Positions 1 through 37,518 of a stretch of 37,518 nt of DNA are shown piece by piece. The stretch comes from Bacteroidia bacterium (GTDB lineage Bacteria; Bacteroidota; Bacteroidia; JANWVE01), in contig JANWVE010000005.1 of the NCBI GenBank assembly GCA_025057675.1, positions 1 to 37,518 of the forward strand. Direction: 5' to 3'. The first letter of the stretch is position 1, and every line of letters begins with the position of its first letter. Made by a program: the position numbers and the translations under genes. The notes beneath the pieces were generated by a model. That model made no database searches and was not told the DNA's origin. It saw only the letters and a program-made list of their open reading frames with translations.

Positions 1-126
1 ACCATTACTGAACTTTGCCAAATTCCTGATACACTTGAAGATGGCTTGTATGCTCTACACTTGGGATTAAGCCCATTTGAAAGTGATGCTGTCCCTTCTA
101 TGCCTGTCCTTTTTAACCTTGATTAA
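1..126 (+). CDS. 3' end of an unidentified gene
   Basis: Frame 1 is open from the window edge to a TAA at 124-126, giving the last 41 residues of a protein. The visible tail contains DTLEDGLYALHLGLSPFES and ends VLFNLD. The alternating hydrophobic pattern suggests a beta-sandwich-type C-terminal domain, but I cannot assign a family. The start and most of the protein lie outside the window. It is followed directly by a decayed recombinase gene. Confidence 0.55.
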   Translation, partial: TITELCQIPDTLEDGLYALHLGLSPFESDAVPSMPVLFNLD

Positions 127-150
127 CTTAAAACAGCATTATGATAGTAG

Positions 151-676
151 ATAAATTTATCCCTTATCTCAAACAAGCTAAATACGGATTTTGTAACCAC
201 AACAAGGGATTGTTACACTCCTATTTCCTTTGAAATTTCATTATTTAGGGATGATTTTGATTTTTTTGCGTCAGTTATTGCGTCAATTTTTGATAAATTT
301 GGGGTAGTAAAAACTATGAGTAGTAAGCCTCCGTATAAGTTAGCCAGGTTAGTTATTCCTAAAAGTGAGAAGTTATAAGAAGTTGATTATTATTTGTTTC
401 CAAATAAAAAGCCCCAGGCAAGTATATCTTACCTGAGGATTATATGAGTAGGCGGTTCAAGCAAGTTTTGAAAAAGTTAGGTTATTCGGATGAATACACG
501 TTGTATTCTTGGAAGCACACGGGGGTTGTGCATGCGTACAAGAGCGGGATTGACATTAAAAGTATAAAAGTATTCAGAAGCAATTGCGGCACAGCAGTAT
601 TGAGATAACGGATGTTTATTTAAAGTCGTTAGGGTTAGAGGACAATATTGCGATGGAGAAGATGCCCGAGTTATGA
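151..676 (+). pseudogene. Broken tyrosine recombinase/integrase (C-terminal part)
   Basis: The catalytic C-terminus of a tyrosine site-specific recombinase can be read only by joining three frames. A first stretch (151-443) contains an in-frame stop at 376-378 and, after it, DYYLFPNKKP. A second (from ATG 444) reads MSRRFKQVLKKLGYSDEY and then the first-histidine box SWKHTG. The third (to TGA 674-676) reads LRHSSIEITDVYLKSLG, which carries the second His/Arg box and the likely nucleophilic Tyr. The identity of 151-375 is uncertain because it resembles no recombinase segment I recognise. The catalytic Arg region is missing, so the gene is dead. It lies about 500 bp upstream of tRNA-Ser, which fits the relic of an integrated element. 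Confidence 0.7.
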
Positions 677-698
677 GGGGTATTTTTTTTATTTTTTT

Positions 699-996
699 GG
701 GCGTGTCCTTGTGGGCGTTACGCTGCGCGTATGCCCACAAGGTCGGCGTGCTGCGGGCTGACGGTGCTGCGCTACGCTTCGCACCAAGCCTGACGGCTTG
801 CCCTTCGCATGCCTCACGCAAGAGATCTCTCAAACTATCGTTTCTCTGTATGTTATGCAAAGTTTTAGTTTGTAAGTGGTTGTACTTCAAGCTTAAACAA
901 GGTAAAGACATCATTGCACAGGTCATCTGCGTGAAGGATACGGAGCATGCCGTTAGGCAGTGTGGAGCGCAGCACCGAAGCGAACGCATAGTGCGC
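699..996 (-). repeat. GC-armed dispersed repeat, copy 0 (truncated, minus)
   Basis: It begins GGGCGTGTCC 22 bp after the recombinase stop. It carries a CCTTGTGGGC...GCCCACAAGG hairpin and a second stem CAAGCC/GGCTTG. The core is short (about 120 bp, with one AAACAAGGTAAA motif). The opposite arm stops at position 996, without the terminal GGACACGCCC. Orientation is minus because the core reads AAGGTAAA on the plus strand. The open frames here (673-1014 and those on the opposite strand) recur in other copies and are not genes. I see nothing in 997-1150. Confidence 0.8.
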
Positions 997-1150
997 AATA
1001 AATTTATTGCATAAGCATTTTTGAAGTCCTTTTTGACAATGTTGCACAAATCTCGCATAATAGTGCATTACGGAAAGTTTTTTATATCCAATATCTATTC
1101 AGACAAGGTGGTAATCGCGTCCCATATTCGCAAAAAGTCTTCATAAAAAC

Positions 1151-1180
1151 TTGGTAATTAAATAAAAGTTCGTATCTTTG
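1151..1180 (+). promoter_or_regulatory. Promoter of tRNA-Ser
   Basis: TTG at 1151-1153 is followed after exactly 19 nt by TATCTTTG at 1173-1180. This matches the Bacteroidota housekeeping promoter (TTG, about 19 nt, TAnnTTTG). The tRNA begins 10 nt after the -7 box. Confidence 0.8.
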
Positions 1181-1190
1181 CGCTACACAA

Positions 1191-1278
1191 GGAAAGATGA
1201 CCGAGTGGTTTAAGGTGCACGCCTGGAGAGCGTGTGTACGCCAAAAGCGTACCGCGGGTTCGAATCCCGCTCTTTCCG
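1191..1278 (+). tRNA. tRNA-Ser (anticodon GGA)
   Basis: A full cloverleaf can be folded by eye. The acceptor stem is GGAAAGA/TCTTTCC with discriminator G. The anticodon stem CACGC/GCGTG encloses the loop CTGGAGA, giving anticodon GGA (reads UCC and UCU). A long variable arm, GTACGC/GCGTAC, is typical of class II serine tRNAs. The T arm is CGGGTTCGAATCCCG. CCA is not encoded. A weak inverted repeat CCTCTTG/CAAGAGG (1288-1294 and 1313-1319) follows and may help termination. Confidence 0.95.
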
Positions 1279-1397
1279 CTTTTCAGTCCTCTTGCTACAA
1301 CCAAAAAATCAACAAGAGGGTGCTGGTTATGCTGCGTCAGTACGTGTGCCATTGTTTAAAAAACTAAAACAGTATATCAATATATATCAATAAAAAC

Positions 1398-1483
1398 TGT
1401 GCGACAGTGCTATTAAGAGCATTACGAAGCGAAGTGCAGTGTTAAACGCTCTGACCCGAGTGCGGCAAGAGACACGCCAGAAA
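1398..1483. repeat. Possible decayed arm of the GC-armed repeat
   Basis: The segment resembles a repeat end: a GCGAAG-like stretch, then GACCCGAGTGCGGCAAGAGA and ACACGCC followed by A residues. It has many mismatches to the intact arms. It lies 60 bp before copy 1. It may be the worn remains of an older insertion. Confidence 0.35.
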
Positions 1484-1542
1484 AATATATTTTTTTGCTT
1501 TGCATAAAAATTCATCTTAGCAAGTAAGGTTCTTAATTTTTT

Positions 1543-2071
1543 GGGCGTGTCCTTGCCCACGTCTCGCTGCGCTCGTGTGGGCAAGGTCGGCGTGCTGCGG
1601 GCTACGCTATCGCTTCGGTGCTGCGCACTGCTACGCACCCTCCGCATGCCTCACGCAAGCAGCCTTCAAATGTTTTACCTTGTCCTTAAACGCATCTTTG
1701 CTTTACCTTGTTTAACATTGATTATCAAATACTTACAAGGTAAAAATTTTTTATCTTGTTTGAACAGCACTCATTTTATCTTGATTTTCAAGCATTTATA
1801 AGGTTAAATCTTGAATACACGGACTTACCTTAAGCCTTCAACATTTGATGGGCTGTGAAGAACTATATTTTCAGGTACTTACAAAGCTAAATTTTGAATA
1901 AGTGAGGGTAGTTTACTTGCTGCTTGCGTGAGGCATGCGGAGGGCAAGCCGTTAGGCTTGGTGCGAAGCCCCTCGCCCACCCTCAACCCCATGACCAGGG
2001 GGTGGGCGGGTGGGGCGCAGCACCGTTAGCCCGTAGCACGCCGACCCGAAGCGCAGCGAAGGGACACGCCC
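1543..2071 (+). repeat. GC-armed dispersed repeat, copy 1 (full)
   Basis: It runs from GGGCGTGTCC to GGACACGCCC. The left arm is type B (CCCTCCGCATGCCTCACGC) and carries the hairpin CCTTGCCCAC/GTGGGCAAGG. The AT-rich core has TTTACCTTGTTTAA and TCAAATACTTACAAGG motifs. The right arm is type L, with AAGCC-GTTA-GGCTT and a G-rich block. It separates tRNA-Ser from rplP, exactly where the upstream half of the S10 operon would normally lie. The open frame 1541-1801 is an artefact of the repeat. Confidence 0.9.
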
Positions 2072-2183
2072 AAAAAATAAATAAATCTTTAATAAAATAA
2101 TTTAACTTGTTGCATAATCATGATTTCAAATAGTGAAATATCTTGCAAAAACACGCCTACTTCGAAAAACTTTATAAAATAAC

Positions 2184-2214
2184 TTGACACAAGTAAACTT
2201 TTGCCATAACTTTG
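2184..2214 (+). promoter_or_regulatory. Promoter of the rplP-infA operon
   Basis: TTGACA (2184-2189) and TAACTTTG (2207-2214) are spaced as in Bacteroidota promoters. A leader of about 60 nt follows. It contains a small hairpin CCCTT-CTCCTT-AAGGG and a tandem decamer GTAGATAAAT/GTAGATAAAG just before the rplP ATG. A promoter here means that rplP is the first gene of its transcript. Confidence 0.8.
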
Positions 2215-2279
2215 CAGTCCCTTTTAGAATAACCCTTCTCCTTAAGGGTAAAAAATAACGTAGATAAATGTAGATAAAG

Positions 2280-2708
2280 ATGTTACAACCAAAAAGAACT
2301 AAGTATCGGAAGCAGCATAAAATGCCTATCAAAGGAAACGCCAGTAGGGGTACAAAAGTATCCTTCGGCAGCTTTGGATTAAAGGCATTAGAACCTGCAC
2401 GCATCACCGCACGACAAATAGAAGCGGCACGCATTGCCATGACTCGTTACATGAAGCGCGACGGCAAAGTATGGATCTTGATATTTCCCGACAAACCTAT
2501 CACCGCAAAACCCGCAGAAGTACGTATGGGTAAAGGTAAAGGTTCTCTGGATCACTGGGTGGCTGTTGTAAAACCTGGCAGAATTATGTTTGAAATAGAC
2601 GGAGTACCCACAGAAGTGGCAAAAGAAGCGTTCCGTTTGGCAGCAGGAAAGTTACCTATCAAAACTAAGTTTGTAGTCAGACCTGATTATGTTGAAGGAG
2701 GACAATAA
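2280..2708 (+). CDS. rplP: 50S ribosomal protein L16
   Basis: L16 binds 23S rRNA near the A-site tRNA and helps shape the peptidyl-transferase region. The 142-residue product has the normal family length, and its N-terminus ([12 protein letters not shown]) is the standard L16 start. The Arg/Lys-rich tract [18 protein letters not shown] is diagnostic. It is the first gene of this operon, although L16 normally follows rpsC. The 3' end carries AAGGAGG, which serves as ribosome binding site for rpmC, 3 nt downstream. Confidence 0.97.
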
Positions 2709-2711
2709 AAT

Positions 2712-2921
2712 ATGAAAGTAACAGAGATGAGAGAAATGAGTATAGAAGAATTGAAAAATAAAGTTCAAGAACACAAACGTACCTTGAACAAAATGAAAAT
2801 TGACCATGCTGTTGTAGGCATAGAAAAAACATCCGAATTCAAAAGAATGCGCAGAGAAATTGCACAAATGCTTACCATCATCACAGAAAAAGAAAGAAAT
2901 AATCAATCAGAGTCAAAGTAA
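2712..2921 (+). CDS. rpmC: 50S ribosomal protein L29
   Basis: This small helical protein of 69 residues lies near the exit tunnel of the large subunit. The start MKVTEMREMSIEELKNKVQE is typical of L29, which forms a two-helix hairpin, and the order rplP-rpmC-rpsQ is universal. The ribosome binding site is inside the end of rplP, so translation is probably coupled. The length is normal for Bacteroidota. Confidence 0.93.
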   Translation: MKVTEMREMSIEELKNKVQEHKRTLNKMKIDHAVVGIEKTSEFKRMRREIAQMLTIITEKERNNQSESK

Positions 2922-2927
2922 AGAGAT

Positions 2928-3206
2928 ATGGAAAACTCAGATAAACCTAAGATAGAAAGAAACTTTAGAAAAGAACGCATAGGTAAAGTAGTAAGTATAG
3001 CAGGGAACAAAAGTATCGTAGTGCTTACGGAGCGTAAGGTTAAGTATCCTAAGTACAACAAGTTTGTAACTCGTTCCAAAAAGTTCATGGCACATGACGA
3101 GGGGAATACCGCAGGACTTGGAGATACAGTAAGAATTATGGAGACTCGCCCCCTTTCTCGGAGAAAGAGATGGCGTTTGGTCGAGATTATTGAGAGGGCT
3201 AAGTAA
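2928..3206 (+). CDS. rpsQ: 30S ribosomal protein S17
   Basis: S17 is an OB-fold primary 16S rRNA binder. The 92-residue product has the family core [20 protein letters not shown] and the motif [21 protein letters not shown] short charged N-terminal tail precedes the core. It lies 6 nt after rpmC in the conserved operon order. Confidence 0.95.
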
Positions 3207-3245
3207 AAACTAACAACCGTTACTCAATCTTAATTTGAAAAAACT

Positions 3246-3614
3246 ATGATACAGCAAGAGTCCAGATTAGTAGTAGCAGACAACACAGGTGCAAGAGAAG
3301 TGCTCTGCATCAGAGTTTTAGGGGGTTCTAAAAGGCGATACGCTTCGGTAGGAGATATCATCATCGCTTCAGTAAAAGATGCTCTGCCTAATGGCACAGT
3401 AAAAATGCATGATGTGGTTAAGGCAGTAGTAGTACGTACCAAGCGCCCTATCAAACGCAGGGATGGGTCATACATTCGCTTTGATGATAACGCGGTTGTC
3501 ATTATCAACAATCAAAACGAACCTCGCGGTACTCGTATATTCGGACCTGTGGCACGCGAACTTAGAGAAAAAGAATTTTCAAGGATAATCTCACTCGCCC
3601 CTGAGGTTTTATGA
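3246..3614 (+). CDS. rplN: 50S ribosomal protein L14
   Basis: L14 is a beta-barrel protein at the subunit interface, contacting 16S rRNA (bridge B5/B8 region). The 122-residue sequence begins [20 protein letters not shown], the family signature, and contains [18 protein letters not shown]. The length is exactly typical. A 39-nt AT-rich spacer separates it from rpsQ. Confidence 0.97.
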
Positions 3615-3639
3615 GATTAAGATAAGAAAGGAGAACATC

Positions 3640-4008
3640 ATGTCAAGGCGAAAATATAACAAACAAAATAAATTACACATCCGCAAGGGAGATACCGTAA
3701 AGGTGCTCAGCGGTAACTACGCTATAAAAGGTAAAGTAGGAACTGTTTTAGAGGTAGATCCTAAAAAACAACGTGCTATTGTAGATGGTTTGAACGTCAA
3801 ATATAAACACACTAAACAAACTCAACAAAATCCTAAGGGAGGGATTATTGAGTTCAATGATTATATTCATGTATCTAAACTACAAGTAATTGACCCCAAG
3901 ACAGGCAAACCTACACGTATAGGTAGAAAGTTAGTAACAGGAAAAGACGGAGTAGAACGCTACGTACGCTATGCAAAGAAAAGTGGAGAAATTATACCTA
4001 ATAAGTAG
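3640..4008 (+). CDS. rplX: 50S ribosomal protein L24
   Basis: L24 is an assembly initiator with a KOW domain. [20 protein letters not shown] near the N-terminus is the KOW motif. The 122-residue length fits the Bacteroidota form, which has a longer C-terminal tail. A clear AAAGGAGA ribosome binding site lies before the ATG. It ends just upstream of a strong ribosome binding site for rplE. Confidence 0.95.
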
Positions 4009-4030
4009 AGAGGAGGTTAAAAAAGTAAGT

Positions 4031-4591
4031 ATGTATCAACCTAGACTAAAAAAAGAGTACAGAGAAAGAATAGTATCCGCTTTAATGAAGCATTTTGGAT
4101 ACAAAAATGTAATGCAAGTCCCCAGACTTGAAAAAATTGTACTCAATAGAGGCATAGGCGAAGCCACATCTGATAAAAAAATGGTAGATGCGGCTTTAGA
4201 AGAGTTTGCCAAAATTACAGGGCAAAAAGCAGTAGCTACACGCTCTAAGAAAGATATTTCTAACTTCAAATTAAGAAAAAATATACCGATTGGGTGCAAA
4301 GTTACCTTACGTGGGGATAAAATGTATGAGTTTTTAGATCGCTTGATTACAGTAGCTTTGCCGCGAGTAAGGGATTTCAAAGGAATAGATGAAAAAGGTT
4401 TTGATGGTAGAGGTAACTATACTTTGGGCATAAAGGAACAGATTATCTTTCCTGAGATTAATGTAGATAAAATTAGTAAAATTGCAGGTATGGATATCAC
4501 TTTTGTAACCTCCGCTCAGAAAGATGAGGAAGCGTTACAGTTATTAAAAGAATTAGGATTACCTTTCAAAAGTATAGCAAAACAAGATTAG
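4031..4591 (+). CDS. rplE: 50S ribosomal protein L5
   Basis: L5 binds 5S rRNA and the P-site tRNA elbow. I place the start at ATG 4031 ([14 protein letters not shown]), giving 186 residues, rather than at an upstream in-frame ATG at 3971 that overlaps rplX. AGAGGAGG at 4009-4016 lies at suitable distance from 4031 and the family begins there. Conserved motifs include [16 protein letters not shown] and [18 protein letters not shown]. Confidence 0.96.
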
Positions 4592-4594
4592 AGT

Positions 4595-4882
4595 ATGGCA
4601 AAAGAAAGTATGAAGGCGCGAGAGCGCAAGAGGGAAAGAACAGTAGCCAAGTATGCTAGTCGCAGGGCTGCGTTAAAAGATCGCATACGGAAAGGAGATA
4701 TAGAAGCCGTTTTAGCTTTAGCCAAACTTCCCCGTAATGCGTCTCCTGTTCGTTTAAGAAATCGGTGCAAAATCACGGGGCGCCCCCGCGGATATCTACG
4801 CAGATTCGGCTTATGCAGGAACATGTTTCGTGAATTGGCAATGAACGGGAAGATTCCAGGTGTAACAAAAGCAAGTTGGTAA
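4595..4882 (+). CDS. rpsN: 30S ribosomal protein S14 (zinc-free form)
   Basis: S14 sits in the 30S head and is needed for late assembly. The 95-residue protein ends with the family signature [19 protein letters not shown] and [11 protein letters not shown]. It lacks the CxxC pairs of the short zinc-binding type, so it belongs to the C-minus form. It starts 3 nt after the rplE stop. Confidence 0.95.
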
Positions 4883-4895
4883 AAAGAAAAAGTCT

Positions 4896-5294
4896 ATGAA
4901 TACAGATAAAATTGCAGATTTATTAACTCGTATCCGCAACGCCGTTATGGCTGGTCATCGCTTTGTAGAGATTCCTTCCTCTAAACAAAAGGTGGCTATT
5001 GTAAAAGTATTAAAAGAAAATGGCTTTATTCTTAACTACAAGGTAGTAGAGAACAAACCTCAGAATATTCTGAAAATAGCACTTCGGTATCACCCTCAAA
5101 CTAAGGTTCCAGCAATCAACGCCATAGTACGAGTAAGTTCTCCTGGTTTACGTAAGTATTCGTCCGTAAAAAATTTACCACGTGTTCTCAATGGTATGGG
5201 GATAGCTATTCTATCCACTCCTAAGGGTATTATCAGCGATAAGCAAGCTCGAGAACTAAATGTAGGGGGTGAAGTACTGTGTTATGTCTACTAA
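4896..5294 (+). CDS. rpsH: 30S ribosomal protein S8
   Basis: S8 is a primary 16S rRNA binder. In E. coli it is also the translational repressor of the spc operon; whether that holds here cannot be seen. The 132-residue product begins DKIADLLTRIRNA and ends with the conserved GIISDKQARELNVGGEVLCY. Length and position between rpsN and rplF are standard. Confidence 0.96.
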   Translation: MNTDKIADLLTRIRNAVMAGHRFVEIPSSKQKVAIVKVLKENGFILNYKVVENKPQNILKIALRYHPQTKVPAINAIVRVSSPGLRKYSSVKNLPRVLNGMGIAILSTPKGIISDKQARELNVGGEVLCYVY

Positions 5295-5307
5295 AATTTA
5301 AAGAACT

Positions 5308-5868
5308 ATGTCACGTATAGGCAAGAAATCTATTTTAATTCCACAAGGAGTAGAAGTGAAGGTAAGTCCTTCTAATGAAGTTACTGTGAAAGGCAGTAAA
5401 GGCACTTTGTCTACTAAAATTGACCCAGAGATGAAAGTGATTGTAGAAAACAATCAAGTGAGAGTAGAGCGCCCTACAGATCAAAAGAGGCATAAGGCTT
5501 TACATGGGTTAAGCAGAGTTTTAATTTCTAACATGATTGAAGGCGTATCCAAAGGCTTTGAGAAACAAATGGAATTAGTTGGGGTGGGCTACAAAGCAGA
5601 GGCTAAGAACGGAATTTTGGAATTAAGTCTAGGCTACTCACACAGTATATTTTTTGCACTACCTCCCGAAGTAAGTGTAGAAACTGTATCAGAAAAAGGT
5701 AAAAATCCAATTATTATTCTCAAGAGCATAGACAAACAATTGATAGGTCATGTTGCGGCTAAAATCAGGTCTTTCCGGAAACCTGAACCATACAAAGGGA
5801 AAGGTATCAAGTTTGTTGGTGAGGTACTACGTAGAAAAGCAGGCAAATCAGCTAGTAAAGGAAAATAA
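5308..5868 (+). CDS. rplF: 50S ribosomal protein L6
   Basis: L6 lies near the sarcin-ricin loop and the factor-binding site. The 186-residue protein has the duplicated L6 fold. The N-terminus MSRIGKKSILIPQGVEVKV and the C-terminal signature PEPYKGKGIKFVGEVLRRKAG are both intact. It follows rpsH by 13 nt. Confidence 0.97.
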   Translation: MSRIGKKSILIPQGVEVKVSPSNEVTVKGSKGTLSTKIDPEMKVIVENNQVRVERPTDQKRHKALHGLSRVLISNMIEGVSKGFEKQMELVGVGYKAEAKNGILELSLGYSHSIFFALPPEVSVETVSEKGKNPIIILKSIDKQLIGHVAAKIRSFRKPEPYKGKGIKFVGEVLRRKAGKSASKGK

Positions 5869-5902
5869 TTAACATATAACTTTCTTATACCTAAAAACTT
5901 AT

Positions 5903-6259
5903 ATGTCTTTGAAAAAAGAAAAACGTAGAGAAAAGATACGAAAAAGTATCAAAAAGCGCAGAATCGTGAGCTCGGATCGCCCACGGCTGTCTGTCTTCCG
6001 TAGTAATGCGGAGATCTACGCCCAAATTATTGATGATACACAGGGTAGGACGCTGGCATCAGCTTGCTCTCGTGAAAAAGATATACTTGGGCAAAAAATA
6101 ACAAAGACAGAGAAAAGCAAATTAGTCGGAAAACTCATTGCAGAGCGCGCTAAAGAAAAAGGCATAACCAAGGTTTGGTTCGATAGAGGGGGCTTTTTGT
6201 ATCATGGTAGAGTAAAAGCATTAGCCGAAGCTGCACGAGAAGGAGGGCTAGAATTTTAA
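5903..6259 (+). CDS. rplR: 50S ribosomal protein L18
   Basis: L18 carries 5S rRNA into the large subunit together with L5. The 118-residue sequence shows [20 protein letters not shown] and ends [20 protein letters not shown] plus GGLEF, the canonical L18 end. The basic N-terminal tail is [17 protein letters not shown]. Confidence 0.96.
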
Positions 6260-6296
6260 TTCCAAAATAAAAAGTTGTAATTTTGCAAGCTACATT

Positions 6297-6848
6297 ATGT
6301 CAGAGGAAAAAACATACGAGAAAAAAGATAAATATATCTCAGAAGTTAAAAAGCCAAAAGCCAGCGAGATGGAACTTAAAGAACATTTGGTGTATGTAGG
6401 TCGTGTTGCTAAGGTGGTAAAAGGAGGACGTAGATTTAGTTTCAGTGCTATTGTAGTAGTTGGTGACGGGAATGGCACAGTAGGCCATGGCTTGGGTAAA
6501 GCATCAGAAGTTACGAATGCTATTAGCAAAGGTACAGATGATGCTAAAAAGAATTTAGTTAAAGTAAGTATTCTAGGAAACACTATTCCTCACGAAGTTA
6601 TTGCAAAACATAGTGCCACTCGCGTTTTACTGCGCCCTGCAGCACCTGGAACAGGCGTTATCGCAGGGGGCGCTATGCGTGCCGTACTGGAAAGTGTAGG
6701 AGTTAAAGACGTGTTATGCAAAGTATTAGGCTCATCTAATCCCCACAATGTAGTAAAAGCTACAATAAAAGCACTACAAATGCTAAGAAATGTCAATACC
6801 ATAGCAGAACATAGAGGTATTACTCCGTCTAAAGTACTTAAAGGCTAA
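6297..6848 (+). CDS. rpsE: 30S ribosomal protein S5
   Basis: S5 takes part in decoding accuracy and mRNA unwinding at the entry site. The 183-residue product has the double-stranded-RNA-like S5 domain ([19 protein letters not shown]) and the C-terminal domain ([20 protein letters not shown]). A charged N-terminal extension of about 25 residues precedes the core, as is common in this phylum. Confidence 0.96.
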
Positions 6849-6866
6849 AAAAGGAGGGCTTACTTT

Positions 6867-7046
6867 ATGACAAAAGTGAGAATTACACAAATAAAAAGTA
6901 CCATTGGTGCTAGTTTGAAGCAAGAAAGAAATCTACTTGCACTAGGTATAAAAAAGAGAGGACAGTCAAAAGAGGTTAATCTCACCCCACAAATAGAGGG
7001 AATCATCAGAAAGGTATCACATTTGGTAAAAATAGAAAAAATTTAA
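6867..7046 (+). CDS. rpmD: 50S ribosomal protein L30
   Basis: This short gene (59 codons) begins MTKVRITQIKSTIGA, contains RNLLALGIKKRGQ and ends with a lysine-rich helix, all typical of bacterial L30. AAGGAGGG at 6851-6858 is a textbook ribosome binding site for ATG 6867. It fills the gap between rpsE and rplO, where rpmD is expected. Confidence 0.93.
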   Translation: MTKVRITQIKSTIGASLKQERNLLALGIKKRGQSKEVNLTPQIEGIIRKVSHLVKIEKI

Positions 7047-7051
7047 GTGCT

Positions 7052-7504
7052 ATGAAACTACACAGTTTGAAATTTGCAAAAGGTTCAGTAAAGTCTCGTA
7101 AGCGTATCGCACGCGGACCCGGAAGCGGACTAGGTAATACAGCAGGTCGCGGACACAAAGGAGCCAAGTCTCGGTCTGGTTATTCACAAAAACGAGGTTT
7201 TGAAGGTGGTCAAATGCCACTCCAAAGACGTATCCCTAAATATGGATTTAAAAATCCATTTCGTAAAGAGTACTCACCTATAAACTTAGACGTACTTCAA
7301 AAATTAGTAGATGATAACCCAGGCGTAACTGTAATTGACAGAGATTTTCTAATTCAAAAAGGATTAATCTCCAAACAGTCTGCGCCTGTAAAAATATTAG
7401 GGCGCGGGGAACTTAAAGCTAAAATTGAAGTAAAAGCAGCGGCTTTCAGCCAGTCTGCAAAAGAAGCTATTGAAAAATTAGGTGGTCTTGCTACCCAAGT
7501 ATAA
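7052..7504 (+). CDS. rplO: 50S ribosomal protein L15
   Basis: L15 is a late-assembly protein with a long, basic, Gly-rich N-terminal extension threading through 23S rRNA. That part is visible as RIARGPGSGLGNTAGRGHKG and RGFEGGQMPLQRRIPKYGF. The C-terminal globular half contains VKILGRGELKAKIEV. At 150 residues it has normal length. secY starts 3 nt after its stop. Confidence 0.96.
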   Translation: MKLHSLKFAKGSVKSRKRIARGPGSGLGNTAGRGHKGAKSRSGYSQKRGFEGGQMPLQRRIPKYGFKNPFRKEYSPINLDVLQKLVDDNPGVTVIDRDFLIQKGLISKQSAPVKILGRGELKAKIEVKAAAFSQSAKEAIEKLGGLATQV

Positions 7505-7507
7505 TAT

Positions 7508-8857
7508 ATGAAGCGTTTGATTACAACCGTTCAAAATATATTCAAAATAGAGGAACTCAAAAGAAGAATTCTCTACACGCTAGGACTGCTGCTTATTTAT
7601 CGAATAGGTTCATTTATAGTTCTACCTGGAATTGACCCTGTTTTATTAGAAGCAGGAGTAAAAAGTGCAGGACAGAAAGAGGGCATACTTGGCCTACTAG
7701 ACCTTTTTGTAGGAGGTTCTTTTTTCAAAGCCTCTGTCTTTGCATTAGGTATTATGCCATACATCTCTGCTTCTATTATTATGCAGCTTCTCGGAATTGC
7801 CATGCCTCACCTACAAAAATTACAAAGAGAGGAAGATGGTAGAAAAAAAATTAACCAATACACTCGTTACCTGACCATATTAGTAACCTTTTTACAATCT
7901 GCGGGATATGTAGTGAATTTAAGAAGCATAGCAGGCAACGCCATCATTATCTCTGACGGCTTATTCTGGATATCCACTGTTATATGCCTTACCTCAGGAA
8001 CGATGTTGGTAATGTACCTCGGCGAACGAATAACAGAGAAAGGTATTGGCAACGGAACTTCTTTAATTATTGCCGTAGGTATCATTTCTCGTTTACCCTC
8101 TGCTCTCTTCCAAGAATTTTTATCTCGCAAAGAGGACAATTTACTGATAGTATTTTTGTTAGAGTTAGCCGCTTTGTTTGGCGTAATAATGGCAGTTATT
8201 TTGCTTACACAGGGTACCAGAAAAATCCCTGTTCAATATGCTAAGCGCATTATTGGTAACAAAATGTATGGGGGAACTAGGCAGTACATACCCTTGAAGA
8301 TTGCCACTGCGGGAGTCATGCCAATAATATTCGCACAATCTATCATTTACATTCCTGCTACCATTGCGCAGTTCTTCCCTGAAACTGCATCCACCTCTTC
8401 TGTGTTAAGAGCTTTATCAGACCCCACTGCCATTTTGTATAATATCTTATTAGCTTTACTCATAATCTTATTCACCTATTTTTACACAGCTATCATCATC
8501 AACCCTATTCAAATGGCAGATGACATGAAACGAAACGGCGGATTCATTCCAGGAGTAAAACCCGGCAAACCTACTGCCGAGTACATCGACACCATCCTAA
8601 CACGTATCACACTACCTGGATCGCTGTTCTTAGCAGCTATTGCAGTACTACCTGCTTTTGCAAGAGTAGGGGGTGTTCAAGCCCAATTCGCAGACTTCTA
8701 TGGTGGCACTTCTATTCTAATTGTAATAGGTGTAGTTTTAGATACTCTACAACAGATAGAAAGCTACTTGATAATGAAAAAATACGATGGCTTAATGCAA
8801 TCAGGTAGGTTAAAAGGGCGCCAGGAAAAAGGAATTATGGTAACCTCTCAAATATGA
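7508..8857 (+). CDS. secY: Protein translocase subunit SecY
   Basis: SecY forms the membrane channel through which unfolded proteins are exported or inserted, with SecE, SecG and SecA as partners. The 449-residue protein has about ten hydrophobic segments. The plug-region sequence GILGLLDLFVGGSFFKASVF follows TM1, and PYISASIIMQLL is the TM2 signature. ADDMKRNGGFIPGVKPGKPT is the conserved cytosolic loop contacting SecA and the ribosome. Position between rplO and map is standard. Confidence 0.97.
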   Translation: MKRLITTVQNIFKIEELKRRILYTLGLLLIYRIGSFIVLPGIDPVLLEAGVKSAGQKEGILGLLDLFVGGSFFKASVFALGIMPYISASIIMQLLGIAMPHLQKLQREEDGRKKINQYTRYLTILVTFLQSAGYVVNLRSIAGNAIIISDGLFWISTVICLTSGTMLVMYLGERITEKGIGNGTSLIIAVGIISRLPSALFQEFLSRKEDNLLIVFLLELAALFGVIMAVILLTQGTRKIPVQYAKRIIGNKMYGGTRQYIPLKIATAGVMPIIFAQSIIYIPATIAQFFPETASTSSVLRALSDPTAILYNILLALLIILFTYFYTAIIINPIQMADDMKRNGGFIPGVKPGKPTAEYIDTILTRITLPGSLFLAAIAVLPAFARVGGVQAQFADFYGGTSILIVIGVVLDTLQQIESYLIMKKYDGLMQSGRLKGRQEKGIMVTSQI

Positions 8858-8895
8858 TTTTGATGATGATGTTTGTCTTATTAGAGTGAGAAAAT

Positions 8896-9714
8896 ATGGC
8901 AAAAGGGCAACCTATCAAAAAAACAGAAGAGCAAATAGAAAAAATCAAAAAAAGTTGTCAATTAGTAAGTGCGACGCTCGCCGAAGTAGGTAGATACATC
9001 CGCCCAGGAGTATCTACTCTCTATTTAGATAAAATTGCAGATACCTTTATTCGGGACAACGGCGGAACACCCATATTCAAAGGTTATACTTTTGATAAGG
9101 ACACGCCTCCTTTTCCAGGTAGTATATGCACTTCCATCAATGAAATTGTGGTACATGGAATTCCCTCCGCAAAAACTATTATCAAAGAAGGTGATATTAT
9201 ATCCATAGATTGTGGGGTAGTATTAGAAGGGTATGTAGGTGACTCTGCTTATACCTTCGCAGTGGGTGAAGTTAGTGCAGAAAAGGAAAAACTATTACGT
9301 GTAACAAAAGAAGCACTTAACCGTGCCATAGCGCAGGCGAAGGTAGGCAATAGACTTGGCGACTTAGGGCATGCTGTACAAAGCTATGTAGAAAGCTTCG
9401 GCTTTTCAGTAGTCAGAGACATGGTAGGGCATGGGGTAGGGCTTAAACTTCACGAGCCTCCTGATGTCCCTAACTATGGTATAAAAGGTAAAGGAAAACA
9501 GTTCCAGTCTAACTGGGTTTTAGCCATAGAACCTATGGTAAATGCAGGAAAACATCATATTCAAATAGCACCAGATAAATGGACTGTTTTTACCTCAGAC
9601 CGAAAGCCTTCTGCACAATTTGAACATACTGTCGCAATTTTTAATGACCATACAGAAATTTTAACTACCTTTGCAGAAATAGAGCAACTAACCAACGTAA
9701 CTATCTATGGCTAA
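8896..9714 (+). CDS. map: Methionine aminopeptidase, type I
   Basis: This enzyme removes the initiator methionine from nascent proteins using two metal ions. The ligands are visible: Asp in [19 protein letters not shown] (two Asp), His in [12 protein letters not shown], Glu in AIEPMVNAG and Glu in FEHTVAI. The substrate-site His in EIVVHGIP is also present. The 272-residue length is slightly longer than E. coli Map. Its end overlaps infA by 8 nt, indicating coupled translation. Confidence 0.96.
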
Positions 9715-9925
9715 ACAAGACGCTATTGTACAAGACGGAACGGTTATAGAAGCCCTCCCTAATGCCATGTTTAGAGTAGAACTTCAAAATAACTTAGTTA
9801 TTCTGGCAACGATATCTGGAAAAATGCGTTTGCACTATATTAAAATTCTACCTGGCGACAAAGTAAGAGTAGAAATATCTCCCTACGACCTTACAAGAGG
9901 AAGAATAATTTTTAGGTACAAATAG
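9707..9925 (+). CDS. infA: Translation initiation factor IF-1
   Basis: IF-1 is an OB-fold protein that occupies the A site during initiation. The 72-residue sequence contains [34 protein letters not shown] and [12 protein letters not shown], which is full length. It is the last gene of the operon here. In most Bacteroidota rpmJ, rpsM, rpsK, rpsD, rpoA and rplQ follow, but none is present downstream. Confidence 0.96.
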
Positions 9926-9933
9926 TCCCTGCC

Positions 9934-9964
9934 AATTTATCACAAGTTGCGAGTCTGATAAATT
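9934..9964 (+). terminator. Hairpin after infA, possible terminator
   Basis: A perfect 9-bp inverted repeat, AATTTATCA and TGATAAATT, with a 13-nt loop begins 8 nt after the infA stop. The stem is AT-rich and no uninterrupted T run follows, so termination strength is uncertain. The repeat element starts 25 bp later. Confidence 0.5.
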
Positions 9965-9989
9965 ATTTCAAAAATCAGCTTTTATTCTT

Positions 9990-10568
9990 GGGCGTGTCCC
10001 TCGCTACGCTCGGGTCGGGCTACTGCGCACTACGCTTTCGCTTCGGTGCTACGCTGCGCTGCGCACTGCCTAACGGCATGCTCCGTATCCCTCACGCAAG
10101 CTGCATTTTGGTGTTTTAACTGCTTACCATACGCGCGTTTGCTTTATCCTGTTTAATGTTCATTATGAAGCACTTACAAAGTTAAAATTTTTACTTTGCT
10201 TCAATCGCATTTGCCTATCTTATTTTTCATTGATATTCAAGCATGTGCAAGGTTAAACCTTGAATACGCAGATTTTTACGAGCCTTTAACCTTGAATACT
10301 CAACTTTTACCTTATTTTCAATTAGTTTTCAGGTATTTACAACATTGATTAAATGTACTTTTACCTTGTTTGAGCTTGATTTTGAGGTATTTACAAAGTT
10401 AAACTTTCAATAAATAGAGTTAGGGTACTTGTGGCGTGTTATTGCGTGAGGCATGCGGAGGGTGCATCGGCAGTGCGTAGCGTAGCGAAGCACCGAAGCG
10501 ATAGCGCAGCCCGTAGCACGCCGACCTTGTGGGCATACGCGCAGCGTAACGCCCACAAGGACACGCCC
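9990..10568 (+). repeat. GC-armed dispersed repeat, copy 2 (full)
   Basis: The left arm is type A (GGCATGCTCCGTATCCCTC). The core has four spaced TTACAA/TACCTT-type units. The right arm is the type B sequence in inverse, carrying the hairpin CCTTGTGGGC/GCCCACAAGG. It lies where the distal part of the ribosomal cluster (rpmJ onward) would be expected. The interval 10569-10775 after it contains a direct repeat AAATACTAAAATAAATACTA and nothing else I recognise. Confidence 0.9.
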
Positions 10569-10775
10569 AAAAATTATTAAAAATCGGTAAATACTAAAAT
10601 AAATACTAAAGGCTAAGTAGACTGCTTAATATACGCGTCGTATGGCTGTATAAGACGTTTGAGAAGTGTAAGTTACAGCGACTTGCACAAAGCGTGGGAT
10701 TATAGCTCACTTAGTCAGAGATACTGTGATTTACATTCTCATTAAAGAAAAGATAATAAAAGTCTGCGCATTTAC

Positions 10776-11546
10776 TTATCTTTTTTTAAGTTTTTCCTGT
10801 AAAGACCAGACTAGCTCTTCTAATTTGTTCAGACGTTTGTGTAAGTCATCAGGCGAACTGATATGGGAAGTCATACGGCTTTGTACTTGCCATATCTCCC
10901 GAATGGTTTCTAAATGAACCTTGTAAGGAGGATAATACTTGTTATCTGATATCAATTCTAATAAATTTTGTGTTTTATGCATTTTGATTCGCTTAACAAC
11001 GATACCTTCATCAGACACGACTACATACATAGCATGGTCTTGTATCCACGTATAGTTTTCAACAAACTTACAAATGACCATGTCACCAGGTTCTAAAGTA
11101 GGATGCATGCTATCGCCTTCTACCTCAAAAGCTCTGTATGTGCCACCTTTAAGGTAAGGTATGCTCATTTTGGGTAGACTGCTAATATACTCAGGATCGC
11201 TATATCCAGCAAGATATCCTGCTTGTGCTTTTGCACCTACGACTTCTATATTTTCGCGGTCTTTTTCATTTACTGTTATAGCTAAAATGCGTAAACGGTC
11301 TTTCTTAGGAGTAGGATTGTCTAAATCAATGATGCTACCTACTAGCTCGTCAACTGTTTTGTTGAAAAAGCTGGCTATCTTTATAAGATTTTCAATTTTA
11401 GGCTCTGCTCTACCCTCTTCGTACGCACCAATCACTGCGCGTTTAAGATTTAACTTCTCTGCCAGGGCACCTTGCGTCAGTCCCGCCCTCTTACGAAGTT
11501 GTCTTAAATTATAGTGAAAAGGTTTGTCTTTCGCTTCTTTGCTCAT
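10776..11546 (-). CDS. HTH/S24 LexA-type transcriptional regulator
   Basis: The 256-residue protein has three parts. An XRE-type helix-turn-helix (about 12-66, LRKRAGLTQGALAEKLNLKR) is followed by an S24 self-cleavage domain with Ala109-Gly110 in AKAQAGYLAGY as a plausible cleavage site, Ser146 in EGDSMHPTLEPGD and Lys185 in GIVVKRIK as the catalytic dyad. A short C-terminal coiled coil (LHKRLNKLEELVWSLQEKLK) ends it. The family comprises phage-repressor- and LexA-like factors that relieve repression after damage. Cleavage and targets here are inferred. It is divergent from the DUF423 gene; autoregulation is likely but no operator is obvious. Confidence 0.9.
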   Translation of the reverse strand: MSKEAKDKPFHYNLRQLRKRAGLTQGALAEKLNLKRAVIGAYEEGRAEPKIENLIKIASFFNKTVDELVGSIIDLDNPTPKKDRLRILAITVNEKDRENIEVVGAKAQAGYLAGYSDPEYISSLPKMSIPYLKGGTYRAFEVEGDSMHPTLEPGDMVICKFVENYTWIQDHAMYVVVSDEGIVVKRIKMHKTQNLLELISDNKYYPPYKVHLETIREIWQVQSRMTSHISSPDDLHKRLNKLEELVWSLQEKLKKR

Positions 11547-11576
11547 ATTTTGTTACAGATTATGTTGAAAGTTGTG

Positions 11577-11607
11577 CAAATATAAACTCTATTCTAAAAA
11601 AAAACAA
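11577..11607 (-). promoter_or_regulatory. Promoter of the S24 regulator
   Basis: On the minus strand, TTG (plus-strand 11605-11607) is followed after 20 nt by TATATTTG (plus-strand 11577-11584). It lies about 30 nt upstream of the start codon at 11546. Confidence 0.75.
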
Positions 11608-11725
11608 GACATAGGCTAACATTTTTTTGTTGCTCGTTAATAATTTAATCTAAAAAGCGGTTTTTCATTTTCAAAAACTATGTTTTATTGTTGAGAGTTT
11701 CTAATATTTTGTTTTATTTTGTAGC

Positions 11726-12118
11726 ATGAACAAGATCTGGTTAATCATAGGTGCTATCTCGGGCTTTTTATCGGTGGCAATGGGTGCCTTTGGGGCGCAT
11801 GGACTAAAAAATCTACTCGTAAAAAACGCCTTGATAGCACAATTAGATAAAAATTATTATATTGATATTTTTAATACAGGGGTTAAGTATCAGATGTTTC
11901 ATACAATCGCCATAGTTGTCGTAGCTTATCTGACAGAGCAATACGCAGGTAAAGGCTATCACTGGGCAGGAATTTGTTTTTTAGCAGGAATTTTGATTTT
12001 CTCAGGTTCTCTGTATGTACTATGTATAACAGGTGTGCGTAGCATAGGGGCTATTACTCCCATTGGAGGGATCTGTTTTCTGTTAGGGTGGATAGTTATA
12101 GCATACAAAACATTTTGA
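11726..12118 (+). CDS. DUF423 family membrane protein
   Basis: The 130-residue hydrophobic protein has four predicted membrane helices. The N-terminal motif GFLSVAMGAFGAHGLK and the C-terminal SIGAITPIGGICFLLGW identify the DUF423 (YgdD-like) family, which has no established biochemical role. The sequence YQMFHTIAIVV is also typical. A weak promoter-like TTG/TATTTTG pair lies directly upstream. No operon partner is evident. Confidence 0.88.
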   Translation: MNKIWLIIGAISGFLSVAMGAFGAHGLKNLLVKNALIAQLDKNYYIDIFNTGVKYQMFHTIAIVVVAYLTEQYAGKGYHWAGICFLAGILIFSGSLYVLCITGVRSIGAITPIGGICFLLGWIVIAYKTF

Positions 12119-12237
12119 CTAATTATACACTAAATCATTCATATTCATGGGGTAAAAAATCAATTTCACTTTATTTTTTTGTTTTTCTAAACAAAATACT
12201 ACGAATGGCGTTATAATTGTATATTAGATAGAGGTTT

Positions 12238-12894
12238 ATGCAGAATGTGCTTAGTATAACAACACAACGCTTGCCTTGTTTAGATCTATCTGACACAGGT
12301 AACCAAGCCCTACTTTGGATGCAAGAGTTCAGGGTTAACCACCTGCCTGTATTGGAGCAGGGTAAATGGATTGGAACGATAAGCGAAGACTTTTTACTAG
12401 AAGAGGATACAGAAAAAAAACTCTCTCAATATACGCTCAGACTCAACAATGCCTTTGTTTATGAGCACCAACACATCCTTGAAGCTGTGCGTTTGTTAGA
12501 ACAGTATGCGCTTACTTGTCTACCTGTTCTATCTAAGAAAGGAGATTATCTCGGATGCATTACAAGAGATGATGTCATAAGCTACATTTATCAAGCTTTA
12601 TCTCTGTCTGAATCTGGCGGCCTGATTGTATTAAAAATTCCCTTCGCGCAGTACGAAGTGGGGCAGATAGCCCGTATAGTAGAAAGTAACAATGCCCGAA
12701 TACTCGCTCTTTTATCCGTAGCAAAAAACGGATATTATGAAGTAACCCTGCATATAAATCGAGAGGATCTGAATCATATTATTGCCACCTTTGAACGTTT
12801 TAACTACGAAATAGCAAATACATATCAAAGGGAAATAGAATGGCAAGAATTAGAACAAAATTATGAGCAATTTATCAAGTTCCTAAATTTGTAA
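12238..12894 (+). CDS. CBS-pair protein with ACT-like C-terminus
   Basis: The 218-residue cytosolic protein has two CBS motifs: about residues 1-60 (FRVNHLPVLEQGKWIGTISE) and 70-125 (LTCLPVLSKKGDYLGCITRD). CBS pairs bind adenosyl nucleotides. Residues about 130-200 (GLIVLKIPFAQYEVGQIARI) resemble an ACT-type ligand-binding fold. Proteins of this layout are common in Bacteroidota, with no fixed function. It is a probable nucleotide or amino acid sensor, an inference from domains only. Confidence 0.8.
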   Translation: MQNVLSITTQRLPCLDLSDTGNQALLWMQEFRVNHLPVLEQGKWIGTISEDFLLEEDTEKKLSQYTLRLNNAFVYEHQHILEAVRLLEQYALTCLPVLSKKGDYLGCITRDDVISYIYQALSLSESGGLIVLKIPFAQYEVGQIARIVESNNARILALLSVAKNGYYEVTLHINREDLNHIIATFERFNYEIANTYQREIEWQELEQNYEQFIKFLNL

Positions 12895-12943
12895 CTGATG
12901 CAACAAAACAAAAATAAACTGCTACTCACCCTTACTAAATAAG

Positions 12944-12951
12944 TATTTTTG
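12944..12951 (+). promoter_or_regulatory. -7 box abutting the propeller gene start
   Basis: TATTTTTG ends 4 nt before ATG 12956, so transcription would begin at or next to the start codon. No good TTG box is seen at the ideal distance. Confidence 0.5.
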
Positions 12952-12955
12952 CTGC

Positions 12956-14572
12956 ATGTCAGTAAAAGATATTGTATCACTACTATGTGCTTATATTATC
13001 CTAAGTACGTTCGCACAATGCCAACAAAGAGACTCTACTCGAAAAAACTCACCCGATAGTGCCAAAACTAAAAAAATCGACATCCCAAAACCTATCCAAG
13101 TACAGTTTAATCCGCAAAAAATTGCAGGACTTCAATACCAGTGGATTTCTAACGGAAATCCTATTTCTGATACCTTCAATACAGATGAATTTATGCGAGA
13201 ACCCTACTACATAACAGATAGTATTGAAGGCGTTTTATGTTTTAGAGGTAACAATTTTAGAAATAGTTCCTCATTTGGACGGCTTAAACAAAGTCCTGTT
13301 CAGTTACATGTCAAGTGGGAATTTGCAACTAGCAGCATCGGACGATGGGGGGGAGGTGCAGGATGGACAGGACAACCCGCTATTGTAAAATGGAATGATA
13401 AAGTCAAATCCATCATGAACCTCAAATCTCAGTTTAAGCAGGATAAAAATTTTGTAGAGGTTATTTATGCATCTTTGGACGGTAAAATTTATTTTTTAGA
13501 TTTAGCCACAGGCAAACCCTCCCGCCCACCGATTGATATCAAAAATCCAATCAAAGGATCTGTTTCAGTAGACCCACGAGGATACCCTCTATTGTATTGT
13601 GGTCAGGGGATACCCCAAAATGGAGAAATCGGCTTTCGTATTTTTAGCTTAATTGATGGCAAAGAATTGTATTTTATCAAAGGTATAGATGAGTTTGCCT
13701 ATCGAAAATGGGGTGCTTTTGACAGCTCCCCACTAATCAACCGTTTTACGGACGCTATGTATCTCAATGGAGAAAATGGTTTGTTTTATTACATTAAACT
13801 CAATACACAATTTAATCTTACCCAAGCCACAATTACCGTTCAGCCCAAAGTATATAAATATCGCTACCAAGCACCTAAAAAAGGACAAGTAGGCACAGAA
13901 AATTCAATAGCTTGTTACAAAAATTTAGTCTATTTTGCCGATAACAATGGTTTTTTACAATGCATAGATTTATGCACCCTTAAACCAGTTTGGACTGTTG
14001 ACGCCACTGATGACACTGATGCCAGTATTCTCCTTCAAGTAGAAAAAGATATACCCTACTTATACACAGGCTGCGAAGTAGATAAGCAAGGTACATTGGG
14101 AAGTACCTTTTTACGTAAAATACACGGTCTGACGGGAGAAGTTATATGGGAAGTTCCTTACAAGTGTAGTACTATACAAGGTTCTCACCCTGTGAATGGA
14201 GGTTTATTAGCCAGTCCCATTCTATCCAAAAATGACAAGGACAGTTTAATTATTTTTTCACCTGCAAGGTACAAAAATCTTAATGGTGGCTTAATGGTAG
14301 CGTTGCACACGCGCACGGGCAAAGAAATATGGCGTATAGAAATGCCTAATTACACTTGGTCTTCACCTGTGGATGTGTATGATAATCAAGGAAATCTCTA
14401 CCTTATTCAATGTGACTCACAAGGATATGTATTTTTAATTGACGGAAAGCAGGGTAAAATTCTTTCTAAACTAAACTTGGGACATAATATAGAAGCTAGT
14501 CCTGCGGTTTTTATGAATACAATGGTAGTAGGTACGCGAGGTGCAAAGTTTTATGGTATTACTATACGATAA
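12956..14572 (+). CDS. PQQ-like beta-propeller protein, exported
   Basis: The 538-residue product starts with a hydrophobic signal segment ending at a Cys (ILSTFAQCQQ), so it is exported and possibly lipidated, although the -1 Gln makes a poor lipobox. The rest shows repeated blades of PQQ-like type: VIYASLDGKIYFLDLATGKP, GFLQCIDLCTLKPVWTVDA, GGLMVALHTRTGKEIWRIE and GYVFLIDGKQGKILSKLNLG. Such propellers bind cofactors or act as scaffolds. No dehydrogenase motifs are seen, so enzyme activity is not claimed. Confidence 0.8.
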   Translation: MSVKDIVSLLCAYIILSTFAQCQQRDSTRKNSPDSAKTKKIDIPKPIQVQFNPQKIAGLQYQWISNGNPISDTFNTDEFMREPYYITDSIEGVLCFRGNNFRNSSSFGRLKQSPVQLHVKWEFATSSIGRWGGGAGWTGQPAIVKWNDKVKSIMNLKSQFKQDKNFVEVIYASLDGKIYFLDLATGKPSRPPIDIKNPIKGSVSVDPRGYPLLYCGQGIPQNGEIGFRIFSLIDGKELYFIKGIDEFAYRKWGAFDSSPLINRFTDAMYLNGENGLFYYIKLNTQFNLTQATITVQPKVYKYRYQAPKKGQVGTENSIACYKNLVYFADNNGFLQCIDLCTLKPVWTVDATDDTDASILLQVEKDIPYLYTGCEVDKQGTLGSTFLRKIHGLTGEVIWEVPYKCSTIQGSHPVNGGLLASPILSKNDKDSLIIFSPARYKNLNGGLMVALHTRTGKEIWRIEMPNYTWSSPVDVYDNQGNLYLIQCDSQGYVFLIDGKQGKILSKLNLGHNIEASPAVFMNTMVVGTRGAKFYGITIR

Positions 14573-14610
14573 GTTCTTACGTTAAATTTAATAATTGATT
14601 TTATTTTTTT

Positions 14611-15182
14611 GGGCGTGTCCCTTCGCTGCGCTGCGGGTCGGGCTACTGCGCACTACGCTCACGCTCGGTGCTACGCTGCGCTTCGCACTGCCTAACGGCA
14701 TGCTCCGTATCCCTCACGCAAACGGTATTTTCATGTTTTACCTCATTTTTAAACATACATTAGCTTTACCTTGTTTAATACGGGTTATCAACTACTTACA
14801 AGGTTAAAATTTTTTACCTTATTTTAAGTGGGATTATTTTACCTTGTTTTAGACTCATTTTCAAGCATACAAGTTTAAACCTTGAATGCATGGACTTTTT
14901 GTAACCCTTTAACCCTGATTCCCAAAATTTTACCTTATTTTGTATTGATTTTCAATAATTTACAATATTAAAATAATTTTTACTTTGTTTAAAGTTGATT
15001 ATCAATCACTTACAAGGTTACATTTTGAATAAGCGGGATTAGTCTACTTGCTGCGTGCGTGAGGCATGCGGAGGGTGCGTGAGCAGTGCGTAGCGTTAGC
15101 GAAGCACCGAAGCGATAGCACAGCCCGTAGCACGCCGACCTTGCCCACACGAGCGCAGCGAGACGTGGGCAAGGACACGCCC
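14611..15182 (+). repeat. GC-armed dispersed repeat, copy 3 (full)
   Basis: It begins 38 nt after the propeller gene stop. The left arm is type A. The right arm is type B inverted, with the hairpin CCTTGCCCAC/GTGGGCAAGG, the reverse pairing of the GTGGGC/GCCCAC stem in other copies. A loop-side variant GCGTTAGC is present. An insertion sequence remnant starts 22 bp after its end. Open frames 14595-14807 and 15044-15322 are artefacts. Confidence 0.9.
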
Positions 15183-15235
15183 AAAAAACACCTAATAACT
15201 AATTCAATATGAGTGACATTTTTCAGATACAAAAA

Positions 15236-15253
15236 ACTGTACTTTTGTACAGT
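15236..15253 (+). promoter_or_regulatory. IS promoter overlapped by a perfect dyad
   Basis: ACTGTAC-TTTT-GTACAGT is a perfect 7-bp dyad that contains the -7 box TACTTTTG. It lies 10 nt before the transposase ATG at 15264. The same dyad is intact in the second IS copy at 33552-33569. It could be an operator for the transposase or a leader hairpin. Confidence 0.6.
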
Positions 15254-15263
15254 ATGAAACAGT

Positions 15264-16253
15264 ATGAAAAAAAATATAACTCTCTTTTCTCTGTTGAAAG
15301 AGACATCAAGCAAGGCAAACATACAGATTTTTTTAACACGGATAGAAAGTTTTTTAAGAAATAAAGGAAAAATTACGGTCAGAAGTTTGTCCAGATACTG
15401 TGGTGAGTATAGTTTGCGTCAGTTATTTCGTTTCTTTGGGATAGTTGGAATAGGCATTGTTGTGTAGGACTATATCAACAAGGGAAAAAGTATCTTATCG
15501 CTATAGACGAAACGGTAATAGAAAAAAGTGGAAAACATACGCATGGAAAACACCGATTTTATAGTTCTGTATGTCAGCAGGATCAGGGATAGCGTTTATG
15601 GCATTAAGTCTGATAGATGTAGAGAAACGGAAGTCATACAGCATAAGTCAGGAGCAGATTATTGTCAGCCAAGTGGATAAAGTTAAATTGAGAAAAAAGA
15701 AAAGAAACGGGGTCGTCCGAAGGGGCGTCAAAATGAGGTTAAAACTGAACCCGATACGCCTGCTTATCATGCTTTCAAGATGCTGTTAGAAAAAGTATTT
15801 GCCGTTTTGATAAAGATTATTCCACAACTTCAAGTACAGTATGCGGTCTTGGACAGTGCTTATGCAGTGGCACGATATATACGTACTTTACAACAATATG
15901 GCTTGGCTGTGATTGCTAAATTATCTTCCGATGCGGTCTTATATTTGCCCGCAAACCGAGTTCTGTCAAAAAACGGGGACGTCCTGCCCAGTATGGACAA
16001 AAAATCAAACTCGCTGATATAGATGATCCACATCTCGTTCAAACTATCCAAAAAAACACCCATACAGAATATATCTATCAAATTACAGGGTATCAGAAAT
16101 CTTCACTGAAAAACTATTATTATAAGAACTTTGTATCATGCTCATTTTCACTACGAATATTTATTAAAATATATCTCCGAAAAACCCGAAAAACAATTTT
16201 TATTCCCCGATATTCATACCATTATACCACCTGATATGATTCACATTACTTAA
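15264..16253 (+). pseudogene. DDE transposase, frameshifted (IS4-like)
   Basis: The N-terminal part (15264-15467) reads KGKITVRSLSRYCGEYSLRQ and then stops. A second piece carries IAIDETVIEKSGKHTHGKHR, probably the first catalytic Asp region. A third contains SGIAFMALSLIDVEKRKSY and an RGRPKG AT-hook-like stretch, and a fourth has AVLDSAYAVARYIRTLQQYG with the second Asp. The last piece ends IIPPDMIHIT at TAA 16251-16253. At least three frame breaks are present. The layout resembles IS4/IS701-type transposases; the exact family is unproven. Confidence 0.75.
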
Positions 16254-16284
16254 AATGTCAACCATATTGCATATTGCAAAATAT

Positions 16285-16953
16285 CTACTGCTTTTTATTT
16301 ACTTCGTTCTTAACACTTTTTTGTGCATCTGTATAATACTTGCAAAATTCAGTAATTGGACACTGCTGACATTTGGGTTTACGTGCTGTGCAAATATATC
16401 TCCCGTGTAAAATAAGCCAATGATGTGCTTTGGGAATATCTCTCTTGGGAATGTGTTGAGTAAGCTGCTTCTCTGCTTGAAGTACATTTTTAGCCGCAAC
16501 TAAACCAATTCTATTAGAAACCCTGAAAACATGCGTATCTACTGCCATTGCAGGCTGCTGGTATAAAACTGAAAGAATTACATTTGCCGTTTTGCGCCCC
16601 ACACCCGGCAAACTAATCAACTCTTCATACGTCTTTGGTATAGTACCTCCGTATTTGTCCATCAAAACTTTACTCATCTTTACCAAATGTTTCGCTTTGT
16701 TATTAGGATAGGAAATACTTTTTATGTATTCAAAAACTGTTTCAGGACTTTGCTGGGATAATGTTTTTACATCAGGGAAGGCTTCAAAAAAGGCGGGGGT
16801 TACCTGATTAACTCTCTTATCCGTACATTGGGCAGATAGTATTACGGCTACTATCAACTGATATGGATTTTGGTAATGCAGCTCAGTTTGTGCATCAGGA
16901 TACCATTCCGATAGAATGGATAAAACGCTTTTATATCGTTTTTTGATGTTCAT
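16285..16953 (-). CDS. nth: Endonuclease III
   Basis: This base-excision-repair glycosylase/AP lyase removes oxidised pyrimidines. From the chosen start ATG at 16953 the protein has 222 residues, close to the 211 of E. coli. An upstream in-frame ATG at 17013 would add 20 residues and overlap the divergent TPR gene. The HhH motif LPGVGRKTANVIL carries catalytic Lys121, and Asp139 lies in VDTHVFRV. The 4Fe-4S cluster ligands are Cys188, Cys195, Cys198 and Cys204. All key residues are present. Confidence 0.95.
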   Translation of the reverse strand: MNIKKRYKSVLSILSEWYPDAQTELHYQNPYQLIVAVILSAQCTDKRVNQVTPAFFEAFPDVKTLSQQSPETVFEYIKSISYPNNKAKHLVKMSKVLMDKYGGTIPKTYEELISLPGVGRKTANVILSVLYQQPAMAVDTHVFRVSNRIGLVAAKNVLQAEKQLTQHIPKRDIPKAHHWLILHGRYICTARKPKCQQCPITEFCKYYTDAQKSVKNEVNKKQ

Positions 16954-16960
16954 TTTTTCG

Positions 16961-16968
16961 TAACTTTG
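16961..16968 (+). promoter_or_regulatory. -7 box upstream of the TPR gene
   Basis: TAACTTTG ends 4 nt before the first possible ATG (16973). Transcription would begin about there, which favours the second ATG (17006) as the translated start with a short leader. Confidence 0.55.
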
Positions 16969-17005
16969 TTGTATGAACTTTTTGTATGTATTGAGAAAGA
17001 TCTTG

Positions 17006-18055
17006 ATGAGCATAAAGTTGTTATTACTCTGTGTGCTAAGTGTAAAGGTAGGGTACTCTCAAGATAAAGCAAAAGTCCTATTTGAAGAGAGTATAAAAAT
17101 GATAGATACAGCTACAGTCAAACTTCCTCGGACAAAGTTAAGTGAAATTTACAAACAGATAAAAACTAAATACCCCGAAAGTGAGTACGCTATTTTTTGT
17201 AAAGCTTGGCTAAAAGAGTCTAAAAAAATCCGTGATCAAATCAATGACTATACGGCATTTATTAACAAGAAACCTGAGATAGGATTAAGTTTAGCTTACA
17301 CTTACAGAGCAGACCTGTACATTGAAGTAAAAGAATATCAAAAAGCATTATCTGATTTAGACAAAGCTGTTCAGCTTAAGCCTAATTTTTATTTTGCTTA
17401 TTGGCGCAGAGGTATTGCATATACCCGATTAGAAGCATACGATAAAGCAGTGGAAGATTTAACCCAAGCCATCAAATTAAACCCTAAATTTACAGGGGCA
17501 TACTGTGATAGAGGAGATGCTTATTTACGCTTGGGACAGCCTAAACTAGCCTTCAAGGACTATGAGAAAGCTATTCAGCTTTCGCCGAACATGACTTTCC
17601 CATACAACTACCGTGCTATGGCGTATGTGGAGTTAGAAAACTATAAAGCAGCACTTTTGGACCTTAATAAAGTTTTGAGCATCAATAAAAATAATCATAA
17701 TGCGTACTATTATAGAGGAATCTGTTATTACGATATGGGTGAGTATGATAAAGCCGCTGATGATTTTACGATGGCTATACAACTGTATCCTGACAAAGCT
17801 GTGTATTATCTTAACAGAGCAGAGAACTTTATTATTCTCAAAAAGTATCAAAATGCTATTATTGATGCCGAAACTGCGTATGCTTTTGATAATGATGACT
17901 CCTCACCGCTTGTAATAAAAGCTATTGCAGAGAAACAAAACAATAATTTTGAGGACGCTCTAAATACTATCAAAAGAGCTATCGAAATCAACAGTACAGT
18001 TGATAGTAAAATCAGAAGGAAAATTCAGGAAGCTAATGAAATGGGGTTAAAATGA
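17006..18055 (+). CDS. Exported TPR-repeat protein
   Basis: From ATG 17006 the protein has 349 residues and a clean signal peptide (MSIKLLLLCVLSVKVGYSQ), with likely cleavage before DKAK. An ATG at 16973 would put a charged 11-residue tail in front of it. About seven tetratricopeptide repeats follow, such as YQKALSDLDKAVQLKPNFYF, YDKAVEDLTQAIKLNPKF and YDKAADDFTMAIQLYPDKAV. TPR domains mediate protein-protein contacts in the periplasm or outer envelope; no partner is evident. It is divergent from nth. Confidence 0.85.
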   Translation: MSIKLLLLCVLSVKVGYSQDKAKVLFEESIKMIDTATVKLPRTKLSEIYKQIKTKYPESEYAIFCKAWLKESKKIRDQINDYTAFINKKPEIGLSLAYTYRADLYIEVKEYQKALSDLDKAVQLKPNFYFAYWRRGIAYTRLEAYDKAVEDLTQAIKLNPKFTGAYCDRGDAYLRLGQPKLAFKDYEKAIQLSPNMTFPYNYRAMAYVELENYKAALLDLNKVLSINKNNHNAYYYRGICYYDMGEYDKAADDFTMAIQLYPDKAVYYLNRAENFIILKKYQNAIIDAETAYAFDNDDSSPLVIKAIAEKQNNNFEDALNTIKRAIEINSTVDSKIRRKIQEANEMGLK

Positions 18056-18069
18056 GCTATATTAATTCT

Positions 18070-18165
18070 CAATATGGTTCATATTTTAGTGATATCTGGG
18101 GGTATAATGGTGTGAATATCGGGGAATAGAAAACATTTTTCGGGTTGTTGTGAGATATAGATATA
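18070..18165 (-). mobile_element. Solo terminal fragment of the IS
   Basis: Read on the minus strand, this segment matches the last ~95 bp of the second IS copy (34261-34350), including CCCGATATTCACACCATTAT and the CATATTG terminus. Only the end is left, in opposite orientation to the two longer copies. It starts 15 bp after the TPR gene stop. Confidence 0.75.
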
Positions 18166-18174
18166 TTAGACTTT

Positions 18175-18329
18175 ATGAACACAAGGTTTAAGGAGATTTT
18201 TTTGTTAAATAAGCATGCTGATAATCAACACTTTACAAAAAATAGCCTAACTCTCTACTTTTACATCTAACACATTGAAAATCAGTATAAAGTAAATTTG
18301 TGTACTCTCCTTAAGAAATTTCTGTTCAT
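18175..18329. repeat. 155-bp segment with imperfect inverted ends
   Basis: ATGAACACAAGGTTTAAGGAG at one end (18175-18195) is mirrored by CTCC...GTTCAT at the other (18307-18329), about 21-23 nt with a few mismatches. The interior is AT-rich with no coding potential. It could be a small non-autonomous element or chance. Otherwise 18056-18475 holds only the IS fragment and the promoter below. Confidence 0.35.
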
Positions 18330-18420
18330 AAACTCTAATACAAACTTGCACAAAAAACCTAAATCTGACATATTTAATACAAAAATGACTTTTCTCTAAA
18401 AAGACCTAAAATTGATAAAT

Positions 18421-18428
18421 TATATTTG
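18421..18428 (+). promoter_or_regulatory. Promoter of leucine dehydrogenase
   Basis: TATATTTG lies 47 nt upstream of ATG 18476, preceded at suitable distance by a T-rich -33 region without a perfect TTG. An AAGGA ribosome binding site is present near 18467. Confidence 0.55.
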
Positions 18429-18475
18429 CATTTCTAAGATTAAGTACAGTTATTTGAAAGCTAATCAAGGATATT

Positions 18476-19552
18476 ATGGAGCATACCACACTGTTCGGCG
18501 GAATTGTTCATTACGAACATGAACAAGTAATGCTTTGTCATGATAAGCATACAGGATTAAAGGCAATCATTGCCATTCACAACACTGTGCTTGGTCCTGC
18601 ATTGGGGGGTACGCGTATGTGGCAATATGCTAATGATTTAGAGGCGTTAGAAGATGTTTTACGTTTATCCAGAGGTATGACTTACAAGGCTTCCTTAGCA
18701 GGCTTAAATTTAGGAGGAGGAAAGGCTGTTATTATTGGAGACCCTCGTAAGGATAAGAATGAAGCATTTATGCGAAGATACGGAAAGTTTGTGCATAATC
18801 TTGGCGGAAAGTATATCACTGCGGAGGACGTTGGCACTACTACAAAGGACATGGAATATATTCACATGGAAACCCCTTATGTAGCAGGTATTCCTGAGAG
18901 CATGGGAGGCAGCGGAGACCCTTCACCTTTTACTGCTTATGGAGTGTATATGGGCATGAAAGCAGCGGCTAAATATAAATGGGGTAAAGACAGTTTGCAA
19001 GGTAAAAAAATAAGTATCCAGGGCGCAGGAAGTGTAGGTTTTCATATCATTGAACACTTAACAAAAGAAGGAGCAGTAATCTATTTCACGGATATTTTTG
19101 AAGATAAAATAAAAAACGTACAAAAACACTTCTCTGAGGCTATTTACGTCAAACCTGAGGAGATTTATAGTCTACCCGTAGATATATATTCGCCTTCTGC
19201 ATTAGGCGCCACAGTAAATGATGAAACGATACCACAACTTAAATGCGAAATCATTACAGGTTGTGCGAACAATCAACTCAAAGATGAACTTAAACATGCT
19301 CAAATGCTTAAAGAAAGAGATATTTTGTACGCACCTGACTATTTAGTCAATGCAGGAGGGTTAATCAATGTATATTCTGAACTTAATGGCTATAATCGTA
19401 AGCGAGTTTTAGAGCAGTGTGAGTATATCTACACAATTGCTATGAATGTATTTGAGGAGGCTTATACTAAAAATATTACCACAGCACAATCTGCTAATGA
19501 ATTAGCAGAAAAACGGATCCAAAGTATAGCTAATAACAAACTGTACCGATAA
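18476..19552 (+). CDS. Leucine dehydrogenase
   Basis: This NAD-dependent enzyme oxidatively deaminates leucine, valine and isoleucine to the 2-oxo acids. The 358-residue length is typical. The substrate motif PALGGTRMWQY is followed by Lys71 (MTYKAS) and Lys83 (LGGGKAVI), equivalents of the substrate-binding and catalytic lysines. AEDVGTTTKDM matches the conserved acidic loop. The Rossmann motif is QGAGSVGFH. Phe and Val dehydrogenases are close relatives, so specificity is inferred. It stands alone in its transcript and is followed by repeat copy 4. Confidence 0.9.
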   Translation: MEHTTLFGGIVHYEHEQVMLCHDKHTGLKAIIAIHNTVLGPALGGTRMWQYANDLEALEDVLRLSRGMTYKASLAGLNLGGGKAVIIGDPRKDKNEAFMRRYGKFVHNLGGKYITAEDVGTTTKDMEYIHMETPYVAGIPESMGGSGDPSPFTAYGVYMGMKAAAKYKWGKDSLQGKKISIQGAGSVGFHIIEHLTKEGAVIYFTDIFEDKIKNVQKHFSEAIYVKPEEIYSLPVDIYSPSALGATVNDETIPQLKCEIITGCANNQLKDELKHAQMLKERDILYAPDYLVNAGGLINVYSELNGYNRKRVLEQCEYIYTIAMNVFEEAYTKNITTAQSANELAEKRIQSIANNKLYR

Positions 19553-19593
19553 ATTTTTGTCCCACGGGGAATATATTAAATTTTTTGTTTCTC

Positions 19594-20197
19594 GGGCGTG
19601 TCCCTTCGCTGCGCTCGGGTCGGCGTGCTGCGGGCTGCGCTATCGCTTCGGTGCTTCGCTGCGCTACGCACTGCTGACGCACCCTCCGCATGCCTCACGC
19701 AGCAGCATTTGGATACTTTACCTTGTTTGTATACATACCTTTGCTTTACCTTGTTTAATGTTGATTATCAAATACTTGCAAGGTCAAATTTTTTTATGTC
19801 GTTTGAAATGGTTTCATTTCAATTTGTTTTTTATTCATTATCAAGTACTTACAAGGTTAAACCTTGAATACATGGACTTTACAACCCTTTAACCCTGAAT
19901 ATACAAGTTTTACCTTATTTTCAATTGATTTTCAATGATTTACAAGGTTAAAGTGTGTTTTTATCTTGTTTGTTTTTGATTATCAGTTACTTACAGGATA
20001 AAGCTTTGAATAAATAGACTCTGTCAACCTGCAAAGGTCTTTGCGTGAGGCATGCGGAGGGCAAGCCATCAGGCTTGGTGCGAAGCCCCTCGCCCACCCT
20101 TAATCCCTTGCCCAGGGGGTGGGGCGCAGCACCGTCAGCCCGTAGCACGCCGACCTTGTGGGCATGAGCGCAGCAAAACGCCCACAAGGACACGCCC
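19594..20197 (+). repeat. GC-armed dispersed repeat, copy 4 (full)
   Basis: It begins 41 nt after the leucine dehydrogenase stop. The left arm is type B with TGC-GTCA-GCA (read from the complement). The core holds four units of the TTTACCTTGT...TTACAAGGTTAAA type. The right arm is type L with AAGCC-ATCA-GGCTT, a G-rich block and the hairpin CCTTGTGGGC/GCCCACAAGG. A -33 box for the next gene starts 27 bp after its end. Open frames 19557-19892, 19598-19867 and 19987-20199 are artefacts. Confidence 0.92.
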
Positions 20198-20223
20198 AAA
20201 AAATGTACAAAAATACCTTAAAC

Positions 20224-20254
20224 TTGTATTTTTGCTCACAACCCCATACCTTTG
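20224..20254 (+). promoter_or_regulatory. Promoter abutting the AtuA-C-like gene
   Basis: TTG (20224-20226), 20 nt, TACCTTTG (20247-20254), then only 6 nt before ATG 20261. The mRNA should therefore have almost no leader. This promoter also decides the start: the TTG codon at 20252 lies inside the -7 box and would be untranscribed. Confidence 0.7.
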
Positions 20255-20260
20255 TGCAGT

Positions 20261-20596
20261 ATGAAAAAGAAAATAAAGCTTATAGAAATTGCACACGGAA
20301 GAAGTGGCGACAAAGGAGATGCCTCTAACGTAGGAATCATTGCTCGGCATCCTAAATACTACGACTTTTTGAAAAGTACCCTCACCGAAGAAGTAGTAGC
20401 TAAGTATTTTGAAGGTTTTTGCCATAAAGTAGTGCGTTATGAGTTACCTAATATACATGCTTTAAATTTTTTACTCTATGGTTCTCTAGGTGGAGGAGGA
20501 ACTGTATCTCTCAAATTAGACGCGCAAGGTAAAACCCACGCCGCAGCCCTCCTACGCATGGAAGTAGAAATAGATGAAAATTTATTGAAGGATTAA
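20261..20596 (+). CDS. AtuA C-terminal domain-like protein
   Basis: The 111-residue protein contains IEIAHGRSGDKGDASNVGII, ELPNIHALNFLLYGSLGGGG and LRLDAQGKT-like LKLDAQGKTHAAALLRM. These are hallmarks of the C-terminal domain of AtuA/DUF1446 proteins, associated with acyclic terpene, leucine and isovalerate catabolism. Here the domain stands alone, without the large N-terminal AtuA domain. Start ATG 20261 is chosen from the promoter. It is followed 18 nt later by an aminotransferase gene, probably co-transcribed. The molecular role is not established. Confidence 0.8.
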   Translation: MKKKIKLIEIAHGRSGDKGDASNVGIIARHPKYYDFLKSTLTEEVVAKYFEGFCHKVVRYELPNIHALNFLLYGSLGGGGTVSLKLDAQGKTHAAALLRMEVEIDENLLKD

Positions 20597-20614
20597 CGTA
20601 ATTTTACTTCATAC

Positions 20615-21886
20615 ATGGAAAATATAACAGGTTATTCCGCAGTAGCCGAAAGGCTTAAAGGTTCAGACATTCTTAAAGTAGCAAACCGCCTTCGCGACAT
20701 GATAGCACAAGGTCAGCGAGTTTGTAATTTAAGCGTAGGCGATTTTAGTCCCAAAGAATTTCAAATCCCTCAAACCCTTAAAAAATTGATAATAGAAAGC
20801 TACCAAAATAACGAAACAAATTATCCTCCTTCCTACGGAACAGTGGAACTCCGTAAGTCTGTACAAGATTTTTACAAAAGAAAGTTCGGATTGGAATACG
20901 AGCTAGATGAAATTCAAATCACCAGCGGCTCAAGACCCGTAACACATGCTTTTTACTCTTGTACATTAGACTCAAATCATACTCTTCTTTACCCTGTACC
21001 CAGTTGGAACAATGACCTTTATGCTGTACTCACGCAGGCAAAAGAAATTTGTCTACTTACTAAACCCGAAAACGGATTTCACCCCATACGAGAGGAGATA
21101 GAACCCCATATTGAAAAAGCTAACGTATTAGCCCTCTGCTCACCCAGCAACCCAACTGGAACGATGTTTACAGAGAAAGCCATTCGTGGAATATGCGAAT
21201 TAGTACTACAAGAAAATGAACGTAGAAAAGGAAAACAAAAACCTCTTTATGTACTCTTTGACTCTGTATATTGGATGCTTACTTTTGGAAAATACACACA
21301 CTACAACCCCGTAGTACTCTACCCTGACCTGAAAAATTATGTTGTAATCGTAGATGGTATTTCTAAATGTTTTGCGGCCACTGGTGTGAGGGTAGGTTGG
21401 GGATTAGGTCCTAAACATCTTATTAGTAAAATGACTCATGTTATTGCGCATGCAGGGGCATGGGCGCCACGCGCAGAGCAAATAGCAGTTTCAAAATATC
21501 TTTATCTCGATGATGATATTAGTCAATACATAACTACCCTCAAATCTGATATAGAAAATCGCCTAAATAAATTATATCAAATCATGCTGAACCTGAGTAA
21601 AAAAGGGCATCCTGTTCATGCTATTGAACCTCAAGGCGCTATGTATCTTTCTGTACAATTTAATCTCTTCGGTAAAAAAACTCCCGAAGGCACCGTATTA
21701 CAGAGCAATAACCAAATTGCAGAATATCTATTAGAACATGCTAAACTTGGAATCGTACCATTTCAAGCTTTTGGATATCCCGAGGAGAATGGTTGGTTTA
21801 GATTATCCGTGGGCGCAGTAGGCGTACAAGATATAGAGTGGCTATGCAAAGAGTTAGAAAAAGCTATAGAAAAACTGCATAATTAA
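20615..21886 (+). CDS. Class I/II PLP aminotransferase
   Basis: The 423-residue fold-type I enzyme transfers amino groups using pyridoxal phosphate. SNPTG (178-182), FDSVYW and the PLP lysine Lys251 in VDGISKCFAATGVRVGWG are present, with Arg259 in the phosphate/loop region. It resembles the aspartate aminotransferase-like subfamily; substrate cannot be named from sequence alone. It lies between the AtuA-C-like gene and lysine 6-transaminase, which suggests amino acid catabolism. Confidence 0.88.
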   Translation: MENITGYSAVAERLKGSDILKVANRLRDMIAQGQRVCNLSVGDFSPKEFQIPQTLKKLIIESYQNNETNYPPSYGTVELRKSVQDFYKRKFGLEYELDEIQITSGSRPVTHAFYSCTLDSNHTLLYPVPSWNNDLYAVLTQAKEICLLTKPENGFHPIREEIEPHIEKANVLALCSPSNPTGTMFTEKAIRGICELVLQENERRKGKQKPLYVLFDSVYWMLTFGKYTHYNPVVLYPDLKNYVVIVDGISKCFAATGVRVGWGLGPKHLISKMTHVIAHAGAWAPRAEQIAVSKYLYLDDDISQYITTLKSDIENRLNKLYQIMLNLSKKGHPVHAIEPQGAMYLSVQFNLFGKKTPEGTVLQSNNQIAEYLLEHAKLGIVPFQAFGYPEENGWFRLSVGAVGVQDIEWLCKELEKAIEKLHN

Positions 21887-21972
21887 ACCTTTGTGCCTTA
21901 TTTTAGGTTATTTTTATGCAATCTGGATTTTTATTTCTAACTTGCAAGGCAAAATTAAAAATTAAAACAGCT

Positions 21973-23301
21973 ATGAATCGTGTTAATATCGCACCAAATG
22001 AAGTATTGGAAGTATTGTCTCGCCATATTTTAACGGATGGTTACGACCTTACCCTAGACATGAAAAACAGTCATGGATCATATATTTATGACTCTAAACA
22101 TAAACGAGAATTACTAGACTTTTTTACCTTTTTTGCATCCGCACCTGTCGGATTCAATCACCCTAAAATGCTCAACGACAAAGAATTTTTAGACACACTC
22201 GTTCGGGCAGCTTTAACTAATCCGAGCAACTCTGATATTTACACTGTTGAATACGCAGAGTTCGTGTCTGTTTTTGAGCGTGTAGCCATGAATAAAGACT
22301 TCAAATATGCTTTCTTTATTGCAGGAGGAACATTAGCCGTAGAAAACACGCTCAAAGCCGCAATGGACTGGAAAGTCAAAAAGAATTTTCAAAAAGGCTA
22401 CCGCTACGAAAAGGGACATCAAATTTTACATTTTGAACAAGCTTTTCATGGCAGAAGTGGATATTGCCTATCTTTAACTAATACTAGCCCTGAAAAAACA
22501 GCTTTATTCGCTAAATTTGACTGGCCACGAGTAATCAACCCTAAAATTAAATTCCCCTATACAGATGAAAACTATGAAGATCTCAAAAAACGAGAACAAT
22601 TAGCTATTAAACAAATCAAACAACACTTTTACGAACGAAAAGACGATATCGCTGCTATTATCATTGAACCCATTCAAGCCGAAGGAGGAGACAACCATTT
22701 CAGAGCAGAGTTTTTACAAGAACTTAAAACCTTGGCATTAGAAAATGAAGCTCTACTTATTTTTGACGAAGTACAAACAGGGGTAGGTCTAACAGGTAAG
22801 TTCTGGGCTTATGAGCATTTTGGGGTAGTGCCTGATATGATCGCTTTCGGCAAAAAGATGCAAATCTGCGGCTTAATTTGTGGCGAACGCATTGATGAAA
22901 TACCTGATAATGTATTTCATGTACCTAGCCGTATCAATTCCACTTGGGGGGGCAACTTGGTGGATATGGTTCGTGCAGGTAAAATTTTGGAAATCATTGA
23001 GGAAGATAATCTAGTAGAAAACGCTGCCACCGTGGGCGAACATTTACTGCAAGGTTTGTATAATGTTGCACAGATTTATCCTGACAAGATTAGTAATGTA
23101 CGCGGTCGTGGGCTAATGTGTGCATTTGACCTTACTTCAAGAACCCAGCGGGATGCACTCATTCAACAAGCTATGAGGGAGGGGTTATTCTTATTAGGTT
23201 GTGCGGAAAAAACTATTCGCTTCCGACCACCCTTGAACATTAGTAAAGCAGAAGTAGAAAGAGGAATAGAAATTATCAAACACGTCGCACGGAGCATTTA
23301 G
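21973..23301 (+). CDS. lat: L-lysine 6-transaminase
   Basis: This class III PLP aminotransferase moves the epsilon-amino group of lysine to 2-oxoglutarate, giving 2-aminoadipate 6-semialdehyde. The 442-residue product contains FFIAGGTLAVENTLKAAMDW, IIEPIQAEGGDNHFR, IFDEVQTGVGLTGKFWAYEH and the PLP lysine region FGKKMQICG (Lys294 or Lys295), all characteristic of the LAT subfamily. I prefer ATG 21973 over an upstream ATG at 21916, as the family begins near this point. The dehydrogenase for the next step is not in the window. Confidence 0.9.
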   Translation: MNRVNIAPNEVLEVLSRHILTDGYDLTLDMKNSHGSYIYDSKHKRELLDFFTFFASAPVGFNHPKMLNDKEFLDTLVRAALTNPSNSDIYTVEYAEFVSVFERVAMNKDFKYAFFIAGGTLAVENTLKAAMDWKVKKNFQKGYRYEKGHQILHFEQAFHGRSGYCLSLTNTSPEKTALFAKFDWPRVINPKIKFPYTDENYEDLKKREQLAIKQIKQHFYERKDDIAAIIIEPIQAEGGDNHFRAEFLQELKTLALENEALLIFDEVQTGVGLTGKFWAYEHFGVVPDMIAFGKKMQICGLICGERIDEIPDNVFHVPSRINSTWGGNLVDMVRAGKILEIIEEDNLVENAATVGEHLLQGLYNVAQIYPDKISNVRGRGLMCAFDLTSRTQRDALIQQAMREGLFLLGCAEKTIRFRPPLNISKAEVERGIEIIKHVARSI

Positions 23302-23323
23302 TTAAGGTTCTAAACATTTTTTT

Positions 23324-23900
23324 GGGCGTGTCCCTCGCTGCGCTCGGGTCGGCGTGCTGCGGGCTATGCTATCGCTTCGGTGCTTCGCTGCGCTACGCAC
23401 TGCTTACGCACCCTCCGCATGCCTCACGCAGCAGCATTTGGATACTTTACCTTGCTTGTATACATACCTTTGCTTTACCTTGTTTAATACTGATTATCAA
23501 ATACTTACAAGGTTAAAATTTTTTACCTTGTTTGAATTATGCTCGTTTTATCTTGTTTCGCACTGATTTTCAAGCATATAAAAGGTTAAACCTTGGATAT
23601 ATGGACTTTCAGTAACTCTTTAACGCCATATATGCGAATTTTATTTTATTTTATATTGATTTTAAGACACTTACAAGGTTAGAATATATTTTTACCTTAT
23701 TTAATCTTCACTTTCAGGTACTTACAGGATTACATTTTGTATAAGTGGACGTAGCATACTTGCGGCGTTCTTGCGTGAGGCATGCGGAGGGCGTGCGATA
23801 GCACGGTGCGAAGCCCCTCGCCCACTCTTTTACTCTTGCCCAGGGGCGCAGCACCGTTAGCCCGCAGCACGCCGACCCGAGCGCAGCGAGGGACACGCCC
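23324..23900 (+). repeat. GC-armed dispersed repeat, copy 5 (full)
   Basis: It begins 22 nt after the lat stop. The left arm is type B with TGC-GTAA-GCA read from the complement. A clean core unit is TTTACCTTGT (23474-23483), TGATTATCA (23491-23499) and ACAAGGTTAAA (23507-23517). The right arm is type L but its stem is CGTGC-GATA-GCACG instead of AAGCC/GGCTT, a paired replacement. The outer hairpin is the short form CCCGAGCGCAGCGAGGG. Confidence 0.92.
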
Positions 23901-24007
23901 AAAATACTTACAGCTAAAAATTACATCAAACCCCTTGAAAACTATAATTTCACTTTATCTGTGCAACTATGTACTTGATACGTATTTCTGAATTTCAAAA
24001 AAATTTC

Positions 24008-24015
24008 TACCTTTG
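24008..24015 (+). promoter_or_regulatory. -7 box upstream of the 103-aa gene
   Basis: TACCTTTG lies 20 nt before ATG 24036. A TTG at 23975-23977 is too distant for a standard -33 box, so strength is uncertain. Confidence 0.5.
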
Positions 24016-24035
24016 TAACAAATATACTAACTAAT

Positions 24036-24347
24036 ATGATGGGCGCTATTTCCATATTTGAGCTGCTAGCAGCCGTTGCTGTAACAGGCTTCATCGGTTA
24101 CCTTATAGGCTATTTTCATAGAGGTTATCGTTATCGCAAAGCCTCTGCCGCAGAAGCCGTAATCATTGATGACTCTAATGTAAAAGTTTTTGTTAGTCCA
24201 GAGCAGTTCAAAGAACATGACGCAAATTTTCTCGGAAACATAATTAAAATTACCTTAAAAGACGGTAGAGTTATTAACGCAAAAAACTGCCCAAGTACGC
24301 GTAAATGGATTGAAGAAGCTATTAAATACAACGCGCTAAGCGAGTAA
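24036..24347 (+). CDS. Small membrane-anchored protein, unknown
   Basis: The 103-residue product has one N-terminal hydrophobic segment (about 8-27, LLAAVAVTGFIGYLIGYFHR) followed by a charged soluble domain ending GRVINAKNCPSTRKWIEEA. I recognise no family. An alternative start is the second Met. It precedes nuoF by 37 nt in the same direction and may be co-transcribed. Confidence 0.65.
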   Translation: MMGAISIFELLAAVAVTGFIGYLIGYFHRGYRYRKASAAEAVIIDDSNVKVFVSPEQFKEHDANFLGNIIKITLKDGRVINAKNCPSTRKWIEEAIKYNALSE

Positions 24348-24384
24348 ATTTTTTACATGCCATTTTTGTTTTTATTTTCATAAT

Positions 24385-25806
24385 ATGGAAAATTGGAGAA
24401 ATTACAAAAAGGTTCTTTTGCCAGATATCCCTAACCTCAATAAAATAGAGGTTTACGAAGCCAACGGTGGTTATAAGAAATGGAGAGAAATAATAACAGG
24501 TTCAGGTAGGTATACTCTGCTTAAAAAAGAAGAGAAAATTCTAGAAGATGGCACGAAACAAGTAATTGAAACCAAAGAAGAAGTGCCTTATACGCCTAAA
24601 TTAGTGATTGATATTGTTAAATCGGCTAATGTGCGGGGGCGCGGGGGCGCGGGTTTTAATGCAGGGTTAAAATGGTCATTTATGCCCCCAAAAAAGGAAG
24701 GAGTACCAAGATATTTAGCCATTAACGGAGATGAGTCTGAGCCTGGTTCGTTCAAAGACCGCAGACTAATGGAATTTAATCCGCACCTGGTTATTGAGGG
24801 AATTTTATTTGCTTGTTATGCTATGGAAATGGATGCGGCATATATCTACATTCGTGGGGAATATATCGACTACTTGAAATTTTTAGAGAAAGCTGTATCC
24901 GAAGCATATTCCAAAGGATATGTAGGTAAAAATATCTTAGGTTCAGGCAAAAATATAGAAATATATGTTCATAGAGGTGCGGGGGCATATATTTGTGGCG
25001 AAGAGACCTCTCTCATGGAGTCATTAGAAGGAAAGAGAGCTTATCCTCGTTCAAAGCCCCCCTTCCCCGCACAAAGGGGACTATGGGGATGCCCCACTAC
25101 TATCAACAATGTAGATACTATGGCACAGTGCGCTTTGGTTATGCGCTATGGCGCAGAGTGGTATGCTTCCATAGGTGCAAAGACACACCCTGGTCCTTTT
25201 TTATACGGTATCTCTGGGCATGTAAATAGACCTGGTATCTACGAATACCCAACAGGTATGCTGATTACAGACCTTATCTACAAGGTAGCGGGCGGAATGA
25301 AGAATGGAAAGAAACTTAAAGCAGTCATTCCAGGGGGTGTTTCTGTGCCTATCCTTCGTGCAGATATGATAGAAGGGGTACGTATGGATACTGACTCCTT
25401 AGCCGCAGCAGGGTTAAATATAGAAAATGGTAAATATGGCTTTCCATTAGGCAACCGAAAAATAGGTTCAATGATGGGTACAGGAGGTATGGTGGTCATG
25501 AACGAGGATACAGATATGGTGAAGTTATTAAGACGAATTTGTCAATTTTTTCATCATGAGTCTTGCGGGCAATGTACGCCCTGCCGCGAAGGTACAGGTT
25601 GGTTAGAAAAACTTATCATTAAAATTGACGAGGGTAGGGGAGAAATGAAAGATTTAGACCTTTTATTCAGTCTTGCTGAAAATATGGAAGGCAGAACAGT
25701 GTGTATGCTGGCAGATGCATCTGCTTGGCCCGTACGCGCTACTATACTTCGTTTCAGGGAAGAGTTTGAAGCCAAAGTTAAGAACAGCATATACGCTGTA
25801 TCATAG
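24385..25806 (+). CDS. nuoF: NADH-quinone oxidoreductase subunit F
   Basis: NuoF is the NADH- and FMN-binding 51-kDa subunit of respiratory complex I. The FMN motif GRGGAGF is at residues 85-91, the NADH motif GAGAYICGEETS at 199-210, and the 4Fe-4S (N3) ligands are Cys394, Cys397, Cys400 and Cys440. An insert at about 41-70 (lysine/glutamate-rich) lengthens the N-terminus. nuoE and nuoG, normally adjacent, are absent; a repeat element follows 31 nt after the stop. All catalytic residues are intact. Confidence 0.96.
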   Translation: MENWRNYKKVLLPDIPNLNKIEVYEANGGYKKWREIITGSGRYTLLKKEEKILEDGTKQVIETKEEVPYTPKLVIDIVKSANVRGRGGAGFNAGLKWSFMPPKKEGVPRYLAINGDESEPGSFKDRRLMEFNPHLVIEGILFACYAMEMDAAYIYIRGEYIDYLKFLEKAVSEAYSKGYVGKNILGSGKNIEIYVHRGAGAYICGEETSLMESLEGKRAYPRSKPPFPAQRGLWGCPTTINNVDTMAQCALVMRYGAEWYASIGAKTHPGPFLYGISGHVNRPGIYEYPTGMLITDLIYKVAGGMKNGKKLKAVIPGGVSVPILRADMIEGVRMDTDSLAAAGLNIENGKYGFPLGNRKIGSMMGTGGMVVMNEDTDMVKLLRRICQFFHHESCGQCTPCREGTGWLEKLIIKIDEGRGEMKDLDLLFSLAENMEGRTVCMLADASAWPVRATILRFREEFEAKVKNSIYAVS

Positions 25807-25837
25807 AATTGAATGATGCTTACTAATGATGTTTTTT

Positions 25838-26443
25838 GGGCGTGTCCCTTCGCTTCGCTCGGGTCGGGCTACTACGCACTACGCGTTCGCTTCGGTGCTA
25901 CGCTAACGCTTCGCACTGCCTAACGGCATGCTCCATATCCCTCACGCAGCGGTCTTTGCACATTTTACCTTGTTTTTATATATATCTTTGCTTTACCTTG
26001 TTTAATGTTCATTATCAAGTACTTACAAAGTTAAATTTTTTACCTTGCTTGAATTGCATTCGTTTTATCTTGTTTTACATTGATTTTCAATTATTTACAA
26101 GGTTAAACCTTGAATGTACGGACTTTTGATAACCCTTTAACCCTGATTAAATAAGCTTTACTTTGTTTTTCATTCATTTTCAGGTGTTTACAAAGTTAAA
26201 GCGTACTTTTTTATCTTGTTTAGTATTGATATTCAAATATTTACAAGGTTAAAATTTGAGTAAGCAGACTTAGTCTAATGGCTGCTTGCGTGAGGCATGC
26301 GGAGGGCAAGCCGTTAGGCTTGGTGCGAAGCCCCTCGCCCACACTCAAACCCTTGCCCAGGGGGTGGGGCGCAGCACCGTTAGCCCGCAGCACGCCGACC
26401 TTGTGGGCATGAGCGCCAGCGAAACGCCCACAAGGACACGCCC
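25838..26443 (+). repeat. GC-armed dispersed repeat, copy 6 (full)
   Basis: The left arm is type A, with TGCC-GTTA-GGCA read from the complement. The core has CTTACAAAG and TTTACAAGGTTAAA units. The right arm is type L with AAGCC-GTTA-GGCTT and the hairpin CCTTGTGGGC/GCCCACAAGG, which has an extra C in its loop. It lies between nuoF and prmA. Frames 25836-26129 and 26286-26474 are artefacts. Confidence 0.92.
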
Positions 26444-26484
26444 AAAAATAAATTTAATCCGTCAGAGTAAATAAAATAACCTCT

Positions 26485-26492
26485 TACCTTTG
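26485..26492 (+). promoter_or_regulatory. -7 box abutting prmA
   Basis: TACCTTTG ends 4 nt before ATG 26497, implying a nearly leaderless prmA transcript. No TTG is seen at the ideal -33 distance. Confidence 0.55.
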
Positions 26493-26496
26493 CAGC

Positions 26497-27342
26497 ATGA
26501 GTACCATAAAAACTCATGAGTATATTCAAATAACGTGGAAAGCCTTGCCGAACTTGCAAGAAATTATCATAAGTGTTTTGACAGATATTGTAGAGTCTTT
26601 CGAGCAAAAGGAACATATCTTACACGCATATATACCTGCCACAGATTTTGAAGAGATGAAATTGAAAAACATTCTCAATCAGTATAAAATCCTGGAGAGT
26701 ATCCCGTATGAGGTTACTTATATTCCTACACAGAATTGGAATCAACTGTGGGAAAAACAATTTGACCCTGTACATCTACACCCGTATTTGCTTATTAGAG
26801 CAACTCATCACAGTGGAGAAAGCGATATGAAATATGACCACGTTATCCAAATTCAGCCCAAAATGGCTTTTGGCACAGGACACCATGAAACTACTCAAAT
26901 GATGCTCAAAGCAATGAAATCACTGAACTTTAACAATAAAACAGTATTAGACGTTGGATGTGGATCAGGAATTTTGTCTATTTATGCCAGCCTTTTAGGT
27001 GCCAAAAAGGTTACTGCTTTAGATATTGATACGTGGTCTATTGAAAATGCTCAGGAAAATGCTCTCTTGAATCACATTTCAAATATTGAAATATATCTCG
27101 GGAGTATTGAAACCCTTGATAATCAGTTTTTTGATATTATTCTTGCTAATATCAATCGTAATGTAATTATAGCGCAGCTAAAAGAATACCTATCTCGTTT
27201 GAACGCAAAAGGATTTTTGTTAATCAGTGGCTTTTTTGACTGCGATACTGATATCATTGACCCACAAACTGCAAGGCAAAGTTTAACGTTCATCAAAAAG
27301 ATTGTACAAAATGAATGGGCTTGCTGCGTTTATCAAAAATAA
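26497..27342 (+). CDS. prmA: Ribosomal protein L11 methyltransferase
   Basis: PrmA trimethylates ribosomal protein L11 using S-adenosylmethionine. The 281-residue protein has an N-terminal substrate-recognition domain and a class I methyltransferase domain. The signature MAFGTGHHETTQMML, motif I VLDVGCGSGILS and the later DIILANINRNVI match the family. Length is slightly shorter than E. coli PrmA (293). The promoter box is directly in front of the ATG. A miniature repeat follows. Confidence 0.93.
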   Translation: MSTIKTHEYIQITWKALPNLQEIIISVLTDIVESFEQKEHILHAYIPATDFEEMKLKNILNQYKILESIPYEVTYIPTQNWNQLWEKQFDPVHLHPYLLIRATHHSGESDMKYDHVIQIQPKMAFGTGHHETTQMMLKAMKSLNFNNKTVLDVGCGSGILSIYASLLGAKKVTALDIDTWSIENAQENALLNHISNIEIYLGSIETLDNQFFDIILANINRNVIIAQLKEYLSRLNAKGFLLISGFFDCDTDIIDPQTARQSLTFIKKIVQNEWACCVYQK

Positions 27343-27379
27343 ATCTTGTAATGCTTTAAATTGTTCTGCTTTTGTTCTT

Positions 27380-27430
27380 GGGTGTGTCCTTATAGGAATG
27401 GGCAAAGCGAAACGCCCACAAGGACACGCC
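27380..27430. repeat. Miniature GC-armed repeat (51 bp), copy 7
   Basis: It consists only of the two outer ends: GGTGTGTCCTT (27381-27391) pairs with AAGGACACGCC (27420-27430), with one G-T wobble, around an inner GGGC...GCCC pair and the GCAAAGCGAAAC loop. The whole AT core and both inner arms are missing. It lies 37 nt after prmA and could act as a transcription-stopping hairpin. In the rest of 27343-27649 I see only a short imperfect inverted repeat and the promoter below. Confidence 0.75.
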
Positions 27431-27634
27431 AAAAATCATCAATATCAAAACAATACTGATACTCGTTGTTGTAACAACAAAATAACATCAATATAAAATT
27501 ATATTTGAATACAAAACATAAACTTATGCACTTTAAACCGTCATTACCCAGCTATCTTGCAAACCGTAAAATACCATCACATTTTCGAACCCTGTTTTAA
27601 ACTTGCAATGAGTAAATATGTTATACTTTTACAG

Positions 27635-27642
27635 TATTTTTG
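27635..27642 (+). promoter_or_regulatory. -7 box upstream of the lipoprotein gene
   Basis: TATTTTTG ends 7 nt before ATG 27650. It excludes the longer in-frame reading from 27557, whose codons would be upstream of the transcript. Confidence 0.5.
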
Positions 27643-27649
27643 TAAAAAT

Positions 27650-28036
27650 ATGAAACAATTTATTTTAGGAACAGCGATTTTATTCATTCTTTTTTTCTCG
27701 TCATGTACTAAAGAGAGCAAAAAACGCAAGGAAGTAAGTATTGCTTACGCAAATGCTATGGCAAAACAAGATTATGAAACCGCAAAAAAATACTGTACCG
27801 AAGAGAGTAAAAAATCAATTGACTGGGTTAAGGGAATGATAGAAGCTCCAGAAAATAAACAAAAAATCCAAGGTCCAAAGTACGCCTTTGTTTCCGAAAC
27901 ACTTTCTGATAACACTGCAATAGTCAAACTGAAAGAGATAGACAGTACAGCCAAAGAGATTGAAATTGTTTTGAAAAAAATAAATGGAGAGTGGTTGGTG
28001 TCCATTGAGAAACCTAGATTTAGGTTAGATAAATAA
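27650..28036 (+). CDS. Small lipoprotein, DUF4878-like
   Basis: The 128-residue product has a signal peptide with lipobox (MKQFILGTAILFILFFSSC), so it is probably lipidated at Cys19. The mature part (IAYANAMAKQDYETAKKYC... and VKLKEIDSTAKEIEIVLKK...GEWLVSIEK) has the NTF2-like pattern of DUF4878 lipoproteins. Role unknown. The start is set by the promoter and the signal peptide. Confidence 0.75.
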   Translation: MKQFILGTAILFILFFSSCTKESKKRKEVSIAYANAMAKQDYETAKKYCTEESKKSIDWVKGMIEAPENKQKIQGPKYAFVSETLSDNTAIVKLKEIDSTAKEIEIVLKKINGEWLVSIEKPRFRLDK

Positions 28037-28136
28037 AAAATCCACACAAAAATCTTTTATGCTGCTATCCATACTTTTAACTTTTACTTTTGCTGAGATG
28101 TCAAAATTTATCTTTATTAGGCTTTATTAGGTAAAT

Positions 28137-28898
28137 ATGAAAATAATCACATACAACATTAACGGACTGCGGTCAGCTATTCGCAAAAACTTTTTACTAT
28201 GGATAGAGCAACAAAATGCAGATATTGTATGCTTACAAGAAACAAAATTGCAGTCGCATCAAATACCAAATGAGCTAACCCTACTGCGCCCTTCATACCA
28301 TATGTATTGGTCACATGCGAGCAAACCTGGATATAGCGGTGTATCTGTATGGAGTAGAGTAAAGCCCAATGACATCAGAAATGGAATGGGCATTCAAGAG
28401 TTCGACGTAGAAGGTAGAACATTAACATTGATATATTCAAATTTCTGCTTGGTAAATGCTTACTTTCCTTCGGGTTCAAGTGGAAGATTAGAGTATAAAT
28501 TGAGCCATTTAGAAGCCTTTAAGCATTATATCCAAGATTTGAAGAGTAAATATCAAACGGTTGTCATTTGTGCGGATGTCAATATTTGCCATAAACCCAT
28601 AGATATTCATAATCCCAAACAGAATGAAAAAACCTCGGGATTTTTACCTGAGGAGAGAGCATATATTGACCAATATATTGAGTTAGGATATGTAGATACA
28701 TTCAGGTTAGTAAATTCACTTCCGCATCAATATACGTGGTGGGACGTACGCTCGGGTGCGAAAAAACAAAATAAAGGTTGGCGAATTGACTATATTTTTG
28801 CAACTAATAACCTTAAAAATAAAGTAAAAAATGCTGTATTAGCACCTGAAATAGATTTTTCAGACCACTGCCCTATGATATTAGAAGTTGATTTGTAA
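28137..28898 (+). CDS. xth: Exodeoxyribonuclease III
   Basis: This Mg-dependent AP endonuclease and 3'-5' exonuclease acts in base-excision repair. In the 253-residue sequence, Asn7 (YNINGLR) and Glu35 (LQETKLQ) bind metal, ADVNICHKPID carries the catalytic Asp/Asn pair, and SDHCPMILEVDL has the terminal Asp-His. Full length with no missing residues. Repeat copy 8 begins 32 nt downstream. Confidence 0.94.
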   Translation: MKIITYNINGLRSAIRKNFLLWIEQQNADIVCLQETKLQSHQIPNELTLLRPSYHMYWSHASKPGYSGVSVWSRVKPNDIRNGMGIQEFDVEGRTLTLIYSNFCLVNAYFPSGSSGRLEYKLSHLEAFKHYIQDLKSKYQTVVICADVNICHKPIDIHNPKQNEKTSGFLPEERAYIDQYIELGYVDTFRLVNSLPHQYTWWDVRSGAKKQNKGWRIDYIFATNNLKNKVKNAVLAPEIDFSDHCPMILEVDL

Positions 28899-28930
28899 AT
28901 TATAGCCAGTTTGGTATTAATTAATTTTTT

Positions 28931-29473
28931 GGGCGTGTCCCTCGCTGCGCTCGGGTCGGCGTGCTGCGGGCTACGCTATCGCTTCGGTGCTACGCTGCGC
29001 TCCGCACTGCTCACGCACCCTCCGCATGCCTCACGCAAACCGCATTTGGATGTTTTACCTTGTTTTTATGCATGCTTTTGCTTTACCTTGTTTAACATTG
29101 ATTATCCATTACTTACGAGATTAAAATTTTTTACCTTGTTTGAGATGTTGTCGTTTTACATTGATTTTCAAGTATGTACAAGGTTAAACCCTGAATACAT
29201 ACACCCTTGTAACATTTTAAGGAAGATTTAGTTTTGTAGATATGTTTTTATTTTGTTTGAGCTAGGAAGCTCAAACTACGTTATTAGGTACTTACAAGAT
29301 TAAAGTTTGAATAAGTGGACTTAGTCTGATAGCAGTTGCGTGAGGCATGCGGAGGGCAAGCCGTCAGGCTTGGTGCGAAGCCCCTCGCCCACACTTTTAC
29401 TCTTGCCCAGGGGGTGGGGCGCAGCACCGTCAGCCCGTAGCACGCCGACCCGAGCATAGCGAGGGACACGCCC
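28931..29473 (+). repeat. GC-armed dispersed repeat, copy 8 (full)
   Basis: It lies between the convergent xth and glycosyltransferase genes. The left arm is type B with GTGA as the tetraloop, and the right arm is type L with AAGCC-GTCA-GGCTT and the short outer hairpin CCCGAGCATAGCGAGGG. The core is shorter than average. Its end is 35 bp from the glycosyltransferase stop. Frames 28911-29231, 29284-29487 and 29347-29559 are artefacts. Confidence 0.92.
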
Positions 29474-29508
29474 AAAAAAAATATCAAAAGATTAGTCAGC
29501 CCCTCAAC

Positions 29509-30681
29509 CTAAGAAACCCTCTCCGTAGGTTTCCATACGCTTTGAGGCTTTGTAAATAAATACTTGAAAAACCCAATCAACAAAGCAAGATTCATCGCTA
29601 AAAAATGAGTCAAAAATCTTAAAGGTTTAATTCCTCGCCTTTCTTTGAATAAGATTATATCCAAAAAGACAAAGACACAAATAACTAAAATAAACATTGA
29701 TAAAGCTAAGTAAAATCTGCTTTGTGTAGCTAAAATACCTAAACAAATACCCGCTACAACCATCAATAGGGGCAGGAACCACCGTAAAATTTTGTGCGAA
29801 AAATAGCAAAAAAAGATTTTTGAAAAAGGTTTTCTCCAAAACATAGTGAAATAAAATAAATTTTGAAAATTTCCGACAGCATACCTCGTTTTACGCCTGA
29901 ATTCTTCGGTTATTTTAACAGAAAAGGTTTCAAAGCCTATCGCATTAGGTTCAAGTATTGTTTTTTTACCTTGTGCGAGTACCTGCATGCTGATAAAAAA
30001 GTCGTCAGAGATAAATCCTTTTGGGGTTGCTCTGTACAGGTTCTTGCGAATAGCATACGAAGCTCCAAAAGCACCTATCATACAGCCAAGTAAACCTTCA
30101 TAGTATTTTATCTTATTTTCAAAATTGATATATGTGGTTTCTTGCTGTGAAATTCCGCTCTCAATTACTTTATCATTGATAATATTTGCCCCTACTAAGC
30201 CGACTTCCTCATTTTTGAAGTGAGCTACCAAGTCAAAAATATGCGATGGGGTAAAAATAATGTTTGCATCCGTCAGGATTAAGATATCTGCTTGCACGTT
30301 CTCCACTAACTGATTTATAATTTGAGGCTTGCCTGTACGTTGAGAAAAAATTCGTAAATGTAAATTAGGATACTGTGTTTGATATTGTTGGATTATAGCG
30401 TTAGTATTGTCTGTGGAATTATCTGAGCCTATCCATACTTCGAGTTTGTCTGATGGGTAAGTAGTATCAAAAGTGTATTTGATTTTCTGGTCAATGATTT
30501 TCTCTTCATTGTAAGCCGCAAAGAGAATAGCTACTTTGGGTAAATCATCATTTTGAGCGTGTTTGAGAGTATTTGGTATTTTATTTTTAGTCATCATTTT
30601 GAGGATTAGAAAATACCCAACATAATGGTACAACAAAAGAAAAACTACGCTCCAAAGTACAATTGCAAGATAGATTTCCAC
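29509..30681 (-). CDS. Membrane glycosyltransferase, family 2
   Basis: The 390-residue protein has an N-terminal membrane helix, a GT-A domain (about 50-270) and about three C-terminal helices. Motifs are VAILFAAYNEEKIID, the nucleotide-sugar region GSDNSTDNT, TDAN (DxD-like), SDDFFISMQVLAQG and RRKTRYAVGN (similar to the Q/RxxRW motif of processive enzymes). Such proteins make surface polysaccharide or lipid-linked sugars; substrate unknown. Translation appears to start at GTG 30679-30681, immediately after a -7 box. Confidence 0.85.
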   Translation of the reverse strand: MEIYLAIVLWSVVFLLLYHYVGYFLILKMMTKNKIPNTLKHAQNDDLPKVAILFAAYNEEKIIDQKIKYTFDTTYPSDKLEVWIGSDNSTDNTNAIIQQYQTQYPNLHLRIFSQRTGKPQIINQLVENVQADILILTDANIIFTPSHIFDLVAHFKNEEVGLVGANIINDKVIESGISQQETTYINFENKIKYYEGLLGCMIGAFGASYAIRKNLYRATPKGFISDDFFISMQVLAQGKKTILEPNAIGFETFSVKITEEFRRKTRYAVGNFQNLFYFTMFWRKPFSKIFFCYFSHKILRWFLPLLMVVAGICLGILATQSRFYLALSMFILVICVFVFLDIILFKERRGIKPLRFLTHFLAMNLALLIGFFKYLFTKPQSVWKPTERVS

Positions 30682-30685
30682 ACAG

Positions 30686-30693
30686 CAAAACTA
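30686..30693 (-). promoter_or_regulatory. -7 box abutting the glycosyltransferase start
   Basis: On the minus strand TAGTTTTG is followed after 4 nt by the GTG start codon, again predicting a leaderless or nearly leaderless mRNA. Confidence 0.5.
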
Positions 30694-30806
30694 AACATAA
30701 AATTAACCTTGTGATATAAGAATAATTATTTTTCGACGGATTTCGTTGCCCGTAAAAGGTATATTATGTTTATGCTATATCAATTTCACGAATTGATTTA
30801 TACTTT

Positions 30807-31382
30807 GGGCGTGTCCCTCGCTGCACTCGGGTCGGCGTGCTACGGGCTAACGGTGCTACGCCCCACCCCCTGGGCAAGAGTGAAAGTGTGGGCGAGGGGC
30901 TTCGCACCGTGCTGACGCACGCCCTCCGCATGCCTCACGCACGCTGCTATCAGACTAAGTCCACTTATACAAAAATTAACCTTGTAATTACTTGAAAAAG
31001 GTAGTGATCTTCCTAGATCAAACAGGTAAAGAAACTACAAAGGTAAAACTTGCGCGTTCAAGGTCAAAGGGTCGTGTAAAGTCCATGTATTCGGGATTTA
31101 ATTTTGTACATACCTGAAAATCAATGCAAAACAAGATAAAACAACTACAATTCAAACAAGGTAAAAAATTTTAACCCTGTAAGTAATTGATAATCAATGT
31201 TAAACAAGGTAAAGCAAGTGTATGTATGCAAACAAGGTAAAACATCTGAATGCGGCTTGCGTGAGGCATGCGAAGGGTGCGTGAGCAGTGCGTAGCGCAG
31301 CGAAGCACCGAAGCGAAGCGCAGCCCGTAGCACGCCGACCTTGCTTGCATGAGCGCAGCGAAACGCAAGCAAGGACACGCCC
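30807..31382 (-). repeat. GC-armed dispersed repeat, copy 9 (full, minus)
   Basis: Core motifs read AAGGTAAA on the plus strand, so the copy is inverted. At the low end is arm L with the stem CGTGC/GCACG (loop GTCA in element orientation); at the high end is arm B with TGC-GTGA-GCA. The outer hairpin at the high end is CCTTGCTTGC/GCAAGCAAGG, a third paired variant. The high end lies 32 bp from the 3' end of the next minus-strand gene. Frames 31145-31378 and 31171-31368 are artefacts. Confidence 0.92.
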
Positions 31383-31414
31383 TAATTCAGAATATCAACA
31401 ATAGCTGCACTTTT

Positions 31415-31633
31415 CTATTCCTTTGTTTTTGATAGATCGGAGTTTTGTCTCTTATGTTCTTTTAATTTCTGATGCTGCTTGAAAGCCCACTGATACATTA
31501 GACTGGCAATAATTAAGGAAATATACATAAGGTAAGAGTTCTTAGCATAGCCCATATCCAAAAATAAAAACACAATCACAGATACAGACATCCATACCAC
31601 CATAAAACCCCAAAACCATAACCAAAAACGCAT
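31415..31633 (-). CDS. Small two-helix membrane protein, unknown
   Basis: The 72-residue product has two hydrophobic segments (FWGFMVVWMSVSVIVFLFLD and YLMYISLIIASLMYQWAF) and a lysine-rich cytosolic tail. It lies 3 nt downstream of the DUF4412-like gene, so the two are probably co-transcribed and translationally coupled. No family recognised. Confidence 0.65.
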   Translation of the reverse strand: MRFWLWFWGFMVVWMSVSVIVFLFLDMGYAKNSYLMYISLIIASLMYQWAFKQHQKLKEHKRQNSDLSKTKE

Positions 31634-31636
31634 GCC

Positions 31637-32263
31637 TTACTTACCTAATCCCATACTAGGCATATCTTGTATTTCGTATTGTGATAGGTCAGGGAATATT
31701 GAGTCACTAATTGAGTTCTTTTCAATTTTAGTAACTTTCATAGTTATAGCTTTGTTTTCATCTTTACTTTCTATTTCTATGGGAAATCCGTACTTTGAGA
31801 ATGTAGGTGCGTCTTTTTCTTTTCTACTTCCAAATAATTTGTCAAAATCTATATTTACTTCTTTGGTAACCCAAGCTATGGTAGTTTTCTTGTTATCTTC
31901 TATAATGATTTTAGTGCATTTATAGCCGAGAATATCTTTGGTTTCTTTGGTCTCAGTTACCTTTACCTTGTTTTTATCGTCATCTTTTGAGGTATCATTT
32001 ACTTTAATTCTTACAGCAACTTTTTTATCTGTTTCTCTGAGCATGTATATATCCTTTTTGGCACCGTCTACGTACATTTTTTGAACGGGAATACCACCCA
32101 CTTTGACCTCTGCAACTGCTCTATCTCCCTTAATTTTATACTCTTGTGTGATAGACATACCTTGTGAGGTCATGTCCATTACTACTACTCCCTCAAAATT
32201 TTGAGCAAAGTTTAGTAAGTGAAAATAACTAACCGTAATCAATATAAAAAATAACTTTTTCAT
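31637..32263 (-). CDS. Exported DUF4412-like protein
   Basis: From ATG 32263 the 208-residue protein has a signal peptide (MKKLFFILITVSYFHLLNFA) and a beta-rich mature part containing FEGVVVMDMTS, DILGYKCTKIIIEDN and TIAWVTKEVNIDF, the pattern of DUF4412 envelope proteins of Bacteroidota. An upstream ATG at 32302 would add 13 residues ahead of the signal peptide and precede the promoter box. Function is unknown; it forms an operon with the small membrane protein downstream. Confidence 0.78.
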   Translation of the reverse strand: MKKLFFILITVSYFHLLNFAQNFEGVVVMDMTSQGMSITQEYKIKGDRAVAEVKVGGIPVQKMYVDGAKKDIYMLRETDKKVAVRIKVNDTSKDDDKNKVKVTETKETKDILGYKCTKIIIEDNKKTTIAWVTKEVNIDFDKLFGSRKEKDAPTFSKYGFPIEIESKDENKAITMKVTKIEKNSISDSIFPDLSQYEIQDMPSMGLGK

Positions 32264-32271
32264 ACTGGGCG

Positions 32272-32279
32272 CAAAGTTA
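32272..32279 (-). promoter_or_regulatory. -7 box upstream of the DUF4412-like gene
   Basis: TAACTTTG on the minus strand ends 8 nt before ATG 32263. It supports the shorter start. Confidence 0.55.
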
Positions 32280-32330
32280 ACAAAATGCAGGATAGAAAAC
32301 ATAGTGAATTATGACTAATGTTGTTAAAAA

Positions 32331-32361
32331 TACAAAAAACACTCTTCTATCAGAAGAGTGC
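32331..32361 (-). terminator. Terminator of the FecR-like gene
   Basis: A perfect 8-bp stem CACTCTTC/GAAGAGTG with a 5-nt loop (32340-32360) is followed, in minus-strand direction, by a run of six T. This is a standard intrinsic terminator 32 nt after the gene's stop. Confidence 0.88.
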
Positions 32362-32392
32362 TTTTACTGCAAGATGGAGTATTGTTTAGCCT

Positions 32393-33364
32393 TTATTTAT
32401 TCAAGCTCGCTACAGCTTCTTGACGAACTTTATTAGCTAAAAAGCTCATTTCATGTCTGTCTAAGAACATAGCATATAGTTCGCGGTATTCAACTACATC
32501 AGGTGCCATCTCAATAGCTTCTTGGTATGCTTTCATAGCGTTCATAATTAGGTCCTTACTTTCGTAATAACGAGCAAGCATAATTTTATTTAGAGGATTA
32601 GGTTCTTCTTCGTTAAAAGCTTTTAGGTCATGTTGTATAGACTTACGAGTATTATTGTCTAGGATAGTAAAAGGTTGAGCATCTTCCTCACCACCATTGT
32701 TATCTTTCAAGTTTACCCTCCAGTAATAGTGTTCGCCATGTTTGAGATTGAGTTTTTCTACATTCATGACTACGAATGTATCTTTGGTTTCTTTGGTGTA
32801 AATAGGAGTGCCCATGCGGTTGGATATTTCAAAAACGTATCCAGATTGTTTAGCGGCTTCTCTAGCTCTTTTATCGGTTACCCAATTAAATGTTACAATG
32901 CTATCAATAAAGCTTGTTTTTCTTGGAAGCTCAGGGGTGACAGTGCCTTTGGTGGCTCGTTCAATAGAGCCTAAGTTAGCCATGGATTTGCGGTAGTCTT
33001 GGAATTTACCTGAAGATCCTGTTACGTCTTGGGTTACGTAAGCCACTACTTTACTTCCTACGGAGGAGTTAGCACTCATTTGTTTTTCTAATTCTGATAA
33101 TGATATCGTGCCTGGGTTACGAATCTCTTTTGCTTTTCCTGATTTAAGATGAACTAAGCCAACATAAGCGTCTTCTCCTACCTTGATATTATCGGTTTTG
33201 TTTAGCTTAGAGCCTGTAAAAACTTTTACCCAAGTACCTTCCCCTTTTCTTTGAAGCTGTACGTCTCCTTTGGTTGCTAAAACGGAGAATACTTCCTGAG
33301 CAGACAATGATGCACTTATACAGAGTGCCGCAGCAAGTAAACAGATTTTTTGTATGGCTTTCAT
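32393..33364 (-). CDS. Exported FecR-like protein with TPR-like tail
   Basis: From ATG 33364 the 323-residue protein has a signal peptide (KAIQKICLLAAALCISASLS, cut before QEVFSV). The segment VLATKGDVQLQRKGEGTWVK to about residue 75 resembles the FecR-type beta domain. The middle (YVFEISNRMGTPIYTKETKD...HYYWRVNLKDNNGG) resembles an Ig-like domain, and the end (KIMLARYYESKDLIMNAMKA) looks like TPR helices. An ATG four codons upstream (33376) is possible. Monocistronic, with its own promoter and terminator. The role is probably envelope-associated; no partner is seen. Confidence 0.75.
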   Translation of the reverse strand: MKAIQKICLLAAALCISASLSAQEVFSVLATKGDVQLQRKGEGTWVKVFTGSKLNKTDNIKVGEDAYVGLVHLKSGKAKEIRNPGTISLSELEKQMSANSSVGSKVVAYVTQDVTGSSGKFQDYRKSMANLGSIERATKGTVTPELPRKTSFIDSIVTFNWVTDKRAREAAKQSGYVFEISNRMGTPIYTKETKDTFVVMNVEKLNLKHGEHYYWRVNLKDNNGGEEDAQPFTILDNNTRKSIQHDLKAFNEEEPNPLNKIMLARYYESKDLIMNAMKAYQEAIEMAPDVVEYRELYAMFLDRHEMSFLANKVRQEAVASLNK

Positions 33365-33413
33365 AGATTTTCGCATTTTAAGTTGTAAAATTAAGTATTT
33401 TTTACTGTATTTG

Positions 33414-33444
33414 CAAATTTAGTTACTTATACGGATACAATCAA
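33414..33444 (-). promoter_or_regulatory. Promoter of the FecR-like gene
   Basis: On the minus strand TTG (plus-strand 33442-33444), 20 nt, TAAATTTG (plus-strand 33414-33421). It leaves a leader of about 40-45 nt, unlike the abutting promoters elsewhere in the window. Confidence 0.65.
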
Positions 33445-33506
33445 AATAAAGTTTCAAATGATTTTAATCTTATCATCTTTTTTATTTGTTTTTTTGTTAA
33501 ATACTT

Positions 33507-34350
33507 TAATATGCGTGAAATTTTTCAGATGTTTTTTTCAGATACAAAAAAACTGTACTTTTGTACAGTATGAAAAAAATAAATATAACTCTCTTTTCAC
33601 TGTTGAAAGGGACATTAAGTAAGGCAAACATACAGATTTTTTTAACACTGATAGAAAGTTTTTTAAGAAATAAAGGAAAAATTACGGTCAGAAGTTTGTC
33701 CAGATACTGTGGTGAATATAGTTTGCGTCAGTTATTTCGTTTTTTTGGGATAGTTCATAATTGGATAGAAATAAGCATTGTTGTGTAGGACTATATCAAC
33801 AAGGGAAGAAGTATCTTATCGCCATAGACGAAACGGTAATAGAAAAAAGTGGAAAACATACGCATGGCAAACACCGATTTTATAGTTCTGTGTATCAACA
33901 GGTAGTATCAGGGATAGCGTTTTCAAGTACAGCATACGGTCGTAGACAGTGCTTATGCAGTGGCAGGATATGTACGTACTTTACAACAATATGGCTTGGC
34001 TGTGATTGCTAAATTATCTTCGGACGCGGTCTTATATTTGCCCGCAAAACCCATTCCTGTTAAAAAACAGGGACACCCTGCCAAGTATGGGCAAAAAATC
34101 AAACTCGCTGATATAGATGACCGATATCTCGTTCAAACTATCCAAAAAAACACCCATACAGAATATATCTATCAAATTACAGGGTATCAAAAATCTTCAC
34201 TGAAAAACTATTATAAGAACTTTGTATCATGCTCATTTTCAGTACGAATACTTATTAAAATATATCTCATAACAACCCGAAAACTATTTTCTATTCCCCG
34301 ATATTCACACCATTATACCCCTAGATATCATTCATAATAGATCCATATTG
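33507..34350 (+). mobile_element. Degenerate insertion sequence, copy 2
   Basis: It shares both ends with the first copy: AATATGCGTGAAATTTTTCA on the left and ATCCATATTG on the right. It is 844 bp long because about 245 bp are missing in the middle (junction near 33920, where GGGATAGCGTTT joins TCAAGTACAG). The 7-bp promoter dyad (33552-33569) is kept, directly before ATG 33570. The right end runs straight into the core of a truncated repeat element. Confidence 0.8.
33570..34343 (+). pseudogene. DDE transposase, deleted and frameshifted
   Basis: The first part (to 33788) reads KGKITVRSLSRYCGEYSLRQ then VHNWIEISIVV and stops. The second, in the -1 frame, has CVGLYQQGKKYLIAIDETVI. After the deletion, AGYVRTLQQYGLAVIAKLSS and QKIKLADIDD continue in a third frame. 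The frame break after the N-terminal part is shared with the other copy. Inactive. Confidence 0.75.
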
Positions 34351-34542
34351 AAACAAAGTAAAAAATTTTAATTGATAATGAACATCCAACAAGGTAAAGC
34401 GAATGTATGCATAAAAATGAGATAAAACATCAAAACGCTGCTGCGTGAGGGATACGGAGCATGCCGTAAGGCAGTGCGTAGCACCGAAGCGTCAGCGTAG
34501 TGCGTAGTAGCCCGACCCGAAGCGCAGCGAAGGGACACGCCC
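34351..34542 (-). repeat. GC-armed dispersed repeat, copy 10 (truncated)
   Basis: Only one arm and part of the core are left. The core (AACAAGGTAAAGC) starts at the IS end. The arm is type A with TGCC-GTAA-GGCA and the short outer hairpin CCCGAAGCGCAGCGAAGGG, ending GGACACGCCC. The missing half was probably lost in the event that brought the IS here. Confidence 0.88.
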
Positions 34543-34575
34543 AAATGCTTCTAATTTATGTACTCAATTTTTACC

Positions 34576-34583
34576 TATTTTTG
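34576..34583 (+). promoter_or_regulatory. -7 box abutting the DUF5522-like gene
   Basis: TATTTTTG ends 5 nt before ATG 34589, predicting a nearly leaderless transcript for the three overlapping genes that follow. It begins 33 nt after the repeat element. Confidence 0.5.
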
Positions 34584-34588
34584 CGTAT

Positions 34589-34783
34589 ATGCACACAGAG
34601 CTAGAACCCGATGACTACTACATCAATGAACAAGGCTATAAGGTATTTACCGAAAAATATCACTTGAAACGAGGATACTGCTGCTCTAATGGATGCAAAC
34701 ATTGCCCTTACGGCTTTCATGAAAAAAATAAGGTAAAAAATAGTTACAAAGGCGTAAAATTAAATGAAAAAAAGCAGTTCTAA
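34589..34783 (+). CDS. Cys-rich DUF5522-like protein
   Basis: The 64-residue product contains YHLKRGYCCSNGCKHCPYGF, the CCxxxCxxCPY motif of the DUF5522 family, which may bind a metal or Fe-S cluster. Function unknown. It overlaps radC by 20 nt, so the two are translationally coupled. Confidence 0.85.
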   Translation: MHTELEPDDYYINEQGYKVFTEKYHLKRGYCCSNGCKHCPYGFHEKNKVKNSYKGVKLNEKKQF

Positions 34784-35471
34784 TAGCTTTAAAGAACGAG
34801 ATAAAGCTACACTCCCTCGTGAAAGATTAGCCCTTCTGGGCGCAGATAAACTTACTAATGCCGAGCTACTAGCTATTATATTAGGTTCAGGTACAAAAGG
34901 TAAAAATGTACTCCATCTATGCGAGGAGATTTTACATCATTACGAGGGATTATACCAATTGGGTAATGCCGCTTGGCAAGAACTTATGCAAATAGAAGGA
35001 CTGGGAGAAGTAAAAGCAAAAATCCTGAACGCGGTCTTCGAATTGGGTAAACGTAGAGAACAAGAGATACGCAATCGTACTTTACTACGCATCAACAATA
35101 TAGAGCAAGCTAAAAAATATATTGTGATGCACTTTCCTAAATTATATGCCGATAGCAACGTGGAGTATTTTTACGTTATTTATTTTAACCGCGCTAACGC
35201 TGTGGTGCTGTTTAAGGAAATAAGTCAAGGTGGTTTTTCTGCTACAGTGGTTGATGTAAGAGTAGTATTAAGATATGCTTTGCAATGCAGCGCTACAAGC
35301 ATGATTTTAGTCCATAATCATCCATCAGGTAACCCTAAACCCAGCAATGAAGATATACTGCTGACAAAAAAAATTAAAGATGCCGCAGATATAATGGATA
35401 TCAAAGTATTAGATCACATTATTGTAACCTATAAAGAGACATTCAGCTTTTTAGATAATGACTTACTTTAA
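34764..35471 (+). CDS. radC: RadC family JAB-domain protein
   Basis: The 235-residue protein has an N-terminal helix-hairpin-helix part (AELLAIILGSG; IEGLGEVKAKIL) and a C-terminal JAB/MPN domain with the JAMM metal motif HNHPSGNPKPSNED. RadC proteins are widespread; a DNA repair role was proposed but is not firmly established. It overlaps the genes on both sides (20 and 14 nt). Confidence 0.93.
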   Translation: MKKSSSNSFKERDKATLPRERLALLGADKLTNAELLAIILGSGTKGKNVLHLCEEILHHYEGLYQLGNAAWQELMQIEGLGEVKAKILNAVFELGKRREQEIRNRTLLRINNIEQAKKYIVMHFPKLYADSNVEYFYVIYFNRANAVVLFKEISQGGFSATVVDVRVVLRYALQCSATSMILVHNHPSGNPKPSNEDILLTKKIKDAADIMDIKVLDHIIVTYKETFSFLDNDLL

Positions 35472-36804
35472 GAAATGGGCTTTTTATACGGTTTTATCCG
35501 TACTTGTGCATGTAGTCGTACTGATTGTAAGTCAAGGTTTTTGGGTAGAGCTAGATAGTCCTGCATATATAGATTTAGCGAGAACACGTTCCTTATCCTT
35601 TTGTAAACCCATAGGATACCCTATTTTTTTATTTCTGCTAGGCATAGGTGCAAAATACTTGTGGATACCTGTTTTTGTACAATTATTAGCAAGAAGTGCC
35701 GTAACGAGCTTAATCATCTGCTATCTACAAAAGCAATATCAGATTAAACCTAAAAAAGTATTGTTCATTTGGCTGATTTTTCATATAGAGCCACAGCAGT
35801 TGTACTATAATACTTGTATAATGGTAGAAAGCCTTTTATTGACAACTTTCCTTGCACAATGGTACCTGTGGCAACAGTATTTAGAAAGTAATAGAAAAAC
35901 ATACTTGTACGGCTTTCTGGCGTGTATTGGAGTAGGATTGTATCTTAAACCCATAGCCATAATAAGTATAGCACTGTTGTGTATGTATGGTGTTGTGCGT
36001 ATAAAAAGTCGTTATAGGTACATAATGAGAGGCATGACGGTGTATGGTATTTTTTACATAAGTGTAGGTACGCTGTACTATTGGCGATATAACACTTTTG
36101 ATACGGATATTTTTAGAGGGATTTTACTATGGAATAATGCTTCTGTACTTACTCCTGTACTTAAACAAGATAATTTCAAAAGTAAGGATAGTACAGTTAA
36201 TCTCGTCTTGGAAGATATGTATTCAAGGGATGTAAAGGAATTTGCTTACGGTCAGGATGGCAACCGAATTTTTGGTGATAGTGGTTTGGTGCAGCAGTAT
36301 GTTCAAATGAGAATGAGTCAGAGTAAAGACTACCGTTTAGCGATTGTAGAAACCAATCGCATTTTGGGTAGAACCGCCTGGGTTATAATCACGCAGTATC
36401 CTATTAAATTTATTGAGAAGTATTTAGTTGTGAATGTTAAAAACTGGCTTTCTGGGCTATGGCTACCTCACGATATTACTTATCTCGTACCTGAATTTAT
36501 TGCTACGCATAAGTATACGAAGACTTACAAGCTCAACACTTTTGTATATGTATGGCATAGTACTGTAAAACTTTTTTTGCTAACCTTACTAACACTCGTA
36601 ATTGTCTGCAAGATAATACGATGTAAAGGCTTTGAAATAGACCCTTCTGCAAACTCAATCTTGCATTTTATATGGTTGTATGTAGTTATGAAGGTAGTGC
36701 TACATCCTTTTGAATACCGCTATATCCATCCTGTTTTGGGCGGCTTATTACTATTGAGTGCTATATTTGTTGCGCAAAGAAACAATAATTTGCGAAACTT
36801 ATAA
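35458..36804 (+). CDS. GT-C-like multi-span membrane protein
   Basis: The 448-residue protein has about ten membrane helices. ELDSPAYIDLAR after TM1 places acidic residues in the first outer loop, as in GT-C glycosyltransferases (ArnT/PMT-like), and PIGYPIFLFLLG resembles their second segment. A long extramembrane domain lies at about 225-330. A lipid-linked sugar transferase role is an inference from topology. Its ATG overlaps radC by 14 nt, so it is in the same operon. Confidence 0.7.
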   Translation: MTYFKKWAFYTVLSVLVHVVVLIVSQGFWVELDSPAYIDLARTRSLSFCKPIGYPIFLFLLGIGAKYLWIPVFVQLLARSAVTSLIICYLQKQYQIKPKKVLFIWLIFHIEPQQLYYNTCIMVESLLLTTFLAQWYLWQQYLESNRKTYLYGFLACIGVGLYLKPIAIISIALLCMYGVVRIKSRYRYIMRGMTVYGIFYISVGTLYYWRYNTFDTDIFRGILLWNNASVLTPVLKQDNFKSKDSTVNLVLEDMYSRDVKEFAYGQDGNRIFGDSGLVQQYVQMRMSQSKDYRLAIVETNRILGRTAWVIITQYPIKFIEKYLVVNVKNWLSGLWLPHDITYLVPEFIATHKYTKTYKLNTFVYVWHSTVKLFLLTLLTLVIVCKIIRCKGFEIDPSANSILHFIWLYVVMKVVLHPFEYRYIHPVLGGLLLLSAIFVAQRNNNLRNL

Positions 36805-36893
36805 GTTCTAAATGAGTTTTATGGCTTTTTACTTATTTTTCTTACAAAAAAGCGGATAGTCAATATAAGCATGGATTTTCGGGTAGTTTTTTT

Positions 36894-37509
36894 GGGCGTG
36901 TCCTTGTGGGCGTTTCGCTTTGCTCATGCCCACAAGGTCGGCGTGCTACGGGCTAACGGTGCTACGCCCCACCCGCCCACCCCCTGGTTATAGAGTTGAG
37001 AGCGTGTGCGAGGGGCTTCGCACCCTGCTGACGCACGCCCTTCGCATGCCTCACGCAAGAACCTTGGCAGGTCGGCAAGACCCATTTATTCAAAGTTTTA
37101 CCCTGTAAGTGCCTGAAAATGAATACTAAACAAGGTAAAAATATATTTTAACCTTGTAAATGTCTCAAAATCAATTGAAAATAAGATAAAATTTGCATAT
37201 TCAGGATGGAAGAGGTATAAAAAGTCCATGTATTCAAGGTTTAACCTTGCATATGCTTGAAAATAACAAAGAAACAAAGTAAAGTAATAGCACTTCAAAC
37301 AAGGTAAAAATTTTTTAACCTTGTAAGCATTGGATAATGAGCATCAAACAAAGTAAAACAAAAACATGCATAAAAACGAGGTAAAACATCTAAACGCTGC
37401 TGCGTGAGGCATGCGGAGGGTGCGTCAGCAGTGCGTAGCGCAGCGAAGCACCGAAGCGATAGCGCAGCCCGCAGCACGCCGACCCGAAGCGCAGCGAAGG
37501 GACACGCCC
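36894..37509 (-). repeat. GC-armed dispersed repeat, copy 11 (full, minus)
   Basis: The low end is arm L with the hairpin CCTTGTGGGC/GCCCACAAGG and a stem CGTGC-GTCA-GCAGG with one mismatch. The high end is arm B with TGC-GTCA-GCA and the short outer hairpin. The core holds four units in reverse. At 616 bp it is the longest copy. It begins 89 nt after the upstream stop and ends 9 bp before the window edge. Frames 36920-37108, 37098-37298 and 37295-37477 are artefacts. Confidence 0.92.
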
Positions 37510-37518
37510 AAAAAACTT

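Follow-up and report, generated by a model that had tools for sequence, protein, structure and literature searches.

The repeated units in the window, by which we mean the whole 37,518-nucleotide stretch of Bacteroidia bacterium DNA analysed here, are ~600-bp intergenic elements in which two inverted arms flank a ~340-bp AT-rich core. Each arm carries a conserved, strand-specific multibranch fold, of which the short hairpin described in the original prediction (here Ha) is one branch, and an element hardly ever has the same Ha stem in both of its arms, which is a new rule. The fold and its covariation, a loop rule, a family link to the Flavo-1 sequences of Rfam, the copy number, the arm-difference rule and the position of plasmid-borne relatives with respect to ArdC genes are all observed directly. 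Together they are best read as a family of single-stranded-DNA signals, hyper-amplified in this lineage.

Arms and Ha hairpins in the window

Read from the core outward, an arm starts with GCGTGAGG and finishes with GGACACGCC; an A-run lies beyond the arm, and a T-run precedes the left arm. Matches are given to R2, a covariance model built from 37 arms of other genera without any sequence of this genus. The first element has its left arm at 23324–23429 on the minus strand, on which the folded strand runs from inward to outward (R2 E = 6e-5; Ha TGC-GTAA-GCA at 23401–23410), an AT-rich, non-coding core with imperfect hairpin units at 23430–23772, and its right arm at 23773–23900 on the plus strand (R2 match; Ha CGTGC-GATA-GCACG at 23792–23805). 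The second has arms at 25838–25947 (minus; R2 E = 4e-8; Ha TGCC-GTTA-GGCA at 25917–25928) and 26288–26443 (plus; R2 match; Ha CAAGCC-GTTA-GGCTTG at 26307–26322), and the third, with R2 matches in both arms, has them at 28931–29036 (minus; Ha TGC-GTGA-GCA at 29008–29017) and 29338–29473 (plus; Ha CAAGCC-GTCA-GGCTTG at 29357–29372). The fourth element is inverted relative to the others; its arm at 30807–30940 (minus; Ha CGTGC-GTCA-GCACG at 30908–30921) matches R2, and its second arm at 31259–31382 (plus; Ha TGC-GTGA-GCA at 31278–31287) is recognized by pattern and fold. The surviving arm of the fifth, at 34443–34542 (plus; Ha TGCC-GTAA-GGCA at 34462–34473), gives the best R2 match in the window (E = 3e-8), the other half of this element having been lost at an IS remnant. 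Further two-armed elements lie at 19594–20197 (arms 19594–19700 minus and 20043–20197 plus, with R2 matches and Ha TGC-GTCA-GCA and CAAGCC-ATCA-GGCTTG) and, each by R2 and Ha, at 14611–15182 (14611–14719 minus, 15057–15182 plus), 9990–10568 (9990–10097 minus, 10444–10568 plus) and 36894–37509 (36894–37056 minus, 37402–37509 plus). An additional right arm at 1926–2071 (plus; Ha at 1945–1960) and an additional arm at 699–819 (minus; Ha at 785–800) are likewise recognized from R2 and Ha.

All nine arms between 23324 and 34542 contain, at an equivalent place, the short stem enclosing four bases that the original prediction had placed there. Most of the loops it quoted lie within this interval; ATCA (20062–20077) and TGC-GTCA (19672 and 37421) are found outside it. 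Across 231 arms from 431 kb of the same genome, the Ha stem is TGC/GCA in 86, CAAGCC/GGCTTG in 48, CGTGC/GCACG in 41 and TGCC/GGCA in 38, the remainder being rarer variants, and the loop is GTCA in 104, GTTA in 51, GTGA in 37, GTAA in 13, GGTA in 6 and GATA in 4. Pairing is thus nearly invariant while the sequence is not, and the third loop position is free, which bears out both the proposed interchangeable stem, swapped wholesale with its pairing almost always intact, and the proposed G-N-N-A loop. The similar variation that had been pointed out elsewhere in the arms (GCGTTAGC, GCGATAGC) is the same motif, sited in other branches.

A covarying fold related to Flavo-1

The fold spans ~70–170 nt and consists of an outer helix P1 (GCGTG/CACGC), a second helix P2, branches Ha, Hb and Hc, and a terminal hairpin; in an alignment of 84 arms from this genome, P2 is interrupted by a 3×3 loop and the internal loops are GNA/GNA. 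In these 84 arms, 96% of cells pair, and two-sided changes number 213 compared to 83 in shuffled and at most 29 in slid controls, a figure that counts sequences, many of the changes having been inherited by subfamilies, so that independent events are fewer. The covariation expected for the stem is therefore present, and unpaired changes are not as common as paired ones. P1 is invariant within the 84 arms, and its covariation is seen in relatives: it pairs in every one of the 37 arms from other genera, with a two-sided change in four of its five pairs and variants such as GCGTT/AACGC, GCATG/CATGC and GCGTA/TACGC. Two-sided cells number 72 against 20 in the control for these 37 arms, and 29 against 7 for a class-wide alignment of 32 sequences. 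Folded as DNA, single arms have a minimum free energy that is ordinary for sequences of their composition (z −0.1 to −1.0), so the fold could not be recognized from energy alone. G.T exceeds A.C in the stems, 21 to 4, which indicates that one strand folds, and of the two strands the one with the GNA loops is the better folder in 187 of 231 arms under DNA parameters and in 166 of 231 under RNA parameters. Folding is strand-specific.

An exact-spacing pattern locates arms in 13 of 395 class genomes, and a covariance model, R1, locates them in 30 of 198 genomes drawn from across the phylum. Solo arms predominate beyond this genus, with 7–34 per genome in four complete genomes, and close relatives have few or solo copies. 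The 14.5 kb covered for the nearest named relative, L069 (PrmA 63% identical), contains no arm, which is uninformative because of that short length, and a literature search with words of the element sequence returned no relevant match. Many relatives in other Bacteroidota families score 49–72 bits, up to 71.9, against the Rfam model of Flavo-1 (RF01705; cut-off 42), and share with it the inner hairpin and the internal loops GAA/GGA and GGA/GUA. Unlike the extended fold, the RF01705 consensus stops before P1 and the terminal hairpin. The window arms differ further in having branches Ha-Hb-Hc in place of the inner hairpin and in forming inverted pairs around a core; RF01705 does not match them at its gathering cut-off (42 bits) or at a permissive threshold, nor do Rfam families at permissive thresholds. 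R2, in contrast, built from relatives alone, picks up 17 window arms (best E 3e-8, E-values being rough), and the extended fold is present in them, with GNA/GNA internal loops and an outer helix whose covariation comes from the relatives. These matches in sequence and predicted structure place the window arms in an extended Flavo-1 superfamily, of which they form a divergent branch.

A DNA-type loop code and plasmid-borne relatives

In the arms of this genome, three internal loops have 5'-GNA opposite 5'-GNA and the apical loops are GNA or GNNA; exceptions, GAAC among them, are few. Among hairpins of the form GC-loop-GC, loops beginning with G and ending with A number 769 with three bases and 297 with four, far above every other class. 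Only 23% of the GNNA loops are GNRA, so the suggestion that some loops are RNA tetraloops, the one part of the original prediction that fails while its swappable stem, covariation and free third loop base stand, was rejected as a constraint. In DNA, d(cGNNAg) tetraloops are stable. As summarized in PMC6479982 from Hirao 1994 and Yoshizawa 1997, C-G-closed GNA triloops form DNA mini-hairpins of extraordinary stability, in which a G.A pair is sheared. The apical loops of the arms belong to the same class as such mini-hairpins, e.g. d(GCGAAGC), which the arms repeat as caps, together with GNA/GNA internal loops, across a natural genomic element. The GNA/GNNA pattern fits sheared G.A closure of DNA mini-hairpins, and the loop code leans towards DNA, short of proof. 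RNA, too, can form GNA/GNA internal loops.

From these features it is quite likely that the fold acts as DNA rather than RNA. Flavo-1 is treated as RNA in Rfam, where RF01705 is classed as an sRNA gene, and since relatives match that model well, the arms might instead encode a small RNA or an untranslated-region element, a possibility to which we give a minor share of the probability. In Flavobacterium psychrophilum some Flavo-1 matches coincide with 5' transcribed regions, but the same RNA-seq data place matches in both sense and antisense, many of them outside transcribed regions (PMC9723704). The excess of G.T over A.C pairs would suit RNA, yet G.T pairs make up just 0.5–1.5% of stem cells, and GNA triloops together with GNNA loops so poor in GNRA are not the RNA preference. 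Gene orientation around chromosomal solo arms shows no bias, and the number of arm ends in this genome (given below) would be unusual for an RNA gene. One complete genome gave a tentative bias in orientation relative to replication, which was set aside since its origin of replication could not be located.

Family members also occur on unrelated Bacteroides plasmids, and those on conjugative plasmids adjoin ArdC genes. In Bacteroides thetaiotaomicron VPI-5482, the p5482 copies are at record positions 18644–18725 and 31047–31128, and in B. fragilis NCTC 9343 the 36.5-kb plasmid NC_006873.1 has an element at 722–798. Both copies on p5482 (MOBB) lie on the minus strand and the copy on a MOBP plasmid lies on the plus strand; in each plasmid the folded strand is the inferred transferred strand, oriT having been placed from the mobilization genes. 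Both plasmids have an ArdC-like gene placed between the element and the mobilization side. This gene is read from the folded strand in the direction of the mobilization genes, such that ArdC is coded on the strand complementary to the element. A 98-kb plasmid family has a RadC gene in the position of ArdC, with iteron-like repeats 240 bp away, and the plasmid geometry as a whole comes from these two conjugative families and this one 98-kb family. Frpo are single-strand promoters of plasmid leading regions (PMC11541004). If oriT lies beside the mobilization genes, the plasmid-borne arms would resemble Frpo/ssi in strand and in ArdC direction, whereas the chromosomal copies have no fixed gene orientation. 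This geometry suggests that the ancestral role was that of a single-strand signal, and a promoter or priming function can be proposed tentatively. Dispersal on chromosomes may then be secondary to this plasmid-type role, a view that we hold with modest confidence.

Arm differences, amplification and mobility

The variation of the Ha stem is not random within elements. The same stem occurs in both arms of only 2 of 107 elements, compared to 25.3 expected and a lowest value of 11 in 5,000 permutations, and in one of these two the stem is a CGTGC that has been damaged. As a control, arms that face each other in adjacent elements share their stem as often as chance predicts (21 of 86), and a second species has no same-stem element among 17 (4.1 expected). 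On a weakly supported tree of 81 cores, stem changes number ~30 on the left and ~34 on the right, close to shuffled values, which indicates repeated exchange of arms between elements and a rule that does not descend from a few founders. The most economical explanation is that every arm has to fold by itself, since with equal stems the inverted arms would pair together on any single strand as a long palindrome. Elements with identical arms may also be partly lost in short-read assembly.

The inner arm end occurs 1,344 times (664 + 680) in the 2.89-Mb assembly, compared to 2 for a control. Statistics on this genome are drawn from ~517 kb; in the 431-kb sample, 102 two-armed elements occupy 57,115 bases (~13%), no element lies inside an ORF, and 91 intergenic gaps contain one element and none contains two. 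Cores are mostly 337–347 bp long, with a minor class of ~110–130 bp. None of 109 elements has a target-site duplication, and common flanking words of 2–6 bp show no excess beyond the T and A runs.

Similar to REP/BIME/REPIN sequences moved by RAYT (TnpA-REP), the arms are intergenic, palindromic, high-copy DNA in inverted pairs, folded on one strand and free of target duplication, and the elements could be non-autonomous repeats that depend for movement on a RAYT- or IS200-type Y1 (HUH) transposase. One genome (G300) has an element ~40 bp after an IS200-like tnpA. This origin is nonetheless improbable: Y1_Tnp was not found in this genome (assembly 91% complete), in two congeners or in several other carriers, an element lies within ~1.5 kb at only 2 of 44 Y1 loci, and the 70–170-nt multibranch fold differs from the 20–65-nt REP hairpin. 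RAYT/IS200 mobilization was accordingly rejected, Y1 being undetected or unlinked, and no mobilizing enzyme for the elements was identified. Matches to CCGTTAGGGAT near Y1 genes turned out to be unrelated IS hairpins.

Domestication for chromosome organisation, in which the repeats would be kept for host benefit through binding of gyrase or nucleoid proteins or through insulation, fits the limit of one element per gap, the absence from genes and the long-term upkeep of the fold despite low sequence identity. We consider it doubtful, as no bound protein is known and close relatives manage with few or solo copies. Least probable of all is a classical MITE moved as double-stranded DNA by cut-and-paste with a DDE transposase, its hairpins being by-products of inverted repeats: the elements do end in terminal inverted repeats (a T-run followed by GGGCGTGTCC, and GGACACGCCC followed by an A-run at the opposite end) and two have DDE_5 IS copies nearby, but target-site duplications are absent, the fold is kept within each single arm, solo arms exist in other families, the arms avoid being identical inverted repeats, and the positions of the IS copies bear no relation to those of the arms. 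The DDE_5 IS of the window was rejected as an autonomous partner on this mismatch of positions.

The fold defines a Bacteroidota-wide repeat family that includes the Flavo-1 RNA sequences of Rfam. Under the single-stranded-DNA reading, selection would act on the fold of one DNA strand while it is single-stranded, leaving stem sequence free provided that pairing is kept, and the fold would be held by sheared G.A pairs in the GNA/GNA internal loops and by the GNA/GNNA caps. The unit in relatives is the solo arm, of which a genome has between a few and a few dozen; ancestrally it may have served as a promoter or priming site, as proposed for the copies on conjugative plasmids. In this lineage two inverted arms flank an AT-rich core and have multiplied to ~1,340 arms; with arms facing both ways, either exposed strand would bear one folded signal, and the unlike Ha and terminal stems would prevent pairing between the two arms. 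Spread via a single-strand intermediate has, in our estimation, an even chance of being correct. In its fullest form the proposal is speculative: the Flavo-1 'RNA' may be a single-stranded-DNA start signal, for promotion or priming, of Bacteroidota mobile elements, here doubled head-to-head and amplified to the observed share of the sampled sequence, with the arms of each element bound to different, mutually non-pairing stems.

Flavo-1 is a widespread Rfam family, listed among abundant bacterial small RNAs, whose function has been unexplained since 2010. To what has so far been only an unexplained RNA motif, the analysis adds the fuller structure, the DNA-type loop code, the extreme amplification and the arm-difference rule. 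For a bacterium, the elements amount to an extreme load of intergenic repeats, in which compensatory change maintains a fold over more than 1,000 copies. Indications of a role at the DNA level come from the loop rule, the outer helix missing from the Rfam consensus, the positions on plasmids and the difference between arms, and such a role is directly testable in laboratory Bacteroides strains that bear the Flavo-1 family.

Distribution among intergenic gaps

Across 431 kb of the source genome, comprising the window and the sequence records L130–L149, exactly one element occupies 91 of the 211 intergenic gaps, and none of the 211 contains two. Double-element gaps are rarer in this sample than expected under random placement. 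Within the window, two degenerate IS copies encoding a DDE_5 (PF13546) transposase are present at 15267–16125 and 33576–34220; the copies are 91–96% alike, and the second adjoins a truncated repeat element. In a further genome (G193; record L231, 1291–1584), an element lies no more than ~100 bp past the end of a 23S-5S rRNA operon, and a second copy with an identical score is located 3.1 Mb away.

Core composition

The element core, as at window positions 23430–23772, is made up of approximately four AT-rich units, each an imperfect hairpin (TTTTACCTTGTTT..TTGATTNTCAA..ACAAGGTTAAAA), and short cores (~110 bp) contain a single such unit. A TAnnTTTG box, resembling the Bacteroidota -7 element and situated at position 20–40 of the long cores, is found in 38 of 81 cores and is directed into the core.

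Plasmid and phage-labelled members

Two family members reside on a plasmid of Paraclostridium bifermentans (Clostridia), beyond the Bacteroidota (L377, 3499–3584 and 669–755; E values of 4e-12 and 1e-8 with R2, the covariance model built from arms of other genera). Within a 98-kb-type Bacteroides plasmid, ~240 bp separate the element from tandem TTTTACACAACTA repeats that look iteron-like (L372, 4001–4076 and 4315–4403). The element is also present in MT837256.1 (L371), a 7.3-kb record labelled as phage; at the element, this record is similar to the 98-kb family of plasmids, and it may be a plasmid fragment.
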